NCBI RefSeq assembly: GCF_031432975.1
Contig: NZ_CP133838.1
Location: 4,588,001 to 4,652,000 of the forward strand
Length of the DNA stretch: 64,000 nucleotides
DNA from: Buttiauxella selenatireducens
GTDB lineage: Bacteria; Pseudomonadota; Gammaproteobacteria; Enterobacterales; Enterobacteriaceae
Reading direction: 5' to 3'
Of the stretch, positions 1-64,000 are shown one piece after another. How positions within the stretch are numbered: position 1 is the first letter of the stretch; the number at the start of each line of letters is the position of its first letter. The notes beneath the pieces are model-generated. The model was not told where the DNA came from. It ran no database searches and worked only from the letters and a program-made list of their open reading frames with translations. The position numbers were made by a program, and so were the translations under genes.

Positions 1-52
1 GATCATCTGACTTCTCCTTCTCCCTCAGGGAGAAGGTCGGGATGAGGGTGGT
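1..52. repeat. Hairpin repeat, end of a CCCTCACCC/GGGTGAGGG-type element
   Basis: A perfect hairpin (CCTTCTCCC with GGGAGAAGG) is followed by GGGATGAGGG. The same pattern forms the arrays at 27979, 30703 and 35979. It lies just downstream of the regulator that ends at 60, and its left part is cut by the window edge or already degenerate. It probably acts like other extragenic palindromes, as a 3'-end or transcription boundary; that role is inferred. Confidence 0.6.
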
Positions 53-59
53 ACTCCCA

Positions 60-1970
60 TCAAAACCGACTCAAACAATCCATCGCCACGGCTTTAAACT
101 CGTCAAAATCTTTACTGTCTCGCAGCCTCGGCATTGCCCTTTCGCGCAGGAAAGTGACAAACAAATCGTAAATCGCCATCGCCTCTTCATACTCGCTTTT
201 GCTGATTGCCAGCAAGAAGATGACATGCGCTGTGTCATCACCCCAACTGATACCCTGAGGTGCAAGCACGGTATAAACCACGGTTTTATTTGCCATCAGT
301 CCCAATGAGTGCGGAAGCGCAATGCCTTCGCCCAGCACGGTGCTGACAATCGCCTCACGCTCCACCACCGACGGATAAAAATCCTCACCGACAAACCCTT
401 CTTGCTCAAGCTGTTGGCACAGCGTGCTGAACAACTCCTGTTGCGACATGGGCTCATCAATGACGCGGAAATGGCTGGCATCAAAGAATTTTTCCAGCAT
501 ATAGGGACGCGTGCGATCCACCAGCACCAGCTTGCCTAACTGTTCGAGTTGATACTCGGTCGGGAACGGCGCCACCACCACGGTAGGTTTCGCTTTGTCT
601 GTGACTCTGGCGGTGGAGATAACAAAATCTTCCTCAACGCTGTCGAGTTGTTCGTAGTCGCGCAGCGAAATAATACGTCTGACCTCTATCTGCGGATATT
701 TACGCAGCAACATCGCCTGAATCATGCGTACCGTGGAATTCCCGGTATCGCAAACCAGCAGCACACGCGGGTTACGTTGATAACCAATGTTGTAGTGGCG
801 TTCCAGCCCGACACCGATATGCAGCACCAGGAAACCAATTTCGTTTTCACTGATGACAAAAGGCGTGTATTTACCCCAACTCGACACCGCGGCAAGCGTC
901 ATGTCATACGCCATCGGATAGTGCTGCTTGATATTGTCCAGTAGAGGATTGGGGATGTTAATCTGATAACGCACGCGGGTTATCATGGTTTTAATATGCG
1001 TCAGTAAATCAGCATGTAACTGCTTATCTGTCAGCAGGTTGTAGTTATAGTTGTTGTTGATGAAACTCAGAATATAGTTCACCAGCGCTTCGTCATCGTC
1101 GGCGCTAATGGCACTCGGTGCCACTTCTTGTACCTGGCGTGAAGCGATGTGCACTTGCAGCCACTGTTCTTCCGCTTCCGAAAGCGGTTTGCCAGCCAGC
1201 GTCTGTAACAGCCCAGTGATTTGCCGCGCGGCTTCACGTACGGCTTCGTCGACATTGTCGGCGCTGAAATCTGGCAGCGGGTAGCCTTCGCTGATACGTC
1301 GAACCGCGACAGCACAGTACAAGCGTATAAACTGTTCGCCTTCGTCAGTCAGGCGGATACGGCAGCGTGTGAAGCAACTATGCAGTTCAGTCGCCAGTTG
1401 CTCCGGCACGCCTGCATTAAGTGTTTCTTCAGTCAGCAGTGGGTTGTCACTGTCTTCCTGCGTCAGTTGCCAGAGCAGTTCAGTCAGGCAAGCGCGCACC
1501 GACATTTCGCTGCCAAACAACTTCATGCCGTGGCGCGGACGCGTTTCAATGGTCAGATTGTAGCGAGCGAGCCACTCGCGCACTTCTGCCATGTCACTTT
1601 GCAACGTCGCGCGGCTAACAAACCACTCTTCTGCCAGATCTTCGAGTTTTAAAGAAAATGCGGAGGTGAGAAAGCGCACCACCAGATAATGCACCCGCTC
1701 AGGCGAGCTACGCGGGATACGCAATTGGCGCGAAGGCTGCTGTTGAAGCGCCTGGTAGAGCGCCATATCGGTGATGTTGAGCTGGTAGCCTGCACCGCGA
1801 TTGAGAACAAATTGCGCGCCATGATCAGCCATTAATGCATTTAAAGCCGTGATATCCGTACGCACCGTGCGCGTAGAAACAGCTAAACGCCGCGCCAGTT
1901 CATCCTGGGGCAGCGTCTCGTTTTGTAGCATCTCAAACAACTGAGCCAGACGTTGGTTGGGGAATCTCAC
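60..1970 (-). CDS. BglG/LicR-type PRD regulator with EIIB and EIIA domains
   Basis: A 636-residue PTS-controlled transcription regulator. In order: an N-terminal winged helix (about 1-60, with the STRTVRTDI recognition segment), a second Mga-like helix-turn-helix (about 85-145), two PRD domains (about 185-285 and 295-395, with His325 and His384 as likely phosphorylation sites), a EIIB-like domain (VCDTGN, Cys407) and a fructose-type EIIA domain (GIALPHS, His554). The start is GTG, preceded by AAGGAA. It is the last gene of the cluster starting near 8807, so it most likely senses the sugar flux of that pathway through phosphorylation. This architecture is that of DNA-binding activators (LicR, MtlR) rather than of RNA-binding BglG. 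The named substrate is not deducible from the protein alone. Confidence 0.88.
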   Translation of the reverse strand: MRFPNQRLAQLFEMLQNETLPQDELARRLAVSTRTVRTDITALNALMADHGAQFVLNRGAGYQLNITDMALYQALQQQPSRQLRIPRSSPERVHYLVVRFLTSAFSLKLEDLAEEWFVSRATLQSDMAEVREWLARYNLTIETRPRHGMKLFGSEMSVRACLTELLWQLTQEDSDNPLLTEETLNAGVPEQLATELHSCFTRCRIRLTDEGEQFIRLYCAVAVRRISEGYPLPDFSADNVDEAVREAARQITGLLQTLAGKPLSEAEEQWLQVHIASRQVQEVAPSAISADDDEALVNYILSFINNNYNYNLLTDKQLHADLLTHIKTMITRVRYQINIPNPLLDNIKQHYPMAYDMTLAAVSSWGKYTPFVISENEIGFLVLHIGVGLERHYNIGYQRNPRVLLVCDTGNSTVRMIQAMLLRKYPQIEVRRIISLRDYEQLDSVEEDFVISTARVTDKAKPTVVVAPFPTEYQLEQLGKLVLVDRTRPYMLEKFFDASHFRVIDEPMSQQELFSTLCQQLEQEGFVGEDFYPSVVEREAIVSTVLGEGIALPHSLGLMANKTVVYTVLAPQGISWGDDTAHVIFLLAISKSEYEEAMAIYDLFVTFLRERAMPRLRDSKDFDEFKAVAMDCLSRF

Positions 1971-2018
1971 TGCCGTTTCCTTTCGTTAATCGGGAGGGAT
2001 TAGCACCCGTTACAGCCA

Positions 2019-3137
2019 CTACTTTATCGGTTGCAGAACCATCTGTGACGGGTTTCCTACCGCACAGTAATCCTCAACAAAAGTCAGTTTTCCACCTGCC
2101 GGCGCCACACTAAAGCGAGTGATGTTGTCACTGCGCTGATTCATCACGTACAGATACGCTCCCGTAGGGTCGAGGGTTAACGTCCTCGGATAATCACCGC
2201 GCGTCCAGACACTGTCTTGATGAACCAGCTTGCCGTTCTCTGCAACAGTAAAGTGCCCGATACTGTTATGCAGACGATTAGCGACATACAGCTGCTTTCC
2301 ATCCAGGCTTAGCACCAGACCCGATGCGAAGTTAGTGCCTTTGAAGCCTTCGGGCAGAGTAGAAATACTTTCACCTTCCGTCAATGTCCCTTTGCTTGCA
2401 TCCAGCTGATAGTGAGTCAGCGTAGAAGCCTCTTCATTGATTAACCATAAGCCATCACCTTTTGGCGTAAACACAAAATGGCGCGGCCCGGCACCTTTTG
2501 AAGAGGCGGCAATAAACGGAGGATCGTTAGGCGTCAGCTTCCCGCTTTCATCATCAAAGTCATATTGATAAATCCTGTCGAGGCCAAGATCGGTAGTAAA
2601 GACAAATTTCCCGCTGGGATCGGTACTGATCATGTGGGCGTGTGGGCCACTGTGCCCACTTACGGCAAAACTGCCTTCTACGGCGGCTTCAGGTTTTTTC
2701 GCCCCCGCAGGGCCAGAATCTTGCTGGATATCAGTGGCGTCACCGAGGCTACCATCCGCTTGCACCAGCAATATTGCAACGGAGCCACTGGTGTAATTCG
2801 CCACCAGCAGATAACGCTCGTCAGGCGTCAGAGACAGATAAACCGGCCCCGCACCACCTGATGAAACCTGATTAAGCGTTTTCAGGCTCCCGTCGTCACC
2901 CACGCGTAAAGCGGCAACAACGCCCTTTTCCACTTCACTGGCCACATAAAGCGTTTTACCATCGCGAGCGATCGTCAGTTGCGCAGCATTTGGCCATTCG
3001 CAGACTAATGTTTTGTGGCTCAGCGCACCGGTTTTCGCATCAACCTGAAAGCGATAAATCCCTTCGCCATTGGGAGAGTAGGTTCCAACCCAGGCAAATT
3101 GAGGGTCTGCCATCCCTGGATTGTGTATTACAGACAT
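2019..3137 (-). CDS. Lactonase family protein (YbhE-like beta-propeller)
   Basis: A 372-residue protein of the 6-phosphogluconolactonase (YbhE) type, predicted to be a seven-bladed beta-propeller from repeated G.L/DP.G.YLYV motifs. It would hydrolyse a sugar lactone or phospholactone to the open acid. No signal peptide is visible, so it should be cytosolic. The start is set at the internal ATG (MSVIHNPG) because AAGGAA precedes it; the longer frame has no ribosome binding site and lacks family similarity. It sits between KDGP aldolase and the regulator, implying that the pathway substrate enters or passes through a lactone form. That substrate is inferred; E. coli pgl is a paralogue, so this is unlikely to be the housekeeping copy. 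Confidence 0.85.
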   Translation of the reverse strand: MSVIHNPGMADPQFAWVGTYSPNGEGIYRFQVDAKTGALSHKTLVCEWPNAAQLTIARDGKTLYVASEVEKGVVAALRVGDDGSLKTLNQVSSGGAGPVYLSLTPDERYLLVANYTSGSVAILLVQADGSLGDATDIQQDSGPAGAKKPEAAVEGSFAVSGHSGPHAHMISTDPSGKFVFTTDLGLDRIYQYDFDDESGKLTPNDPPFIAASSKGAGPRHFVFTPKGDGLWLINEEASTLTHYQLDASKGTLTEGESISTLPEGFKGTNFASGLVLSLDGKQLYVANRLHNSIGHFTVAENGKLVHQDSVWTRGDYPRTLTLDPTGAYLYVMNQRSDNITRFSVAPAGGKLTFVEDYCAVGNPSQMVLQPIK

Positions 3138-3218
3138 TGGAGGTTCCTTTGAATAGTGGCTTAAAAGGTGGATGCCGTTGAGCGCATCCACCTTACGATC
3201 ATTAAGCCGCTTTTGGGA

Positions 3219-3959
3219 TTAGCCCACCAACTTCTTCGTCATTTCCAGCAGCGTACGCACATCTTCCGGGCGGGTGTTACCGCTGGCTTTATCAATAATC
3301 GAGCTGTAAATATGCGGAATGATTTTGCTCACGCCCGCGTCCAGAGCAATCTTGAGGATCTCTTCGTAGTTGTCGAGATCGATGCCACCGGTCGGTTCGA
3401 GCCAGAAATCGTGTTTCGCACAAGCACGTGCAACCGCTTCAAACTCTTCACGGCACTCAAGCCCGCCCATCGGGAAGTATTTGATGGAGCTGCCACCCAT
3501 ATCTTTCAGCATGCTAATCGCCGTTTCGACAGGCACAACCCCATCCGGTGCGCCAGAACTCAGCGGGCCTGTAGAGATTTTTACCCAGCCTACTCTTCCG
3601 GTTGGCGAAACCAGGCCGTTGACCACGCTTTCGCGTTGCCCAACGAGTGCTCGCGATGTCGCCACGCCGGTAAACACCTGATTGACATGCTGCGGCTGCA
3701 CCTGGCGGGAGATTTCACTGACCATGGCTGACTGGTTCGGATCGCCCGCGCCCAGGCCCACAGAAAGGGCATTTTCAATCAACGCCGCATACTCGCGCAT
3801 ATCGGCTACGGCACTGGCAACGTCCGGGTAGTTTTTGGAAAGCACACCGACCAGCACATGACCTTCAGCCGCCTGATAAATCTCTTTCGCGTTCTCTTTC
3901 GAGCCCGCCAGCACGTTCAGGCAGACACGGTCACGATAAAAGTTCGGGGTCAATTTCAT
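3219..3959 (-). CDS. dagF: KDGP aldolase (2-dehydro-3-deoxy-phosphogluconate aldolase), DgaF/DagF family
   Basis: A 246-residue protein matching the KDGP aldolase family that accompanies DgaE-type ammonia lyases. It is expected to split 2-keto-3-deoxy-6-phosphogluconate into pyruvate and glyceraldehyde-3-phosphate. It is unrelated in overall sequence to the Eda aldolase. Conserved stretches include KYFPMGGLECREEF and WLEPTGGIDLDNY, fitting a TIM-barrel phosphate-binding site. Its start overlaps the end of the dgaE-like gene by four bases, so the two are translationally coupled. Together they form the last two steps of D-glucosaminate-6-phosphate degradation as known from the Salmonella dga operon; here the transporter genes differ from that operon. 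Confidence 0.85.
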   Translation of the reverse strand: MKLTPNFYRDRVCLNVLAGSKENAKEIYQAAEGHVLVGVLSKNYPDVASAVADMREYAALIENALSVGLGAGDPNQSAMVSEISRQVQPQHVNQVFTGVATSRALVGQRESVVNGLVSPTGRVGWVKISTGPLSSGAPDGVVPVETAISMLKDMGGSSIKYFPMGGLECREEFEAVARACAKHDFWLEPTGGIDLDNYEEILKIALDAGVSKIIPHIYSSIIDKASGNTRPEDVRTLLEMTKKLVG

Positions 3960-5074
3960 GCCTGTTTCTCCTTGCTGACCAATGCTTTAATGCAGTGATA
4001 GATAATCTCTAGCTGTTGTGGGCTCACGCTGCGCACATCGGCTTCAATAATCCCTTCGTTAGCCTTGTAGCCACGGAAGAAAATCGCGTATTCGCCTTGC
4101 TTGAGCGCACTCACTAATTCCACCGTGCTGGTACCAATCACCGCTTCGTCGAACTTGATTTCAGTGCGAGCGATGTCGCGGCCAGCTGCATCCCACACCA
4201 CGCGGGCGTTGATGCCGTTAAGGGTATTGAGGTTATCGATAAACGGCGTCATTTTTTCCGACATTTGAGCGCCCGTCTCTTTTGCTGCCGTCAAATAGTG
4301 CTCGATGGCGCACGTCAGGCCAAGAATGCCTTCTTTGCCGACTTTCATGGCACGGCCAATGCCGTTGGTTTGCAACTTCACCCACTCGACATACTGCTGT
4401 TTGCCAATCACCAGGCCGCTGGTTGGCCCTTCAATCGCTTTACCACCGCTGTAAATCACCAGATCCGCACCGGCACGGTAGTAACACTGCAAATCTTCTT
4501 CCGCCGCCGCATCAACAATTAATGGCAGGTTATGTTTGCGCGCCACGACGGCGGCCTGCTCAACGCTGAGCATACTTTTCTGAACCGAGTGGTGCGATTT
4601 GATATACAAAATGGCGGCAGTGCGTGGGGAAATAGCCGCAGCCAGTTGATCGGCAGAGCATTCATTGGCGTAACCGGCTTCAACCGGTTTACCGCCGCCG
4701 AGATAAACCATGGTGCTGACTGGTGCGCCGAAGTTCACGTTGTGGCCTTTTGGCAGCACAATTTCGTTGTTTTCAAGCGGGGTGCCATGCAGGTTTTCAA
4801 TCAGCCAGGCGTTATCTTTGACTAACACCGCCGCCACAGATTGGGCGATACCCGCTGAGGCGCAAGACACCACGGTCGCCGCTTCAACATCGAGCAATTT
4901 TGCGATGTATTCCCCAGTTTTGTTCACCAGGTCTTTCATTTCAAAGTAATGATTCATACCGGTGGCAACGGCTTCAACCACTTCAGCACGCGGAGTAGAA
5001 ACGCCCAGCGCAGTCATGCGGCCAGATGCGTTAATGACTTGTTTTAAATTATATTTTTCATAGATTGAAGGCAT
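3956..5074 (-). CDS. dgaE: DgaE-family PLP-dependent ammonia lyase (SelA-like)
   Basis: A 372-residue pyridoxal-phosphate enzyme of the SelA-related fold. Family knowledge: DgaE dehydrates and deaminates D-glucosaminate-6-phosphate to 2-keto-3-deoxy-6-phosphogluconate plus ammonia. The likely PLP lysine is Lys212 in YSGGKAIEGP, with the cofactor-pairing Asp188 in LIVDAAAE. The start is the ATG of MPSIYEKYNL, preceded by AAGGAAAAGAAG; a longer frame has no ribosome binding site. It overlaps the upstream amidohydrolase gene by 17 bases and the downstream aldolase by four, showing a tight operon. The upstream metallohydrolase suggests the amine is acylated before this step. Confidence 0.87.
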   Translation of the reverse strand: MPSIYEKYNLKQVINASGRMTALGVSTPRAEVVEAVATGMNHYFEMKDLVNKTGEYIAKLLDVEAATVVSCASAGIAQSVAAVLVKDNAWLIENLHGTPLENNEIVLPKGHNVNFGAPVSTMVYLGGGKPVEAGYANECSADQLAAAISPRTAAILYIKSHHSVQKSMLSVEQAAVVARKHNLPLIVDAAAEEDLQCYYRAGADLVIYSGGKAIEGPTSGLVIGKQQYVEWVKLQTNGIGRAMKVGKEGILGLTCAIEHYLTAAKETGAQMSEKMTPFIDNLNTLNGINARVVWDAAGRDIARTEIKFDEAVIGTSTVELVSALKQGEYAIFFRGYKANEGIIEADVRSVSPQQLEIIYHCIKALVSKEKQA

Positions 5075-6191
5075 GTTCTTCTTTTCCTTGTTCGGTAGCA
5101 AACCACTTCCCGGCACGAACCGCAGCGAGTGCAACCAGTAACTGTTCGCCCTGGAGAGTCTGACTTTCTGAGTCGGTAAATACCGTCGGCTGGCGGCGTA
5201 AGGCAAAAATAGTTAAGTCGCCATCCAGACCCACAGACAAACGCCCTTTGTTTGCAAGGCGCAGGTCTTCGGCAGCATGAGCGGTAACACAATCAATAAC
5301 TTGTGGAACAGACATGCCGATAGAAAGGAATTTAGACATCACCATCCCGAGGCTATGCACCGGGCCGTTAATGCGGTTGCGACAATAAATATCGGAGCTG
5401 ATGGTGTGCGGCAAAATGCCTTTGCTGATAGCGATTTTCGCCACCTCAAAGCTAAAACTTGCCGTGCCGTGACCCACATCGAGGCGCACACCCCGCGCAA
5501 TCGCTTTAGAAATCGAGGCCCGCAGTTCACCCGCAGGCGTCAGAATGCGGTTGGGCTTGCCGTTATAGCAGTGGGTAATAATGTCGCCACTCGTCAGTAA
5601 ATCGGCAATTTCATCGAGATCAGGCGGGTTATTACCAATGTGAACCATCAACGGCAAATCGCCATTTTCACGCTGGATTTCTTTCGCTCGCTCCAGCGGT
5701 TTGATGCCGTTAGCACCGACGACGCTACTGCTCATGCGCGCTTTGATACCGACGATAAAACCTGGGTGCCGTTGCACGGCATCGCGCACGGCAACTTTGT
5801 CGATATTCGCCATATCCGACAGTTCGTTTTGCGCGATAAGCCCCACGCGGGAGATGTTCAGCAATGCATAAACGTCCGTCGCGGCTTTGCGCGTCAGCGC
5901 GTAAAACTCGTCAATATCGTCAGCACCGGTACTTCCGGCGTCAATAACCGTCGTCACCCCTGTATGAATGCCGATACTATCGGGTTCATCATGATAAATA
6001 GGGGATTTTTGGTAGCAGTGAACGTGAGAATCAATCCAGCCCGCGCTGACGTAGAACTCGCCGTTCAGTTGCCGCTCTTCATGTGCATCGCCGATAACCT
6101 CACCCAGTGCGGCAATTTTGCCGCCCTTGAGCGCGATGTCGATAACCGTATCGTCCACCAGGCGAGCCTGGCGCAGGATCAAGTCGAACAT
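5058..6191 (-). CDS. Amidohydrolase/deacetylase-family metallohydrolase
   Basis: A 377-residue member of the amidohydrolase superfamily (dihydroorotase-like TIM barrel). Metal-binding features are visible: the HxH pair in SHVHCY (His56, His58), a lysine suited to carbamylation in VGIKARMS (Lys150), and histidines in MVHIGNN (His184) and ITHCYNG (His207). It should remove an acyl group or open a cyclic amide in the cytosol. The start is MFDLILRQ, supported by AGGAG; the 14 extra upstream residues have no such signal. I recall a TIGRFAMs entry for this protein type based on an Enterococcus faecalis cluster of the same composition. The exact substrate is unknown; an N-acylated amino-sugar acid is the best guess from the neighbours. 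Confidence 0.83.
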   Translation of the reverse strand: MFDLILRQARLVDDTVIDIALKGGKIAALGEVIGDAHEERQLNGEFYVSAGWIDSHVHCYQKSPIYHDEPDSIGIHTGVTTVIDAGSTGADDIDEFYALTRKAATDVYALLNISRVGLIAQNELSDMANIDKVAVRDAVQRHPGFIVGIKARMSSSVVGANGIKPLERAKEIQRENGDLPLMVHIGNNPPDLDEIADLLTSGDIITHCYNGKPNRILTPAGELRASISKAIARGVRLDVGHGTASFSFEVAKIAISKGILPHTISSDIYCRNRINGPVHSLGMVMSKFLSIGMSVPQVIDCVTAHAAEDLRLANKGRLSVGLDGDLTIFALRRQPTVFTDSESQTLQGEQLLVALAAVRAGKWFATEQGKEEHAFNL

Positions 6192-6204
6192 GGTGTTCTC
6201 CTGT

Positions 6205-6846
6205 CTATAAAGCGATCGGGAAGAATGCCCCAAGGATCATTGCACCCAGAATTGCGCCACCCGTAATCGGTTTGTTCCACAGGTAAAACAGCAGCGAACC
6301 AATCAGGGAACCAATACCAATCGGGATAGAAGCGGTCATCGCGCTCAGGATGATCAATGGCCCAAGGAAGCGACCGGAAGCGTTACCCGCGCCCATCATC
6401 ACGTCAGCGCCGTACGTCGAATCGCTCTGGTTGATAGTGAATTTACGCGCCAGAATGATCAGGTAGCCAATGGCCAGGCCAATCACCAACCCCGTCGCCA
6501 GCGATGCGGCGAAGTTCGCCACCGGGAAAATAATACCTGCACCCAGCAGCAACGCCGGAACACCCAGCCCGACGCCGGTTTGAATCGCACCGCCGATATC
6601 CAGGATCCCGACCAGTGAACCTTCGATGATACGGGCGAACAGGAAGCTTGCGCCGAACGCTGCCACCGCGCCGTAAACACCAGTGTCGATGCCCGCTTTC
6701 AGCATGGCCACAAAGGCCACTTCGTTAAATGCGCCGATGCCGTACAGGTAGTACATGTGCGTCCCGGCGAACACGCCGGAAGAAAGCAGGCCAACGAAGA
6801 TCGGGAACGACCAGTCGGCATACCAAAAACCTTTATTTTGTTCCAT
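6205..6846 (-). CDS. DUF4310 family membrane protein
   Basis: A 213-residue, very hydrophobic protein with about five or six membrane segments separated by short glycine-rich loops (for example GVYGAVAAFGASF and IGIGSLIGSLLF). It belongs to DUF4310, found almost only beside DUF4311, DUF4312 and SFCGS proteins. Role is not established. Its position after the other three and before the catabolic enzymes, plus the PRD regulators, suggests a membrane part of a sugar permease comparable to a PTS EIIC or EIID. SD AGGAG lies upstream of the ATG. It is 13 bases downstream of the DUF4311 gene and should be co-translated with it. Confidence 0.85.
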   Translation of the reverse strand: MEQNKGFWYADWSFPIFVGLLSSGVFAGTHMYYLYGIGAFNEVAFVAMLKAGIDTGVYGAVAAFGASFLFARIIEGSLVGILDIGGAIQTGVGLGVPALLLGAGIIFPVANFAASLATGLVIGLAIGYLIILARKFTINQSDSTYGADVMMGAGNASGRFLGPLIILSAMTASIPIGIGSLIGSLLFYLWNKPITGGAILGAMILGAFFPIAL

Positions 6847-6859
6847 GTCGAGGCTCCTG

Positions 6860-7636
6860 TTATTTGCCGCTGAGCGAGCTGTGGATCAGATCGAGCCAGT
6901 TCGGCACGGTCAGATGGAAGGATTCAATCATCTTCATATCGAAGCCACGGAAGAATCCGCTCAGCACAAACAGCGCCACAATCGCAGCCATCATCACTTT
7001 GGTGACGTGGTTCCAACCGCTCTCTTCCACGCCTTTACCAATCAGGATACCCAGTACCAGGCCCGGAACGGCGTTGCCCATAATCAATTGCGCGCAGCCA
7101 CCGAAAATCGTGGCCCAGAAGCCTGATTTCTTACCTGCATCAATCGCCGCCAGCCAGAAAATAACCGGCATCACAGTGTTAACCAGCAAGTTAGCCGCAG
7201 GAACCAGTACTTTTACCGCCGTGACCTGTAAAGCTGCGGGAACGGCAGAAGCGGTGGAGTTAAGAAAAGCGACCACAATCATGCCGATGATGCCGCACGC
7301 GATTGCCATTTTTTTCGGGTCATGCAGGGTTTCAGCGACGTTGCGGTTTTTCACCATCAACGCGGCAGCACCCCAGTTTGGGATAATGCGGTGGTCAACG
7401 TCCTGAGTAAAAGCACCCGCCGCAACTGAAGATGCCCAGGCGTTGAAGAAGAAACCTAATCCGAATGAGAAGTGTGAAGCGGGATCTCCTTCGCAGGAGT
7501 TAAGTTCACCTAATGTACGAAAAGCACCCATACCTTGAGTGGTTGGTGCGTGAAACATACGTGCAGCCCCGGCGCCAACACCTACGCCGACGAGCCCCCC
7601 GATTATGAGTGATTTTATTAGTATGATTAAGAACAT
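6860..7636 (-). CDS. DUF4311 family membrane protein
   Basis: A 258-residue integral membrane protein of DUF4311, with about six or seven hydrophobic segments. Conserved polar stretches lie between them (FHAPTTQGMGAFRTLGELNSCEGDPASHFSFGL is summarised here by its ends FHAPTTQG at about 28 and SHFSFGLG at about 53), which may line a substrate path. It is probably the main permease subunit together with DUF4310; this is inference from hydropathy and context. SD AAGGA precedes the ATG. The 156-bp gap to the upstream DUF4312 gene is almost wholly filled by an ERIC element, so this gene may have lost coupling to the first three genes. Confidence 0.85.
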   Translation of the reverse strand: MFLIILIKSLIIGGLVGVGVGAGAARMFHAPTTQGMGAFRTLGELNSCEGDPASHFSFGLGFFFNAWASSVAAGAFTQDVDHRIIPNWGAAALMVKNRNVAETLHDPKKMAIACGIIGMIVVAFLNSTASAVPAALQVTAVKVLVPAANLLVNTVMPVIFWLAAIDAGKKSGFWATIFGGCAQLIMGNAVPGLVLGILIGKGVEESGWNHVTKVMMAAIVALFVLSGFFRGFDMKMIESFHLTVPNWLDLIHSSLSGK

Positions 7637-7669
7637 CAGTCTGTCCTTCTTCCTTCTTACATTGATATG

Positions 7670-7795
7670 TATGCCCTAAATCATTTGAGTTGCAGGAAGG
7701 CGACAAGCTCGTTTATCCCCGGGAGCTTACTTAAGTAAGTGACTGGGGTAAGCGAGTGCAGACAACGCACCTGCGGCTCGAAGGATGACGGGCTA
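7670..7795 (+). repeat. ERIC element inside the operon
   Basis: About 126 bp with the hallmark ERIC core AAGTAAGTGACTGGGGTAAG and inverted ends TATGCCC/GGGCTA. It sits between the DUF4312 and DUF4311 genes, which are otherwise in one operon. Its terminal CTA (7793-7795), read on the minus strand, is the TAG stop of the DUF4312 gene. ERICs fold into long hairpins when transcribed and can change mRNA stability; an effect here is inferred. Confidence 0.92.
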
Positions 7796-8095
7796 GGATG
7801 TAATAAAGTCTACTTTGTCCATATTGATGGCGGTAACATTGACGCTAACATCCAACTCCACGCTGAACATTTGCTTTTCACGCTTGAGAAAGAAGAACAA
7901 AAATGCCTCTTTCTTTACCTGGACTCGCGCCTGAATGACCTGCACATCCTGTGGCTCAATACGCAGTAAAATATGGGGAGACGATTTCATAACCGAGCCC
8001 TGAACATGATTCAGGGCGTCAGCAAAGGCTTTGGCTTTAGTATCGCCACGCCCTTTCACTCTCACCGTTTCTGAGAAGTGTTCTTTCATACTCAC
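7793..8095 (-). CDS. DUF4312 family protein
   Basis: A 100-residue soluble protein of DUF4312, always found with DUF4310/4311 and SFCGS proteins. Sequence is mixed alpha/beta (PHILLRIEPQDVQVIQ; KKEAFLFFF) with no membrane segment; function unknown. The frame opens with GTG at 8095, overlapping the SFCGS stop as GTGA, and has a second possible start (ATG, MKEHFSETV) at 8089; neither has a strong ribosome binding site, as expected for coupled translation. Its TAG stop is supplied by the end of an ERIC element, so the last residues (about FITS) may differ from the ancestral protein. Confidence 0.8.
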   Translation of the reverse strand: MSMKEHFSETVRVKGRGDTKAKAFADALNHVQGSVMKSSPHILLRIEPQDVQVIQARVQVKKEAFLFFFLKREKQMFSVELDVSVNVTAINMDKVDFITS

Positions 8096-8454
8096 TTACC
8101 GTGCTTCTTGGCCCAGGCCAGAACCAGGCGCTCGCCCAACTCTTCTTTATCCATAAAGCCGAAGCCCAGTACATTGTTGCCTTCATTGATTGCGGTGACG
8201 CCTTCTTCCACTGAACGCATGCCGTACTTGGCTTTATAGCCGTGTTTGGTCTGCGCGGTAATAGCACCCGCACCGCCGCTACCGCAGAATGAAATCCCAA
8301 AGGTGGCGTTTTCTGCTTTCATCACGTCGCCCAATTTCATATCAGCGGCAACACCAGGAATAACCACTGCCCGGCCACCCGCTTTTTCAATCCCTGCTGC
8401 CACTTTCTGGCCTTTACCCAGGCGGTCGCCAATTACTACGGTAATTTGTTCCAT
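8092..8454 (-). CDS. SFCGS family glycine-rich protein
   Basis: A 120-residue cytosolic protein named for its signature SFCGSGGAGA (Cys57 in a glycine-rich turn). The fold looks like alternating beta/alpha (TVVIGDRLGKGQK start, then AVVIPG, then FGISFCGS). The single Cys in a loop after a beta-strand recalls the phosphocysteine of PTS EIIB proteins, although no homology is claimed. The start MEQITVVIG is set by AGGAG seven bases upstream; a seven-residue longer frame overlaps the PRD gene. Function is unknown; I infer a phosphoryl- or ligand-carrying part of the DUF4310/4311 transporter. Confidence 0.83.
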   Translation of the reverse strand: MEQITVVIGDRLGKGQKVAAGIEKAGGRAVVIPGVAADMKLGDVMKAENATFGISFCGSGGAGAITAQTKHGYKAKYGMRSVEEGVTAINEGNNVLGFGFMDKEELGERLVLAWAKKHGK

Positions 8455-8471
8455 TGTTATCTCCTGATTAT

Positions 8472-8807
8472 TCAAAGATTGTCTTTCGCGACTTCAAAAT
8501 GCACTGACAACAACCACGCTTCTTCAACCGGTAAATTGCCAAACTGTTCCACCACTGCTTTCGCCATATCCAGAGAGTCAGCAGAGATTTCCTCAAACAG
8601 GCTCTCTTCAACTTCTGGCAACGGTTCGCCGGTCAGTGACCGATGCGCCATGGCACGAACATGGGAAGTCAGCATCTGTTCTTGCACCGCATTGGGCGTG
8701 ATGTTTCTGTTGTTGAGCAGCGTATAGATAAACGCCAGCACCCGTTCTGTAAGCTGTGTAACCTCGGTACTCCCGGCTTCATTAACCATTACCGCTCCGC
8801 TATTCAC
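8472..8807 (-). CDS. Stand-alone PRD domain protein
   Basis: A 111-residue protein that looks like a single PTS regulation domain (helical, with conserved LTEREVLAFIYT-like start and LTSHVRAMAHR around the candidate phospho-His). It has no DNA- or RNA-binding domain. It is the first gene of the cluster. The start is GTG with AGAGG about eight bases upstream; an internal ATG six codons later (MVNEAGS, preceded by GGAG) is an alternative. I recall a TIGRFAMs family for this small protein from the Enterococcus cluster. It may pass phosphorylation state to the cluster's permease or regulator; this is inference. Confidence 0.78.
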   Translation of the reverse strand: MNSGAVMVNEAGSTEVTQLTERVLAFIYTLLNNRNITPNAVQEQMLTSHVRAMAHRSLTGEPLPEVEESLFEEISADSLDMAKAVVEQFGNLPVEEAWLLSVHFEVAKDNL

Positions 8808-8874
8808 ACTACGTACCTCTTCGCTATTAGGCTTTTAAGGTATCGGGAGGTGTTAAAGCTTTGTAGCGAGTTGT

Positions 8875-8894
8875 TTTCCACTTCGAAGTGGAAA
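8875..8894. promoter_or_regulatory. Perfect 20-bp palindrome, candidate operator
   Basis: TTTCCACTTC is followed directly by its exact reverse complement. It lies 68 bases upstream of the first gene of the PRD-led operon, with a half-site (AAGTGG) at 8926-8931. There is no U-run after it, so a terminator is unlikely. It is a plausible binding site for the cluster's own LicR-like regulator. Confidence 0.45.
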
Positions 8895-8958
8895 TCGTGG
8901 CTTCAATAGTGATATGTCTCACAAAAAGTGGCCGATTCATGATAAATCGCCAGTTTAA

Positions 8959-8974
8959 TGTGATAACACTCACG
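8959..8974 (-). promoter_or_regulatory. Candidate CRP site
   Basis: TGTGA-N6-TCACG matches the CRP consensus TGTGA-N6-TCACA in all but one base. It lies about 155 bases before the PRD gene start and upstream of the 20-bp palindrome, where an activator for the minus-strand operon would be expected. No clear -10/-35 pair could be assigned. Confidence 0.4.
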
Positions 8975-9754
8975 GATTAATGAGGAAATACTCATCAGTC
9001 ACAGTGATATTTTTTGAGCAAAATTGTGATGTGAGGGCTGTTTTTGAGAAAATATTGGAAAGACTTATAGCCGTTGGATGATGAGAAAAGGGATCAGCGC
9101 GGTGCGCAATGCGACATTGCCGTAAATGGTTAAATGAGAATCAATTCTTGAATATCAGGCAAGCAAAGGATGATTAAATAACCAGCCCGACTTTACCTGC
9201 CCAAATAAACGACAATAATAATCATTTTGTTTATTTCATCGACAGGTTTTTTTAATTAATTAATCATACCACACTATAACTAATGTTTTTCAAAACGGTT
9301 ATTAACTGGAAAAATCAGAACGCTTTAATTGAATAATTATCAGGAAACACGATTCCAATTGTGTAAATTATTGATTCCACTTATTGTCGCGTAATAAATT
9401 AAGATACTCTCAATATTTGTAAGAAAAACGGTTTCAACATTCGTCATAACCCTCCTTACAAAAACACGTATCAAAAAGCAATAAAAAACATTTAAAATCA
9501 ATAAATTAAACAAACAAAACCATTGGATAACTTTGTGGTTTTTTATAGCATTTCTTTTGAAGGCATAGATGCTAATAGATAAAAATTCACTCTGTTTATA
9601 TATGTGCAATTTAATGATTACACTTAGTGGTCATTAATAATAACCACCCCATCTCACCCACTTTGCCAGAAATGATATATTAGCGGGCAACGCGTTGTAT
9701 GGAAAATAGGCAGACTGCATCATTGGATGCTTGCTCCTGTTCGTCTTCATATAA

Positions 9755-9836
9755 CCAGATAATGAATTTGCCGTTACCAATATTATGGGAATGGATCCCA
9801 GATAATTAGTACGATAATAATAGGCTCCGAGATAAT
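9755..9836 (+). repeat. Three direct AGATAAT repeats upstream of the autotransporter
   Basis: CCAGATAAT at 9755 and 9798 and CGAGATAAT at 9828 are in direct orientation, spaced 43 and 30 bases. They end seven bases before the autotransporter ATG. They could be regulator sites; a chance origin in AT-rich DNA is possible. Confidence 0.3.
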
Positions 9837-9843
9837 AAAACGT

Positions 9844-12800
9844 ATGAAATATATTTATAAAGCGGTATCCCGCGAAGGACTAGGTTTATTTATTGTCGCC
9901 TCGCTGTGTACCACTGCACGTGCCGAAACGATCAATGACGCATCCAGAGTGGCTGACCTGCCTTCAGACCCCAAAGCCTTATATATCGGTGACGGCGGAA
10001 CCGGCTCTCTCACCATTAAACAAAACGAGTCAGTCGTTTCAGGACAAGATCCCGCCTTTGATACGGGTTCAGTCCTGGGTTATGGCCGTGGTGATAAAGG
10101 GACGCTGACTATTGATGGTGGCACCTGGTACGACAGCGTCACCACCTCAAACGACCCGTCTGGCCGTGGCACCACGGCAGTGGGCGGCGGGGGCGATGGC
10201 ACGCTGGATATTAAGAACGGCGGCGAAGCGTACGCCATGTTTATTAATATCGGGCAAAACAACGGTAGCAATGGCGTCGTTAACGTCGACGGTGCCGATT
10301 CTCACTTATTTGTTAATGCGGATCAAAGCTCGGGAATCACCGTCGGAACCAACGGCACCGGGGCGCTGAATATCAGCAACGCAGGCAAAGTAACTTCTAC
10401 ATCAACCTCTTATGTTGGCGATAGCCACGGGGCCAGCGGTACAGTAAACGTCAGTGGCGACGGTTCAAACTGGACGATTACTGATGGTCCATTACATGTG
10501 GGCCGCCACGGCTCAGGCGTTATGAACATTACCTCAGGCGGCACAGTCAACAGCGCTGGCGGCGGAATTGCAGCTGAAGACGGGTCTGTCGGCCACGCTC
10601 TTGTCAGTGGGACGGGCTCAACATGGGATATTGGTTCAAACCGCACCCTCACCATCGGCTATACCTCTAAAGATTCCAGCATCGCTTCAAGTACGGGAAC
10701 CCTGACGGTTGCCGATGGGGGCCGTGTGGTGGCAGAAAAAGCCATTAATGTCGCGGGTGACGCCAGTACGATTTATATCGGCACGAAAGACGGGGAGCCT
10801 GCAGCTGCACCAGGAACGCTGGAAACGGCCAAAGTTAACTTACTGAATGACACGACTGCCCTGGTCTTTAACCACTCTGACACGTCGGGAAATTACCTTT
10901 TCTCACCCATCGTGACGGGCCAGGGTTCAGTGACAAACTTAAATGGCACTACCGTGCTGACGGGCGCAAACATCTACACCGGTGGAACGACGATCAGCGG
11001 TGGCACCTTGCAACTTGGCGATGGCAGTACTGTGGGCTCACTCGTGGGCGATATTACCAATAACAGCGCGTTTGTTATCAACAACCCAGCAGAAACCACT
11101 CTCGGGGGCGTTATTTCCGGTACAGGCACGCTCACTCAACAAGGCGCGGGCACCACAGCTTTACAATCCGCTAATCGCTACACTGGCGAAACGGTGGTCA
11201 ACGCAGGAACATTGCGTACCGACATCGTTGACAGTATCGCCAGCAGTAAAGCGGTGAACATCAATGGCGGTGTATTTGACCTGAACGGGAATAACCAGTG
11301 GGTGAACCGCCTGGGTGGGACCGGTGGTGAAGTCCAACTTAACGGTGCAACGCTGACCGCTAATAATGCAACGACCGCAGATGATTCCAGCTATGCCGGC
11401 GATATTATCGATGGCACAGCCAAAGGCAGCCTGACCAAAGCTGGCGACGGTTCTCTGACGCTGACCGGCAAAACGGCCTGGACGGGCGACACCCATATCG
11501 ACGGCGGTGAGTTAGTGCTGGATGGCACAAATGGCGGCGCACAACTGGTCAGTAATATCATTGGCAAAGACAACACGACGTTGTCTCTGCAAAACGGTGC
11601 AAACCTGACGGGCTGGATTGACCCAACGGATGTGAACATCGATAAAACCAGTTCCTGGGACATGACGGCGGATTCCATGGCCGGTGACGTTAACCTCGCC
11701 GGGACCATCCGTTATGCAGCGCCGTCCACATTGCCAATGACCAGCGGTCACACGCTGACCGTTAATAACTGGAATGGCCAGGACGGGACATTGCAGATGA
11801 ACACGGTTCTGGGTGATGACGCTTCGGTAACCGATAAGCTCGTGGTCAACGGCAATACCAGCGGCAACACCTTTATGCAGATCAACAATGCCGGTGGTGG
11901 CGGAGCCAGCACCGTTGAAGGGATCCGCGTTGTGGAAGTGAACGGTCAGTCAGACGGTACTTTCGCTAAATCAGGACGTATTGTTGCTGGCGCTTATGAT
12001 TACAGCCTGGTGAAAAAAGGGTCCGACTGGTTCCTGACAAGCCTGGATACAACGGAGCCACCAAAACCAGACATCATTGTACCGCCAGAGCCTCCGGTAG
12101 ACCCTGTCGACCCGGAAGATCCGGAAACACCACCAACGCCAGAACCTAACCCTGAACCGGATAATCAAGGCAAACCGACCGTTCGCCCTGAATCTGCCAG
12201 TTATACCGCCAACCTCGCGGCAGCCAATACCATGTTTATTACCCGACTGCATGATCGTCTGGGTGAAACACAGTATACCGACGCGCTTACCGGCGAGAAG
12301 AAAGTCACCAGCCTGTGGTTACGTCAGGTGGGTGGGCATAACCGCTGGAAAGATAGCAGCGGACAGATCAGCACCCAAAGCAATCGCTATGTCGTGCAAC
12401 TGGGTGGCGATCTCGCACAGTGGAGCAACGACGGTCTGCAACGCTGGCATCTGGGGGCAATGGCCGGTTACGGTAACAACCGCAGTAATAGCCACTCCAA
12501 TATCACCGGATATCACTCTGAAGGTTCGGTGGATGGTTACAGCGCGGGTCTTTACGCCACATGGTATGAAAATGACGAAACACACCAGGGGACTTACCTG
12601 GACAGCTGGGCACAATACGGCTGGTTTAACAACCATGTGAAAGGTCAGAACATCCAGGGTGAGTCCTATAAATCAAGCGGTGTAACCGCCTCGTTGGAAC
12701 TGGGCTACACCCACAAACTGGGTGAGTTTATCGGTAGCCAGGGTTCTACGAATGAATGGTTTATCCAGCCTCAGGCACAGGCAATCTGGATGGGTGTCAA

Positions 12801-13161
12801 GGCAGACGACCACCGTGAAAGCAACGGAACCCGTGTCAGCGGTGAAGGTGACGGTAATATCCAGACTCGTCTGGGTGTGCGTACCTACCTGAAAGGACAC
12901 AGCAAAATTGATGACGGTAAAAACCGCATCTTCCAGCCTTTCGTAGAAGCTAACTGGATCCACAACACCAATGACTTTGGCACGCGGATGGACGGAGCCA
13001 GTGTTTATCAAAGCGGTGCGCGCAATATCGGGGAAATCAAAACCGGTGTTGAAGGCCAGTTGAATCCACATCTGAATCTGTGGGGCAACGTGGGTGTTCA
13101 GGTGGGCGATAAAGGTTACAGCGATTCGTCCGCTATGGTTGGGGTGAAGTACAGCTTCTGA
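9844..13161 (+). CDS. Autotransporter (type Va), adhesin-like
   Basis: A 1105-residue classical autotransporter. A signal peptide (to about residue 27, ending TARA) is followed by a passenger of roughly 700 residues made of glycine/threonine/asparagine-rich beta-helix repeats (GTLTIDGG, GVVNVDG, GALNISNAG types, and GTTTLTGANIYTGGTT-like autotransporter repeats). Then come a proline-rich linker (about 738-780) and a C-terminal beta-barrel (about 785-1105) that ends in GVKYSF with the expected terminal Phe. No protease or lipase motif is visible, so a role in adhesion, aggregation or biofilm is inferred. The ribosome binding site is weak (GAG 12 bases upstream). The gene stands alone, between AT-rich DNA and a bidirectional terminator, consistent with horizontal acquisition. 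Confidence 0.9.
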   Translation: MKYIYKAVSREGLGLFIVASLCTTARAETINDASRVADLPSDPKALYIGDGGTGSLTIKQNESVVSGQDPAFDTGSVLGYGRGDKGTLTIDGGTWYDSVTTSNDPSGRGTTAVGGGGDGTLDIKNGGEAYAMFINIGQNNGSNGVVNVDGADSHLFVNADQSSGITVGTNGTGALNISNAGKVTSTSTSYVGDSHGASGTVNVSGDGSNWTITDGPLHVGRHGSGVMNITSGGTVNSAGGGIAAEDGSVGHALVSGTGSTWDIGSNRTLTIGYTSKDSSIASSTGTLTVADGGRVVAEKAINVAGDASTIYIGTKDGEPAAAPGTLETAKVNLLNDTTALVFNHSDTSGNYLFSPIVTGQGSVTNLNGTTVLTGANIYTGGTTISGGTLQLGDGSTVGSLVGDITNNSAFVINNPAETTLGGVISGTGTLTQQGAGTTALQSANRYTGETVVNAGTLRTDIVDSIASSKAVNINGGVFDLNGNNQWVNRLGGTGGEVQLNGATLTANNATTADDSSYAGDIIDGTAKGSLTKAGDGSLTLTGKTAWTGDTHIDGGELVLDGTNGGAQLVSNIIGKDNTTLSLQNGANLTGWIDPTDVNIDKTSSWDMTADSMAGDVNLAGTIRYAAPSTLPMTSGHTLTVNNWNGQDGTLQMNTVLGDDASVTDKLVVNGNTSGNTFMQINNAGGGGASTVEGIRVVEVNGQSDGTFAKSGRIVAGAYDYSLVKKGSDWFLTSLDTTEPPKPDIIVPPEPPVDPVDPEDPETPPTPEPNPEPDNQGKPTVRPESASYTANLAAANTMFITRLHDRLGETQYTDALTGEKKVTSLWLRQVGGHNRWKDSSGQISTQSNRYVVQLGGDLAQWSNDGLQRWHLGAMAGYGNNRSNSHSNITGYHSEGSVDGYSAGLYATWYENDETHQGTYLDSWAQYGWFNNHVKGQNIQGESYKSSGVTASLELGYTHKLGEFIGSQGSTNEWFIQPQAQAIWMGVKADDHRESNGTRVSGEGDGNIQTRLGVRTYLKGHSKIDDGKNRIFQPFVEANWIHNTNDFGTRMDGASVYQSGARNIGEIKTGVEGQLNPHLNLWGNVGVQVGDKGYSDSSAMVGVKYSF

Positions 13162-13204
13162 CCGATGTAAGCGGCATCCAAATGCGGTAAGCAACCTGAA
13201 AAAA

Positions 13205-13234
13205 AACGAGCGAGGGATACCTCGCTCGTTTTTC
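13205..13234. terminator. Bidirectional rho-independent terminator
   Basis: An 11-bp perfect stem (AACGAGCGAGG with CCTCGCTCGTT, loop GATA) has A-rich DNA on the left and TTTTTC on the right. It serves both the autotransporter (plus) and the TRAP operon (minus), which converge here. Confidence 0.9.
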
Positions 13235-13235
13235 T

Positions 13236-14543
13236 TTATTTCACCAGACCCATACTCTGTGGCAACGCCATGGAGATAGCCGGTAAATACGTCACCAGCA
13301 TCAGAACCACCGCAATCACCGCGAAGAATGGCAACAGCGGTTTGATGACCCGCTCAATCTTAATATCCCCCACTTTACAGCCGGTAAATAAGATTGGCCC
13401 CACCGGCGGCGTAATCGTGCCGAGTGACAAGTTAAACACCATCATGATGCCAAACTGCACCGGGTCCATACCGAACTGCATGCAGATTGGCAGGAAGATT
13501 GGGGTGAAAATTAACACCGCAGGCGTTGGGTCCATAAAGGTCCCTACCAGCAGCAATACCACATTCATTATGAGCAGAATGACTATAAAGCTATCGGTTG
13601 CAGAAAGTAAACCGGAGGCAATCAGTGCCGGGATTTTAGTAAATGCCATCACCCACGACATAATAGACGACGCAGCCAGCATGAAAATAACGATAGCGGT
13701 CATTTTCGCCGTCGCGAGGAATATCTGCGGCAAATCTTCTACTTTAATATTGCGATAAATAATACCCAGCACCAGGGAATAAACCACCGCAATGGCTGAG
13801 GCTTCCGTTGCGGTAAATACGCCGCCGAGAATACCGCCGATAACCACGACAATCATCATCAGGCTTGGTACGGCATCAAACAGAATACGAAGCGTCTGGC
13901 CTTTATTCGCCGAGCGATCCGCAACATAACCACGGCGTTTAGCAATAAAGCCCGCCACCAACATCACGCCTAAACCCCACAGGATACCTGGGATATAACC
14001 GGCCATAAATAGCGCGGAAATAGAAACACTGCCCGCAACCGTTGCATAAACAATCAGTGAGTTGCTCGGTGGAATAAGCATTCCCGTTGGCGCAGAGGCA
14101 ATGTTAACCGCGGCGCTAAACGCAGGATCGTACTGCTCTTTTTTCTGAATGGGCGACATGATGCCGCCGACGGCTGCCGCAGATGCCACGCCTGATCCAC
14201 TGATGGAACCAAATAGCATGTTGGCAACCACGTTGGTCTGCGCTAATGGGCCCGGCAGGAAATTACTGATCATTTTTGCGCAGTTAATTAAACGAATGGC
14301 TATCCCGCCATTGTTCATTAAATTACCGGCCAGAATAAAGAAGGGAATGGCTAATAATGCAAAGGAGTCCAGGCCAACAAACACACGCTGCGCGGATGTG
14401 AGAATGGCACCATCGAAAGGTAAAATAAGACACATCGCAGCAAAGGATGAAATCCCAATACTGATACTAATTGGCGTTCCCGCCATCAGCAAAATAAACA
14501 CTCCGCAAAACATTACCAGAGCAACAATAATGGCTATATCCAT
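13236..14543 (-). CDS. TRAP transporter large permease subunit (DctM type)
   Basis: A 435-residue membrane protein of the DctM family with about 12 hydrophobic segments and typical signatures (GSISGSGVASAAAVGGIM, MLIPPSNSLIVYA, GTITPPVGPILF). It forms the sodium-coupled translocation channel of a tripartite ATP-independent transporter with the DctQ and DctP partners encoded next to it. It is the last gene of a three-gene operon transcribed away from mdcR. Since mdcR is the malonate regulator, malonate or a related C3/C4 acid is the likely substrate, but that rests on context only. Confidence 0.9.
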   Translation of the reverse strand: MDIAIIVALVMFCGVFILLMAGTPISISIGISSFAAMCLILPFDGAILTSAQRVFVGLDSFALLAIPFFILAGNLMNNGGIAIRLINCAKMISNFLPGPLAQTNVVANMLFGSISGSGVASAAAVGGIMSPIQKKEQYDPAFSAAVNIASAPTGMLIPPSNSLIVYATVAGSVSISALFMAGYIPGILWGLGVMLVAGFIAKRRGYVADRSANKGQTLRILFDAVPSLMMIVVVIGGILGGVFTATEASAIAVVYSLVLGIIYRNIKVEDLPQIFLATAKMTAIVIFMLAASSIMSWVMAFTKIPALIASGLLSATDSFIVILLIMNVVLLLVGTFMDPTPAVLIFTPIFLPICMQFGMDPVQFGIMMVFNLSLGTITPPVGPILFTGCKVGDIKIERVIKPLLPFFAVIAVVLMLVTYLPAISMALPQSMGLVK

Positions 14544-14555
14544 GTCGACACCTAA

Positions 14556-15098
14556 TCAATCTTGTTTTGAAGAAAACTTTCTGAACAGCCCATATTGGTT
14601 ATACAGGCAGTAGAACAGCGTCATTGCACCGCTTAACGGGATCGCAATGTAGATAATGCCGATAGGAATTTGTAACGCGGAATCAAGCTGTGCCATCTGG
14701 CGGCTCATACCGATGTAACCACCGATTGTCAGAACCAAAAATGCAAAGACAGAAGTGGCAAGCTCACCCAAGATTTCCAGTGAAATACGTAAGTTACGTG
14801 GCATTTTATCGCGCATAAACGTAATCGCCATATGCTCACGCAGACCAAAAACATAGGCCCCACCAATCAGGACCAGCCAGATAAACAAATAGCGCGCCAG
14901 CACTTCGCTGACCGCACTTGGGCTATTCAATAAGTAACGGGAAGCAACCTGCCAGGTCACCAGCAAAGTCATTAAACCTACAATCAGAATACACAGAGAG
15001 GACGCCACTTTATCAACGGCCAGTTTGACTCGCGTGACCTGCGAATAAATACCCGATTTGGGCACGGCAATTGAAGGAGCAGATTGAGCAGCTTTCAT
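14556..15098 (-). CDS. TRAP transporter small permease subunit (DctQ type)
   Basis: A 180-residue protein with four membrane segments, as in the DctQ family (ASRYLLNSPSAVSEVLARYLFIWLVLIGG region at about 50-80 is the conserved core). It bridges the large permease and the binding protein. The ATG of MKAAQSAP is chosen because GGAG lies seven bases upstream; the frame could extend four codons to a GTG without such a signal. It is 12 bases upstream of the DctM gene. Confidence 0.9.
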   Translation of the reverse strand: MKAAQSAPSIAVPKSGIYSQVTRVKLAVDKVASSLCILIVGLMTLLVTWQVASRYLLNSPSAVSEVLARYLFIWLVLIGGAYVFGLREHMAITFMRDKMPRNLRISLEILGELATSVFAFLVLTIGGYIGMSRQMAQLDSALQIPIGIIYIAIPLSGAMTLFYCLYNQYGLFRKFSSKQD

Positions 15099-15144
15099 TT
15101 TTATCTCCACGGGGGCATTCCTGCCCCCTAACTTCTAAGCCTGA

Positions 15145-16158
15145 TTACTTGGCCAACTCACGGATTTTTTCGTATAACGCTTTTTGTTCAGGGGTGGTCA
15201 ACATCGCAGCCTGCAAGGGTTTGCAACGCTCCTGGAATGGCTTGATATCCACTTCGGTAAAGGTTGCACCATTGTCTTTCGCGGTCTGACGAGCGCCATC
15301 AAGCGCTTTATCCCAAAGCTCGAATTGAGTCTGAGTACTCTCTTTGGCTAATTTGCGGAACAATTCGCGGTCGCTTTCGTCCATTTTGGCAAGGAAGGTT
15401 TCGTTTGCGACTAACAGGTCAGCCACCATCACGTGACGGGTATTAGAGAAATAGGGAGCCACTTCGTATTGCTTGAGGTCAGCGTAGGTAATTTCGTTGT
15501 TTTCAGCGCCATCCAGAACGCCTTGCTGAATAGCGGAATAAACTTCACCCTGGCCCATTGGTACGCCCGTTCCCCCCATGCAACTGAGCATTTTGATCAT
15601 CGTGTCAGACTGCATGACACGGATTTTTTTACCGTTCATGTCTGCCGGGCTGGTGACTGCAGCACCTTTGGTGTAAACGCTACGCGCGCCTGCGGTATAT
15701 GCGGTTATCACTTCAAAACCCGTACCTTTCGTGGACGCAAACAGGCTATCCAGCACACCAGAAGTGAACACTTTGCGCTGGTGCTCAGGGTTGTCGTAGA
15801 CATACGGCATCGCCAGAACCGAGAAGTTCTTATTGAAGTTTTCGACCAGTGGGTTCGCTACTACCGCCATTTGAATCGCACCAGATTGAACCAGTTCCAG
15901 TGAAGCGCGTTGATCGCCTAACAGTTCGTTAGGGTGGATTTCGAGTTTGTATCGGCCATTCGTTGCCGCTTCCAGTTTATCGCTGAAGGAGATTAACGCT
16001 TTGTATTGTGGGTTATTTTCAGATTGGTTAAATGCGGTTTTCAACATAACAGTGCCTGATGGAGCAGCGTCCTCGCCACATCCACTCAGCAAAATCGTTG
16101 CGGCAACAGCGGTAGCAACGAGCGAAATTTTTGGCATAACATCTTTCAAATGCAGCAT
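15145..16158 (-). CDS. TRAP transporter substrate-binding protein (DctP type), lipoprotein
   Basis: A 337-residue DctP-family solute receptor. The N-terminus has a lipobox (ILLSGC, Cys27), so this receptor appears to be lipid-anchored rather than free in the periplasm. The DctP signature region GKKIRVMQSDTMIKMLSCMGGTGVPM contains Arg at about 180 that normally binds the substrate carboxylate; it is followed by GEVYSAIQQGVLDGAENN. The ATG has GGGAG upstream. It is the first gene of the TRAP operon, divergent from mdcR with a 273-bp spacer. A dicarboxylate such as malonate is the inferred ligand. Confidence 0.9.
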   Translation of the reverse strand: MLHLKDVMPKISLVATAVAATILLSGCGEDAAPSGTVMLKTAFNQSENNPQYKALISFSDKLEAATNGRYKLEIHPNELLGDQRASLELVQSGAIQMAVVANPLVENFNKNFSVLAMPYVYDNPEHQRKVFTSGVLDSLFASTKGTGFEVITAYTAGARSVYTKGAAVTSPADMNGKKIRVMQSDTMIKMLSCMGGTGVPMGQGEVYSAIQQGVLDGAENNEITYADLKQYEVAPYFSNTRHVMVADLLVANETFLAKMDESDRELFRKLAKESTQTQFELWDKALDGARQTAKDNGATFTEVDIKPFQERCKPLQAAMLTTPEQKALYEKIRELAK

Positions 16159-16179
16159 CCCTAATACTCCCTATTATCC

Positions 16180-16248
16180 ATAGTTTCATTGCGGAACTAG
16201 TTCAATTCGGAGGTATTTACTCACTGAATGATTGGATATTGAAACTAT
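16180..16248. promoter_or_regulatory. Inverted repeats in the TRAP-mdcR divergent promoter region
   Basis: ATAGTTTCA (16180-16188) is repeated inverted as TGAAACTAT (16240-16248). Between them lies the perfect palindrome GAACTAGTTC (16194-16203). Such dyads in a LysR-regulator intergenic region are candidate MdcR sites governing the TRAP operon and mdcR itself. Confidence 0.4.
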
Positions 16249-16431
16249 ATTTCACTAAAAAAGAAATTTTGATTCATTTTGTAATTAAGATCGCAAAATC
16301 ACGCCCCATTTAGCGCAAAAAACAGGCAATTTTTGTATTGAAAAACAACAAGGCGGGGATGAGTCAGTGAAGAAAGTGTGGTTTTAGGATACTTTATGGA
16401 AAATATGTAGAGCCAGGCATTCGGGCAATCA

Positions 16432-17370
16432 ATGAAAATAGACGCAGAAATTACCTTCCGTAAGCTTGAAATATTCATGTCTTTTATGGAAAAGGGAAAC
16501 ATCGCCCGTACTGCTGAGGCGCTTGGGATCAGCGGTGTCAGCGTCCATCGCGCATTGCATACCCTTGAAGAAGGTGTTCGCTGCCCATTATTTATCCATA
16601 AAGGTCGCAATCTGGTGCCGCTGCCCGCGGCATTAACGCTGCTTGAACACAGCAAAGAAGTGGTAGAACTGATGGCACGGGGTATTACAGAAACCCGCCA
16701 GGCTGCAGGGGTTGGGCAAGGCCGACTGCGTATCGGCACGCTCTACTCATTGACGCTCGAAACCGTCCCACGCCTGATCATGGGGATGAAACTGCGTCGC
16801 CCGGAACTGGAAATGGATCTCACCATGGGTTCCAACCAAACGCTGCTCAATATGCTTGAAGACGGCGTGCTGGATGCCATTCTTATCTCTATCTCCGAAA
16901 GTGAAATCGACCGTAACCGCCTGGAAGTGCTGCCGCTTTTTCACGACGATATCTTCCTCGCCGCCTCCTCCTCATTCCCGCTTGATAACAGCAAGCTGGC
17001 AGATTTGCGTGATTATTCTGATGAGAAGTTTGTTTCGTTAGCCGAAGGGTTTGCGACTTACAAAGGTTTTCAGGAGGCCTTTCATATCGCCGGTTTTGAA
17101 CCAGAAATTGTCACGCGAGTGAACGATATTTTCTCCATGCTCAGTCTGGTACAGGCGGGAGTGGGATTGTCGCTAATGCCGGGGCGCATGAAGAAAGTGT
17201 ATGAAAATTCCGTGCAACTACTGAAGCTCGCCGAACCGTATCAAATGCAACAGTCCATCGCGATAGTGTTTGCCCGTAGCCGCGAACTCGACCCGAACTT
17301 ATTGGCACTCGCCGCCGAAGGTCGCATGTACGCCCGTTCGTTTAGCGATACGCCTAACGAGCCGCTTTAA
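16432..17370 (+). CDS. mdcR: LysR-family malonate regulator MdcR
   Basis: A 312-residue LysR-type regulator. The N-terminal helix-turn-helix (about 7-65: ITFRKLEIFMSF, IARTAEALGISGVSVHRALHTLEE) and the effector domain are highly similar to MdcR of Klebsiella, including RLRIGTLYSLTLETVPRL and MGMKLRRPELEMDLTMGSNQ. MdcR activates the malonate decarboxylase genes when malonate is present. Here it is divergent from a TRAP operon and convergent with mdcH, overlapping its 3' end by 17 bases. Because the mdcA promoter is 8 kb away, MdcR must act at two separate promoters. Confidence 0.93.
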   Translation: MKIDAEITFRKLEIFMSFMEKGNIARTAEALGISGVSVHRALHTLEEGVRCPLFIHKGRNLVPLPAALTLLEHSKEVVELMARGITETRQAAGVGQGRLRIGTLYSLTLETVPRLIMGMKLRRPELEMDLTMGSNQTLLNMLEDGVLDAILISISESEIDRNRLEVLPLFHDDIFLAASSSFPLDNSKLADLRDYSDEKFVSLAEGFATYKGFQEAFHIAGFEPEIVTRVNDIFSMLSLVQAGVGLSLMPGRMKKVYENSVQLLKLAEPYQMQQSIAIVFARSRELDPNLLALAAEGRMYARSFSDTPNEPL

Positions 17371-18262
17371 CGCGCTCGGCCAGGCGCTTAATCAGCGCCA
17401 CGCTGTTTTGTTCCGCACACAGCATTTCACCTTCACGGAATGCCTGCCGCGTCAGGCCCGTCAATACGCTACCTGGCGGCATTTCGATTGCCAGACGCAC
17501 ATCGCGTTCATTGGCGGCAATCATCGCATCACGCCAGCGAACCGTACGCGACATATTCAGCGCCAAATCTTCGGCAATGTGCTCCGGCTGCCAGGCCACG
17601 CGCGCGGTGCTGCCGCTAAGATACGTGCAGTTCGGGCGCGTTAGCGTGACTTCGCTAAATGCCTGTTGCAGTTTTAAAGCCGGTTCGCGCAGTAACTCGC
17701 AGTGCGACGGCACGCTGACCGCCAGCTGTTTTACCTTTTGCGCTCCAGTTGCCAACGCCTGTTGCGCGACGTTCGCCATCTCATCATCGCGCCCGGCGAT
17801 CACGATTTGCTGCTCGGCGTTGATATTGGCGATGTACGTTCCGCTGCCTTTCACCAGCGCTTCCACCTGACTTAACTGCAAGCCGGTAATCGCTGTTAAA
17901 CCATAACCTTGCGGGTAAGCCTGTTCCATTAAATCGCCACGCAGTGCAACTAAGCGCAGCGCGTCTTCAAAGCTTAAAGCCCCCGCGACAACCGCTGCGG
18001 GAAATGCGCCGATGGACAAACCGCACACCATATCCGGCACAACATCATGACGCTCAAGTTCAATTGCTGCAGCAACGCCCGCAATCAACAAACAAAGCTG
18101 AACCGCGCGGGTGTGTTTCAGCGCGTCTGGCGTATCGAGCGAATCCGTTTCATCGCCCAAAACGGCACGAACACGTGACAAAATCGCGCCATTCTGCGGT
18201 AACTGTTGCAACATGCCAGCACGTTGGGTTCCCTGCCCAGGGAAAGTGAACAGAATTTTCAT
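17354..18262 (-). CDS. mdcH: Malonate decarboxylase subunit epsilon (malonyl transferase)
   Basis: A 302-residue malonyl-CoA:ACP transacylase-like protein. FPGQGTQ at the N-terminus and the nucleophile motif GLSIGAF (Ser near residue 93) are clear, as is the downstream His in VPSHCE. It transfers malonyl from CoA to the decarboxylase acyl carrier protein to start the catalytic cycle. It is the last gene of the mdc operon, two bases after mdcG. Its 3' end overlaps that of mdcR on the other strand. Confidence 0.92.
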   Translation of the reverse strand: MKILFTFPGQGTQRAGMLQQLPQNGAILSRVRAVLGDETDSLDTPDALKHTRAVQLCLLIAGVAAAIELERHDVVPDMVCGLSIGAFPAAVVAGALSFEDALRLVALRGDLMEQAYPQGYGLTAITGLQLSQVEALVKGSGTYIANINAEQQIVIAGRDDEMANVAQQALATGAQKVKQLAVSVPSHCELLREPALKLQQAFSEVTLTRPNCTYLSGSTARVAWQPEHIAEDLALNMSRTVRWRDAMIAANERDVRLAIEMPPGSVLTGLTRQAFREGEMLCAEQNSVALIKRLAERVKAAR

Positions 18263-18264
18263 GT

Positions 18265-18879
18265 TTAGCCCTTAAACGCCCATGGATCAGTGACAAGTTG
18301 TGGCCCGCTGTTGGTTTTCAGCAAAACACGCCCATCACGCAGCCATTCATTGAGCGCAAAAGCGCCGTGCGGCGTTTCGATTTGCGTATCAGCGCGACAT
18401 AACAACTGCCCGGCGACCTGCTGCCATTCCCGCAATGCCTCGCGTTCAACGCGCTCCGGGCTTCGAATAATCAGGTCGAGATCGCTATCAGCATGCAGCA
18501 CCGGAACTTCGGTCGCCAGCGCGTAACCCACGCTGCCCGTAATGCCCCAAATCCAGGGCCACTCACGCAGTGCGAGCTGAATTGCGCCCTGAACCGGTGG
18601 CATAGAAACAAACGGAGAGTTGATTAACAGATCGCGGGAAGCCAAAGATTCAGGGGAAATTACGCGTTTGATTTTCGCGGCTTTCACCCATCCTGCCGCC
18701 CGCTGGTCACGGCGCATTCCACGAACACCCACTGGAATGCGCCCTTCATGGTTGACATCACGTCGCACCACTACCGGTAGCACGAGCCGCCACTGGCTTG
18801 CCACCCACTCTTCACTCACACCTTCAAGTGCTGCGCTTTCGGTTAGCCAGAGTAAGTCGTGTGGGTGCGGTGCGTTCAT
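18265..18879 (-). CDS. mdcG: Phosphoribosyl-dephospho-CoA transferase MdcG
   Basis: A 204-residue nucleotidyltransferase that attaches the 2'-(5''-triphosphoribosyl)-3'-dephospho-CoA prosthetic group to the MdcC carrier protein. The nucleotidyltransferase motif appears as VLHADSDLDLIIRSPE (about 125-140), where the Asp pair binds metal. Length and ends (start MNAPHPHDLLWL, end TDPWAFKG) agree with Klebsiella MdcG. It lies three bases after mdcF and two before mdcH. Confidence 0.92.
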   Translation of the reverse strand: MNAPHPHDLLWLTESAALEGVSEEWVASQWRLVLPVVVRRDVNHEGRIPVGVRGMRRDQRAAGWVKAAKIKRVISPESLASRDLLINSPFVSMPPVQGAIQLALREWPWIWGITGSVGYALATEVPVLHADSDLDLIIRSPERVEREALREWQQVAGQLLCRADTQIETPHGAFALNEWLRDGRVLLKTNSGPQLVTDPWAFKG

Positions 18880-18882
18880 GAT

Positions 18883-19842
18883 TTACATTCCTGAAGTCAA
18901 AGAGATAAACAGCGGTAACGACAGGATAGAGAGCACAGAGCTCAACAGCAAGACGGCTTCTGCATCCGGTGATTGCACGCCGAAACGGTTGCCGAATACT
19001 ACACCGAAGAAACCAGCAGACAGCGCGATCATCAGAATCGCGGTGATCGCAATCGGACCACTCAGACCCAGCGCCAGCACGATGCCCCAGGCAATGAACG
19101 GCTGAATCAGCAGTTTGGTAACGGTTGCCACGCACACCACAGTGTTAATTTTCAGCTTACGGGCAGAAAGGATAACACCGGTCAGGAACAGCGCGGCTGC
19201 GGTGGCAGACAAGCCCAACGGCTTGATAGACGACAGCAGCAAGTCAGGCATTTTGATGCCAATAGCCGACAGCACCACACCCAGCAGCGGACCCCAGACG
19301 ATAGGTTTTTTCAGCGAACGCCACATCAGAACCGGCAGAATCGCAAGCGTAGAGCCTGCCACTTCGCCAGCCGCACGGGCTTTTTCACGTTCCAGAATCA
19401 TCAGACAGAACGGAGTCATCAGTACGGAACCGCAAGCGATAGATACCGCAACAGACAATGACGTGGCTGGGCCTTCACCCAATACGCTTCCCAGAATAGG
19501 CAAACCAAGAGCCGCATAGTTTGGCAGCGCTACGGTCAACGTCAGTACCGCCGCATCCTGCGGAGATTTTTTGAAGACTTTAGTCGCCATAAAGTAGATA
19601 GCGGCGTAGGTGATCCACATCGCCAGAACCAGCACCACACTCATTGGCGACTGTTTGACGATACCGGCCCACGGAGTCTGAACCGTCGCGCTAAACAACG
19701 CGGCAGGAAGTGCAAAATCCATTACAAAGATATTGAGCAGGGAAACATTTTTGTTATCGACCATCTTTGCTTTGCCGGCGAAAAAGCCGAGCAGCATGAT
19801 GACAAAAATGGGCGCAAGAGCATGAACAATCACGTAAGTCAT
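18883..19842 (-). CDS. mdcF: Malonate transporter MdcF (auxin efflux carrier family)
   Basis: A 319-residue inner-membrane protein of the AEC family with about ten hydrophobic segments in two five-helix halves. MdcF is the malonate carrier within the Klebsiella mdc operon. It lies between mdcE and mdcG, as there. This strain therefore has two candidate malonate uptake systems, MdcF and the TRAP transporter next to mdcR. A 133-bp gap with a GGGCAC/GTGCCC hairpin separates it from mdcE, unlike the overlapping spacing in the rest of the operon. Confidence 0.9.
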   Translation of the reverse strand: MTYVIVHALAPIFVIMLLGFFAGKAKMVDNKNVSLLNIFVMDFALPAALFSATVQTPWAGIVKQSPMSVVLVLAMWITYAAIYFMATKVFKKSPQDAAVLTLTVALPNYAALGLPILGSVLGEGPATSLSVAVSIACGSVLMTPFCLMILEREKARAAGEVAGSTLAILPVLMWRSLKKPIVWGPLLGVVLSAIGIKMPDLLLSSIKPLGLSATAAALFLTGVILSARKLKINTVVCVATVTKLLIQPFIAWGIVLALGLSGPIAITAILMIALSAGFFGVVFGNRFGVQSPDAEAVLLLSSVLSILSLPLFISLTSGM

Positions 19843-19917
19843 AACTTCACCTGTAGTTAAAAAAAGAAATCTGGCACGAGCGCGATAGTTTTTATTTTCA
19901 GACGGCTATTTTTTATT

Positions 19918-19936
19918 GGGCACAACGATCGTGCCC
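19918..19936. repeat. Small hairpin in the mdcE-mdcF gap
   Basis: GGGCAC and GTGCCC (6 bp) flank a 7-base loop. It lies in the only wide gap of the mdc operon. No U-run follows on the minus strand, so full termination is unlikely; it may protect the upstream mRNA. Confidence 0.4.
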
Positions 19937-19975
19937 ATCGGGTCGCCTGGCAGGTCTGTCTTTTTAAAACGATGT

Positions 19976-20776
19976 TTACCAGATTGCCCGCATACGCTCG
20001 CGAACCAGAGCCGAGCTGCGGCGGTTTTCCGCATTCAACCGGCTTTTCAGAGTGTTATCGGTACGAGCCTCACGTACTGCGGTGATCAGCGCGGCATTCA
20101 CTTTTTCCATGTCTTCGCATTGCGGCGCTTGCGGGTTCGCAATATCGAGCAGTGCGGATAACAGGCCCAGAGTTTCGTAGTTGCTGATGTCGTAAGCCAT
20201 CGGTGGGATGGTCGCGGCCAGTTTTTCCAGCGCTTCGACAGTACGCAGCGTGATACGCGCTGCAGACTCTTTGCCCATCGCGTGGATCATCACGCCAGAA
20301 TCGTTGAACGCGATCAAGCGGTTAGCCTGGTAGCCATGCGCCAGGAAGGCTCCGGACATCGCTTTGCCGACAATCAGGCCGATAACCGGATGGCCAGCCA
20401 GACGCGCATTGGCGTAAGCCGCTGCCGCACCGGCCAATGCCTGGTGGATACCAAACGCTTCTTCACGACGGCCATAAGCCTGGCTCGGTACATCGATCAC
20501 CGCCACAATGGCGCGTTTTTCTGTCTTTTCAGCATCTTCGGCGATGGTTTCGCTAACCACTTTCGCCAGTGTCCAGCCTTCAAGCAGGCCAACTTCCCCA
20601 CCCGCTGCGCGTGGATAATGGTTGTTTTCATCCGGCACAACCGCGATAAAGCGTGCGGCTTTGCCGTCAACTTCACCATCGGCAACCTGTACGGAGGCAC
20701 ACAATCCGGCCATGCGCGGGGCGCTGGCTGTCAGTTTGTCCAACCAAATGGCGGCGCGATTCAGTTTCTGGCTCAT
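19976..20776 (-). CDS. mdcE: Malonate decarboxylase subunit gamma
   Basis: A 266-residue carboxyltransferase-type subunit (crotonase-like fold) that, with MdcD, decarboxylates malonyl-S-ACP to acetyl-S-ACP in the biotin-independent enzyme. Conserved stretches such as GLIVGKAMSGAFLAHGYQANRL and MIHAMGKESAARIT agree with MdcE. Its ATG overlaps the mdcD stop (ATGA), so translation is coupled. It ends before the hairpin-bearing gap that precedes mdcF. Confidence 0.92.
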   Translation of the reverse strand: MSQKLNRAAIWLDKLTASAPRMAGLCASVQVADGEVDGKAARFIAVVPDENNHYPRAAGGEVGLLEGWTLAKVVSETIAEDAEKTEKRAIVAVIDVPSQAYGRREEAFGIHQALAGAAAAYANARLAGHPVIGLIVGKAMSGAFLAHGYQANRLIAFNDSGVMIHAMGKESAARITLRTVEALEKLAATIPPMAYDISNYETLGLLSALLDIANPQAPQCEDMEKVNAALITAVREARTDNTLKSRLNAENRRSSALVRERMRAIW

Positions 20777-21606
20777 GCGCGTTTCTCCCCAAAAAGCTGT
20801 TTAATCTGTTCGGCATCGGCTTGTTTGCGTGTGTCGAAATTGTTCAGGCGTTCCAGAAACTCTGCGTAGTTATCAGTACGATGTTGAGCAGGAACCCCTT
20901 TGGCGAGTGCGTCGTTAACCGCTTGTTTGATCGCGTTAACACCATCACCCACCAGCGCTTCAACAAAACCGCTTTGGTAGCGAACTTCGCCACCGGTCAT
21001 GCTCCAGATAAACGGACGGTTACGGGAGTCGTATTCATCAATCCCCGCTTCCTGTTCGATAACCTGCGGACCGTTCAGACCCAGGCGGGCTTCACGCGTC
21101 ACAATCAGGTAGCTGCAAAGTGCCGCCGCGATGGACATCCCGCCGAAGCAACCCACGGTTCCCGCCACCACACCGATAACCGGCGTGTAACGGCGAAGAT
21201 CAACAATAGCTGCGTGAATATCGGCAATTGCCGCGAGGCCAAGGTTCGCTTCCTGCAAACGCACACCGCCGGTTTCGAGGCACAAAACGGCCTGGGTCGG
21301 AATGCCGTTGCGGTTGTCTTCTGCTGCCAGTTCAAGGGCCGCGGCCATTTTCGCGCCGGAAACTTCGCCCATGCTGCCGCCCTGGAAAGCGCCTTCGATG
21401 GCAATCACGACCGCCGGGCCGCCGTTAATGGTGCCTTTGGCAACCACCATGCCGTCGTCAGATTGCACCACGATGCCCTGGGCTTCTAGCCACGGTGAAA
21501 CAATGCCTTCGAACGGGTCGAGCAGCTCGCGGAAGCTGCCGTCATCCAGCAACAGGCGCGCACGTTCACGCGCTTTGAGTTCGATAAAGCTGCTGTCGTT
21601 ACGCAT
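20773..21606 (-). CDS. mdcD: Malonate decarboxylase subunit beta
   Basis: A 277-residue carboxyltransferase-type subunit, partner of MdcE. The start MRNDSSFIELKARERA matches the family; a 20-residue longer frame would run far into mdcC. It overlaps mdcC by eight bases and mdcE by four. Glycine-rich oxyanion-hole segments (VVGTVGCFGGMSIAAALC) are visible near residue 165. It catalyses release of CO2 from malonyl bound to the carrier protein. Confidence 0.92.
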   Translation of the reverse strand: MRNDSSFIELKARERARLLLDDGSFRELLDPFEGIVSPWLEAQGIVVQSDDGMVVAKGTINGGPAVVIAIEGAFQGGSMGEVSGAKMAAALELAAEDNRNGIPTQAVLCLETGGVRLQEANLGLAAIADIHAAIVDLRRYTPVIGVVAGTVGCFGGMSIAAALCSYLIVTREARLGLNGPQVIEQEAGIDEYDSRNRPFIWSMTGGEVRYQSGFVEALVGDGVNAIKQAVNDALAKGVPAQHRTDNYAEFLERLNNFDTRKQADAEQIKQLFGEKRA

Positions 21607-21898
21607 GGGCAACCTCTTCAAAAACTTGTTCGATACGAATACGGGCCACACCTGGCGTCGCGCCAAAATCGTGGATCTGCATCTGCCCGGCAGGAAGGCT
21701 GGCTAACGCGCCGATGCGCTCAAACAGGGACTGCCAGCGTTGTTCGCTGTTATCTACGGACGTCGTGATGTTGATAGTCAGGGTTTCACCCTGAGTCGCC
21801 GTAAACAGAACTTCCATATCACCGGAGCCAACTACACCCGCCAGCGCTTTGCCGCTAACGGTGCGAGTTGCCGGAAATGACAACGTAATGTGTTCCAT
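21599..21898 (-). CDS. mdcC: Malonate decarboxylase acyl carrier protein (delta)
   Basis: A 99-residue acyl carrier protein. Ser25 in VVGSGDMEVL is the known attachment site of the phosphoribosyl-dephospho-CoA arm in this family. It carries malonyl and acetyl between subunits. SD AGAGGG precedes the ATG. It lies between mdcB and mdcD, which make and use its prosthetic group and thioester. Confidence 0.92.
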   Translation of the reverse strand: MEHITLSFPATRTVSGKALAGVVGSGDMEVLFTATQGETLTINITTSVDNSEQRWQSLFERIGALASLPAGQMQIHDFGATPGVARIRIEQVFEEVAHA

Positions 21899-21907
21899 AA
21901 CACCCTC

Positions 21908-22777
21908 TTAAATAAGTGTGTGAAGCGGGGTTGTATCAATCGCGATGCTGTCCATCAGCAGCGTGGCTGCCAGCAAATCGGCGGCTCCGCCCGGTGAGGC
22001 GTTAAGTGCCAGCATTTGCTTATCAAGCCAGGCTAATGCCGCTCGCCCTTCGACGGTTGCCGTGCCGCCTGCCACCAGCACGCTACGCGCACCGTTTTGC
22101 ATCACTTCCAGGCCTTCAAGTCCAGCGCGTGAAAGCACGCAGGTGTCGCTAAGCGAGGTCATGATGGCCATCAGCGCATCCAACCGAGCCTGCTGCTCGG
22201 TTGCACCAGACTGACGGCTACGACGCAGTTGCGGCAACGCAAGATTCATGATGTGCGGAAAGCCAAGCTGCGCCTCTTCGCGAGCGCCGTGGACGCGATA
22301 ACGCCGTGTGGCGAGCAACCCCTTGCTGAAAACTTTTGGTGCTGAGCTGTCCGGCAGGCTGGCAAGTTTTGCGGCAGTTGCTGCAATGTCTGAACTACTG
22401 CCTTCTAAGCCGTGCATCGCGGCGGCACTCACCAGTAATCCGAGCGCCCAGATAGCACCCCGGTGAGTGTTTACTCCGCCTGTAGCCACCATCATCTGCA
22501 CTTCGCCTTCGCGGCCTAAACGGCCAACCAGTTGACGCAGTGCGATATCAGCCGGACGCTGCCAGCTTTGTAACGCAAGAGCATGAAACGTCGGGGAAAG
22601 GCTGTGCGCTGAGCGCTCCATCAGGTCCAGGGTCAGATCGTGATGAGCCCCGTTTCCCCGGCTGTCCACCAGACCGGGTTTCGGACTCAGGCGTACTTCT
22701 TCGATCAAGCTTTGGGTGGCAACCCGAGCAAGCCAAAGCGCCCCGCCCTCAACACCCATCTGTGGCTGTAGTTTCAT
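21908..22777 (-). CDS. mdcB: Triphosphoribosyl-dephospho-CoA synthase MdcB
   Basis: A 289-residue enzyme of the CitG/MdcB family that joins dephospho-CoA and ATP to form the prosthetic-group precursor later placed on MdcC by MdcG. Family motifs include LSPKPGLVDSRGNGAHHDL near residue 33 and SLSDTCVLSRAGLEGL near residue 205. The ATG shares one base with the mdcA stop. Length agrees with the family. Confidence 0.92.
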   Translation of the reverse strand: MKLQPQMGVEGGALWLARVATQSLIEEVRLSPKPGLVDSRGNGAHHDLTLDLMERSAHSLSPTFHALALQSWQRPADIALRQLVGRLGREGEVQMMVATGGVNTHRGAIWALGLLVSAAAMHGLEGSSSDIAATAAKLASLPDSSAPKVFSKGLLATRRYRVHGAREEAQLGFPHIMNLALPQLRRSRQSGATEQQARLDALMAIMTSLSDTCVLSRAGLEGLEVMQNGARSVLVAGGTATVEGRAALAWLDKQMLALNASPGGAADLLAATLLMDSIAIDTTPLHTLI

Positions 22778-24432
22778 TACCAGCTCCGGAATTTCGCAGG
22801 TGGGTTATAAAGACCGCCAGACCATTCCACTAAATCCGCTACGCTGCTGGCTGCCAGCAGTGAACGGGTGGCGTCGGTGCGGCGAATGCCCATGTCTTCC
22901 GGGAAGACCACTTTTCCGCTTTGGCGAAGTGCGGCAACGCGTTTCGCATCAACGCCCAGACCGATATCGGTGATCCCCGCAACAGAAGCCACCATCGCAC
23001 GGCGTTCTTCAAGGCTTTCAGCGCGATACAAATACGCGATGCCTTCTTCGGTCAGTACGTGGGTCACGTCGTCGCCGTAAATCATCACCGGAGCCAGTGG
23101 CATTGCGGAGGCTTTCGCTACGTCAACGGCATCGAGTTTTTCAACAAACGTGGGTTTAACGCCGGCCTGGAAGGTTTCCACCATCTGCACAACCAGCTTA
23201 CGGCCACGTTGCATCAGATCGGGCTGAGCCTGCATCGCAAGCCAGGCGGCAGTAGCATGACGGCGACCGTGTGGATCGTGGCCCATATTTGGCGCACCGC
23301 CGAAACCGGACAGACGACCACGAGTGACCGTTGAGGAGTTGGCGTAACCGTCAACCTGCAAGGTGGAACCGATAAACATATCCACCGCGTACTGGCCTGC
23401 CAGCTGGCAGAACGCACGGTTCGAACGCATCGAACCATCGGCACCGGTAAAGAACACATCCGGACGAGCACGAACGTACTCTTCCATACCCAGTTCACCG
23501 CCGAAGCAGTGCACAGTTTCAACCCAGCCGCTTTCAATGGCAGGTATCAAGGTTGGGTGCGGGTTTAGCGTCCAGTGTTTACAGATTTTGCCTTTCAGTC
23601 CGAGCTGTTCGCCGTAGGTTGGCAGCAGCAGTTCGATGGCGGCGGTGTTAAAACCGATGCCGTGGTTGAGCGATTGCACCTGATGTTCCGCATAGATGCC
23701 TTTAATCGCCATCATCGCCATCAGAATGTGTTCTTGCTTAATCAAGCGCGGATCGCGGGTAAACAGCGGCTCGATAAAGAACGGTTTATCGGCAACAACC
23801 ACGTAATCAACCCACGAGCCCGGAATATCAACACGCGGCAGGTCACATTCGTCGTCTACCAGTTCGTTAACCTGGGCGATCACAATGCCGTCGTGGAAGG
23901 CAGCCGCTTCGACTAACGCTGGGGTATCTTCAGTGCTGGCACCGGTATACAGGTTGCCTTTGCGGTCGGCTTTAAAACCGGCAATTAATGCCACGTTTGG
24001 AACCAGATCCACATACAAGCGGGAATAGAGTTCGATGTAGGTATGAATTGCGCCAATCTCTAACTGACCGTCTTCAAGCAGCTGCGAGATACGCAGGCTT
24101 TGGGTGCCAGAGAAGGAGAAATCGAGCTTGCGGGCAATCCCTTTTTCAAAAATATCAAGGTGTTCGCTGCGACCGACGCTCGGCATGATCATATGCAGGT
24201 CGTGAACTTTGGATGGACTCACTTCGGCCAACATGCGGGAAAGGAAATCCGCCTGTTTTTGGTTATTGCCTTCAAGCACCACACGATCGCCGGGAGCGAT
24301 CAGTTTTTCCAGCATATCGACAAGGCCTTCGGTTGGAAGCACCTTGCCCTGCACGTTGGTGGAAGCCATACGACGCTGTTTCTCGATGCGACGTGTGTTC
24401 CAGACTCGTGCTGGCTTTTGGTAAGCCGTCAT
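22777..24432 (-). CDS. mdcA: Malonate decarboxylase subunit alpha (acetyl-S-ACP:malonate ACP transferase)
   Basis: A 551-residue CoA-transferase-like protein that exchanges acetyl for malonyl on the carrier protein, the step that lets the enzyme turn over. Sequence agrees with Klebsiella MdcA from RVVLEGNNQKQADFL near residue 55 to the C-terminal VEWSGGLYNPPAKFRSW. It is the first gene of mdcABCDE-F-GH. AGGAGG lies seven bases upstream of the ATG, an ideal ribosome binding site. The leader carries dyads that may be MdcR sites. Confidence 0.94.
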   Translation of the reverse strand: MTAYQKPARVWNTRRIEKQRRMASTNVQGKVLPTEGLVDMLEKLIAPGDRVVLEGNNQKQADFLSRMLAEVSPSKVHDLHMIMPSVGRSEHLDIFEKGIARKLDFSFSGTQSLRISQLLEDGQLEIGAIHTYIELYSRLYVDLVPNVALIAGFKADRKGNLYTGASTEDTPALVEAAAFHDGIVIAQVNELVDDECDLPRVDIPGSWVDYVVVADKPFFIEPLFTRDPRLIKQEHILMAMMAIKGIYAEHQVQSLNHGIGFNTAAIELLLPTYGEQLGLKGKICKHWTLNPHPTLIPAIESGWVETVHCFGGELGMEEYVRARPDVFFTGADGSMRSNRAFCQLAGQYAVDMFIGSTLQVDGYANSSTVTRGRLSGFGGAPNMGHDPHGRRHATAAWLAMQAQPDLMQRGRKLVVQMVETFQAGVKPTFVEKLDAVDVAKASAMPLAPVMIYGDDVTHVLTEEGIAYLYRAESLEERRAMVASVAGITDIGLGVDAKRVAALRQSGKVVFPEDMGIRRTDATRSLLAASSVADLVEWSGGLYNPPAKFRSW

Positions 24433-24496
24433 TTTAACCTCCTGATTCAGCGCATCATTCTGATTTGCTTTAGTCTGGTTAAATTGTGCGCCTGAC

Positions 24497-24535
24497 TGGT
24501 TAGACCATCAATTAAGCTCAGGGACTAATCATTAG
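24497..24535. promoter_or_regulatory. Dyads upstream of mdcA, candidate MdcR region
   Basis: TGGT-TAG-ACCA (24497-24507) and CTAATCATTAG (24525-24535) are perfect short dyads 65-103 bases before the mdcA ATG. LysR regulators bind such sites upstream of their target promoter. No footprint is implied; a shared motif with the 16180-16248 region is not obvious by eye. Confidence 0.35.
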
Positions 24536-24620
24536 CCTTAGAGTAACAATGGATATTGAGTTTTGTGACAGGGGTAGATAGCGGTAAGGAGGGTTTTGTC
24601 GCAGGGGATTTTTATTGGTA

Positions 24621-24649
24621 CCCCTCTTTCCCACAGACAGAAAGAGGGG
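24621..24649 (-). terminator. Strong hairpin downstream of the exported-protein gene
   Basis: CCCCTCTTTC and GAAAGAGGGG form a 10-bp perfect stem with a 9-base loop, 16 bases past the stop of the gene ending at 24665. It lacks a U-run, so it may be a weak terminator or mRNA 3'-end barrier. Confidence 0.45.
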
Positions 24650-24664
24650 CTGACGCAAGCGCTA

Positions 24665-25252
24665 TTACGATTTAGCGGCTGGATGCGCGGTAATTTGAAT
24701 TGAGTCGGTGTAAGTCACACGCACGCTCTGGTTAACTTTAAGATCTTTCAAGCGAGCCTGAACCTCAGGATCTTCAACCGTAATCACTTTCTCCTGCCCT
24801 TTAGGACCGACAAAAGTCACTTCGTTCTTCTTCACATCAATGTGTTTAATTTTGAGCTGAACGTTAACCTGGCGGAAAGCTTCGTGCTCTGGGCTATCTT
24901 TGATCGCTTTTTCCATGCCTTTGGTTGATGAAGCGGTCGGTGCGGCTTTATCAACATCGGTATCAAATGCAACGGCAACGGAGCGGGTCACGGTGGTATC
25001 AACAGTGTCACCCGCTTTCAAATTTGCCAGAGTACCGGCTTCTTCAGGAACATTGAGCGAAACTTTATTGCCTTGCTCACCTTCCAGCACTACAACATGG
25101 TTTTTTTGATCGACTGAAACCACTTTCGCGGAAAAGTGATCGGCCTGGAGATCACCCGCTACAGGCAGAAGTGTGGCATTTGCAGAGAAAACACTGAACG
25201 CAAGCAGCGAAACAGTTGCGGCACCTTTGGCAATGGTACGAATCGGTTTCAT
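24665..25252 (-). CDS. Exported protein of unknown function with two internal repeats
   Basis: A 195-residue protein that I do not recognise by name. A signal peptide is clear (MKPIRTIAKGAATVSLLAFS, cleavage probably after SANA). The mature part contains two similar segments of about 55 residues, one starting FSAKVVSVDQKNHVVVLEG and one starting KIKHIDVKKNEVTFVGPKG. Each has the pattern hydrophobic strand, K/N turn, strand, GKV, then LK.G/N..V.VT, which suggests two small beta-barrels of DUF5666-like type. The start is set at MKPIRTIAKG (AAGGA ten bases upstream); the longer frame runs into the ERIC. It lies downstream of cybC, from which it is separated by an ERIC. Confidence 0.8.
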   Translation of the reverse strand: MKPIRTIAKGAATVSLLAFSVFSANATLLPVAGDLQADHFSAKVVSVDQKNHVVVLEGEQGNKVSLNVPEEAGTLANLKAGDTVDTTVTRSVAVAFDTDVDKAAPTASSTKGMEKAIKDSPEHEAFRQVNVQLKIKHIDVKKNEVTFVGPKGQEKVITVEDPEVQARLKDLKVNQSVRVTYTDSIQITAHPAAKS

Positions 25253-25287
25253 AAATCGGATGTCCTTATAAAGAATAAAATAACTTA

Positions 25288-25414
25288 TATACCCTAAATA
25301 ATTCGAGTTACAGGTAGGCGGCAAACTCATAAATCCCCAGGAGCTTACTTGAGTAAGTGACTGGGGTGAGTGAGTGCAGCCAACACCCCTGCAGCTCGAA
25401 GTATGACGGGTATA
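25288..25414 (+). repeat. ERIC element
   Basis: About 127 bp, starting TATACCCTAAATAATTCGAG and ending GACGGGTATA, with core GAGTAAGTGACTGGGGTGAG. It lies between cybC and the exported-protein gene, 35 bases before that gene's start, in the same orientation as the other ERICs in the window. Confidence 0.95.
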
Positions 25415-25432
25415 GGGTTGATCAGTATTACC

Positions 25433-25819
25433 TTAGCGGTACTTCTTATGGTAGGCATTGCGAGTGGTTTTAAAATCTTCTGCCGCCGCCTGTGCTTCTT
25501 TCACTTTACCTTCGTTGGCAAGTTTCAACGCTCCATCAATTTGTCCCACCAGCAGATCCAAACCGTGACGATAGTCTTTCAGTTTTGCGCTGTCTGGTGC
25601 TTCGTTTTCAAGCTTAGGTGGAGTGCCTTTTTGCGCATCCAGTGCGGCGGTGCGCATATTATTGAGCGAGGTTTTTAGTGTTGCCGCATTGTCGGTACTC
25701 AATACGGTTTTGTAGTTTTCCGCGATAGTGTCCATGTCGTCACCGACTTCTTTCGCCATCACTGAATGAGTCAATAACACGGACGATACAGCCAACATTG
25801 CAATCAGTTGTTTTCTCAT
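25433..25819 (-). CDS. cybC: Soluble cytochrome b562
   Basis: A 128-residue periplasmic four-helix-bundle haem protein. The signal peptide ends at about residue 22 (VMA), giving a mature protein of about 106 residues. The haem ligands are visible: the Met in [10 protein letters not shown] near mature position 7 and the His in the C-terminal [11 protein letters not shown] near position 102. The function is electron transfer of uncertain partner. The gene lies beside pmbA as in E. coli, but is flanked on both sides by ERIC elements in direct orientation. Confidence 0.95.
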
Positions 25820-25841
25820 TACTTCACCTTTTTAAAAGTTA

Positions 25842-25968
25842 TATAAACCCAAAATAATTCGAGTTGCAGGCAGGCGGCAATCGAACGAACCCCCAGGAAC
25901 TTACATCAGCAAGTGACTGGGGTGAGTGAGAGCAGCCAACGCATCTGCAGCTTGAAGTATGGAGGGTT
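25842..25968 (+). repeat. ERIC element abutting the pmbA stop
   Basis: About 127 bp from TATAAACCCAAAATAATTCG to TATGGAGGGTTTT, with core CAAGTGACTGGGGTGAGTG. The right end directly abuts the pmbA stop codon (25970-25972). It lies between pmbA and cybC. Confidence 0.93.
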
Positions 25969-25969
25969 T

Positions 25970-27322
25970 TTACTGCCCGGCGATTTTCATCTCCGGTAAC
26001 AGCACTGAACCACACTGAATGTTACTGCGCTTCTCAATATCACTGCCTACTGTGACAATTTCTCGCCACATATCTTTTAAATTTCCGGCGATGGTAATTT
26101 CACTCACCGGATACTGGATTTCGCCATTCTCAACCCAGAAACCAGACGCGCCACGCGAATAGTCGCCGGTGATGCCGCTTACGCCCTGGCCCATCAATTC
26201 AGTGACCACCAGACCCGTGCCCATCTCTTTTAGCATCCCGTCGAAGTCCAAACCGCGCCCTTCGATTCGCCAGTTATGGATACCACCCGCATGGCCGGTG
26301 CTTTTCAGGCCCAGTTTGCGGGCAGAATAGTTGGTCAGCAGCCATTGTTGCAGGATGCCGTCTTTAATAATGTCGCGGCGCTCTGTGCGAACCCCTTCAC
26401 TATCAAACGGCGTGGATGCCAGGCCTTTGAGCAGATGCGGGTGTTCTTCAATTGTCAGCCATTCCGGCAGGATTTGCTTCCCGAGCGAATCAAGCAGGAA
26501 AGTCGATTTACGGTAAACCGAGCCACCTGCAATCGCGCCAACCAAATGCCCGAACAGGCCGGTTGCTGCTTCGGCAGCAAAAATAACCGGTGCTTTCATG
26601 GTAGACAATTTACGCGGAGACAGACGTGCCAGCGTGCGGCGAGCGCACTCAATGCCAACGGATTCCGGGCTATCCAGGTCTTCCATCGCACGGCCAATGG
26701 TGTACGCGTAATCACGTTCCATCTCACCGTTCACTTCTGCAATCACACAGCTTGAAAGCGAGTGGCGAGTCGAGCAATAGCTTTGCAGCATGCCGTTACT
26801 GTTGCCGAACACTTTAATGCCGTAGTGGCTGTTAAAGCTGCCGCCTTCGGTATTGTTGATGCGCTTATCGACGTTCAGTGACGCGTTTTCAGCGCGCGCA
26901 GCCAGCTCAATGGCGCGGTCGGCGTCCATTTCAGTGGGGTGGAAAAGATCTAAATCTGGCGCGTCAAAGGCCAGTAATTCTTTATCAGCCACACCCGCGA
27001 ACGGATCTGGCGACGTGTAGCGGGCGATATCCAAAGCAGCCTGCACGGTACGCGCCACGGCATCCGGGCTGAGATCGGTGGTGGAGGCACTGCCTTTACG
27101 GTTTTGATGATAGACGGTGATGCCTAACGCACCATCGCTGTTAAATTCGACATTTTCCACCTCACCGTATCGCGTACTGACGCTGATACCAGTGGTTTTA
27201 CTGACGGCAACTTCTGCGCCATCGGACTGAGCGGAGGCCAGTTCCAGCGCCTGAGATACTGCGTGTTCCAGAACCTGACGTTGTTGTGCTACTTGCGTGT
27301 TTACTTTCATCGCTACTGCCAT
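25970..27322 (-). CDS. pmbA: Metalloprotease PmbA/TldE
   Basis: A 450-residue protein nearly identical over most of its length to E. coli PmbA (TldE), the partner of TldD in a cytosolic metalloprotease that processes microcin B17 and degrades CcdA. Conserved segments include [20 protein letters not shown] and [18 protein letters not shown]-like end. PmbA itself lacks the zinc site, which is in TldD. The start MAVAMKV agrees with the E. coli MALAMKV start, although no strong ribosome binding site is seen. It is divergent from yjgA. Confidence 0.96.
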
Positions 27323-27420
27323 AATGTAAGGTGAGTGATTTAAGTCTAACAGGAACAGAACAATTTCGCAGTGAACAGGCTTTACTGGTAGAATTAGCCA
27401 CTTTTTTTAAGGAGCCTAAT

Positions 27421-27972
27421 ATGACTAAGCAGCCCGATGACTGGCTCGACGACGTACCAGATAACGAAAATGAAGACGAAGATGATGAGATTATCTGGGT
27501 CAGTAAAAGCGAAATTAAACGTGATGCCGAGGAATTAAAACGCCTGGGTATGGAACTGATGGAGTTGGGCAAGAACGCGCTCGACAAGATCCCTCTTGAT
27601 GATGATTTGCGTGCCGCGATTGAATTAGCGCAGAAAATCAAAAAAGAAGGCCGTCGCCGTCAGGTTCAGTTGATTGGTAAAATGATGCGTTCGCGTGACA
27701 TGGATCCTATCCGTCAGGCGCTCGATAAACTGAAAAACCGTCACAACCAACAAGTTGCGCTGTTCCATAAACTGGAAGCATTGCGCGATCGTTTGGTTGA
27801 AGAAGGTGATGACGCAATGAGTGAAGTGCTAAGACTTTACCCGGATGCCGATCGCCAGCAACTGCGTGTACTGATCCGTAACGCTCAAAAAGAGAAGGCA
27901 GCCAACAAGCCGCCAAAATCTTACCGCCAGATTTTCTCTTATTTGCGCGAACTGGCCGAAGCCCAGGCTTAA
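27421..27972 (+). CDS. darP: Ribosome-associated protein DarP/YjgA
   Basis: A 183-residue basic/acidic mixed protein of the DarP (YjgA, DUF615) family, which associates with the 50S subunit during late assembly near the peptidyl transferase centre. The start [16 protein letters not shown] is chosen because AAGGAG lies seven bases upstream; the upstream 30 codons of the frame lack such a signal. The acidic N-terminal tract is typical. It is divergent from pmbA and converges with mpl across a hairpin-repeat array. Confidence 0.95.
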
Positions 27973-27978
27973 CACCGA

Positions 27979-28140
27979 CCCTCATCCCGGCCTTCTCCCT
28001 CAGGGAGAAGGAGAAAATCTGGCTCTCCTTTCCCTCAGGGAGAAGGAGAAAATCTGGATCCCCTTTCCCTCAGGGAGAAGGAGAAAACCAGACACCGGGC
28101 TATCCCCTCTCCCTCAGGGAGAGGGTTAGGGTGAGGGTTG
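27979..28140. repeat. Hairpin repeat array between darP and mpl
   Basis: Four hairpins in a row (TTCTCCCTCAGGGAGAA, then TTTCCCTCAGGGAGAAGG twice, then CTCTCCCTCAGGGAGAG), the first three followed by a GAGAAAA spacer. The whole element begins CCCTCATCCC and ends GGGTTAGGGTGAGGG, so its ends are inverted. It lies between convergent genes and probably blocks read-through both ways. Confidence 0.9.
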
Positions 28141-28156
28141 TTTCACCTTCCCCCTA

Positions 28157-29527
28157 TTACTGGTTCTCGGCTTTCTTCGCCAGCGCATCCAGCAATTTCT
28201 GATGAATACCACCGAAACCACCGTTGCTCATTACCAGAATGTGGTCACCCGGCTGCGCGGTTTTCATCACCAAATCCACCAGCGTGTCGACATCCGCACT
28301 CCAGTGCGCAGGCTGAATACAGGCTTCTGCCACTTCCACGACCTGCCAGGGAATATGCGGTGGCTGGAGTAAAAAGACTTCATCTGCACGGCCTAAAGAA
28401 GGGGCGAGATCGTCTTTGCTGAGGCCCATTTTCATGGTGTTAGAGCGCGGCTCAAGCACGGCCAAAATACGCGCGGTTCCGCCCACTTTGCCACGCAACG
28501 CAGCAAGCGTTGCCAGAATCGCCGTTGGATGGTGAGCAAAATCGTCATACACCGTTACGCCGTTCGCTTCACCGCGCAATTCAAGACGGCGACGCGCATT
28601 CACGAAACTGTCCAACGCTTTCGCTGCATCAGCAGGCGTCACACCCACATGGCGCGCAGCGGCAATCGCCATCAGCCCGTTATGCATGTTGTGTTCGCCC
28701 ACTAGCTGCCAGTGCACTTCACCGACGCGTTCGCCATCCAGATACACTTCCCAGTGAGAAGCATCCGGATTGAGTTTCTTCGCCTGCCAGTGGCCTTGTT
28801 CGCCCACCAGCTCTTGCTCGCTCCAGCAACCCATCGCCAGCGTTTGCTTAATATTGGCGTCGTTTTCAGGCCAGATGATTTTCCCCTGCCCCGGCACAAT
28901 ACGCACCAGATGGTGGAACTGTTTCTGAATCGCTTTCAGGTCGTCAAAAATGTCCGCGTGATCGAACTCAAGATTATTGAGGATCAACGTGCGCGGGCAG
29001 TAATGCACGAATTTGGAACGCTTGTCGAAGAACGCACAGTCGTATTCATCGGCTTCAATCACGAAGAATGAGCTTTCACCCAGACGCGCAGAAACGTCGA
29101 AATTACCCGGTACTCCGCCAATCACGAAACCCGGTTTGTAGCCGCAGGCTTCCAGAATCCAGGTCGCCATTCCTGCCGTCGTCGTTTTGCCGTGCGTTCC
29201 CGCAACCGCAATCACCCAACGGTCGCGTAGCACGAAGTCGTGCAACCACTGTGGGCCTGACATGTAAGGGATGTTTTTCTCGAGCACCGCTTCAACACAA
29301 GGATTACCGCGCGTCATGGCGTTGCCAATGATCACTAAATCCGGCTGAGGATCGAGTTGGCTTGCGTCGTAACCTTGAATTAAATCAATCCCCTGCTCTT
29401 GTAGCAGAGTGCTCATCGGTGGGTATACGTTGGCGTCCGAGCCCGTAACTTCATGGCCGAGGGAACGGGCCAGCATTGCCAGGCCACCCATGAAGGTGCC
29501 GCAAATACCCAGTATATGAATGCGCAT
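28157..29527 (-). CDS. mpl: UDP-MurNAc:L-Ala-gamma-D-Glu-meso-DAP ligase
   Basis: A 456-residue Mur-ligase-family enzyme of cell-wall recycling. It joins the recovered tripeptide L-Ala-gamma-D-Glu-meso-diaminopimelate to UDP-MurNAc. The ATP-binding loop AGTHGKTTT is at about 112-120, and the N-terminal MRIHILGICGTFMGG matches the family. Conserved HH in VYDDFAHHPTA and the C-terminal MSNGGFGGIH are also seen. It is divergent from fbp, as in E. coli. Confidence 0.96.
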   Translation of the reverse strand: MRIHILGICGTFMGGLAMLARSLGHEVTGSDANVYPPMSTLLQEQGIDLIQGYDASQLDPQPDLVIIGNAMTRGNPCVEAVLEKNIPYMSGPQWLHDFVLRDRWVIAVAGTHGKTTTAGMATWILEACGYKPGFVIGGVPGNFDVSARLGESSFFVIEADEYDCAFFDKRSKFVHYCPRTLILNNLEFDHADIFDDLKAIQKQFHHLVRIVPGQGKIIWPENDANIKQTLAMGCWSEQELVGEQGHWQAKKLNPDASHWEVYLDGERVGEVHWQLVGEHNMHNGLMAIAAARHVGVTPADAAKALDSFVNARRRLELRGEANGVTVYDDFAHHPTAILATLAALRGKVGGTARILAVLEPRSNTMKMGLSKDDLAPSLGRADEVFLLQPPHIPWQVVEVAEACIQPAHWSADVDTLVDLVMKTAQPGDHILVMSNGGFGGIHQKLLDALAKKAENQ

Positions 29528-29700
29528 AAATCTATCCTTTCATTATTTGGCGCACATTCTAACCGCATGTGGGGTGCTGGCAAATCGCATTTAAGTTAAT
29601 TCCGTATTTTGCTGGCGCGATTCACCTGTACGCGACTATTTGAATCTTTGTTAGGATTGTTGCAGACGCTTTATCCAACATAAGATGCAGGGAAAGTATT

Positions 29701-30699
29701 ATGAAAACGTTAGGTGAATTTATTGTCGAAAAGCAGCATGAGTTCTCGCACGCTACCGGTGAACTGACTGCATTGTTGTCGGCAATAAAGCTCGGCGCAA
29801 AAATCATCCACCGCGACATCAACAAAGCGGGTCTGGTGGATATTTTAGGTGCCAGCGGAGCTGAAAACATCCAGGGCGAAGTGCAGCAAAAACTTGACCT
29901 GTTCGCGAACGAAAAACTGAAAGCAGCACTGAAAGCCCGAGGGATTGTGGCGGGTGTTGCTTCCGAAGAAGAAGATGACATTGTTGTTTTCGAAGGCGCG
30001 GAACATGCCAAGTACGTGGTGCTGATGGACCCGCTTGATGGCTCCTCAAACATCGACGTCAACGTGTCAGTGGGTACGATTTTCTCTATCTACCGCCGTA
30101 TCACTCCGGTAGGTACGCCAGTCACCGAAGCCGATTTCCTCCAGCCGGGTAATAAGCAAGTGGCAGCAGGTTATGTGGTGTACGGCTCCTCAACCATGTT
30201 GGTTTATACCACCGGTTGTGGCGTGCATGCTTTCACTTACGATCCGTCACTGGGCGTGTTCTGCCTGTGCCAGGAACGTATGCGCTTCCCGGACAAAGGA
30301 AACACCTACTCCATCAACGAAGGGAACTACATCCGTTTCCCTACAGGGGTGAAGAAATACATTAAGTTCTGTCAGGAAGAAGACGCCAACACGCAGCGCC
30401 CTTATACCTCGCGCTACATCGGCTCTCTGGTGGCAGACTTCCACCGTAACCTGCTCAAAGGCGGGATTTACCTCTATCCAAGCACCGCAAGCCACCCGGA
30501 AGGGAAACTGCGTTTGCTGTATGAAGGTAATCCGATGGCATTCCTGGCTGAGCAAGCGGGCGGTAAAGCGAGTGACGGTAAAGAACGTATTCTGGATATC
30601 ATCCCTGAAACCCTGCACCAGCGTCGTCCGTTCTTTGTCGGTAATGAGCATATGGTTGATGATGTAGAGCGCTTTATTCGTGAGTTCCCGGACGCTTAA
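29701..30699 (+). CDS. fbp: Fructose-1,6-bisphosphatase class I
   Basis: A 332-residue gluconeogenic enzyme that hydrolyses fructose-1,6-bisphosphate to fructose-6-phosphate. The metal and phosphate-binding motif [13 protein letters not shown] is at about 115, and EEEDDIVVF supplies further metal ligands. Length equals that of E. coli Fbp. The gene ends before a hairpin-repeat array that separates it from the convergent chemoreceptor gene, which E. coli lacks here. Confidence 0.97.
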
Positions 30700-30702
30700 G
30701 GC

Positions 30703-30831
30703 CCCGCCCTCGCCCTCACCCCGCCCCTCTCCCCCAGGAGAGGGAGAAAACCGTACCGTTCCCTCTCCTGGGAGAGAGGGAGAAAACCATACTGTTCCCT
30801 CTCCTGGGGGAGAGGGTTAGGGTGAGGGCAA
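30703..30831. repeat. Hairpin repeat array between fbp and the chemoreceptor gene
   Basis: Three hairpins of CCTCTCCC..GGAGAGGG type, separated by AGAAAACC spacers. Outer ends are CCCTCACCCC and GGGTTAGGGTGAGGG. It sits between convergent genes, six bases from the stop of the chemoreceptor gene. Confidence 0.9.
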
Positions 30832-30836
30832 AAAAA

Positions 30837-32390
30837 TTAACACCTAAACGTCGCCATTGCCGCCACAAGCTGCTGCGACTGCTCCTCCAGTGAACGGGTC
30901 GCTGCTGTAGACTCCTGAACCAACGCCGCATTCTGCTGCGCCGCTTCATCCATCTGACTAACCGCGATATTCACCTGCTCGATACCGTGGCTTTGTTCAT
31001 TGGATGCACTGGCAATTTCACGCACCAGTCGGGTCATGCGCATCACTTCTTCCGCAATCTCATCCATTGTTTCACCCGCTTGCTGTGCCAGTTCGCGACC
31101 TTCGCCAACGTGATTTTGTGAATCTGAAATAAGCGAGCGGATCTCTTTTGCTGCATCAGCGCTGCGGCTGGCGAGCGTGCGAACTTCACCCGCGACTACC
31201 GCAAACCCACGACCTTGCTCACCCGCTCGTGCCGCTTCCACCGAGGCATTCAGCGCCAGAATATTGGTCTGGAAGGCGATACCGTCAATCACGCTCAGTA
31301 TGTCTGCGATGCGGCCTGAGCTACTGGAGATATCCTGCATTTTTTCAATGACGTAACACACCATTTCGCTGCCGCGATCGGCGATATCCGAAACGTCTTT
31401 TGCTAACTTATGCGCCTGCTCCGCGTTGTCGGCATTCTGTTTAACCGTCGCGGTAATCTGCTCCATGCTGGCAGCAGTTTGTTCGAGCGATGTTGCGGTT
31501 GATTCAGTGCGCTGGGAAAGATTGAGGTTACCCGCGGCCAATTCCCGGCTGCCGGTATCAATTTGCGAGCTGGCGTCACGTACGCGGCTTACGGATTCCA
31601 TCAGGGAATCACGCATCACGGTAATGGCCGCCGCCAGGCGACCGAACTCGTTATTACCCGCAGGTGGCAATGTCTGGGTTAAATCGCCTTTAGCGACAAA
31701 CTCCAGTTGTTCAATCGACTGGTTAAGCGGTTTAAGCAGCAAATGACGCAGCGCCAGCCACACCAGCACGATAATCCCGGCGGTGAGCAATGCTGCAATA
31801 ATGATAAGCGTCAGGACGATGGTTTTGTGCCGTTGCACCGCTTCAACTTCGCTGTTGCCGCGCTGTTCGCCCCACTGTTTGAAAATCTCCACGTCAGTAT
31901 CAAACTTCTGCGACAACGGAATCAGAGTGTGTTCGAGCAAATCGTAATAATCATCGGGGCTTTGTTTGGTGAGGGCAGCCAGCATCGGGTTGATGCCTTT
32001 AGAGACGTATTCTGCATAGGTTTGCGCTAAATTCTGGATCAGGCGATTGCCTTCTTCATCACCGACACCGCTGTCGATAAAGTCTTTTAACTGCTGTTGC
32101 GCTGCATTCACATCACTGGTGACATAGTCGGTGGATTTGGTCGCATCTTCCAGCAAACCAATCTCCATCTGCCGAACCGCCTGCCCCGCCCCGTTGCGCG
32201 CACGCAACAAAGAGATATAGCCGTCCGACAAGCGCACCATCTGCTCGCCCTGTAAGCGATTGATATTCTGGAGTGAAACAGAACTTTGTTGCAGCGCGTA
32301 AATGCCCATGCCGCTGACAAATAACAATAGAAAGGTCATGACTGCCAGTAACGTCAGCAGCCCCGTGCGAATAGACAAATTTCTCAACAT
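30837..32390 (-). CDS. Methyl-accepting chemotaxis protein
   Basis: A 517-residue transmembrane chemoreceptor. TM1 is at about 10-32, a Tar/Tsr-like four-helix sensor domain spans about 35-190, TM2 is at about 192-215, and a HAMP domain follows. The cytoplasmic signalling hairpin has the conserved tip (ILALNASVEAARAGEQGRGF, about 380-400). The C-terminus ends VAAMATFRC without the NWETF-type tether for CheR/CheB. It is 57 bases downstream of yjfF on the same strand, so it may be co-transcribed with the galactofuranose transporter and could sense that system's binding protein or sugar. This gene is absent from this place in E. coli. Ligand is unknown. Confidence 0.93.
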   Translation of the reverse strand: MLRNLSIRTGLLTLLAVMTFLLLFVSGMGIYALQQSSVSLQNINRLQGEQMVRLSDGYISLLRARNGAGQAVRQMEIGLLEDATKSTDYVTSDVNAAQQQLKDFIDSGVGDEEGNRLIQNLAQTYAEYVSKGINPMLAALTKQSPDDYYDLLEHTLIPLSQKFDTDVEIFKQWGEQRGNSEVEAVQRHKTIVLTLIIIAALLTAGIIVLVWLALRHLLLKPLNQSIEQLEFVAKGDLTQTLPPAGNNEFGRLAAAITVMRDSLMESVSRVRDASSQIDTGSRELAAGNLNLSQRTESTATSLEQTAASMEQITATVKQNADNAEQAHKLAKDVSDIADRGSEMVCYVIEKMQDISSSSGRIADILSVIDGIAFQTNILALNASVEAARAGEQGRGFAVVAGEVRTLASRSADAAKEIRSLISDSQNHVGEGRELAQQAGETMDEIAEEVMRMTRLVREIASASNEQSHGIEQVNIAVSQMDEAAQQNAALVQESTAATRSLEEQSQQLVAAMATFRC

Positions 32391-32446
32391 GCTCTTTTCC
32401 CGGTGGCAGTACGATTTGTGGGTTATCGGCAGCCACCGGAGAAAGT

Positions 32447-33442
32447 TTAGTCAGTTCGGACACTAATCCGCTTCACCGGCGAGCTTTGGCGGTTTTCCCA
32501 TAGCACGGTCAGGCCGCGTTGTAGGGCAATGAAAATGAACAGTAAAATACCGATGGCGATTTTCGTCCACCAGGAACTGAGCGTGCCGTCAAAGTTGATA
32601 TACGTCTGAATCAGCCCCTGAATCGCCACACCAAACAGCGTGCCGAGAACGGTTCCGACGCCGCCGCTTAACAGCGTGCCGCCAATCACCACCGAGGCAA
32701 TCGCATCCAGTTCCACCCCCATACCCGCCAGCGCATAACCCGCTGAGGTATAGAGCGAAAAAACAATCCCAGCGAGCGTGGCGAGGCCAGTCGAGAGCAT
32801 ATAAATACGGACAGTGGTGCTGCGCGTTGAAATCCCCATCAGGTTTGCTGACGTGGCATTGCCGCCAATGGCGTACACCTGATTGCCAAAACGAGTACGG
32901 TGCGCAAGGAAAATGCCAATGACGACGACGGCTAACATCAGCAAGCCCATGGCGCTCAAACGCCCGCCGCCGGGAATACGCCAGGCGAGGTTTGAAAGAG
33001 TGTCATAAATCGGGTGATCAATGGGAATTGACTCTTCCGACACCAGGTAACTGACTCCGCGCAGGAAGAACATGCCGGCGAGCGTAATGATAAAGGCGGG
33101 AATTTTCAGCCCATCAATCAGCAGCCCCATAAATGCGCCAAATGCACAGCCCATCACCAGCACCAGCGGGAAAGCGACTAACGGCGATAATCCCCAGAAG
33201 CCAATCGCCTTCGCCAGGAATACCCCGGTAAAAGCGATCACCGAACCGACCGAAAGATCGATGCCGCCGGACAGAATCACAAAGGTCATGCCGACAGCAA
33301 TAATTCCGAGAAACGCGTTATCGGTCAAAATGTTGCAAATCACCCGCGTGGACGCAAAACCGGGGAATTGCGTCAGACAGTACAGATACCCCAGCACAAA
33401 CACCGCCAGGGTAATCATCAACGGTAAGTTACGTTTGATCAT
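32447..33442 (-). CDS. yjfF: Galactofuranose ABC transporter permease YjfF
   Basis: A 331-residue inner-membrane permease nearly identical to E. coli YjfF. With YtfT it forms the channel for galactofuranose uptake, driven by YtfR. About nine to ten membrane segments; conserved GMTFVILSGGIDLSVGSV near residue 55. The start MIKRNLPL is chosen by homology and AAAGGA upstream; nine extra residues of the frame are discarded. It overlaps ytfT by 14 bases. Confidence 0.95.
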   Translation of the reverse strand: MIKRNLPLMITLAVFVLGYLYCLTQFPGFASTRVICNILTDNAFLGIIAVGMTFVILSGGIDLSVGSVIAFTGVFLAKAIGFWGLSPLVAFPLVLVMGCAFGAFMGLLIDGLKIPAFIITLAGMFFLRGVSYLVSEESIPIDHPIYDTLSNLAWRIPGGGRLSAMGLLMLAVVVIGIFLAHRTRFGNQVYAIGGNATSANLMGISTRSTTVRIYMLSTGLATLAGIVFSLYTSAGYALAGMGVELDAIASVVIGGTLLSGGVGTVLGTLFGVAIQGLIQTYINFDGTLSSWWTKIAIGILLFIFIALQRGLTVLWENRQSSPVKRISVRTD

Positions 33443-34457
33443 GGCGACGGAGTCCTTTGAGCAGAGCAATAAAACGTGGTGACTGAACGATCAGCACGCA
33501 CATCACCACCACGGCTTTCACCACCTGGTTAAGCTCAGGTGGGAAACCCGAAAGCAGAATGCCGGTGTTCATCCCCTGAATAATCAGCGCGCCAATCACG
33601 GAGAGCGCGATATTAAAACGCCCGCCCATCAGCGAGCCGCCACCGATGACCACTGCTAAAATCGCGTCCAGCTCCAGCCACAGCCCGGCGTTATTGGCAT
33701 CGGCACCACGAATATCAGCAGCCACAATAATCCCGGCAATCGCCGCGCACAGGCCACTTAATACGTAAGTCAGCATCACAACGAGACGGGTATTCACTCC
33801 GGCATTTTTGGCAGCGCGAATGTTGATCCCCACCGATTCGATAAACAGACCCAGTGCCGTTTTGCGGGTAAACAACCAGAAGATCAGCAGCGTTGCCAAC
33901 ACGATTATCACCGGCGTCGGGAAGAAGAACAGCGAACCGCTGCCGAGATACGAAAGGTTTGGCGAGTTAAAGGTAACGATCTGCCCGGCGGTGATCAGTT
34001 GCGCGACCCCGCGTCCGGCGACCATCAGGATAAGCGTGGCAACAAACGGCTGAATTTTGAGGATTGCCACCAGAATCCCGTTCCACAAACCTGCCAGAAC
34101 ACCGACGCCGAGCGAAGCCAGAATCACCACCGCCAGACTGTGCCCGCCAACGGTTAACGTGGCGGCAGTGGCTCCGGCAATCGCCATCACCGCGCCGACG
34201 GAAAGATCGATGCCGCCAGTGGCGATCACCAGCGTCATGCCAATGGCTAATAATGCGACAGGGGCCGCACGGTTAAGAATGTCTATCGGGCTGCCAAACA
34301 GCCGCCCGTTTTGCACCACGATATCGAAAAAATGGTTGGCGACCAGGCTATCAACCAACAGGACCAGCACCAGCGCCACCAACTGCGGAATGCCTGGCGG
34401 CCAGCGGAAACTCCGCTTTGGCTTGTCGACATCCGTCTGCGGCAATGAACGAGGCAT
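33429..34457 (-). CDS. ytfT: Galactofuranose ABC transporter permease YtfT
   Basis: A 342-residue permease of the ribose/galactose ABC family, paired with YjfF. The motif GMTLVIATGGIDLSVGAVMA marks the conserved membrane core. The start MPRSLPQTDVDKP is set by AAGGAG nine bases upstream; ten upstream codons are discarded. It follows ytfR by 13 bases and overlaps yjfF. Confidence 0.95.
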   Translation of the reverse strand: MPRSLPQTDVDKPKRSFRWPPGIPQLVALVLVLLVDSLVANHFFDIVVQNGRLFGSPIDILNRAAPVALLAIGMTLVIATGGIDLSVGAVMAIAGATAATLTVGGHSLAVVILASLGVGVLAGLWNGILVAILKIQPFVATLILMVAGRGVAQLITAGQIVTFNSPNLSYLGSGSLFFFPTPVIIVLATLLIFWLFTRKTALGLFIESVGINIRAAKNAGVNTRLVVMLTYVLSGLCAAIAGIIVAADIRGADANNAGLWLELDAILAVVIGGGSLMGGRFNIALSVIGALIIQGMNTGILLSGFPPELNQVVKAVVVMCVLIVQSPRFIALLKGLRRHDQT

Positions 34458-34470
34458 CACGTTTAACTCC

Positions 34471-35973
34471 TTATGCCGCAATGGCATTCATAATTGCCGA
34501 TACAGAAAGCTCAGCCAGTGGGATCTCCGCCACCTGCTGCCTGTCACGCATGATGATCACCCTGTCCGCATAACCCACCAGTTCTTCGAGTTCAGACGAG
34601 ATAACCAACAGCGCCAGGCCATCGGCACAGAGCGTTTCGATCAAACGGATAATTTCGGCGTGCGCGCCAACGTCGATCCCGCGAGTAGGCTCGTCGAGGA
34701 TCAGGAATTGGGGTTTGGTCAGCAACCAGCGCGACAGCAGGACTTTTTGTTGATTGCCGCCAGAGAGAAATTCAATCGGCTGATCGGGGCCAGGCGTGCG
34801 GATCCCCAGTTGGCGGATAAACCGTTCGGCAATCTGGTACTGCTCACGTTTCGGGATCGGTCGCAGCCAGCCGCGCTGGGCCTGCAAGGCGAGGATAATA
34901 TTTTCGCGCACCGAAGCGGCGGCAATAATACCATCGGTTTTCCTGTCTTCCGGGCAGAATCCAATCCCCAGCGACGAGGCTTTATGCGGTGAGCGCAACG
35001 ACTGCTGCTTGCCTTTGATCCACGCGTTGCCGCTGTCTGCGGGCTTGATCCCAAATATCACTTCAGCCGTTTCGGTACGGCCCGATCCCAGCAGCCCGGC
35101 AAGACCGACGATCTCACCTGGGCGAACGTCGAGATCGAACGGGTTGATCACCCCTTTTTTACCGAAGTCTTTAAACGCGGCGACGGGTTTATCGCTTAGC
35201 AATGTGCGGCCTGCGCGGTTCAGCGCGTTGGTTTCCAGCTCGCGCCCCAGCATCATTTTGACCAGTTCGATCTGCGGCAGATCGGCTGTTGTCCGCGTAC
35301 CAACAAACGCGCCGTTGCGCAGAACGGTGATCCTGTCAGTGACTTCATAAACTTGATCGAGGAAGTGCGTGACGAAGATCAGACTCACACCCTGATCGCG
35401 CAACTGGCGCATCAGGGTAAAAAGCATTTCGACCTCTTTGGTATCGAGGCTGGCGGTCGGTTCGTCAAGGATCAACACTTTGGCCGACAGATCAATGGCC
35501 CGGCAAATCGCCACGATCTGCTGCATCGCCACCGAATAACGGTTCAGCGGTTCGGCGACATCCAGCGAAAAACCGTAGGATTCCATCAGACGGGTGGCGC
35601 GCTTTTCCATCTCTTTGCGTTGTAAAAACCCAAAGCGGCGTGGCTCGCGGCCAATAAACAGATTGTCTGCCACCGACATGTTCGGCAGCAGGTTAACTTC
35701 CTGATACACCGTACCGATGCCAAGCTGCTGGGCATGAGCGGTGTTTTTCGGTGAAATCAGTTCACCCTCGAGATAAATATTGCCGCTATCGCGTTGGTAA
35801 ACGCCGGTAAGGGCTTTGATAAGCGTAGATTTTCCAGCGCCGTTTTCGCCCAATAACGCCATGATTTCGCCGCGTTTAAGGCTGAAGTCGACTTTGTCGA
35901 GCGCTTTGACCCCTGGGAAATGTTTCGATAAGCCTTCCGTGCGCAGAATTTCCTGGTTGTTGTTTGTGTTCAT
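34471..35973 (-). CDS. ytfR: Galactofuranose ABC transporter ATPase YtfR
   Basis: A 500-residue double ATPase of the sugar ABC family. The first Walker A is GENGAGKST (42-50), with the Walker B VLILDEPTASLD near 170; the second half has FLSGGNQQKVLLSRWL and FLILDEPTRGID. It powers galactofuranose import through YtfT-YjfF. The ribosome binding site (GAGG, about nine bases upstream of the ATG) is formed by the left end of the hairpin-repeat array that fills the ytfQ-ytfR gap, so the repeat is part of this gene's translation signal. Confidence 0.96.
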   Translation of the reverse strand: MNTNNNQEILRTEGLSKHFPGVKALDKVDFSLKRGEIMALLGENGAGKSTLIKALTGVYQRDSGNIYLEGELISPKNTAHAQQLGIGTVYQEVNLLPNMSVADNLFIGREPRRFGFLQRKEMEKRATRLMESYGFSLDVAEPLNRYSVAMQQIVAICRAIDLSAKVLILDEPTASLDTKEVEMLFTLMRQLRDQGVSLIFVTHFLDQVYEVTDRITVLRNGAFVGTRTTADLPQIELVKMMLGRELETNALNRAGRTLLSDKPVAAFKDFGKKGVINPFDLDVRPGEIVGLAGLLGSGRTETAEVIFGIKPADSGNAWIKGKQQSLRSPHKASSLGIGFCPEDRKTDGIIAAASVRENIILALQAQRGWLRPIPKREQYQIAERFIRQLGIRTPGPDQPIEFLSGGNQQKVLLSRWLLTKPQFLILDEPTRGIDVGAHAEIIRLIETLCADGLALLVISSELEELVGYADRVIIMRDRQQVAEIPLAELSVSAIMNAIAA

Positions 35974-35978
35974 TACAG

Positions 35979-36248
35979 CCCCTCACCCCGACCCTCTCCC
36001 CCAGGAGAGGGGGAAAAGCAAAATCGAACTCGATCCCATCCCCTCACCCCGTGCCTCTCACAAAGGAGAGGGGGAAAAGCAAAATCGAACTCGATCCCAT
36101 CCCCTCACCCCGTGCCTCTCACAAAGGGAGAGGGGGAAAAGCAAAACCGAACTCGATCCCATCCCCTCACCCCAGCCCTCTCCCAAAGGAGAGGGAGAAC
36201 ACAGAATCATCCCCTCTCCCTCAGGGAGAGGGTTAGGGTGAGGGTGGT
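35979..36248. repeat. Hairpin repeat array between ytfQ and ytfR
   Basis: Five units, three of them nearly identical (period 63-64 bases: CCCCTCACCCCGTGCCTCTC, then a GGAGAGGGGGAAAAGCAAAA segment and a TCGAACTCGATCCCAT spacer). Outer ends are CCCTCACCCC and GGGTTAGGGTGAGGG. It separates the highly needed binding protein gene from the ATPase gene and probably lowers downstream expression, as REP elements do between malE and malF. Confidence 0.92.
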
Positions 36249-36253
36249 ATTAC

Positions 36254-37210
36254 TTAGTAACCCATCGATTTCTTCTTCTCGAGCTCTTCTTTCGCCGTAT
36301 CCGGGAGATACAGCGTGGACTTGGTGATCGTCACTTTTTCCGGCATGGTGCCGTCTTTCTTGAACTTCTCGAGTGCGTCAAACGCCGGGCCTGCCATGTT
36401 TGGTGTCAGCTCAACGCTTGCGTTCGCTTCACCATCCATCATCGCTTTGTAGATATCTGGCACACCGTCGATGGAGCCGGTCAGGATATCTTTGCCCGGT
36501 TTCAGGCCCGCTTCTTTAATCGCCTGAATCGCACCGATCACCATGTCATCGTTATGTGCGTAAACCATGCAGATGTTTTTGCCGTTGTTCTCAGCTTTGA
36601 TAAAACTTTCCATGACCTCTTTACCTTTACTGCGGGTAAAGTCGCCGGACTGGGAACGAATAATTTTCACGTTGGACGCTTTAGAGATGGCGTCGGCAAA
36701 CCCTTTCTTACGGTCGATTGCCACGCTCGCACCCACGGTGCCTTGCAGTTCAACCACGTTACACGGCTTGCCGTTGAGCTCTTTTAGCAGCCACTCGCCA
36801 ATCAACTGGCCTTCCAGCACGTTGTTGGCCGTCACCACCGTCATGTACAGCGATTTGTCTTTGACATCGATATTACGGTCCAGCAGGAATACCGGGATTT
36901 TTGCCTCTTTTGCTTCTTGTAATACAGGCTCCCAACCCGTGGCGACGATTGGCGCGATGAAGATAGCGTCAACGCCCTGAGCGATAAACGAACGTACCGC
37001 TTTAATCTGGTTTTCTTGTTTTTGTTGACCGTCAGCGATTTTCAGCGTGATTCCACGTTTCTGAGCTTCGCTCTTCGCAACTGACGTTTCTGCTGCGCGC
37101 CAGCCGGATTCAGATCCTACCTGCGAAAATCCGACGGTTAACGGAGCAGCAATCGCCATAGACGACATAGCTGCGGAGACAGCAGAGACCAAAAGTAAGC
37201 GCTTCCACAT
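36254..37210 (-). CDS. ytfQ: Galactofuranose-binding periplasmic protein YtfQ
   Basis: A 318-residue periplasmic sugar-binding protein. The signal peptide runs to about residue 22 (MAIAA), followed by the type I periplasmic binding fold start PLTVGFSQVGSESGWR. It binds galactofuranose and delivers it to YtfT-YjfF. GAGG lies nine bases before the ATG. The upstream region contains a CRP-like and a GalR/GalS-like site. It is the promoter-proximal gene of ytfQ-ytfR-ytfT-yjfF. Confidence 0.96.
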   Translation of the reverse strand: MWKRLLLVSAVSAAMSSMAIAAPLTVGFSQVGSESGWRAAETSVAKSEAQKRGITLKIADGQQKQENQIKAVRSFIAQGVDAIFIAPIVATGWEPVLQEAKEAKIPVFLLDRNIDVKDKSLYMTVVTANNVLEGQLIGEWLLKELNGKPCNVVELQGTVGASVAIDRKKGFADAISKASNVKIIRSQSGDFTRSKGKEVMESFIKAENNGKNICMVYAHNDDMVIGAIQAIKEAGLKPGKDILTGSIDGVPDIYKAMMDGEANASVELTPNMAGPAFDALEKFKKDGTMPEKVTITKSTLYLPDTAKEELEKKKSMGY

Positions 37211-37287
37211 AGGTACATCCTCGTAGGGTTATTGTTGGTTAATACCTGGCCTTCGGGAAAAACTATAGACGACGTATGGGTTAACAG

Positions 37288-37303
37288 AATGAGTTACATC
37301 ACA
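37288..37303 (-). promoter_or_regulatory. Candidate CRP site of the ytfQ promoter
   Basis: On the minus strand TGTGA-N6-TCATT. A TATAGT -10 box follows at 37267-37262, giving a start near 37255 and placing the site at about -41, the class II position. Consistent with catabolite control of a sugar transporter. Confidence 0.5.
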
Positions 37304-37326
37304 ATTCAAACAAGTCATCTACATGC

Positions 37327-37342
37327 TTGTAACCGCTTACAA
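37327..37342. promoter_or_regulatory. GalR/GalS-type operator upstream of ytfQ
   Basis: TTGTAACCGCTTACAA is a 16-bp palindrome with mismatch only at the two bases flanking the central CG, the LacI/GalR-family pattern (GTGTAANCGNTTACAC for GalR/GalS). It lies about 117 bases upstream of the ytfQ ATG. GalR/GalS control of E. coli ytfQ has been reported, as far as I recall. Confidence 0.55.
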
Positions 37343-37428
37343 ATTTTTATAAAGAATACGGCTATGTTTATGGATATTCGCGTTGCCGCAGGGCTTTAAA
37401 ACCAGGGAACAGACTAAGAAAAGAGGAA

Positions 37429-37456
37429 AAGACATTCTGTGCTATTCCGCTATAAT
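37429..37456 (+). promoter_or_regulatory. ppa promoter candidate
   Basis: A perfect -10 TATAAT at 37451-37456 has AAGACA (37429-37434, four of six) 16 bases upstream as -35. The start would be about 33 bases before the ppa ATG. Confidence 0.5.
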
Positions 37457-37496
37457 ACCGGGCACTTGAATGACACCAGTTTAAAGGAAAAAAGAC

Positions 37497-38024
37497 ATGA
37501 GCTTACTCAACGTCCCTGCGGGCAAAGATCTGCCAGAAGACATCTACGTTGTTATCGAAATCCCAGCAAACGCTGACCCTATCAAGTATGAAATTGATAA
37601 AGACACCGGCGCGCTGTTCGTTGACCGTTTCATGTCCACCGCAATGTTCTATCCGTGCAACTACGGTTACATCAACCACACCCTGTCTTTAGACGGTGAC
37701 CCGGTTGACGTTCTGGTCCCAACTCCGTACCCACTGCAACCAGGTTCTGTGATTCGCTGCCGTCCAGTTGGCGTGCTGAAAATGACCGACGAAGCGGGCG
37801 AAGATGCCAAACTGGTTGCGGTTCCGCACACCAAACTGAGCAAAGAATACGATCACATTAAAGATGTGAACGACCTGCCAGAACTGCTGAAAGCGCAGAT
37901 CTCCCACTTCTTCGAGCAGTACAAAGCTCTCGAGAAAGGCAAATGGGTTAAAGTTGAAGGTTGGGACAATGCAGAAGCGGCTAAAGCTGAAATCATTGCT
38001 TCCTTCGAGCGCGCTAAGAAGTAA
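37497..38024 (+). CDS. ppa: Inorganic pyrophosphatase
   Basis: A 175-residue cytosolic family I pyrophosphatase that hydrolyses PPi to phosphate. Active-site features: [10 protein letters not shown] near residue 53 and the acidic triad DGDPVDVLV near 66-71. Length and sequence are those of E. coli Ppa. The ATG is preceded by AAGGAAAAA. Followed by a clear terminator. Confidence 0.98.
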
Positions 38025-38050
38025 TTCTTTCTTTGCTGAATGCTTGTGAA

Positions 38051-38078
38051 AACACCGCCAACTGGCGGTGTTTTTTTA
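38051..38078 (+). terminator. ppa terminator
   Basis: AACACCGCCA and TGGCGGTGTT form a 10-bp stem, followed by TTTTTA. Confidence 0.93.
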
Positions 38079-38127
38079 TGTTTCGCAATAGAGACGGCCA
38101 CCCGAATGAGTGGCCGTTGAAAGCATG

Positions 38128-38472
38128 TTAATACTGGTCTTTATCCAACCAGTTCCCGCTTTCAATGCGGGTTAGCCCATCGACTGGCCGCTGGTAGACA
38201 TACATCCACGCACTGCCATAGGGGGTCTGAATCAGTTGGCGTTTATATTCGCCGCCTTTGGTGCGCAACGCATCCAATTCAGAAAGAGTAGAAGCATCAA
38301 TGCGATACACTTCACCCACCACCGCGCCTTCACCCGGAACGACGCCCGGATAATGGCCGAGGCTGTATAAAGCGTAATTTTCGACATGATGCTCCCCAAG
38401 CCACTGGGCGTTGGTCATCCAGTGACTATTACCTTGCTTGCGTCGTAAACTGCCGTAAACAAATATTCGCAT
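38128..38472 (-). CDS. ytfP: Gamma-glutamylcyclotransferase-family protein YtfP
   Basis: A 114-residue protein of the GGCT-like fold. The substrate-loop motif YGSLRRKQGN is at residues 5-14, and the conserved acidic residue lies in GEVYRID. The exact substrate of YtfP is unknown. It follows tamB by two bases and is likely co-transcribed with tamA-tamB. Confidence 0.94.
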   Translation of the reverse strand: MRIFVYGSLRRKQGNSHWMTNAQWLGEHHVENYALYSLGHYPGVVPGEGAVVGEVYRIDASTLSELDALRTKGGEYKRQLIQTPYGSAWMYVYQRPVDGLTRIESGNWLDKDQY

Positions 38473-38474
38473 TG

Positions 38475-41400
38475 CTAAAACTCAAACTGATAAAGCAGAT
38501 CAAGTGCCTGATCGATACCAGACACCGCTTCCAGATACAACTTAGGCATCAGGCGATAGCGCAGTGTGAGTGTCGCTAACGAGTCAAAAATACCCACGCC
38601 ATATTTTACCTGGAGACCTGGCAGTACATAGCCACTGACCACCACCTGGGAAGAGTCCCCCACCCCTGCGGTGTCCAGCGCCAGGTTGCTTACGCCAAAC
38701 GTCTCGCCGATTTTACCCACAACCTGGCCACTTTGTGCAACCCCCAAGCCAACAAGCATTGATGTCATTGCGTTACCATCGTCGCCAGAAGTGTCTAAAC
38801 CTTGCCCGCGAAGCAGGTAGGACAAGGCTTCTTGCTGTGGCATAGCCGGATCAGAAAATATTTCAGCTTTTGGCTCATCAGCCGTTCCTGTGACACGAAC
38901 ACCGGCAATAACGTCGTCTTCCGTCGAATCTGGATTACGAATCGCCTCGATATTGAGCAACGGTTGGTCCGGTGGACCCGAGAACAACAGTATGCCTTTG
39001 CGAACGATCAGATCCTGTCCGTAAGCGTGGAATCGCCCTTCCGGAATGTTGATCTGCCCGTTAAGACCCAACCCCTGTTTATCCTGAACCATTTTCAAAT
39101 CGCCGTTCAAACGTGCTTTCAAACCAAATGCACTCAGGCGCACGTTATCGCCGACGTGGATAATCAGATTACTGTTGATTGGGATCCCCGCGCTTTGCGG
39201 TTTAATTGGCTTCAGGTTTTTATCCAGCATCACTTCGTCACTGGAAACGCCGACCGAGCTTTCAGGCACGTCATGCACCACGATACGCGCCCACGGAATA
39301 TCGACACGGCCATCCAGTGTGAACAGACTCGGCGTCGCCACAAACTCAATATCTGGCGAAACATCGAGGCGCACCATCGGTGGCACCGTAATGCGCACCT
39401 TATTGCCTTTCGCCGCCACACGCGCACGCCAGTTGTCGATTTGCGTCCAGTCCGCGTCACCGCTCAGAGCAATATCCCCTTGTTTGGTGCGCACCGTACC
39501 GGCAAGCGTTGAGTTCATGCCGTTAAAGTTCATGGCAATCTGGCTTGGCTGCATATCAAACGGCATAAAGTTACCATCAACATCGATGCCGTTAAGTTGC
39601 ATTTGCCCAAACAGTTGCGGTCGCTCTGCGTTACCCGCCAGGCGTAAGTTAGCGTTGAGCTTCCCGGCGGCTTTTTCCCCGCGTGAGAAAATTGAGTTAG
39701 CGATAGCCAAATCAAAGTTACGCATATTCACATTACCGCCCAGATTACGACGACCTTGAGGATCGGTAATTTGGACCTGGCCGTCGAACTGGCCGTTTTG
39801 CGCGACGCGAATCAACCAGCCAAGTTGCGCCTGGTTATTCTTCAGTTGTGCATTCAGATTCAACGTATCAAACGCCACCCGCAGTGGGCTGTCGTTAACC
39901 ATTTGGGTGACTTTCACACCGCTACCTTGCAGCGTGACGGTACCTTGCGGCAGCCCCTTAGATTCACTATCCCAGCTTACATCCGCGCGGCCCGTGAAAG
40001 TGCCCACGGCTTGTGTATCTTCCGGCATAAACGGTTTGAGCATCGCGAGATCAAAGCGATTCAGGTTAACGACCGCACGGCCTTTCGCGCCAGCATCAAT
40101 CGGTTGTGGTACGCAAAGCTCGGCATTCGGGTTAGTCCAACAATGCGCGCCGATATTAATCTTCTGCTCTTTATTGCGGTAATCCAGCGCCATAGCGCGA
40201 TTGAGCGACCACGGGCCAACCGGTGTTTCAAAGCGCGTGTTACTGAGATTGCCGCGCCAGCGTTCTTCTGCCCGATCAAAACTGCCGCTCAAATCCAGTT
40301 GCCCGGACACCGGCTCACCCTGGAGTCGCAATTGCAACTGATGCTGCTTTTCAGAACCTTTTGCCGCGAGGGTTACCAGGTTGATGGTGACGCCTGGCTG
40401 GGCAATTTGCTCAATGCGCAGATCCAGATTGCCGGAGATTTGATCGGTAGATTTCACATCCCCTTTCAGCAAAACGCGTGCAATGGACAGCTCTTGCCAG
40501 CGCAGATTATTCGCCGTGACATCCGCCAGTAATTGCGGCGCTTTCACGTCGCCACGCACTTTGATAAGACCTTTTGCCGTACCGCCAAGTCCCGGTAACG
40601 CGTTATCCAGGCTCGGGGCGTCAATGTGGGCATCCAGCTCCAAATCTTTCGCACCCAGTTCGCCTTTAATATCCGCGCTGTTGCGCCCCAGTTCGACATG
40701 CACACCGGGGATTTTCCACTGCATGTAACTGTTGCCGTTGAGTTTCCCGGCAACATTCACTTTGTTATTTTTGACGTTACCGGCAAGCTTCAGCTCTGAT
40801 ACATCTACCTGCCAGGTCCCGCCGTACAAACTGCCGCTGGTTTTCACCAGGCCATCAAGCTTCGCAGGCCATTCCGGGAATTCCTTCGCCGTGTTGATGC
40901 CGTCGAGTGTCAACTCTCCGCGCCAGCTAATCGCTTTGCTCCAGTCGAGAACCGCTTTCAGGTCGGTGTTACCCTGCAATGCGCTAACCCGGAGCTTGTC
41001 GAGTTTAAGCTGTTGCTCGTTGCCTTTGCCGTCAAGCGTGATGACGGCTGGCGGGAGTTGTTCGCCTTTCACAGCGGTGCGCAATGACAGCGTATAGTCG
41101 GTCATCTTTCCGCTAAATTTCAGTTTCAGGTTGTCTGCCTGGAACTCTTTTTTCCCGGTAAACGGCCAGTAAAGCTGTTTGCTCACCACCTCCAGATTAA
41201 GCGGCAAACCGGCCTCGGCAAGCTGGGTGTGTGCGGTGAGTTCCATGTCGACCGGGCCTGAAAGATTCATGCCGACTTTCAGCACATCTCGCAGTTCCCC
41301 GCCAATCTTCATCTTCACCTTTTCGCCTTTAATCGGATCGATGTTGAGCGTGGTGTTTAAGGTGAGATCCACCGGCCATTTATCACGTAGCTCCGCGCTA

Positions 41401-42251
41401 CCCGTGGCGTTGACCAGCCCCTGGTTTGAATCGACATCCAGCGCATCCAGTTTAAGTAAACCGTCGATGCTGCTGACTTTCAGCAACAGGCTGCTGACCA
41501 GCAAATCGGTATCACCGGTGAGGCGCAACTGCGAGCCACGAAACTCCTGAATATTCAGGTTTAGCGGCAGATGCACATCGGTCATTTCTGGCAAAACAGG
41601 ATGTTCAAACAGCTGTTTTAGCGTTTCGCCAAGCGGTAACTCTTCCGGTTGCGGGTTCTGGATTTTCGGCTCGACCACCTCTTCTTTGGCAACTTTGGCA
41701 ACCTTCGGCAGCGCAATCAGTAACCCTTCAAGATTTGTCGGCGTCACCGTCAGGTTGCGTTCTTGCCAGTTCAGGCCCGAGGTAAATTCCATTACCGAAA
41801 CGGTGGTGTTATCAATCTTGATATTGACGTTGTTGAGCGCCACACGGCTCAGCGTGATGGGATACGGCGTGGTGAGATTTAACGGACCCGTGTCCTCCTC
41901 CTGCACCGGTGCCGATGGCGGCATTTTCTTGGTGTCGACCACGACGTCGATATCTTTGAGCGAGAGATTATTCACGCACAGACTGCTGTCGCGCAGACAA
42001 CCGAGTTTTACCGCGAGATTAATTTCGCCGGCGGTCACATTGACGCCCGGCTGTTGGTATCGCAAACCTTTGATACTCAGGTTGCGCCACCCCCCTGTTA
42101 CGCTCGCAATATCCAGCCCCGGCACCCAACGGTTAGCGGCATTAAATAAGACGTGCAGCCCGCTCGTCGTGCCCACCAGGAAACCGACTGCACCTATCAG
42201 CAGCACAACAAAAAACAACACCGCGAGGCTTATCTTCTTCCAACGACTCAT
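38475..42251 (-). CDS. tamB: Translocation and assembly module subunit TamB
   Basis: A 1258-residue AsmA-like protein anchored in the inner membrane by an N-terminal helix (about 7-27) and reaching through the periplasm. Most of the length is beta-rich repeats forming a hydrophobic groove; the C-terminal DUF490 region ends in LLYQFEF. With TamA it supports autotransporter and phospholipid delivery to the outer membrane. It overlaps the tamA stop (ATGA). The window's own autotransporter is a possible client. Confidence 0.96.
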
Positions 42252-43981
42252 AGTTCAGGCCCCAAACCGATGTAAAACTGTAAACCGTGCTCATCTTTAT
42301 CAGCCACAGGAACGGCAAGATCGAGCTTTATTGGCCCGACAGGTGACTGCCAGCGCACACCCAGACCTGCGCCAGTTTTAAAGTTGCTCTGTTTGAAATC
42401 ATTGACCGCTTCGCCCGAGTCAACAAACACGGCTCCCCACCATTTACCCGTAACGTTGTACTGGTATTCCAGTGAACCGGTGATCATTTTTGATGCACCC
42501 GTTAGCTCGCCTTTGTCGTTTTCCGGTGAGACAGATTTATAGGAGTAACCACGAATACTGCGGTCGCCACCGGCGAAGAAACGCAAGTCTGGTGGCACTT
42601 TGTCGAAGTCGTTGGTTTCAATCCAGCCCACATTGCCGCGCACCACGAAGCGGTGTTTTTCCTGCAACGTTCGGATCCAAACCTGTTGTGCCTGAATGAC
42701 GGCAAAGTCGACATCTGACCCCCACATGGTGTCGGAAACATCAACCGAGTAGCGTTGTGAATCCCCCCAGGTTGGCATCAACCCCCCACGTGAACGGGTA
42801 CGGTTGAGGCTCAGACCCGGATAAAGCAGCATCGTGGTGTTGGTGACGTCTGCCTGAGTAAAGTGGTCGAGGCTCCAGCGCAGGTTGATGGCATGTTGCC
42901 AGCCGCTGGATAAATCCCAGTATCGGGAGACCGCAAGCGTGCTGGAGTCGGATTTGGTATCGTTCAGGTCAGTCGCTTTAAAGCCACCCTGCACCAGATA
43001 ATATTGTTCCAGCGGATTTTTAAGCAGCGGGACTTTGTAGCTGAAATCAACAATCTGTTCAGGGGCTGAAAGGCTGATACTGCTGGTCAGGCTGTGGCCG
43101 TAAGAGTTCATCCACGGTTTTTTCCACGATGCTTTTACGCGCGGCCCAACGTCCGTGGAATAGCCCACACCCGTTTCAATCGTATTTTCAGTTCTCGGTG
43201 AAACCACGCCCGTTAATGGCAACACCTTGGTTTTGCGAGATTTATCAAAATCCGGCGCCACAACGACCGAATTAAACCAGCCCGTTGCCGATAAGCGGCG
43301 GTTTAACTCTGCCAAATCACTCGACTGGTAATAATCACCCGTCTTAAAAGGCACCAGATTTTGCAGATAATCTTCATTAATTTGTGAACCTTCGAAGGTC
43401 ACCGCACCAAAACGGTATCGCTCACCGCTGTTGTAATCGATGTCCCAGAACGCCTGGCGACGCTCAAGGGAAACCCCGAGTTGGCTTTTGAGGAATTCAC
43501 TGTCGAAATAGCCCTTTCGCAGCGCGATGCTGGAAAGATCTTTTTTGAAGCTGTCGTAATCGTGGTGATTAAGAACAGTGCCGATCTTCGGGCGTTCGCC
43601 CAATAACGCGATGTAATCTTTATCATCGCGCGCGCCGCCGCGCAGGATAACCTCGGTGCCGCCAATCAGCACAGGCGGGCCTGGATCGACTTTAGCTATC
43701 AAAACCTGACGCCCTTTGGCCGGTGGTGGCCGCAGGTCGAACTCAATGGTCGGCTCATAATACCCGAGCGCTTTCAAACCATTACGGATGGCATCATCCA
43801 CGCGCGCGCGAAAACGCCTGTCCGGCGTGACCTCATCACTCTGAATCGTTGAAAGTTGAGCACGAACGTTTTTTTGTAGCTCGCCGCTTAACCCATCAAC
43901 CTGTAAACGCACATTGGCAGCTCCCGCCCACGTGCTTACCAGGCACAAACAGGCCGAGCAAATAATACGGATTTGTGGCAC
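42248..43981 (-). CDS. tamA: Translocation and assembly module subunit TamA
   Basis: A 577-residue Omp85-family outer-membrane protein, the same length as E. coli TamA. It has a signal peptide (ending at about residue 21, WAGA), three POTRA domains (about 22-265) and a 16-strand barrel ending [12 protein letters not shown]. The start is GTG at 43981 (VPQIRIICS), supported by AGGAG with a five-base spacer; the longer ATG frame upstream has no such support and does not match the family. Confidence 0.95.
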
Positions 43982-44049
43982 GTTTTCTCCTGAATATCCT
44001 TGTTCCCACCCCTGGAAGGAAACGTTATCGCCGCCCTTAGGCTTAACAA

Positions 44050-44068
44050 AACCCCAACAATTGGGGTT
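44050..44068 (-). terminator. Hairpin in the tamA leader
   Basis: AACCCCAA and TTGGGGTT form an 8-bp stem; on the minus strand it is followed by TTGTTAA. It lies 70-87 bases before the tamA start, so it could be an attenuator or simply a leader hairpin. Confidence 0.35.
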
Positions 44069-44207
44069 GAAAACTGCACAATAACCCAAATATTTCTTAT
44101 ATGTACTGTAGTCTGATAATGCGTGGTTATTGTCCGCAATAACACGCCTCGTTACAACCGCGCGACGGTTGTTGTTAAATTTTGCCGATATCGGGAGAAC
44201 ATGACTG

Positions 44208-44846
44208 ATGAAATTATTTGAGAAAACCCATCCCGTGACCCAGTCAGAAGCGTTGCCTGGCCGCAACACCCCGATGCCGATCGCCACGTTGCATGCGGTT
44301 AACGAACATTCAATGACAAATGTACCAGATGGGATGGAAACCGCTTATTTTGCGATGGGTTGTTTCTGGGGCGTTGAACGACTGTTCTGGCGGATACCTG
44401 GGGTTTACAGCACCGCCGCAGGTTACGCTGGCGGCTTTACACCCAATCCGACCTACCGCGAAGTGTGCAGCGGCATGACCGGGCACACCGAAGCCGTGCG
44501 TGTGGTTTACGATCCACAAGTGGTGAGTTACGAACAATTGCTGCATGTGTTCTGGGAAAATCACGATCCGGCTCAGGGCATGCGCCAGGGCGGAGATGTC
44601 GGCACGCAATATCGTTCCGCGATTTACCCGCTGACGCCAGAGCAAGATAGCGCCGCTCGCGCCAGTTTCGAACGCTTCCAGGACGCGATGGCTCTCGCCG
44701 GAGATGACCGTAAAGTGACCACGGAAATCGCCAACGCGGGTCCGTTCTATTATGCCGAAGACGACCACCAGCAATATCTGCATAAAAATCCGTATGGATA
44801 CTGCGGCATTGGTGGCATTGGCGTTTGTTTACCGCCACAGAACTAA
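44208..44846 (+). CDS. msrA: Peptide methionine sulfoxide reductase MsrA
   Basis: A 212-residue enzyme that reduces methionine-S-sulfoxide. The catalytic motif GCFWGVER starts near residue 51, and resolving cysteines lie near the C-terminus ([15 protein letters not shown]). Length and sequence match E. coli MsrA. The start MKLFEKTH is chosen by homology, with GGGAG ten bases upstream; an ATG seven bases before it opens only a six-codon frame. It is divergent from tamA, as in E. coli. The next gene in E. coli (ytfL) is 13 kb away here. Confidence 0.97.
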
Positions 44847-44860
44847 TCTATTCCCTTTCA

Positions 44861-44890
44861 AGCGGATAGCTTTGATGGCTATCCGCTTTT
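44861..44890 (+). terminator. msrA terminator
   Basis: AGCGGATAGC and GCTATCCGCT form a 10-bp stem with a 7-base loop, followed by TTTAGC. Confidence 0.9.
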
Positions 44891-44965
44891 AGCGTATCGC
44901 CTCTCCCCGACTCCCCCGCTGACTGCGTTTGTACAAACGGTTACCCGCGCTTCGTTTACGGCTAA

Positions 44966-44997
44966 TTGACAACCATGATATGTTATATGGTAACAAT
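44966..44997 (+). promoter_or_regulatory. Promoter of the SPFH-ATPase operon with an operator in its spacer
   Basis: A perfect -35 TTGACA (44966-44971) is followed by a 20-base spacer that is itself an interrupted dyad (ACCAT-N10-ATGGT), then AACAAT (44992-44997) as a poor -10. A long spacer filled by a dyad is the pattern of MerR-family metal-responsive promoters such as that of zntA. The inferred transcript would start only about 14 bases before the first ATG. Confidence 0.4.
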
Positions 44998-45017
44998 TAC
45001 ACCTCAATAATGATCCC

Positions 45018-46982
45018 ATGCAGCCCTCTCAACCTTCTGAATCAGCGGAGCCTTCACCGCTAACCTCTCAGGCTCGTTACGCCCTCGCTCCCGCGCAGGC
45101 AATGCTTACCGCAAGATTAGTTTTTGGCTTAAGCGCCGTGATTTTCCTGATGATGGTGGTGGCGCTGATTGCCAGTATTTTCGAGCCATCTTCCCGCTGG
45201 CCAACGTTTTTAACCAGCAATGCCGCTGCCCTGATTTTGCTCGCGACCTCTTTATTTAATGCACAGCGAATTTGCCAGTGGCGGGCTGCGAAGTACTCGC
45301 CTCGGCTAAAACCTGAAGCGGAAGTCGAAGCCGAATTACCGCCGACGATTTACCAACGTCTTTGGGCGCTTATTCCCATCAACTTCAGCCGCATCAATGT
45401 GTTGCTCAAGAGCGATGGCGTTTGGCTTGGGTCAATGGCGCTGTTTACCCTGTTTGTCACGCAAGCGGGAGTATCCGCTAACTACCTTGCGCTCGATGAA
45501 GGCAACCTGCGTTGGGTGGCAGTTGGGATCCTTGCGGCAGCGATGTTTGCCACGTTAGTGGCTGAACGCCACCTGGCCGCCACCGCAGACGAAGCCTGGC
45601 CTGAAGCAAAATTGATTGCACCGCTGTTACGCCTGACTCTGGCGGTGCAATTTCTCTCTTTACCAGCGCTGATTTTCCCCACACCCACTATCCCATTGCT
45701 GGTCAATCTCCCTGCCATTCTGGTTATTCTGGTCGCGCTTGAATTCCTGCTGCGCGGCCTGTTTTCGCTGTTCACACCGCCAAATGAAGAAGGGTGCGAG
45801 CCCGCATTCCTCGCGCAGAGCCAACTGGCCGCGCAGCTTGTATGGCCTCCACGCCCGTTACTCTTTTTGCAGCATGAGTTACATCAACACTTCGGTATCG
45901 ATTTACGCCAGTTATGGGCTTTCACCGTTCTGAAACGCGCATTCTTACCCGTGCTGGCGTTGATGCTGCTTTGTGGTTGGCTGTTAACCGGGATGCAGCA
46001 AGTTTCTGCCACCCAGCGTGGGATTTATGAACGCTTTGGTAAGCCCGTAAAAGTGTTGTCATCCGGCCTGCATTACGGGCTACCGTGGCCGTTCGGACAA
46101 GTGATACTCACGGAAAATGGCCAGGTACACGAGTTAGCCGCAGGCGAAGAACCCGATAGTGCAACAGAGCCTTTAGCAAGCGCGGAAGGCGAGGCGCCGC
46201 AAAGTGCCGATCGCCTGTGGGATGCTATCCATAGTTTTGATAAAGCGCAGATTATTGCCAGCCAAAGCGGTAGCCAACAGAGTCTGCAAATCATTAATAG
46301 CGATGTGCGGTTTATGTGGCGCATTGGCATGAGCGACAACGCCGCACTGGCGGCGACCTATCACAGCACCAATCTCCAGGAATTGATTCGCAGCACCGCG
46401 AATCAGGTGCTGGTGCATCAGTTTTCCTCTCAGACGCTTGAGCAGCTATTGGGGGAGCAACGCAACGCCTTAGCCAACCAGATTAAGCAAGCGGTGCAGC
46501 AAAAACTTGATAGTCTGCATTCAGGCGTCGAACTGCTCTCAACCGTGGTCGAAGCCATTCATCCTCCGGCAGGCGCAGCTGACGCTTTCCATGGGGTGCA
46601 GGCGGCGCAAATTTCGGCTCAGGCGCTGATATCCCGCGAACGCGGACATGCCGCTGAACTGGCTGCCAGCGCCCAAACCACCGCCACTACACGCCAGAAT
46701 CAGGCGCAAATGAACGCCACCGATGTGACCAGCAAAGCACAGTCCACGGCGGTGCGTTTCGCCGCACAAAAACAGGCAGTGGCGCAGTCGGGGCAGGTGT
46801 TTGTCGATGAATTATGGTACAGCCAGCTACACCAGACACTCGGCCACAGCCCGTTGCTGATTATCGACCACCGCATTGGCGCAGGCTCACCACCGACTAT
46901 CGATCTGCGCGATTTCCCCTCATTAAATGAAGTAGCACGGCGCGACGCGCCTTCTAAACCGACACAGGAGTCCTCCCGTTGA
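45018..46982 (+). CDS. Polytopic SPFH/HflK-like membrane protein
   Basis: A 654-residue protein with an unusual layout. The first 330 residues hold about six or seven membrane segments; the remainder is an SPFH/band-7 domain of HflK type (TQRGIYERFGKPVKVLSSGLHYGLPWPF near 337, then QIINSDVRFMWRIG and a long Ala/Gln-rich coiled coil at about 515-600). Ordinary HflK has one membrane segment. It would make large membrane-bound rings with the two following SPFH proteins. No ribosome binding site is visible, consistent with a very short leader. The gene overlaps the next one. Function is not established. Confidence 0.88.
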   Translation: MQPSQPSESAEPSPLTSQARYALAPAQAMLTARLVFGLSAVIFLMMVVALIASIFEPSSRWPTFLTSNAAALILLATSLFNAQRICQWRAAKYSPRLKPEAEVEAELPPTIYQRLWALIPINFSRINVLLKSDGVWLGSMALFTLFVTQAGVSANYLALDEGNLRWVAVGILAAAMFATLVAERHLAATADEAWPEAKLIAPLLRLTLAVQFLSLPALIFPTPTIPLLVNLPAILVILVALEFLLRGLFSLFTPPNEEGCEPAFLAQSQLAAQLVWPPRPLLFLQHELHQHFGIDLRQLWAFTVLKRAFLPVLALMLLCGWLLTGMQQVSATQRGIYERFGKPVKVLSSGLHYGLPWPFGQVILTENGQVHELAAGEEPDSATEPLASAEGEAPQSADRLWDAIHSFDKAQIIASQSGSQQSLQIINSDVRFMWRIGMSDNAALAATYHSTNLQELIRSTANQVLVHQFSSQTLEQLLGEQRNALANQIKQAVQQKLDSLHSGVELLSTVVEAIHPPAGAADAFHGVQAAQISAQALISRERGHAAELAASAQTTATTRQNQAQMNATDVTSKAQSTAVRFAAQKQAVAQSGQVFVDELWYSQLHQTLGHSPLLIIDHRIGAGSPPTIDLRDFPSLNEVARRDAPSKPTQESSR

Positions 46983-47962
46983 GCCATTCACATCATAATG
47001 GTTGTGGTTGCCAACACAACCCACATTCTGCTTCGGACACTCATAAAAAGGGAGCATGGAAACGCATTGCGGGTGCGGGATTGCTGGTTGTTTTGCTGGT
47101 CGCGGCGGCAAGTCTTGTGCAGGTGCGCTCAGGGGAATCACTGATCATCACCCGCTTTGGCAATCCGGTGCGCGTGTTACTCGACCCTGGCCTTGCCTGG
47201 CGATTGCCCGCACCGTTTGAAATGTCGACCGCCGTGGATTTGCGTCTACGCACCACGTCGAGCGGCTTACAGGATGTTGGCACGCGCGATGGCCTGCGGA
47301 TTATCGTGCAGTCTTTTGCCGTCTGGCAGGTCGATAACACGCCGGAACATGTGCAGCGCTTTATGCGAGCGGTGCAAAACCAGCCGGACGAAGCCGCGCG
47401 GCAAATCCGTGCCTATTTAGGTTCAGCGCTGGAAACCACCGCCAGCGGATTTACCCTCTCGCAACTGGTGAATACCGACAGCCAGCACGTGCAACTCAAC
47501 CAGTTTGAATCCCATTTGCAGGCGCAAATCAGCCAGCCGCTGCTGGAAAGTTATGGGATTCGGCTGGTGCAAGTTGGCACCGAACGCCTGACGCTACCGG
47601 CGGTGACGCTCAACGCCACGGTCGATAGAATGCGTGCCGAGCGCGAAACCATTGCCACCGAACGCACCGCTGAAGGCAAACGCGCGGCAGCAGAAATCCG
47701 CTCAGCGGCAGAACGTGATGCACGTATTGTGGAAGCGCAGGCGCAGGTTCAGGCCGCTGACATCGAAGCGCAGTCTCAGGCACAGGCGGCAGAAATTTAT
47801 GGCAAAGCGTACGCCAGCTCGCCGCAGCTTTATCGCCTGTTACGCCAGCTTGATGCACTGAGTGGCGTGGTGAATTCCAGTACCCGTCTGGTATTACGCA
47901 CCGATGCTGCGCCGTTCCGGCTGCTGGTTGAAGGGCCGAAACTGGATAAAACTCATGAGTGA
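46979..47962 (+). CDS. SPFH/HflC-like protein with His/Cys-rich N-terminus
   Basis: A 327-residue SPFH protein. The first 22 residues contain six His and two Cys (His3, 5, 6, 13, 16, 22; Cys9, 11), a likely metal-binding tail. A membrane segment follows at about 30-48, then a band-7 domain (SGESLIITRFGNPVRVLLDPGLAWRLP) and a long helical region (RAERETIATERTAEGKRAAAEIRSAAERDA is typical HflC; about 218-250). The start is TTG, supported by AGGAG eight bases upstream and by overlap with the preceding stop (TTGA); no in-frame ATG exists before the band-7 domain. It may supply metal to the ATPase encoded downstream. Confidence 0.88.
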   Translation: MSHSHHNGCGCQHNPHSASDTHKKGAWKRIAGAGLLVVLLVAAASLVQVRSGESLIITRFGNPVRVLLDPGLAWRLPAPFEMSTAVDLRLRTTSSGLQDVGTRDGLRIIVQSFAVWQVDNTPEHVQRFMRAVQNQPDEAARQIRAYLGSALETTASGFTLSQLVNTDSQHVQLNQFESHLQAQISQPLLESYGIRLVQVGTERLTLPAVTLNATVDRMRAERETIATERTAEGKRAAAEIRSAAERDARIVEAQAQVQAADIEAQSQAQAAEIYGKAYASSPQLYRLLRQLDALSGVVNSSTRLVLRTDAAPFRLLVEGPKLDKTHE

Positions 47963-49007
47963 TATCCAGACCAAAAAGTCGGCTGGCCCGTGGACGCAGT
48001 CGATACGCCTCGCTTTTTATGCGCTGTACGGGCTGACGCTGCTGGCGGCTGCGTCGTGGTTGTTCTCTAACATTCGCCAAATACCCGCCGACAGCCGCGC
48101 GGTGGTGCTGCATTTTGGCGCGGAGCAGCGCGTGGCCGAGCCGGGTTTGTTGCTAACCTGGCCAAAGCCCATTGACGATGTGGTGATGGTGCCTGCTCCC
48201 GACCGCGTTATCGAACATCACGTTACGGCACTTCTGCGTTCGACCGACGCGCAGCATGCAGATGCTCGCGGCGACAGCAGCAGCGATGCGCTGGCCGGTT
48301 CAGGTTATCTGCTCACGGGTGATACGGCGGTGGTGCAACTGGATATCAGCGTGTTTTATCGCGTCATTTCGCCAATGGATTATGTGTTGCAGGGTGAACA
48401 TGTGATCCCGGCACTCGACCGTCTGGTTCAGCGCGCAGCCATTGCCGTGTGTGCATCAAGGGATCTGGATACGATTCTGGTTGCGCGCCCGGAAATGGTC
48501 AGCAGCGATTTGAATGTTGCCCAGCAGCGTGAACGCCTGCGGGCCGATGTGCAGCACAACATCGAACAGAACCTGCAACGCCTGACGCAATCGGGCAGTT
48601 CGCTGGGCATCACACTTGAGCGCGTAACGGTGCAATCCACGCTGCCTACTCCCACCGTCACCGCCTTCAATGCGGTGTTAACCGCCAGCCAGCAGGCATC
48701 GCAAGCTATTGCGACCGCAAATACCGATGCGTCTGTAATTCGACAGAAATCCACGCAGCTTGCGGATCAGCTACGCCAGACAGCACAAGCGCAGGCGCGA
48801 GAAAACGTGGCGAAAGCCCAGTCCGATACGGCGATGGTGAACCGGCTGGCCAGGAGTCCAAATGACCCAGATTTATTAGCGCGAGTGTACCGCGAACGCA
48901 TTGCGGCGATTCTCGCGCAGGCCGCATCCGTCATCACCGTCGCCCCGCAGGATGATGCGAATATGATCCTGCAAGCGGCCGGGCAAAAGGAACCTTCTAA
49001 ACCATGA
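47955..49007 (+). CDS. Third SPFH/HflC-HflK-like protein
   Basis: A 350-residue SPFH protein with one membrane segment near residues 20-40, a band-7 domain (SRAVVLHFGAEQRVAEPGLLLTWPKPID near 50) and a helical C-terminal half. The start MSDIQTKKS (ATG at 47955) overlaps the end of the preceding gene by eight bases (ATGAGTGA). A second overlap (ATGA) couples it to the ATPase gene. Three SPFH paralogues in one operon are unusual; HflK/HflC pairs are normally two and associate with FtsH, which is not encoded here. Confidence 0.88.
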   Translation: MSDIQTKKSAGPWTQSIRLAFYALYGLTLLAAASWLFSNIRQIPADSRAVVLHFGAEQRVAEPGLLLTWPKPIDDVVMVPAPDRVIEHHVTALLRSTDAQHADARGDSSSDALAGSGYLLTGDTAVVQLDISVFYRVISPMDYVLQGEHVIPALDRLVQRAAIAVCASRDLDTILVARPEMVSSDLNVAQQRERLRADVQHNIEQNLQRLTQSGSSLGITLERVTVQSTLPTPTVTAFNAVLTASQQASQAIATANTDASVIRQKSTQLADQLRQTAQAQARENVAKAQSDTAMVNRLARSPNDPDLLARVYRERIAAILAQAASVITVAPQDDANMILQAAGQKEPSKP

Positions 49008-50902
49008 GCACCCATTCTGTGAATCCCGGCGGTGCGCTGTCGCACCAAGAACAGCGGCAGGTAGCCCGCCAGCTCATCCTGGCGTTGACCGCCGGTGGCA
49101 CGCTCATTTTGGGTTTGCTGTGGCGAGTCCTGGCGCCCGATCAACTTGCCGTGGCCGATATCATATTGGGTAGCGCTTCGCTGATGGTCGCCGTCCCGGT
49201 ATTGCGCCACGCCTTTTACAGCCTGCGTTATCCAAGTTTGCACGGCATTACCGATCAACTGGTGGCGCTGGCTTTGATTGGCTCGTGGGCAACCGGAGAT
49301 TTGCTCACCGCTGCGTTGTTACCGCTGATTATGATCGTCGGCCATATCCTCGAAGAACGCAGCGTGATTGGCTCGCAAGAAGCCATTGAATCATTGAGCA
49401 AACTGACCCGCAGCCGGGCGCGACGCTTCGATGCAAACGGCAATCTGCATGAAGTCGATAACCATGAACTGGTCGCGGGCGATATTGTGGAAGTGCGTGC
49501 GGGTGACCGATTACCTGCCGACGGGCGCGTGCTGGACGGCCAGGCCAGCCTCGACACAGCCCCCATAACCGGGGAATCCGTACCGCAGGAAGTAAAAGCC
49601 GGGATGAATGTTTATGGCGGGGCGATAAATCTTGATGGGCGGTTGCGCATTGAAGTCACGCGCACCGGGGAAACCTCAACCCTTGGACGAGTTGTGGCAT
49701 TAATGCAAAGCGCCGAGCAGGCCAGCCCGCCAATCACCCGTTTACTGGAACGCCACGCGGCGCGATACCTGCTACTGGTGTTACTGATTGCGGCCAGTAC
49801 CTGGTTTTTAACGCAAAACACGCAGGCGATGTTAGCGGTGCTGGTTGCCGCCTGCCCGTGTGCGCTGGTGCTTTCCGCACCCGCAACCTCCATTGCCGGT
49901 CTGACCGTCGCTGCGCGTCACGGTATTTTGATTCGCGGTGCGGCATTCCTCGAAGAATTAGCCGAACTGAACGCGGTCATCATCGACAAAACCGGCACGC
50001 TTACACACGGCAAATTGCAACTGCATGCGCTGCTCCCACAAGCAGGCGAATCGCCAGAAGCACTCTCTGCGCTGGCGGCAAGCCTGGGCGCAACCAGTAA
50101 CCATCCCGTCAGTTGTGCGATGGTGAATATCGCGCCGCAAAACGCCTGGCCACATCTGGAAAATGTGCATGAACATCAGGGCCTGGGCGTGTCGGCAACC
50201 ACGGCGGCAGGCGAGGCATTTCTCGGCAGGCATGAACTCTTAAAAACCCAGGTTGTCGATTTACCCCAAGAGCCACAGCATGACGGGCCGATTGTTGGCC
50301 TGGTGCTGGCGGGCCGTTTCCGTGGCTGGATTTTACTGGCCGATAGCTTGCGTGACGAAGCCGCTAACGCCATGAAAGAATTGCGTGAGTTAGGGCTGAA
50401 CCAGCAGTTATTACTGACCGGTGACCGCCAGGCTGTAGCAGAACGCATCGCAAAAAACGTCGGCATCAACAACGTTATCGCCGGCGCGCTTCCCGCGGAT
50501 AAATTGCAGCAAGTCAGCGCGCAAATCGACAATGGCTTCCGGCCGATGGTGGTCGGCGATGGCATCAACGATTCACTGGCGCTAAAAGCGGGCGTCGTCG
50601 GCGTGGCGATGGGCGCAGGCGGCTCGGATATCGCTATGGCATCGGCAGATATCGTACTGATTGGCGATGATTTACGCCGTCTGGGAACCTGCGTGCGATT
50701 AAGCCGTCTGTGCCGACGCACATTGCAGATGAACGTGATGATTGGCCTGGGCTGGACGCTGGTGATTGTCGCCGCTGCGGCGTTTGGCTGGCTGGGTGCG
50801 TCCGGCGCCGTCATTGCCGCGATATTGCATAACCTGAGCACGCTGCTGGTATTGGGTAATGCCGGGCGATTGTTAAGGTTTGAAGAGAAGTTGAGCGACT
50901 AA
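49004..50902 (+). CDS. P1B-type heavy-metal-transporting ATPase
   Basis: A 632-residue metal-transport ATPase. Key motifs: ITGES (actuator domain, near 190), the membrane CPC metal site (Cys284-Pro285-Cys286, AACPCALVLSAP), the phosphorylated Asp328 in DKTGTLT, HP-like SNHPVS in the nucleotide domain, and GDGINDS. The CPC motif places it with Zn/Cd/Pb or Cu exporters, closest in style to ZntA. Unlike ZntA or CopA, it has no N-terminal metal-binding domain: only about 30 residues precede the first membrane segment. It is coupled (ATGA) to three SPFH genes. The metal and direction are not determined; export is usual for the family. Confidence 0.92.
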   Translation: MSTHSVNPGGALSHQEQRQVARQLILALTAGGTLILGLLWRVLAPDQLAVADIILGSASLMVAVPVLRHAFYSLRYPSLHGITDQLVALALIGSWATGDLLTAALLPLIMIVGHILEERSVIGSQEAIESLSKLTRSRARRFDANGNLHEVDNHELVAGDIVEVRAGDRLPADGRVLDGQASLDTAPITGESVPQEVKAGMNVYGGAINLDGRLRIEVTRTGETSTLGRVVALMQSAEQASPPITRLLERHAARYLLLVLLIAASTWFLTQNTQAMLAVLVAACPCALVLSAPATSIAGLTVAARHGILIRGAAFLEELAELNAVIIDKTGTLTHGKLQLHALLPQAGESPEALSALAASLGATSNHPVSCAMVNIAPQNAWPHLENVHEHQGLGVSATTAAGEAFLGRHELLKTQVVDLPQEPQHDGPIVGLVLAGRFRGWILLADSLRDEAANAMKELRELGLNQQLLLTGDRQAVAERIAKNVGINNVIAGALPADKLQQVSAQIDNGFRPMVVGDGINDSLALKAGVVGVAMGAGGSDIAMASADIVLIGDDLRRLGTCVRLSRLCRRTLQMNVMIGLGWTLVIVAAAAFGWLGASGAVIAAILHNLSTLLVLGNAGRLLRFEEKLSD

Positions 50903-50916
50903 GTCATTCATCAAAA

Positions 50917-50946
50917 AAGGCCACCAAATAATAGGTGGCCTTAAAC
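50917..50946 (-). terminator. Terminator of the 67-residue gene, also ends the ATPase operon
   Basis: AAGGCCACC and GGTGGCCTT form a 9-bp stem. On the minus strand it is followed by TTTTTTGATG, a true terminator for the gene at 50989-51192. On the plus strand there is no U-run, but the hairpin directly follows the ATPase gene. Confidence 0.8.
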
Positions 50947-50988
50947 AATGGGTTTTCAGGGTTATCTAATTTGACGCGATATGCCCTA

Positions 50989-51192
50989 TCAGTGAAGTTC
51001 AAGTCTGACCAACTCCATCGGGCAGAACACACCTTCACAACCTTCGATTTCAACACATTCAGAACGACGAATTTGTTCGGCTGATTTACCTTCGCCGTGA
51101 ATGGTTTTAATGACACCAGTCAGACCCTTATTGAACACCATAACACGGCTGCCAGTAGAGATAGCGTTACGGTAGCAATCATAGGTCAACAT
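50989..51192 (-). CDS. Small protein of unknown function (67 residues)
   Basis: I do not recognise this protein. It is beta-rich with a pattern (ISTGSRVMVFNKGLTGVIKTIHG) resembling a small KOW/SH3-like barrel, ending in EGVFCPMELVRLELH. Three ATG codons in a row occur at the start; GGAGG has ideal spacing (seven bases) to the third, so MLTYDCYRN is taken as the start. It lies between the ATPase and a glutathione peroxidase gene, is transcribed alone on the minus strand and has its own terminator, which supports it being a real gene. Confidence 0.7.
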   Translation of the reverse strand: MLTYDCYRNAISTGSRVMVFNKGLTGVIKTIHGEGKSAEQIRRSECVEIEGCEGVFCPMELVRLELH

Positions 51193-51460
51193 CATCATTC
51201 CTCCTTTTTTGATGTATCGATACGAGTTGATTTAACGGCAAATAAATAGCTCTTGATCGGTAAAAATGTTTTGAGCTAAGTCAAAATTTTATACGTTTCA
51301 GATGCTCAAGAAAAGACCTAAGTCGATCAGCTAAACAACGTGTTTTGACCACTACCCCGCCATATGTCCGCACCTCGCTCACAGCAGTCCGACGATGGCT
51401 TTATGGTTGGTTTCGTGCCAATGTCATCGTCGAACTGGTTCTGCTCCAGAGGATTCCGAC

Positions 51461-51943
51461 ATGACCACTTTTCATCAACTGACTGCTACCAGCCTGCGTG
51501 GCCAGCTCATCTCAATGGCCGACTACGCGGGTAAACTGGTTCTGGTGGTTAATACCGCCAGCCATTGTGGCTTCACGCCGCAATACACAGGCCTTGAAGC
51601 GCTCTACAAGAAGTACGCCGCCCAGGGGCTGGTGGTGCTTGGTTTCCCCTGCAACCAGTTCGGTAAGCAGGAACCCGGCGGTGCCGACGAAATCGCGCAG
51701 ACCTGTCACATCAACTATGGTGTGAGCTTCCCGATGTTCGAGAAAGTGGAGGTCAACGGTGCCGCTACGCATCCGGTGTTTCGTTACCTTAAAGAAGAAT
51801 TGCCCGGCGTGCTGGGCGTGCGGATCAAGTGGAACTTCACTAAGTTCCTGATCGGACGCGACGGCAAACCGATCAAGCGTTTTGCACCGTTCACCACCCC
51901 AGAGAAAATGGAAGCCGCAATCCTTGCAGCACTTAAAATCTAA
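51461..51943 (+). CDS. Glutathione peroxidase family protein
   Basis: A 160-residue thiol peroxidase of the glutathione peroxidase family. The catalytic residue is Cys36 in NTASHCGFTPQ (cysteine, not selenocysteine). The conserved GFPCNQFGKQEPG segment and the WNFTKFLIGRDG segment supply the Gln and Trp/Asn of the active site. It is cytosolic, without a signal peptide. The start MTTFHQLT is supported by AGAGGA nine bases upstream. E. coli BtuE is a paralogue; whether this is the btuE orthologue moved here cannot be decided by eye. Confidence 0.88.
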   Translation: MTTFHQLTATSLRGQLISMADYAGKLVLVVNTASHCGFTPQYTGLEALYKKYAAQGLVVLGFPCNQFGKQEPGGADEIAQTCHINYGVSFPMFEKVEVNGAATHPVFRYLKEELPGVLGVRIKWNFTKFLIGRDGKPIKRFAPFTTPEKMEAAILAALKI

Positions 51944-52054
51944 GTGCTCCTGTTATTCGAGCCATTCCCCCCAATTTCTTAGACTTTCCTCATACAACTC
52001 GCTCCGGCGGGTTATATTTAAATTATCTCAATCATGTTCGAGAACAGGGAAATG

Positions 52055-52990
52055 ATGATTCGTTTAACCTCGCTGGCCTTCGTGCTTGCCGCCGTGACTC
52101 ACAGCGCACTGGCGGTTACCTATCCTCTGCCGCCGGAAGGGAGTCGCCTGGTCGGTAATTCGTTTGTTATCACCGTACCGGAGGGGAACACCCAACCTCT
52201 GGAGTATTTTGCTGCACAGTACGATCAGGGGTTCAGCAATATGACCGAGGCCAACCCCGGCGTGGATCTGTTTCTGCCGCGTGCCGGAACGCAACTGACC
52301 ATTCCTCAGCAGCTGATTTTGCCGGATACCGCACGTCAGGGCATTGTGATAAACGTCGCGGAGATGCGCCTGTACTACTATCCGGAAGGGAGCAATACGG
52401 TGCAGGTTCTGCCGATTGGTATCGGTCAGGCGGGGCGGGAAACGCCGCGTAACTGGGTGACTCATGTGGAGCGTAAGCAGGAGGCCCCGGCCTGGACGCC
52501 AACGGCGAACACCCGTAAAGAGTACGCCCGCGAGGGTAAAACCCTGCCGGCGTTCGTGCCGCCGGGGGAAGATAACCCGATGGGGCTGTATGCCATTTAC
52601 ATCGGCAAGCTGTACGCCATTCACGGCACCAACGCCAACTTTGGCATCGGCCTGCGGGTGAGTCAGGGCTGTATCCGCCTGAGGAAAGACGATATCAAAT
52701 ACCTGTTCGATAACGTGCCGGTCGGCACGCGCGTGCAGTTTATCGATCAGCCGGTGAAAACCACCCTTGAGCCAGACGGGCAGCGCTGGCTTGAAGTACA
52801 CGAGCCGCTGTCGCGTAACCGCGCCGAGTTTGAATCTGACCGGAAAGTCCCACTACCAATGACCACGCAGTTGCGTAATGCCACCGAAGGGGCGGGCGTG
52901 GATGCAGGCGTAGTCAGCGCTACGCTGACACGTCGTTCTGGTATGCCGGTGCTGATTAACACAGGGTCGATAAAAGCCGGACAGTTCTAA
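52055..52990 (+). CDS. erfK: L,D-transpeptidase, ErfK/LdtA type
   Basis: A 311-residue periplasmic L,D-transpeptidase closely similar to E. coli ErfK (LdtA), which attaches Braun lipoprotein to peptidoglycan. A signal peptide ends near LALA, a LysM-like segment follows, then the YkuD catalytic domain with [20 protein letters not shown]; the nucleophile is Cys206. Gln stands in place of the His of the usual SHGC, as I recall in ErfK itself. Two ATG codons in a row lie just after AGGGA; the second ([10 protein letters not shown]) has the better spacing. This may be a relocated or additional copy; erfK is elsewhere in E. coli. Confidence 0.85.
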
Positions 52991-53107
52991 ACTCGCGGGA
53001 GCGAGAACGGCGAACAAACGCGCAACCGATTCATTAATCCAGAAAATGCGTACCTTCAGCGCCGCGCATTGGTTAAAGTAATCGTTTGCGTATAAAGGAA
53101 TAGCCCG

Positions 53108-53962
53108 ATGATCATCAAAAAAACATGTCTGCTGGCACTGTCAGCATGTTGCCTGGTACTGCCTTCCCTGAGTTTCGCCCAGCCGTCACCGAAAGGGCCG
53201 ATCGTGGTTCAGGGCGCAATGCCAATTGAAGCCGAACATTTTGCTCAACGCCTTGATAACCCGAAGGAACAGCAGATTGGCGGCTGGCGTTTCTGGAGCG
53301 GCACGGTAGACGGTTATCCGGTGGTGGTTTCTGAGACATTGAAGGGCATGTCAAACGCCGCGGCTGCCACGGCGATTGCCGCCACCCAGTTTCATCCGGT
53401 GGCAATCATTAACCAGGGCACGGCAGGTGGCCACGACCCGGCGTTGAACGTGTATGACATCGTGCTGGGCAAATACTCCGTAAACCTGGGCGCGTTCAAA
53501 ACCCCGCACAAACTGAAAGGTGAAGGCAGCGATTCCCTGCAGTGGAAACCGATGGATCTGTTGGCCTCTAAAGGCAGCGCCGGTGAAGATAAAACCCCGC
53601 ACACCATCCGTAAATTCCCGGGTGACGCCCAGTTGCTTGCGGTTGCGGACAGCGTTAAAAGCACATACACCCGAGGTAAAGTGGTGGATGGGGTGATTGG
53701 TTCGGCGGATCTCTGGAACAGCGAACTGGACAGAATCAGCCATTTCCACACGACCTATCAAACCTCTGCAGAGGAGATGGAAACCGCGTCAGCCGCACAA
53801 ACCGCCGCGGCTTTTGCGATCCCGTTCGTCGGGATCCGCGTGTTATCCAATAACATCACCAACGATGGTAAATACGATCCGCAAACCGGCCTGGCCTGTC
53901 AGGACTATGTGTATCAGGTAGTGAAGGCGTACGTTGCCAAACTGGACGCGGATAAAAAGTAA
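53108..53962 (+). CDS. Periplasmic MTA/SAH-nucleosidase-like protein
   Basis: A 284-residue protein with a signal peptide (about residues 1-24, ending SFAQ) and a purine-nucleoside-phosphorylase/nucleosidase fold. Motifs: GAMPIEAEHF at the start of the mature protein, VSETLKGMSNAAAAT, INQGTAGGHDP, SAEEMETASAAQTAA (the Glu that binds the ribose) and RVLSNNITNDG. Cytosolic Mtn (Pfs) cleaves methylthioadenosine and S-adenosylhomocysteine; an exported version is unusual and its substrate is unknown. It is followed by a hairpin terminator. The neighbouring envelope genes suggest an acquired periplasmic gene set. Confidence 0.82.
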   Translation: MIIKKTCLLALSACCLVLPSLSFAQPSPKGPIVVQGAMPIEAEHFAQRLDNPKEQQIGGWRFWSGTVDGYPVVVSETLKGMSNAAAATAIAATQFHPVAIINQGTAGGHDPALNVYDIVLGKYSVNLGAFKTPHKLKGEGSDSLQWKPMDLLASKGSAGEDKTPHTIRKFPGDAQLLAVADSVKSTYTRGKVVDGVIGSADLWNSELDRISHFHTTYQTSAEEMETASAAQTAAAFAIPFVGIRVLSNNITNDGKYDPQTGLACQDYVYQVVKAYVAKLDADKK

Positions 53963-53979
53963 GACGGTAAATTGACTCG

Positions 53980-54009
53980 CGCCAGGATTGTCATGATCCT
54001 GGCGATTTC
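53980..54009 (+). terminator. Hairpin after the nucleosidase-like gene
   Basis: CGCCAGGAT and ATCCTGGCG form a 9-bp perfect stem with a 7-base loop, followed by ATTTCT. Confidence 0.7.
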
Positions 54010-54234
54010 TGTCAGGGTGAGGATGAGTCTCTAAGTTGAATTAGCTCAGACTTTATCTGAGAGGTTGAGTAGGTAGAATCTAATCAAAGCTGACAGTCTG
54101 GTTTGAGCGATGAGCAGAAGTTGGATTGCCGTATGTTCTCTAAATGTGAATGGTACGATTATGCAGGATGCTTACAAAGCCTCTATGCCAAAACACCATA
54201 TTTATCATTTAGTCTGCCAATCCATGATATCAAT

Positions 54235-55191
54235 TTAAATATTGAAGTTGAGAATGACCGTTTCTTTGCCTGCATTACTGAAAGACAAGGGGAAAAGGCT
54301 TTTTCCCTCTATGTGGCGGAGCAGGTCCCGTTTCAAACGTCTTAATGATATTTCCTTAGAAATCCGTCCGTTAAGGTAAAAATCAAGCGATTCTTTACGG
54401 CAAATTGCTCGCGCCGCACCTTCGATACCAGATTCATGCAGCATTTCTGCGCGATCGCGGCTGATTCCATTGATGAGGAAGACGAGATCATCGATTATTG
54501 CTGTAAGCATTTTGATTGCGGTGACACTATTTCCTACTGAAGCGTGCTTCCAGATAGGTTCATGGTGTGCAACCCTATTTCGCAACTCTTTGATAGGTAG
54601 CAATTTATTATGAATATCGCCATGTCGACGTTCTGAAGGCAATAAATTGGGAAAAACCATCGGTTCTAAATGTGGCCATAATCGGTCAGATGTATTGAGA
54701 TCATGATAGTTTCTCTCAAACATGCCAACCCAAAAACCGAACATCAATTCAGCAACAATTGCATCTGCATGTTGAGGCTTATGGCCACTAGTCAACTTTT
54801 CTTTTGCTTGTTTCAGCATGCTTTCATGGCGTGATGTCCACACCTTTTTGTTCTTACGACTTCCGCTACTTATGTTTTTTCGATAGAAATTGTTTGATAA
54901 ATGAGGATATTGAGTCATGAAGGAGTTAAAATAATCATGCCCAGCCAGCTTCGTTAAAGGATCAAACCAAGCAGGGTTGTTAAAGTGAGCAGAAGCTGCA
55001 TTATGAATACCGTTTCTCAAGGTTACTTCAAGGCATTGCAAAAGAGGGAAAAGTGCAGCGCCTACGCGTTTGTTCCAAACATAGGCTCCGATGCACTCTC
55101 CAAGAGTGGCATTGTTTGTTAGAGCAATGTATGTCTTAAGTCGAGCCTTAGATACGTAGGCTTCAATCGCGAGATTGTTGTGTAGTTGCAA
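54235..55191 (-). CDS. Abi-family (AbiD/AbiF, HEPN) protein
   Basis: A 318-residue protein of the Abi_2 (AbiD/AbiF) family, implicated in abortive phage infection and thought to be HEPN ribonucleases. The Rx4H motif is clear in KELRNRVAHHEP (Arg204, His209), and an N-terminal helix has TLRNGIHNAAS. The start is TTG at 55191, with GAGGG four to five bases upstream; no ATG occurs before the conserved region. The base composition is more AT-rich than its neighbours, suggesting transfer. It is flanked by an IS110-family element, with a strong 16-bp hairpin between them. Function as defence is inferred from the family. Confidence 0.82.
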   Translation of the reverse strand: MQLHNNLAIEAYVSKARLKTYIALTNNATLGECIGAYVWNKRVGAALFPLLQCLEVTLRNGIHNAASAHFNNPAWFDPLTKLAGHDYFNSFMTQYPHLSNNFYRKNISSGSRKNKKVWTSRHESMLKQAKEKLTSGHKPQHADAIVAELMFGFWVGMFERNYHDLNTSDRLWPHLEPMVFPNLLPSERRHGDIHNKLLPIKELRNRVAHHEPIWKHASVGNSVTAIKMLTAIIDDLVFLINGISRDRAEMLHESGIEGAARAICRKESLDFYLNGRISKEISLRRLKRDLLRHIEGKSLFPLSFSNAGKETVILNFNI

Positions 55192-55306
55192 AGTGCCCTC
55201 TCTACTGGTAAAGTTTAACGTAATGAACGCGTATGTTATTCCCTGTACTTACATAATACATATGCAGAATGCGGTCAGATACATGAATTTAGTAGTGTGT
55301 TTGCCC
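55192..55306. other. Leader of the Abi gene, no coding potential
   Basis: About 115 bases of AT-rich DNA between the Abi start and a strong hairpin. It could hold the Abi promoter (TATTAT-like sequences) or a small non-coding RNA. Nothing decisive is visible. Confidence 0.4.
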
Positions 55307-55342
55307 AAACAACAAAAGCGCCTTTTGGCGCTTTTGTTGTTT
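55307..55342. terminator. 16-bp perfect hairpin between the Abi gene and the IS
   Basis: AAACAACAAAAGCGCC and GGCGCTTTTGTTGTTT are exact complements with a TTTT loop. The A- and T-rich outer arms make it a terminator in both directions. It isolates the Abi gene from the transposase gene, or ends a small RNA. Confidence 0.8.
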
Positions 55343-55344
55343 CT

Positions 55345-56960
55345 GTGACCAGCATCTTCACCAGCAGTTGGTGCATTTGTATGAAGGTCCGCTTCACGCC
55401 CTGAGACATTCGACAAGCTTTTTACGACCCTAGTAAGGGCGATTTTCGCTCTTCAAGCGCCAGTAAATATTTCGCTTCGTCATAACGGGTTCTGGTCTTC
55501 CAGCAGCGGTAAATAACCCTTATCCATTTGAATGCCAGAGCCCGGATCGCGGACTGATGAGATTTTCCCTTTTCTCGCTGCCCCTGATAATACCGTCTGG
55601 CCCAGTATGATGAGTTTACCGTCTTCGCAGTCCATTCCACGAATGTCTGTCGGACGAACTTCGCACACTGCCAACGCCAGTGCACCCAGGATTTTTGGCC
55701 GCTTCGCTCGGTTACTGGCGCGATGCCAGCATAGTTTTGTATTTCTTCTGCGCTGTTGAAGCGGTTGCGGTTATCACCCAATGCTGCAAGCATTCGCGGG
55801 CCCATACACGGTCCCATGCCCGGCAGTGATTTGAACAGTTCAGCATCTGGCAATTTGTCAAAATGCGTTTCGATTCGTTCGTCATAGGTTTTGATGATTT
55901 CACTCACGACTTTAATTTGTGCCGCCAGTGCTGTAGCCATCAAAGCATTAGCTTCTATAACTACTGGGTCTGTAGTCAATGGAATCGAACTCTCAATGCT
56001 CGCAACACGCTGCTCGGTAAGGGATCTTGCACGACCACCTTTGGTATTCAGAAAGTTACGGATCGTGTCGCGCCTGGCGCGTTTCAGTTGCTGCAGACTG
56101 GGCCACCGTATAATCAGTTCGCACAACAGTAAACTCCCCCTATGTGAGAACCATTCCAGAGGCTGAGGATAATACTGCTTCAATGTGTTGATAAGGCGGT
56201 TCACGAAGCGGCGTTTGTCTTCAACCAACTGGCGACGCTGTTCAACTAACTGCTGGAGCAACCTGATATCTGCATTGTCAGGCTCGATGGCCTTTATCTT
56301 TTGGGGGTAACGTAGCATTAGCTCTAATGCTAACTCAGCATCCTGGGGATCATCCTTCGCACCACTTGGCCAGAAGGTCTGCCGATAGCGGGCCAGTGAC
56401 AACGAGTGCACAGGAAAAACAGTGACAAATGGGTACTTCTGTAGAGCATACACCACCGGGCCTTTCTTCAGCTCAAGGGCTATAGCGATCCTGCCTTTCA
56501 CCTTTTGGTACAATTCGTTGAGCCAGATATCAAGCGCTTCCGGGGTATGTTCAACCACATGGAATATACGTTCGCCGTTTTTAAACTGAACGCAGACATC
56601 ATGCTTTTTATCTGCCCAATCCAGACCAACATGAGCAGCAAACTTATCTATCGCAGTCATCACCAACTCCTTTTTATCGGGGATTGGTATGCATTCCACG
56701 TTCTTCGAAAGAAATATAGTCAGCAGTTTTCTGCATGCCCTGAGTATTCGTTAGCGAACGTGGAGCACTTACTGGCTCGAAAGCAAAGCGGCAATCATCA
56801 AATCACATGATTCTGGCACAATATTCGTAACCAGTAAGCGCATACCCTGAATCACTTAAAAGTGTAACTCTCAGGGTTCGAATGACTATATCTGGCACAG
56901 AGAGGCCTGTCAGATTATTTTTAGCTCTGCGTTGTGATAGTGCCAGTTCGAGTTTGTGCG
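55345..56960 (-). mobile_element. IS110-family insertion sequence (limits approximate)
   Basis: A DEDD transposase gene with a non-coding region upstream, as in IS110 elements. These lack terminal inverted repeats and usually make no target duplication, so the ends cannot be read directly. GCCCTGAGACATTCG (55398-55412) 3' of the gene resembles GCCCTGAGTATTCG (56737-56750) 5' of it, a direct repeat that may be linked to the ends. Confidence 0.7.
55422..56660 (-). CDS. IS110-family transposase
   Basis: A 412-residue DEDD recombinase. The N-terminal RuvC-like domain has D14 (HVGLDWADKKHD), an acidic IALELKKG strand and the DD pair in GAKDDPQDAEL; the C-terminal Transposase_20 domain has LPGMGPCMGPRMLAALG and the region YAGIAPVTERSGQK with the catalytic Ser. 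The start MTAIDKFAAHV is chosen at the family start; the frame could extend 13 codons. It appears intact. IS110 enzymes use a bridge RNA encoded in the element's non-coding end to choose target and donor. Confidence 0.93.
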   Translation of the reverse strand: MTAIDKFAAHVGLDWADKKHDVCVQFKNGERIFHVVEHTPEALDIWLNELYQKVKGRIAIALELKKGPVVYALQKYPFVTVFPVHSLSLARYRQTFWPSGAKDDPQDAELALELMLRYPQKIKAIEPDNADIRLLQQLVEQRRQLVEDKRRFVNRLINTLKQYYPQPLEWFSHRGSLLLCELIIRWPSLQQLKRARRDTIRNFLNTKGGRARSLTEQRVASIESSIPLTTDPVVIEANALMATALAAQIKVVSEIIKTYDERIETHFDKLPDAELFKSLPGMGPCMGPRMLAALGDNRNRFNSAEEIQNYAGIAPVTERSGQKSWVHWRWQCAKFVRQTFVEWTAKTVNSSYWARRYYQGQREKGKSHQSAIRALAFKWIRVIYRCWKTRTRYDEAKYLLALEERKSPLLGS

Positions 56961-57000
56961 AATACATCTAAGTCATACAAATTAGTATCTCAAGTAGCAG
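56661..57000 (-). ncRNA. Candidate IS110 bridge-RNA region
   Basis: About 340 bases upstream of the transposase gene without coding potential. It contains a nested hairpin (ACCCTGA 56844-56850 with TCAGGGT 56871-56877, enclosing CACTT/AAGTG), two direct copies of TCTGGCACA (56812 and 56891) and an inverted copy (GTGCCAG 56940-56946). In the IS110 group the bridge RNA is made from the left non-coding end, which would be here. Exact limits are not known. Confidence 0.45.
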
Positions 57001-57031
57001 CCGAATACAGGCTGCCAGCTCATTTTCACTT

Positions 57032-57388
57032 CTATGCCTGATTTAAACTATCCGCTTTTCGCTCAAGCCGATGTAATGCCGGAATCAGCGAGCTAATTAC
57101 CGCAATCCCATGCCCTGCCTGGCAAAGCGTTTCCTGCGAAAACTCCACTACATTCTGTTCCGCAAAGGTAATAAATGATTTACCAATAAAACGCAGCGCG
57201 TGGCAAAGGCCTGCAATGCTTTCTTCGCAATGGCTGGCAAGCTCTAAAGTTTCCTCGCTCGTCAAAGCATCAAGGTTAATTGCGGATATCGTGTGAGCCA
57301 TATCGGAATAGAGAACATCCGTATCGGCGAGATGTGGAAACGTGTGGTCGGCAGATTGTGCTGCTGTGTTACTATTAGCGTCAGCCAT
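57032..57388 (-). CDS. Small acidic protein of unknown function (118 residues)
   Basis: I do not recognise this protein with certainty. It is mainly helical, with conserved-looking SHCEESIAGLCHALRFIG and LCQAGHGIAVISSLIPALHRLE, as in small proteins from integrated elements. TTAGGA lies eight bases before the ATG. It is divergent from a pair of ribbon-helix-helix genes, and the three look like a remnant of a mobile element or prophage beside the IS. Confidence 0.6.
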   Translation of the reverse strand: MADANSNTAAQSADHTFPHLADTDVLYSDMAHTISAINLDALTSEETLELASHCEESIAGLCHALRFIGKSFITFAEQNVVEFSQETLCQAGHGIAVISSLIPALHRLERKADSLNQA

Positions 57389-57418
57389 AGCATTATCCTA
57401 AGTAATGGTTGTGGTTAG

Positions 57419-57462
57419 AGGCCCGGTTAGTGTTAGCGCACTGCCGGGCTTCGTTGTTTTTG
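57419..57462 (+). terminator. Branched hairpin with T-rich tail between divergent genes
   Basis: AGGCCCGG and CCGGGCTT enclose a second stem (AGTG/CACT). TTCGTTGTTTTT follows on the plus strand. It looks like the 3' end of a small plus-strand RNA, or a leader hairpin of the minus-strand gene. Confidence 0.4.
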
Positions 57463-57470
57463 CATGACTG

Positions 57471-57518
57471 GTGTCATACACTTGTAAGACACAATCACTT
57501 TAATTAGGTGTCAGACAC
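57471..57518. promoter_or_regulatory. Pair of GTGTCANACAC operator-like sites
   Basis: GTGTCATACAC (57471-57481) and GTGTCAGACAC (57508-57518) are near-identical GTGT-N3-ACAC dyads 37 bases apart. The second ends right at the ATG of the first ribbon-helix-helix gene and covers the space between its AGGTG and the start. Fits autorepression by that protein. Confidence 0.55.
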
Positions 57519-57698
57519 ATGTCAATCATAGAATTTAAAAAGAAAGGAAACAAACAAATTGCTTTACGTGTTGAGCCCTCTCTCGAAGCAGGAATACAGC
57601 AAGCTCTGAAACTTGATGGCGATGCATCTGTATCTGCATGGATTAAGAGGATCATCAGAAAGGAACTGCAGTCAAAGGGGATTAAAGTTGATGAATGA
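57519..57698 (+). CDS. Ribbon-helix-helix protein 1
   Basis: A 59-residue basic protein with the ribbon-helix-helix pattern: a short strand (KQIALRVEPSLEAG, with alternating contact residues), then helix AGIQQALKLDGD and helix SVSAWIKRIIRKELQ. Such proteins bind DNA as dimers and often act as autorepressors or antitoxins. AGGTG lies eight bases before the ATG, inside the operator pair. It overlaps the next gene by eight bases and resembles it strongly. Confidence 0.75.
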   Translation: MSIIEFKKKGNKQIALRVEPSLEAGIQQALKLDGDASVSAWIKRIIRKELQSKGIKVDE

Positions 57699-57849
57699 AA
57701 GAAGAGGAAATCCCCCATTCCAGTTTCGGTTAGATCCCGAACTGCGTAAGGCAATGGAAGAAGCACAACGCCAGGATGGTGATGAATCTCTGGCGGCCTG
57801 GATTAAGCGGATCATCAGAAAAGAACTAAAATCCAGAGAGGTTAAATAA
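57691..57849 (+). CDS. Ribbon-helix-helix protein 2, paralogue of the preceding gene
   Basis: A 52-residue protein: PFQFRLDPELRKAMEEAQ then DESLAAWIKRIIRKELKSR. The second helix is almost the same as in the preceding protein (S.AAWIKRIIRKEL), so the two arose by tandem duplication. The ATG (MNERRGNPP) overlaps the stop of the first gene by eight bases, giving coupled translation. No toxin gene follows; ytfL begins 163 bases later. The two may form heterodimers. Confidence 0.72.
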   Translation: MNERRGNPPFQFRLDPELRKAMEEAQRQDGDESLAAWIKRIIRKELKSREVK

Positions 57850-58012
57850 CGCTCACGCCACCAAATTATCCCCTCTGGCAGCTTCACACACCCTTAAGCT
57901 ATACTACCCCTTGATATTGCTGGCCCAACCTCCACGGACTGGCAGTCAAAACGTATTAACCCTTAGATTTTCAACTTTCCTTCCGAGGCTCTGGCTCTAA
58001 GCCGGATAAACT

Positions 58013-59350
58013 ATGTTAAACAGTATTTTACTAATACTTCTTCTTATCTCCGTCAGTGCGTTCTTCTCTATTTCGGAGATCTCGCTGGCAGCATCCCGTA
58101 AAATTAAACTCAAGCTTTTAGCTGATGAGGGTAACGTTAACGCGCAACGCGTGCTGACAATGCAGGAAAGTCCTGGCATGTTCTTTACCGTGGTGCAGAT
58201 TGGCCTGAACGCGGTTGCAATTCTCGGCGGTATCGTCGGCGACGCGGCGTTTTCTCCAGCGTTTAAAGTCCTTCTGGAGCGTTTCTTCTCGCCAGAAATG
58301 GCTGACCAACTGAGCTTTATGCTCTCTTTCACCCTGGTCACCAGCTTGTTCATTTTGTTTGCAGACCTCACTCCGAAACGCATCGGTATGATTTCGCCTG
58401 AATCTGTTGCTTTGCGAATCATCAACCCGATGCGCTTCTGTCTGTTTGTCTTCCGTCCATTAGTGTGGTTCTTCAACGGACTGGCAAACGTCATTTTCCG
58501 TATTTTCAAACTGCCAATGGTGCGTAATGACGACATCACATCTGATGATGTGTATGCCGTTTTTGAAGCAGGCGCGCTGGCGGGTGTGCTGCGTAAGCAA
58601 GAGCATGAGCTGATCGAGAACGTGTTTGAGCTGGAATCGCGTACCGTGCCGTCGTCCATGACGTCACGCGAAAACATCATTTGGTTTGATTTGCATACCG
58701 ATGAGCAGAGCCTGAAGAATAAAATCGCCGAGCATCCTCACTCCAAGTTCCTGGTGTGTAACGGCGATATCGACCACATCGTTGGCTATGTTGATTCAAA
58801 AGAGCTGCTGAACCGCGTGTTGGGCAACCAAAGCCTGGCGCTCAACAGTGGTGTGCATCTGCGTAATGCGCTGATTGTGCCGGATACGTTGACCCTTTCT
58901 GAAGCGCTGGAAAGCTTCAAAACTGCCGGTGAAGACTTTGCGGTTATCATGAACGAGTACGCGCTGGTGGTGGGTATCATTACGCTCAACGACGTGATGA
59001 CAACACTGATGGGCGACCTGGTTGGCCAGGGCATGGAGGAGCAGATTGTCGCTCGTGATGAAAACTCCTGGCTGGTTGAAGGCGGCACACCGATTGATGA
59101 TGTCATGCGTGTGTTGGATATTGACGAGTTCCCGCAGTCTGGAAATTACGAAACCATCGGCGGCTTCATGATGTTTATGCTGCGCAAAATCCCGAAGCGA
59201 ACTGATTCGGTGAAGTTCTCGGGCTATAAGTTCGAGGTGGTGGATATTGATAACTACCGTATCGACCAGCTGTTGGTCACGCGTATCGATACCAAGCCGA
59301 CACCGCTGACGCCAAAGCAGCCGGATGCGGATGAGCAGACCACTGCATAA
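58013..59350 (+). CDS. ytfL: YtfL, DUF21/CBS/CorC transporter-like protein
   Basis: A 445-residue inner-membrane protein with an N-terminal DUF21 membrane domain (about 1-190), two CBS domains (about 200-330) and a C-terminal CorC_HlyC domain (about 345-430). E. coli YtfL is a member of the UPF0053 family; roles in divalent cation or, as I recall, cytosolic putrescine/pH control have been suggested. Start and end match E. coli. It stands at the right-hand edge of the accessory block. Confidence 0.95.
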   Translation: MLNSILLILLLISVSAFFSISEISLAASRKIKLKLLADEGNVNAQRVLTMQESPGMFFTVVQIGLNAVAILGGIVGDAAFSPAFKVLLERFFSPEMADQLSFMLSFTLVTSLFILFADLTPKRIGMISPESVALRIINPMRFCLFVFRPLVWFFNGLANVIFRIFKLPMVRNDDITSDDVYAVFEAGALAGVLRKQEHELIENVFELESRTVPSSMTSRENIIWFDLHTDEQSLKNKIAEHPHSKFLVCNGDIDHIVGYVDSKELLNRVLGNQSLALNSGVHLRNALIVPDTLTLSEALESFKTAGEDFAVIMNEYALVVGIITLNDVMTTLMGDLVGQGMEEQIVARDENSWLVEGGTPIDDVMRVLDIDEFPQSGNYETIGGFMMFMLRKIPKRTDSVKFSGYKFEVVDIDNYRIDQLLVTRIDTKPTPLTPKQPDADEQTTA

Positions 59351-59370
59351 TTCCAATTCCCAGAAACACT

Positions 59371-59398
59371 AACGGCACCCTCGGGTGCCGTTTTTTAT
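59371..59398 (+). terminator. ytfL terminator
   Basis: AACGGCACCC and GGGTGCCGTT form the stem with a TC-centred loop, followed by TTTTATAC. Confidence 0.92.
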
Positions 59399-59409
59399 AC
59401 TTCAATTTA

Positions 59410-59534
59410 ATACCCTAAATAATTCGAGTTGCAGGCAGGCGGCAAAGTCCACGAATCTCCAGGAGCATAATCCATTATGTGACTGGAGTGAGAGGGCGAG
59501 CCAACGCACCTGCGGCTTGAAGTATGACGGGTAT
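59410..59534 (+). repeat. ERIC element abutting the ytfK stop
   Basis: About 125 bp from TACCCTAAATAATTCGAG to AGTATGACGGGTAT, with a slightly diverged core (TATGTGACTGGAGTGAGAG). Its right end touches the ytfK stop codon (59535-59537). Lies between convergent ytfL and ytfK. Confidence 0.93.
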
Positions 59535-59741
59535 TTACGCCATTTCCGCCTGCATACGCAGTACCTGGCGGTTTACTTCAGACATAACAGATAGATGCTG
59601 CTTATCTTTCACTTTTGGAATAAGAATCTTACCCTTATCAAATTCAAAAGCGCCAACGTCCTTGATGTACAACCGTCCACGGAACAGGATTTTCACGTAC
59701 TTCGCCACCTGAAGCGGGTTGTACCGTTGGAAAATTTTCAT
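59535..59741 (-). CDS. ytfK: YtfK, SpoT-stimulating protein
   Basis: A 68-residue protein almost identical to E. coli YtfK, which binds SpoT and favours (p)ppGpp synthesis during phosphate or fatty-acid starvation. The start [17 protein letters not shown] is shared. A PhoB-box-like sequence lies about 130-145 bases upstream. Convergent with ytfL across an ERIC. Confidence 0.96.
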
Positions 59742-60079
59742 TCTTTTTTTCTCCTGCAGTGTTAACGCCCCTGCGGTTCCACATTTGGTCCGACAAAACG
59801 AGGCGAAAAATTTGGTGCCTGGAAACTATAGTCCATATGCAAATCGACACCTAGTTTGCACAATCTTATTTACGGTATTATTACAAAATCTCAGAATAAT
59901 CTTTTCAAATGTAAACAAATCTTAGTTTAAGCCTTCAAAAAATAGGGATATGTGTTGTATCTCTCAAACTGGCATTGCTCTTGCGGGACAGAAAGCTATT
60001 CAGCACATATGCTTAAAACGTCACGACGAGTGGTCGGATCACCTGCTATTTTTAGTCAATAATAAGATAAGGAGTCATC
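59742..60079. other. ytfK-ytfJ divergent intergenic region
   Basis: 338 bases without a gene. It must hold the promoters of ytfK (minus) and ytfJ (plus). The only recognisable site is a PhoB-box-like sequence at 59870-59886. Confidence 0.6.
59870..59886 (-). promoter_or_regulatory. Candidate PhoB box upstream of ytfK
   Basis: On the minus strand TTGTAATAATACCGTAA matches about 12 of 17 positions of the Pho box (two CTGTMA repeats around an AT-rich spacer). Phosphate control of ytfK has been reported in E. coli, as I recall. Confidence 0.35.
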
Positions 60080-60637
60080 ATGTCCCTACGCACAACCCTT
60101 GCGCTTGCCTTGCTGCTGTTGCCTCTTGCAGCATCGGCACATAATTTCGAGAAAAATCAGCGAGTCTCACCTATTGGTATTACGGATAAAGGTGAGTTGA
60201 TGCTCGACAATGATAAGTTTAGCTATAAAAACTGGAATAGTGCGCAGTTGGTGGGAAAAGTGCGAGTGGTGCAACATATTGCCGGGCGCTCTAGTGCGAA
60301 AGAGAAAAATGCAGGGCTGATTGAAGCGATTAAGGCGGCAAAATTCCCGCATGACCGCTATCAAACCACCACGATTGTGAACACCGATGATGCCATCGTC
60401 GGCACCGGGATGTTCGTTCGCAGCAGCCTTGAGAACAATAAAAAACAGTATCCGTGGTCGCAATTTATCGTCGACAGCAACGGCGTGGCGCAAAAATCCT
60501 GGCTGCTCGAAACCGGCAGTTCAGCGATTGTGGTGCTGGATAAAGAAGGACGCGTGCAGTTTGCGAAGGATGGCGCATTGACGCAGCAAGAAGTGCAGCA
60601 GGTCATGAGCCTGCTGCGCGAATTACTCAGTAAATAG
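60080..60637 (+). CDS. ytfJ: Periplasmic protein YtfJ
   Basis: A 185-residue periplasmic protein with a signal peptide (about 1-20, ASA). The fold is thioredoxin-like (VQHIAGRSSAKEKN, then FIVDSNGVAQKSW and GALTQQEVQQ) but without a CxxC pair; function unknown. AAGGAG lies eight bases before the ATG. It converges with cysQ, with only four bases between the stops. Confidence 0.95.
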   Translation: MSLRTTLALALLLLPLAASAHNFEKNQRVSPIGITDKGELMLDNDKFSYKNWNSAQLVGKVRVVQHIAGRSSAKEKNAGLIEAIKAAKFPHDRYQTTTIVNTDDAIVGTGMFVRSSLENNKKQYPWSQFIVDSNGVAQKSWLLETGSSAIVVLDKEGRVQFAKDGALTQQEVQQVMSLLRELLSK

Positions 60638-60641
60638 TGGC

Positions 60642-61382
60642 TTAGTAAATAGAGACCCGGAAACCTGGGTTTAAGAATGACTCGCGCGGGGTGTAGTCAA
60701 GTGACTTACCCTGCCAGTCATGAACGTGCGCACCTGCTGCTGATGCAACCGCGTGGCCTGCTGCGGTGTCCCAGATGTTGGTTGGCCCGAAGCGCGGATA
60801 AAGCTGCGCCTGCCCTTCAGCCACCAGACAGAACTTCAACGATGAACCGATAGACGTTGTCTGGTGTTCACCCAATTGATGAAGATACTCTTTCAGTTCG
60901 TCATCGCCGTGCGATCGGCTAATCACCACCAACGGCGGGCGTGCATCGCGCACATGGATTTGGTTACGTGTGCCATTTTCCTCTTTCCAGGCCTTACCTT
61001 CAGCCGCGCTATACATCACGTTCAGAACCGGCGCATACACCACGCCCAACACCGCTTTCCCCTGCTCAATCAGGGCGATATTGACGGTGAATTCCCCGTT
61101 ACGTTTCAGGAACTCTTTAGTACCATCCAGAGGGTCCACCAGCCAGTAGCGCTGCCAATGTTGGCGCGTTTCCCACGTCTGCGGATCTTCCTCTGAAAGC
61201 ACGGGTATCTCTGGGGTGAGCGCTTGCAGCCCTTTCAGGATAATGGTGTGAGCCGCAATATCGGCCGCAGTCACGGGTGAGTCATCCAGTTTTTTCGTCG
61301 CCTCAAGCGGTTTCACACCCTGGTAAACATCCATAATGGCGGCTCCCGCTTCGCGCGCCAGTTGGCAAATTTTTTCTAGCAT
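60642..61382 (-). CDS. cysQ: 3'(2'),5'-bisphosphate nucleotidase CysQ
   Basis: A 246-residue enzyme that hydrolyses 3'-phosphoadenosine-5'-phosphate to AMP, keeping sulfate assimilation running. Metal site motifs: VLSEEDP near 67, DPLDGTKEF near 87 and [10 protein letters not shown] near 205. The start [13 protein letters not shown] is chosen by homology and GAGGTG upstream; eleven upstream codons are dropped. Divergent from cpdB, as in E. coli. Confidence 0.96.
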
Positions 61383-61584
61383 TCTGCACCTCATGTTGTG
61401 TTTCACACGCAGCATCGCGCGAATAACCTGTTGTTTTATTTATATCTCATTGCACCTGGTTGCGCTATCTGTGAAGCGATTCCGGTTTAACGATTCTCAT
61501 TTCTGGTACACTTCACATTTTTGTAAGCAACAACGTTTATATACATAGTCTTTTATGACCTGGCTCGAGAAAAGGACCTTTATC

Positions 61585-63516
61585 ATGATTAAGTTTAGTG
61601 CAACGGTTGTTGCCATGCTGGTTACTACCAGCGTTCATGCGGCAACAGTTGACCTGCGTATCCTGGAAACGACCGATCTCCACAGCAATATGATGGATTT
61701 CGATTACTACAAAGACACACCAACAGAGAAATTCGGGCTGGTGCGTACCGCGAGTCTCATTAATGCCGCCCGGAGTGAGACAGTAAACAGCGTCCTGGTT
61801 GATAACGGAGACCTGATTCAGGGCAGCCCACTTGGCGATTACATGGCGGCAAAGGGCCTGAAAAAAGGCGATATCCACCCGGTTTATAAGGCGCTGAATA
61901 CGCTGGATTACGCGGTGGGTAACTTAGGCAATCACGAGTTTAACTATGGCCTTGATTACCTGCATATGGCGCTGTCAGGCGCAAAATTCCCGTATGTGAA
62001 TGCCAACGTTATTGACGCCAAAACCAATAAGCCGCTGTTCACGCCTTACGTGATTAAAGAAACTGCCGTGAAAGATAAAGACGGCAAAGAACAGACGCTG
62101 CGCATCGGCTATATCGGTTTTGTTCCACCACAAATTATGACGTGGGATAAAACCAACCTGGAAGGCAAGGTCACGGTTAAAGATATTACCGAAACAGCTC
62201 GCCAATATGTGCCAGAGATGCGTAAGCAAGGTGCTGATTTAGTGGTAGTTGTCGCCCACTCAGGCCTTTCCAGCGACCCGTATCACGCCATGGCGGAAAA
62301 CTCGGTTTATTACCTCAGCGAAGTTCCGGGCGTTGATGCCATTCTGTTTGGCCACGCACACGCCGTTTTCCCTGGTAAAGATTTTGCCAATATTAAAGGT
62401 GTCGATCTTGAGAAAGGCACACTGAACGGTATTCCTGCGGTGATGCCTGGTATGTGGGGCGACCATCTCGGCGTGGTTGATTTGGTGCTCAATAACGACA
62501 GCGGCGCGTGGAAAGTCACGAGCAGCAAAGCGGAAGCACGCCCGATTTACGATAGCGTGGCGAAGAAAGCCCTGGTGCCTGAAGATGCAAAACTGGTGAC
62601 AGTGTTGAAGCACGATCACGACGCTACACGTGAGTTCGTCAGCAAACCAATCGGAAAATCATCCGACAACATGTACAGCTATCTGGCGCTGGTGCAGGAC
62701 GACCCAACCGTACAGGTGGTGAATAACGCCCAAACTGCTTACGTTGAAAAATACATTCAGGGCGACCCGGATCTGGCAAATCTGCCAGTTCTCTCTGCCG
62801 CAGCGCCATTCAAAGTCGGTGGACGTAAGAACGATCCAGCCAGTTTTGTCGAAGTGGAAAAAGGCCAGTTAACCTTCCGCAACGCAGCTGATTTGTACCT
62901 TTATCCAAACACTCTGGTGGTGGTGAAAGCCAGTGGCAAAGAGGTCAAAGAGTGGCTGGAGTGTTCTGCCGGGCAGTTTAATCAGATTGATGTGAACAGC
63001 ACTAAGCCGCAGTCGCTGATTAACTGGGACGGTTTCCGTACCTATAACTTCGATGTCATCGACGGCGTGGATTACCAGATTGATGTGTCGCAACCGGCTC
63101 GCTACGACGGCGAATGCCAGATGGTGAACCCGAAAGCAGAACGTATCAAAGGGCTGACGTTTAAAGGTAAACCAATCGACCCGAATGCGACCTTCCTGGT
63201 AGCGACCAATAACTATCGTGCCTACGGCGGTAAATTTGCCGGTACGGGCGATAGCCATATCGCGTTCGCCTCCCCGGATGAGAACCGCTCCGTGCTGGCA
63301 AACTGGATCACTGCGAGCAAAGAGATCCACCCTGCTGCCGATAACAACTGGCGCCTGGCTCCGATTCATAGCGAGCAGCCATTAGATATTCGCTTTGAAA
63401 CTTCACCAGGTGAAAAAGCCGCTGCGTTTATCAAAGATAAAGGCCAGTATCCGATGAAGAACGTCGCTACCGATGAAATCGGCTTTGCGATTTATCAGTT
63501 GGATTTAAGTAAATAA
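61585..63516 (+). CDS. cpdB: Periplasmic 2',3'-cyclic-nucleotide phosphodiesterase CpdB
   Basis: A 643-residue bifunctional periplasmic enzyme (2',3'-cyclic phosphodiesterase and 3'-nucleotidase). The signal peptide ends near residue 19 (VHAA). The metallophosphatase domain has [28 protein letters not shown] and GHAHAVFP. The C-terminal nucleotidase domain follows. The start [12 protein letters not shown] is supported by AAGGA nine bases upstream; ten earlier codons are not used. Confidence 0.96.
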
Positions 63517-63521
63517 TTTAA

Positions 63522-63574
63522 TTGCCAATAGATTTCGAGTGGCAGGAAGGCGGCCACTTGAAAGATGAAGGCTA
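63522..63574 (+). repeat. Internally deleted ERIC
   Basis: About 53 bases that keep the left part of ERIC (GATTTCGAGTGGCAGGAAGGCGGC, split here as ATTTCGAGT and GCAGGAAGGCGGC) and the right end (CTTGAAAGATGAAGGCTAT), while the central 70 bases with the AGTGACTGGGG core are missing. Its end abuts the ytfH stop (63575-63577). Confidence 0.7.
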
Positions 63575-63970
63575 TCAGGCGTCCCGTTCGCTTCGGGACG
63601 CCATCACTTTCGGCAAATTTCCTTCAATCCAGTCCGCAAGCTCAGCCACTTTTTCGCTCACCTCATAACCCATCGGCGTCAGGCTGTATTCCACATGCGG
63701 CGGCACAACCGGGTACGATTTTCGATTCACAAAACCATCCGCCTCCAGCCATTGCAGCGTTTGCGCGAGCATTTTTTCACTCACCCCGCCCATTTTGCGG
63801 CGCAGGTCGCTAAAGCGATGCGTCCCGCCCTGCAACGCCACCAGAATCAATACGCCCCAGCGACTGGTGACGTGCTTAAGCACATCGCGCGATGGGCATT
63901 GTTCAGCGAACAAATTGCCGTTACGCATTTGCTCAGTTAACGACGGCGCACGGTTTTCAATTTCACTCAT
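63575..63970 (-). CDS. ytfH: HxlR-family regulator YtfH
   Basis: A 131-residue winged-helix regulator of the HxlR/MarR-like family, closely similar to E. coli YtfH. The conserved redox-type Cys lies in FAEQCPSRDVLKHV (about 25), followed by RWGVLILVAL and the recognition helix region KMGGVSEKMLAQTL. In E. coli it is beside ytfG (qorB), a quinone reductase, which would lie beyond the window. Convergent with cpdB. Confidence 0.95.
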   Translation of the reverse strand: MSEIENRAPSLTEQMRNGNLFAEQCPSRDVLKHVTSRWGVLILVALQGGTHRFSDLRRKMGGVSEKMLAQTLQWLEADGFVNRKSYPVVPPHVEYSLTPMGYEVSEKVAELADWIEGNLPKVMASRSERDA

Positions 63971-64000
63971 TTCATACTTACCTTTTTGTGCGTACTTACT

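Follow-up and report, generated by a model that had tools for sequence, protein, structure and literature searches.

HmtA of Pseudomonas aeruginosa is reportedly an importer of zinc and copper, Lewinson 2009 being the source cited for this activity. PMC4542158 gives PA2439 as HflK, PA2438 as HflC, PA2437 as an HflC-family protein and PA2435 as HmtA, and reports that a znuA mutant expresses these PA2439-PA2435 genes 5.6- to 14.4-fold more strongly; according to PMC11761036 the cluster proteins rise on zinc depletion, and HflB, a zinc protease, is indicated to interact with HflC/HflK. In PMC8531726 Zur, tested together with zinc, bound the PA2439 promoter in an electrophoretic mobility shift assay. 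The same study saw hmtA mRNA stay at a low level that zinc did not reduce, and proposed copper; the review PMC10393844 treats hmtA as the exception to Zur binding and states that import by HmtA awaits confirmation. Across these texts (PMC4542158, PMC11761036, PMC8531726, PMC8456098, PMC10393844), with some conflicting data, the cluster is presented as a zinc-starvation, Zur-linked importer of zinc/copper.

The window analysed here, a stretch of 64,000 nucleotides from Buttiauxella selenatireducens, contains four intact open reading frames on the plus strand, referred to as A to D. Gene A (45018..46982, 654 aa) is HflK-like and, by gene order, PA2439-like; gene B (46979..47962, 327 aa, TTG start) is HflC-like and PA2438-like; gene C (47955..49007, 350 aa when counted from the ATG in ATGAGTGA) is HflK-like and PA2437-like; and gene D (49004..50902, 632 aa) encodes an HmtA-like P1B ATPase in the position of PA2435. 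A sequence-only reading of this DNA had described four genes joined by overlaps, and ORF analysis bears this out, consecutive genes overlapping by 4, 8 and 4 bases. The Zur-like palindrome TGTTATATGGTAACA (44981..44995) is located 37 bp before the start of A. Directly after D there is a hairpin (50917..50942), terminator-like on the minus strand as a consensus match only, in a scan that returned 18 terminator-like sites against 7.9 expected in shuffles.

The gene order matches that of the P. aeruginosa cluster PA2434-PA2439 (PA2439-2438-2437-(2436)-2435). In a P. aeruginosa/paraeruginosa-like genome (G833), whose azurin is identical to 1azu at 125 of 128 positions, the corresponding locus (L150) reads A-B-C, a 152-aa ORF, D and a DUF4946 gene, and its D protein is 71% identical to that of the window. 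Judged by the order given in PMC4542158 and by this identity, the window appears to carry the gene set and order of the HmtA system, and from the gene order we infer that D is orthologous to PA2435. The window differs in that D follows C without an intervening PA2436-like gene and is not itself followed by a DUF4946 gene, and in its stronger Zur-like site. The sequence-only reading knew of no described function for the set; regulation of the cluster and its pump have in fact been described, whereas roles of the SPFH proteins were indeed not found in the literature searched.

The pump and its three SPFH companions

In the Pfam search, D matched the E1-E2 ATPase and HAD hydrolase families, and nothing beyond Band_7, E1-E2_ATPase and Hydrolase was detected in A to D (E ≤ 0.001). 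The earlier assignment of the last gene to the P1B ATPases is confirmed by the NCBIfam model of heavy-metal P-type ATPases (TIGR01525, 514.6 bits; cut-off 346.25) and by CPC and DKTGT (aa 328–332), both invariant in a 13-sequence alignment; CPC (aa 284–286) is identical in 88/88 aligned sequences. D also passes the cadmium-family model TIGR01512 (474.1 bits vs cut-off 313.5), falls below the CopA-type model TIGR01511 (354.6 vs 397) and clusters on the ZntA/CadA side with a support of 0.976. The ZntA-type P1B-2 class is defined by a Lys in TM5 and DxG in TM6, plus CPC. D instead combines CPC with W584-T585 and HNLST (aa 609–613), a CPC / W-T / HNxST set that differs from the ZntA- and CopA-type pumps compared: where ZntA- and CadA-like proteins, taken from four genomes, and the solved zinc ATPase 4umv have the TM5 Lys and TM6 DxG, D aligns with T585 and H609-N610. 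D was therefore rejected as a ZntA-type P1B-2 exporter (TM5 Lys and TM6 DxG absent), and likewise as a CopA-type P1B-1 exporter (TIGR01511 score below cut-off, YN and MxxSS motifs absent). The term HNxST is absent from the literature matches listed, and Pfam found no HMA metal-binding domain in D. The lack of CxxC is not unique to the pumps of this set, since a CadA-like pump of G833, with a His-rich N-terminus, also has none.

All three proteins A, B and C carry the SPFH domain (Band_7, PF01145), as the sequence-only reading had stated, with 88.9, 101.3 and 64.9 bits against a cut-off of 23.6. The scores for the HflK model TIGR01933 (A 71.9, C 92.5; cut-off 159.4) and the HflC model TIGR01932 (B 96.6; cut-off 134.4) stay below threshold, and the genome has a canonical hflK-hflC pair elsewhere; a plain HflKC copy was rejected on these grounds. 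The roughly 330 residues of extra membrane region noted earlier in A correspond to seven hydropathy peaks, i.e. seven predicted membrane segments, N-terminal to its SPFH domain, while B and C each have one predicted membrane segment followed by the SPFH domain. Five near-invariant His residues are found in the predicted periplasmic domain of A; H352 (87/90) is not counted among them, as canonical HflC has, by eye, a His at a like place. C has one frequent His beyond its first 45 residues, H149 (83/87), and two less frequent ones. B begins with a His-rich tail, predicted to be cytoplasmic, which is present in 85/86 loci; the exception (L031) has the tail on D instead, a swap seen in this single case. 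D tails with at least 5 His occur also in 5 loci whose B tail is retained, and tails with 7 to 9 His are found on D in another 3 genomes. The B tail, the five His of A and the motif set of D are new here; the sequence-only reading had overlooked this tail, the lack of an HMA match in D and the Zur-like site upstream.

Upstream palindrome and distribution of the gene set

The palindrome at 44981-44995 matches TGTTATANNRTAACA exactly and scores 13/15 against a Zur core consensus. Predicted sites scoring at least 11/15 occur upstream of A in 72/87 regions: all 8 non-plasmid enterobacterial loci (13–14/15) and 64/71 Pseudomonas loci; for the latter 71, 3.6% of shuffles reach such a score and the best score inside gene A is 9. 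By eye, the site of L150 is weak. The same consensus yields no Zur-like site in the remaining 8 loci (Rhizobium 4, Burkholderiaceae 2, Marinomonas 1, Klebsiella plasmid 1). With one mismatch allowed, a scan of the Buttiauxella genome places the palindrome also at znuA/znuC and at a second ABC-3 transporter, and returns 5 sites unconnected with zinc (11 matches for the Zur-like pattern vs 5 for a control pattern). No promoter was predicted where the Zur-like site lies.

The expectation that the four genes occur together in other genomes holds: the order A-B-C-D is kept in 87/87 fetched loci (80 picked via B, 7 via A), of which 84 are clean and 3 have one split gene. The loci span Enterobacteriaceae, Pseudomonas, Marinomonas, Rhizobium and Burkholderiaceae. 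Among 398 genomes of the phylum, 11 have B, and these are also the 11 with the D subfamily, the two genes lying on the same contigs a few kb apart; A and B are present in the same 10 plasmid records. A to D are thus a conserved, inseparable gene set. Pairwise distance correlations among the four proteins (0.88 to 0.98 in 22 thinned loci) carry no weight for a partnership, because vertical descent alone yields such values. Residues 1–324 of A, used as a query, matched only their own genome among 369 genomes of the class.

In comparison with three Buttiauxella relatives (L035, L037, L038) the changes are mainly synonymous in all four genes, e.g. 225 synonymous against 49 non-synonymous codon changes between D and its L035 counterpart; a pseudogene reading was rejected, as the four ORFs are open and under purifying selection. 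The B gene of Buttiauxella agrestis ATCC 33320 (L036) is interrupted by stops, and split genes were seen elsewhere in C (L085) and A (L099); the residue counts given above exclude these three proteins. An anti-phage defence role was rejected too, no PADLOC family being found in A to D.

The flanks of the cassette vary from lineage to lineage, and no shared function beyond lineage was found among the flanking genes. In Paraburkholderia a zinc ABC transporter and a GTP-binding protein lie upstream, which we count in favour of zinc; neighbours of copper type (PCu(A)C in L033, bufferin-type genes in 18 loci) count against it. Because the set is carried by plasmids, one of them conjugative (in Klebsiella aerogenes), A to D may be a portable means of growth under zinc limitation, and the four genes look like a portable kit switched on at zinc shortage.

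Candidate function

On balance we lean towards A to D being a Zur-controlled zinc-acquisition pump of the HmtA type with its own SPFH scaffold. D probably brings zinc in rather than expelling metal, since the gene set looks switched on when zinc is lacking. Zur would leave 44981-44995 when zinc is scarce and the operon would then be read; D would move zinc, perhaps copper, from the periplasm to the cytoplasm; the inner-membrane proteins A, B and C, whose SPFH domains would face the periplasm, would together form a mixed ring or cage, holding D or enclosing it; and the His-rich tail of B (of D in one locus) would lie where the pump opens to the cytoplasm, taking the place of the metal-binding domain missing from D. 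Import in Buttiauxella is our inference, as are the topology, the ring and the contact between ring and D; three SPFH proteins that always accompany D are still most naturally read as a membrane scaffold or cage around it. That the cage itself belongs to the transport path, with the five near-invariant His residues of A collecting zinc on the periplasmic side in an A/B/C chamber, D receiving it at the floor of that chamber and the His-rich tail of B accepting it inside the cell, seems to us a rather long shot.

P1B ATPases are mostly exporters, which counts against import. D could accordingly belong to a zinc-starvation system and still pump outwards, loading periplasmic enzymes or expelling Co, Cu or Ni, wrong metals that enter by less selective uptake when zinc is scarce, with the SPFH proteins as its scaffold. 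Its position on the ZntA/CadA side, among exporters, its passing of the cadmium-family model and the remark in PMC10393844 that import by HmtA is unconfirmed would fit; however, the TM5 Lys and TM6 Asp of the aligned ZntA/CadA-type pumps are missing, and reviews give hypersensitivity and metal accumulation upon HmtA overexpression, so that we consider an outward pump unlikely. Export for metal resistance, with a cage gathering or guarding the pump, had been the proposal of the sequence-only reading. Apart from the P1B motifs of D, it has a precedent in the PacL1 scaffold, which according to PMC9374683 and PMC13043812 holds the P1B exporter CtpC in membrane platforms. Against the export part of the proposal stand the hmtA gene order and the Zur-like palindrome directly upstream; the corresponding P. 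aeruginosa cluster is induced by zinc depletion, HmtA is reported as an importer, and the genome encodes separate ZntA-like and CopA-like pumps, leaving export for resistance very improbable.

The trio might alternatively replace or modify HflK/HflC in zinc starvation and act on the zinc protease FtsH, D feeding zinc separately. B is HflC-like and C HflK-like, paralogue replacement is common in Zur regulons, and the HflB interaction indicated in PMC11761036 points the same way. Yet A, B and C all fall under the HflK/HflC equivalog cut-offs, the genome retains its own hflK-hflC pair, the trio was found without D in 0/87 loci (picked via A or B) and B without D in 0/398 genomes, and we would be somewhat surprised if FtsH were the target.

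Should the zinc-acquisition pump with its scaffold prove correct, HmtA, whose import is still questioned in PMC10393844, has been studied without three obligate partners, and the direction of transport becomes directly testable using the whole A–D set. Bacterial SPFH cages would gain a client other than FtsH, and a metal-binding domain would have been shifted from the pump onto the scaffold. If the cage were also part of the transport path, it would be the first SPFH ring to serve a metal pump as antechamber, and import by a P1B ATPase would have an explanation.

Comparison with other pumps and scaffolds

D shares the P-type ATPase core and CPC with ZntA (P1B-2) and CopA (P1B-1), but where ZntA-type pumps have L-K and DxGA, and CopA-type pumps Y-N and MxxSS, it has W584-T585 and HNxST; it also lacks a detectable HMA domain. 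The mycobacterial PacL1/CtpC system, as PMC9374683 and PMC13043812 describe it, similarly encodes a P1B ATPase together with a membrane scaffold that has its own metal-binding tail; in contrast to the proteins of the window, PacL is small and non-SPFH, its foci are flotillin-independent and the pumps export. A PacL-type efflux platform was rejected, as the DUF1490 scaffold is not among the Pfam matches of A to D. HflK/HflC with FtsH resemble the window in the SPFH domain and in the single N-terminal membrane segment of B and C, and the sequence similarity spans the HflC and HflK C-terminal half. The window, however, has three SPFH proteins rather than two, its A protein has six extra membrane segments, and the partner gene encodes a metal pump instead of FtsH.

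Organization and distribution of the cassette

The four plus-strand genes, designated A (45018-46982), B (46979-47962), C (47955-49007) and D (49004-50902), lie exactly where the sequence-only reading had placed them, with all reading frames open throughout, and the overlaps it claimed between neighbours are present, with lengths of 4 (A-B), 8 (B-C) and 4 bases (C-D). Domain models assign SPFH domains to A, B and C, and identify D as a heavy-metal P-type ATPase. The SPFH domain is preceded by seven hydropathy peaks in A, and by one each in B and C. HflK and HflC have the N-terminus in the cytoplasm and the SPFH domain in the periplasm, and our by-hand reading according to the positive-inside rule suggests cytoplasmic N-termini and periplasmic SPFH domains also for A, B and C. 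Compared with three Buttiauxella relatives (loci L035, L037 and L038), substitutions in A-D are mainly synonymous; the GC content of the cassette is 57.4% vs 52.1% for the window. B of Buttiauxella agrestis ATCC 33320 (L036:9968-10981) is broken by stop codons, which indicates either a pseudogene or a sequencing error.

The genome is a single contig of 5.2 Mb. An orthologue of C is present in 10/10 congeners searched (86–91% identity), while 49 genomes of the same family outside the genus yielded at most weak matches to C (best: 31% identity, E 5e-12), in line with what HflK paralogues would give. The tblastn search with A matched 10 of 72,556 plasmid records, and B matched the identical 10, seven of which were examined. 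The scan of one-per-species genomes with the B alignment revealed at least 257 relatives, the best 80 of which were retained and combined with the 7 plasmid loci picked by A. The sequence-only reading had called for a search for the same gene set in other genomes, and A-B-C-D are found in this order on one strand in all 87 loci (84 clean, 3 with a split gene); since the loci were picked by B or A, this count tests the presence of the remaining genes. The commonest junction is a 4-base start-to-stop overlap (A-B in 50 of 85 loci, B-C in 74 of 85, C-D in 74 of 86, tallied from per-locus lists). Profiles of B (E <= 1e-60) and D (E <= 1e-150) match the identical 11 of 398 genomes of the phylum, with the best 3 to 5 candidates scored per genome and relatives weaker than these thresholds uncounted, and in those 11 genomes B and D lie on one contig a few kilobases apart. 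The cassette is patchily distributed (11/398 phylum genomes, 4/212 genera; 13/25 genomes in one Pseudomonas genus), and the N-terminal region of A was found in 1 of 369 genomes of the class.

The flanks of the cassette vary between lineages: msrA and a glutathione peroxidase gene in the window, fadL in L040, cbl in L072, sugar or sensor genes in Rhizobium, transposases in Burkholderia, and, in the Paraburkholderia locus L033, genes for a GTP-binding protein and for an ABC transporter of zinc, which precede the cassette by 4 to 8 kb. The Klebsiella aerogenes plasmid pYD-K10_1 (L031) is conjugative and carries the cassette near a Tn3-family transposase; its cassette proteins show no special closeness to those of Buttiauxella. 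On the same strand downstream of D, 60/87 loci have a gene matching the CfaB model for cyclopropane fatty acid synthase (L062:13941-15179 and related Pseudomonas; one representative scanned). A member of the MbnB/TglH/ChrH family (PF05114) stands there in 18/87 loci and a DUF2063 gene in 17/87 (L088:13890-15164 and L087:6754-8355, with related loci of Pseudomonas; a single representative of each scanned), an arrangement like that of bufferin-type clusters. Downstream of the operon in the window, ORFs at 54235-55191 and 55422-56699 resemble, judged by eye, a protein of the Abi type and a transposase of the IS110 type.

Canonical-looking hflC and hflK genes lie about 25 kb past the window end, and the genome also encodes a QmcA-like protein. 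The QmcA-like gene is located about 2.4 kb from a gene for a CopA-like P1B ATPase (G000:C1:4038139-4042657; L001, L128), which makes a second neighbourhood of an SPFH protein and a metal pump in the same genome.

Conserved histidines of the SPFH proteins and motifs of the pump

The N-terminus of B is rich in histidine, with 5 to 20 His within the first 45 residues in 84/86 loci (6 in the window). One of the two exceptions, L090, has a miscalled start with the His stretch just upstream in frame; the true exception is the Klebsiella plasmid L031, where B has 1 His and D has 5. Past residue 45, B has no His-majority column and C has three: 53 (54 sequences), 149 (83) and 278 (68). In A, histidine is kept at positions 371 (89/90 sequences), 405 (90/90), 467 (88/90), 515 (90/90) and 525 (90/90). 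In the HflK of the same genome, the residues corresponding to 371, 515 and 525 are, by eye, Arg, Arg and Asp.

Pfam did not detect an HMA domain in D of the window, and an N-terminal CxxC is absent from 4/4 D proteins examined. The CPC motif is present in 88/88 sequences, and W584, T585, H609, N610 and T613 in 87/88 each, with one gap. Where D has W584-T585, ZntA/CadA-like and CopA-like pumps from the compared genomes have L/I-K or Y-N, and where it has HNxST they have DxGA or MxxSS. In a tree of 15 sequences, D stands apart as a clade with a support of 1.0 and a long branch, adjoining the ZntA/CadA group (0.976).

The Zur-like site and the HmtA cluster of Pseudomonas

Upstream regions were scored against TGTTATAWTATAACA, taken as the Zur core. 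Within 250 bp ahead of A, 73 of 87 regions score at least 11/15 (shuffles: 5.6%), although relatives among the loci make these counts non-independent. Within 150 bp, scores of 13 or 14 are found in all 6 Buttiauxella and both other non-plasmid enterobacterial loci, and scores of at least 11/15 in 64/71 Pseudomonas loci (shuffles: 3.6%), for which the best of 71 control stretches inside gene A scores 9. In the window, the pattern match is at 44981-44995. No such site was found in Rhizobium (0/4), Burkholderiaceae (0/2), Marinomonas (0/1) or the Klebsiella plasmid (0/1), groups which the consensus may not fit. When one mismatch was allowed across the whole genome, the pattern matched 11 times, at 8 distinct sites, and a control pattern 5 times. 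Three of the sites lie between znuA and znuC, at another transporter that includes an ABC-3 permease, and at the A-B-C-D operon; for the remaining 5 a zinc link is not evident. The match at the other transporter (L132:1501-3015; G000:C1 ~1001289-1001303) is exact; the genes that follow it encode an ABC ATPase and a permease of the ABC-3 family, together a second transporter of the zinc or manganese type beside the znu genes.

Locus L150, from a genome (G833) which we take to be P. paraeruginosa PA7, carries A, B and C, then an ORF of 152 aa that matches nothing in Pfam, and then D and a gene of DUF4946; this is the order to be expected of PA2439 to PA2434 in P. aeruginosa. D of L150, used as a substitute for PA2435 (HmtA), is 71% identical to D of the window over 622 residues. 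The azurin of G833 is identical to PDB 1azu at 125/128 positions.

The corresponding P. aeruginosa genes, PA2437-PA2439, were found through the literature (PMC9431628). In a znuA mutant, PA2439 (HflK family), PA2438 (HflC), PA2437 (HflC family) and PA2435 (the P-type ATPase importer HmtA) are reported up 9.0-, 10.6-, 14.4- and 5.6-fold; the Zur site given is weak (E 0.11) (PMC4542158). PA2435, PA2438 and PA2439 proteins are reported to rise upon zinc depletion, not all significantly (PMC11761036), HmtA is up with calprotectin (PMC8557868), and Zur with zinc shifts the PA2439 promoter, while hmtA mRNA is constantly low, without repression by zinc (PMC8531726). HmtA is described as importing zinc and copper but not silver or cadmium (PMC8456098); another source states that zinc/copper import needs confirmation and that hmtA is an exception to Zur binding (PMC10393844).

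Possible mechanism and relation to known systems

Together, the regulation and the correspondence with HmtA point to a role of the cassette in metal acquisition when zinc is short. HflK and HflC, for which structures of relatives have been solved, build mixed cages; this, and the constant company of the three SPFH proteins, points by analogy to A, B and C as a putative dedicated scaffold or cage that may contact D. The His-rich tail of B would then lie at the cytoplasmic face, beside D. Searches of the open-access literature found no paper joining HflK/SPFH proteins with a P-type ATPase operon, or the HmtA P-type ATPase with SPFH. Among the matches listed for the PA locus tags, four papers name PA2437-PA2439 and the others deal with the chemical HMTA. 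Thus, the pump and its regulation are already known, and what appears undescribed within the literature searched is the inseparability of the SPFH proteins from the system, the B tail and the conserved histidines. The nearest published idea to a set of SPFH proteins and a pump is the PacL1/CtpC platform, in which a scaffold bearing a metal-binding motif is reported to gather a P1B exporter into foci of the membrane that do not depend on flotillin (PMC9374683, PMC13043812).
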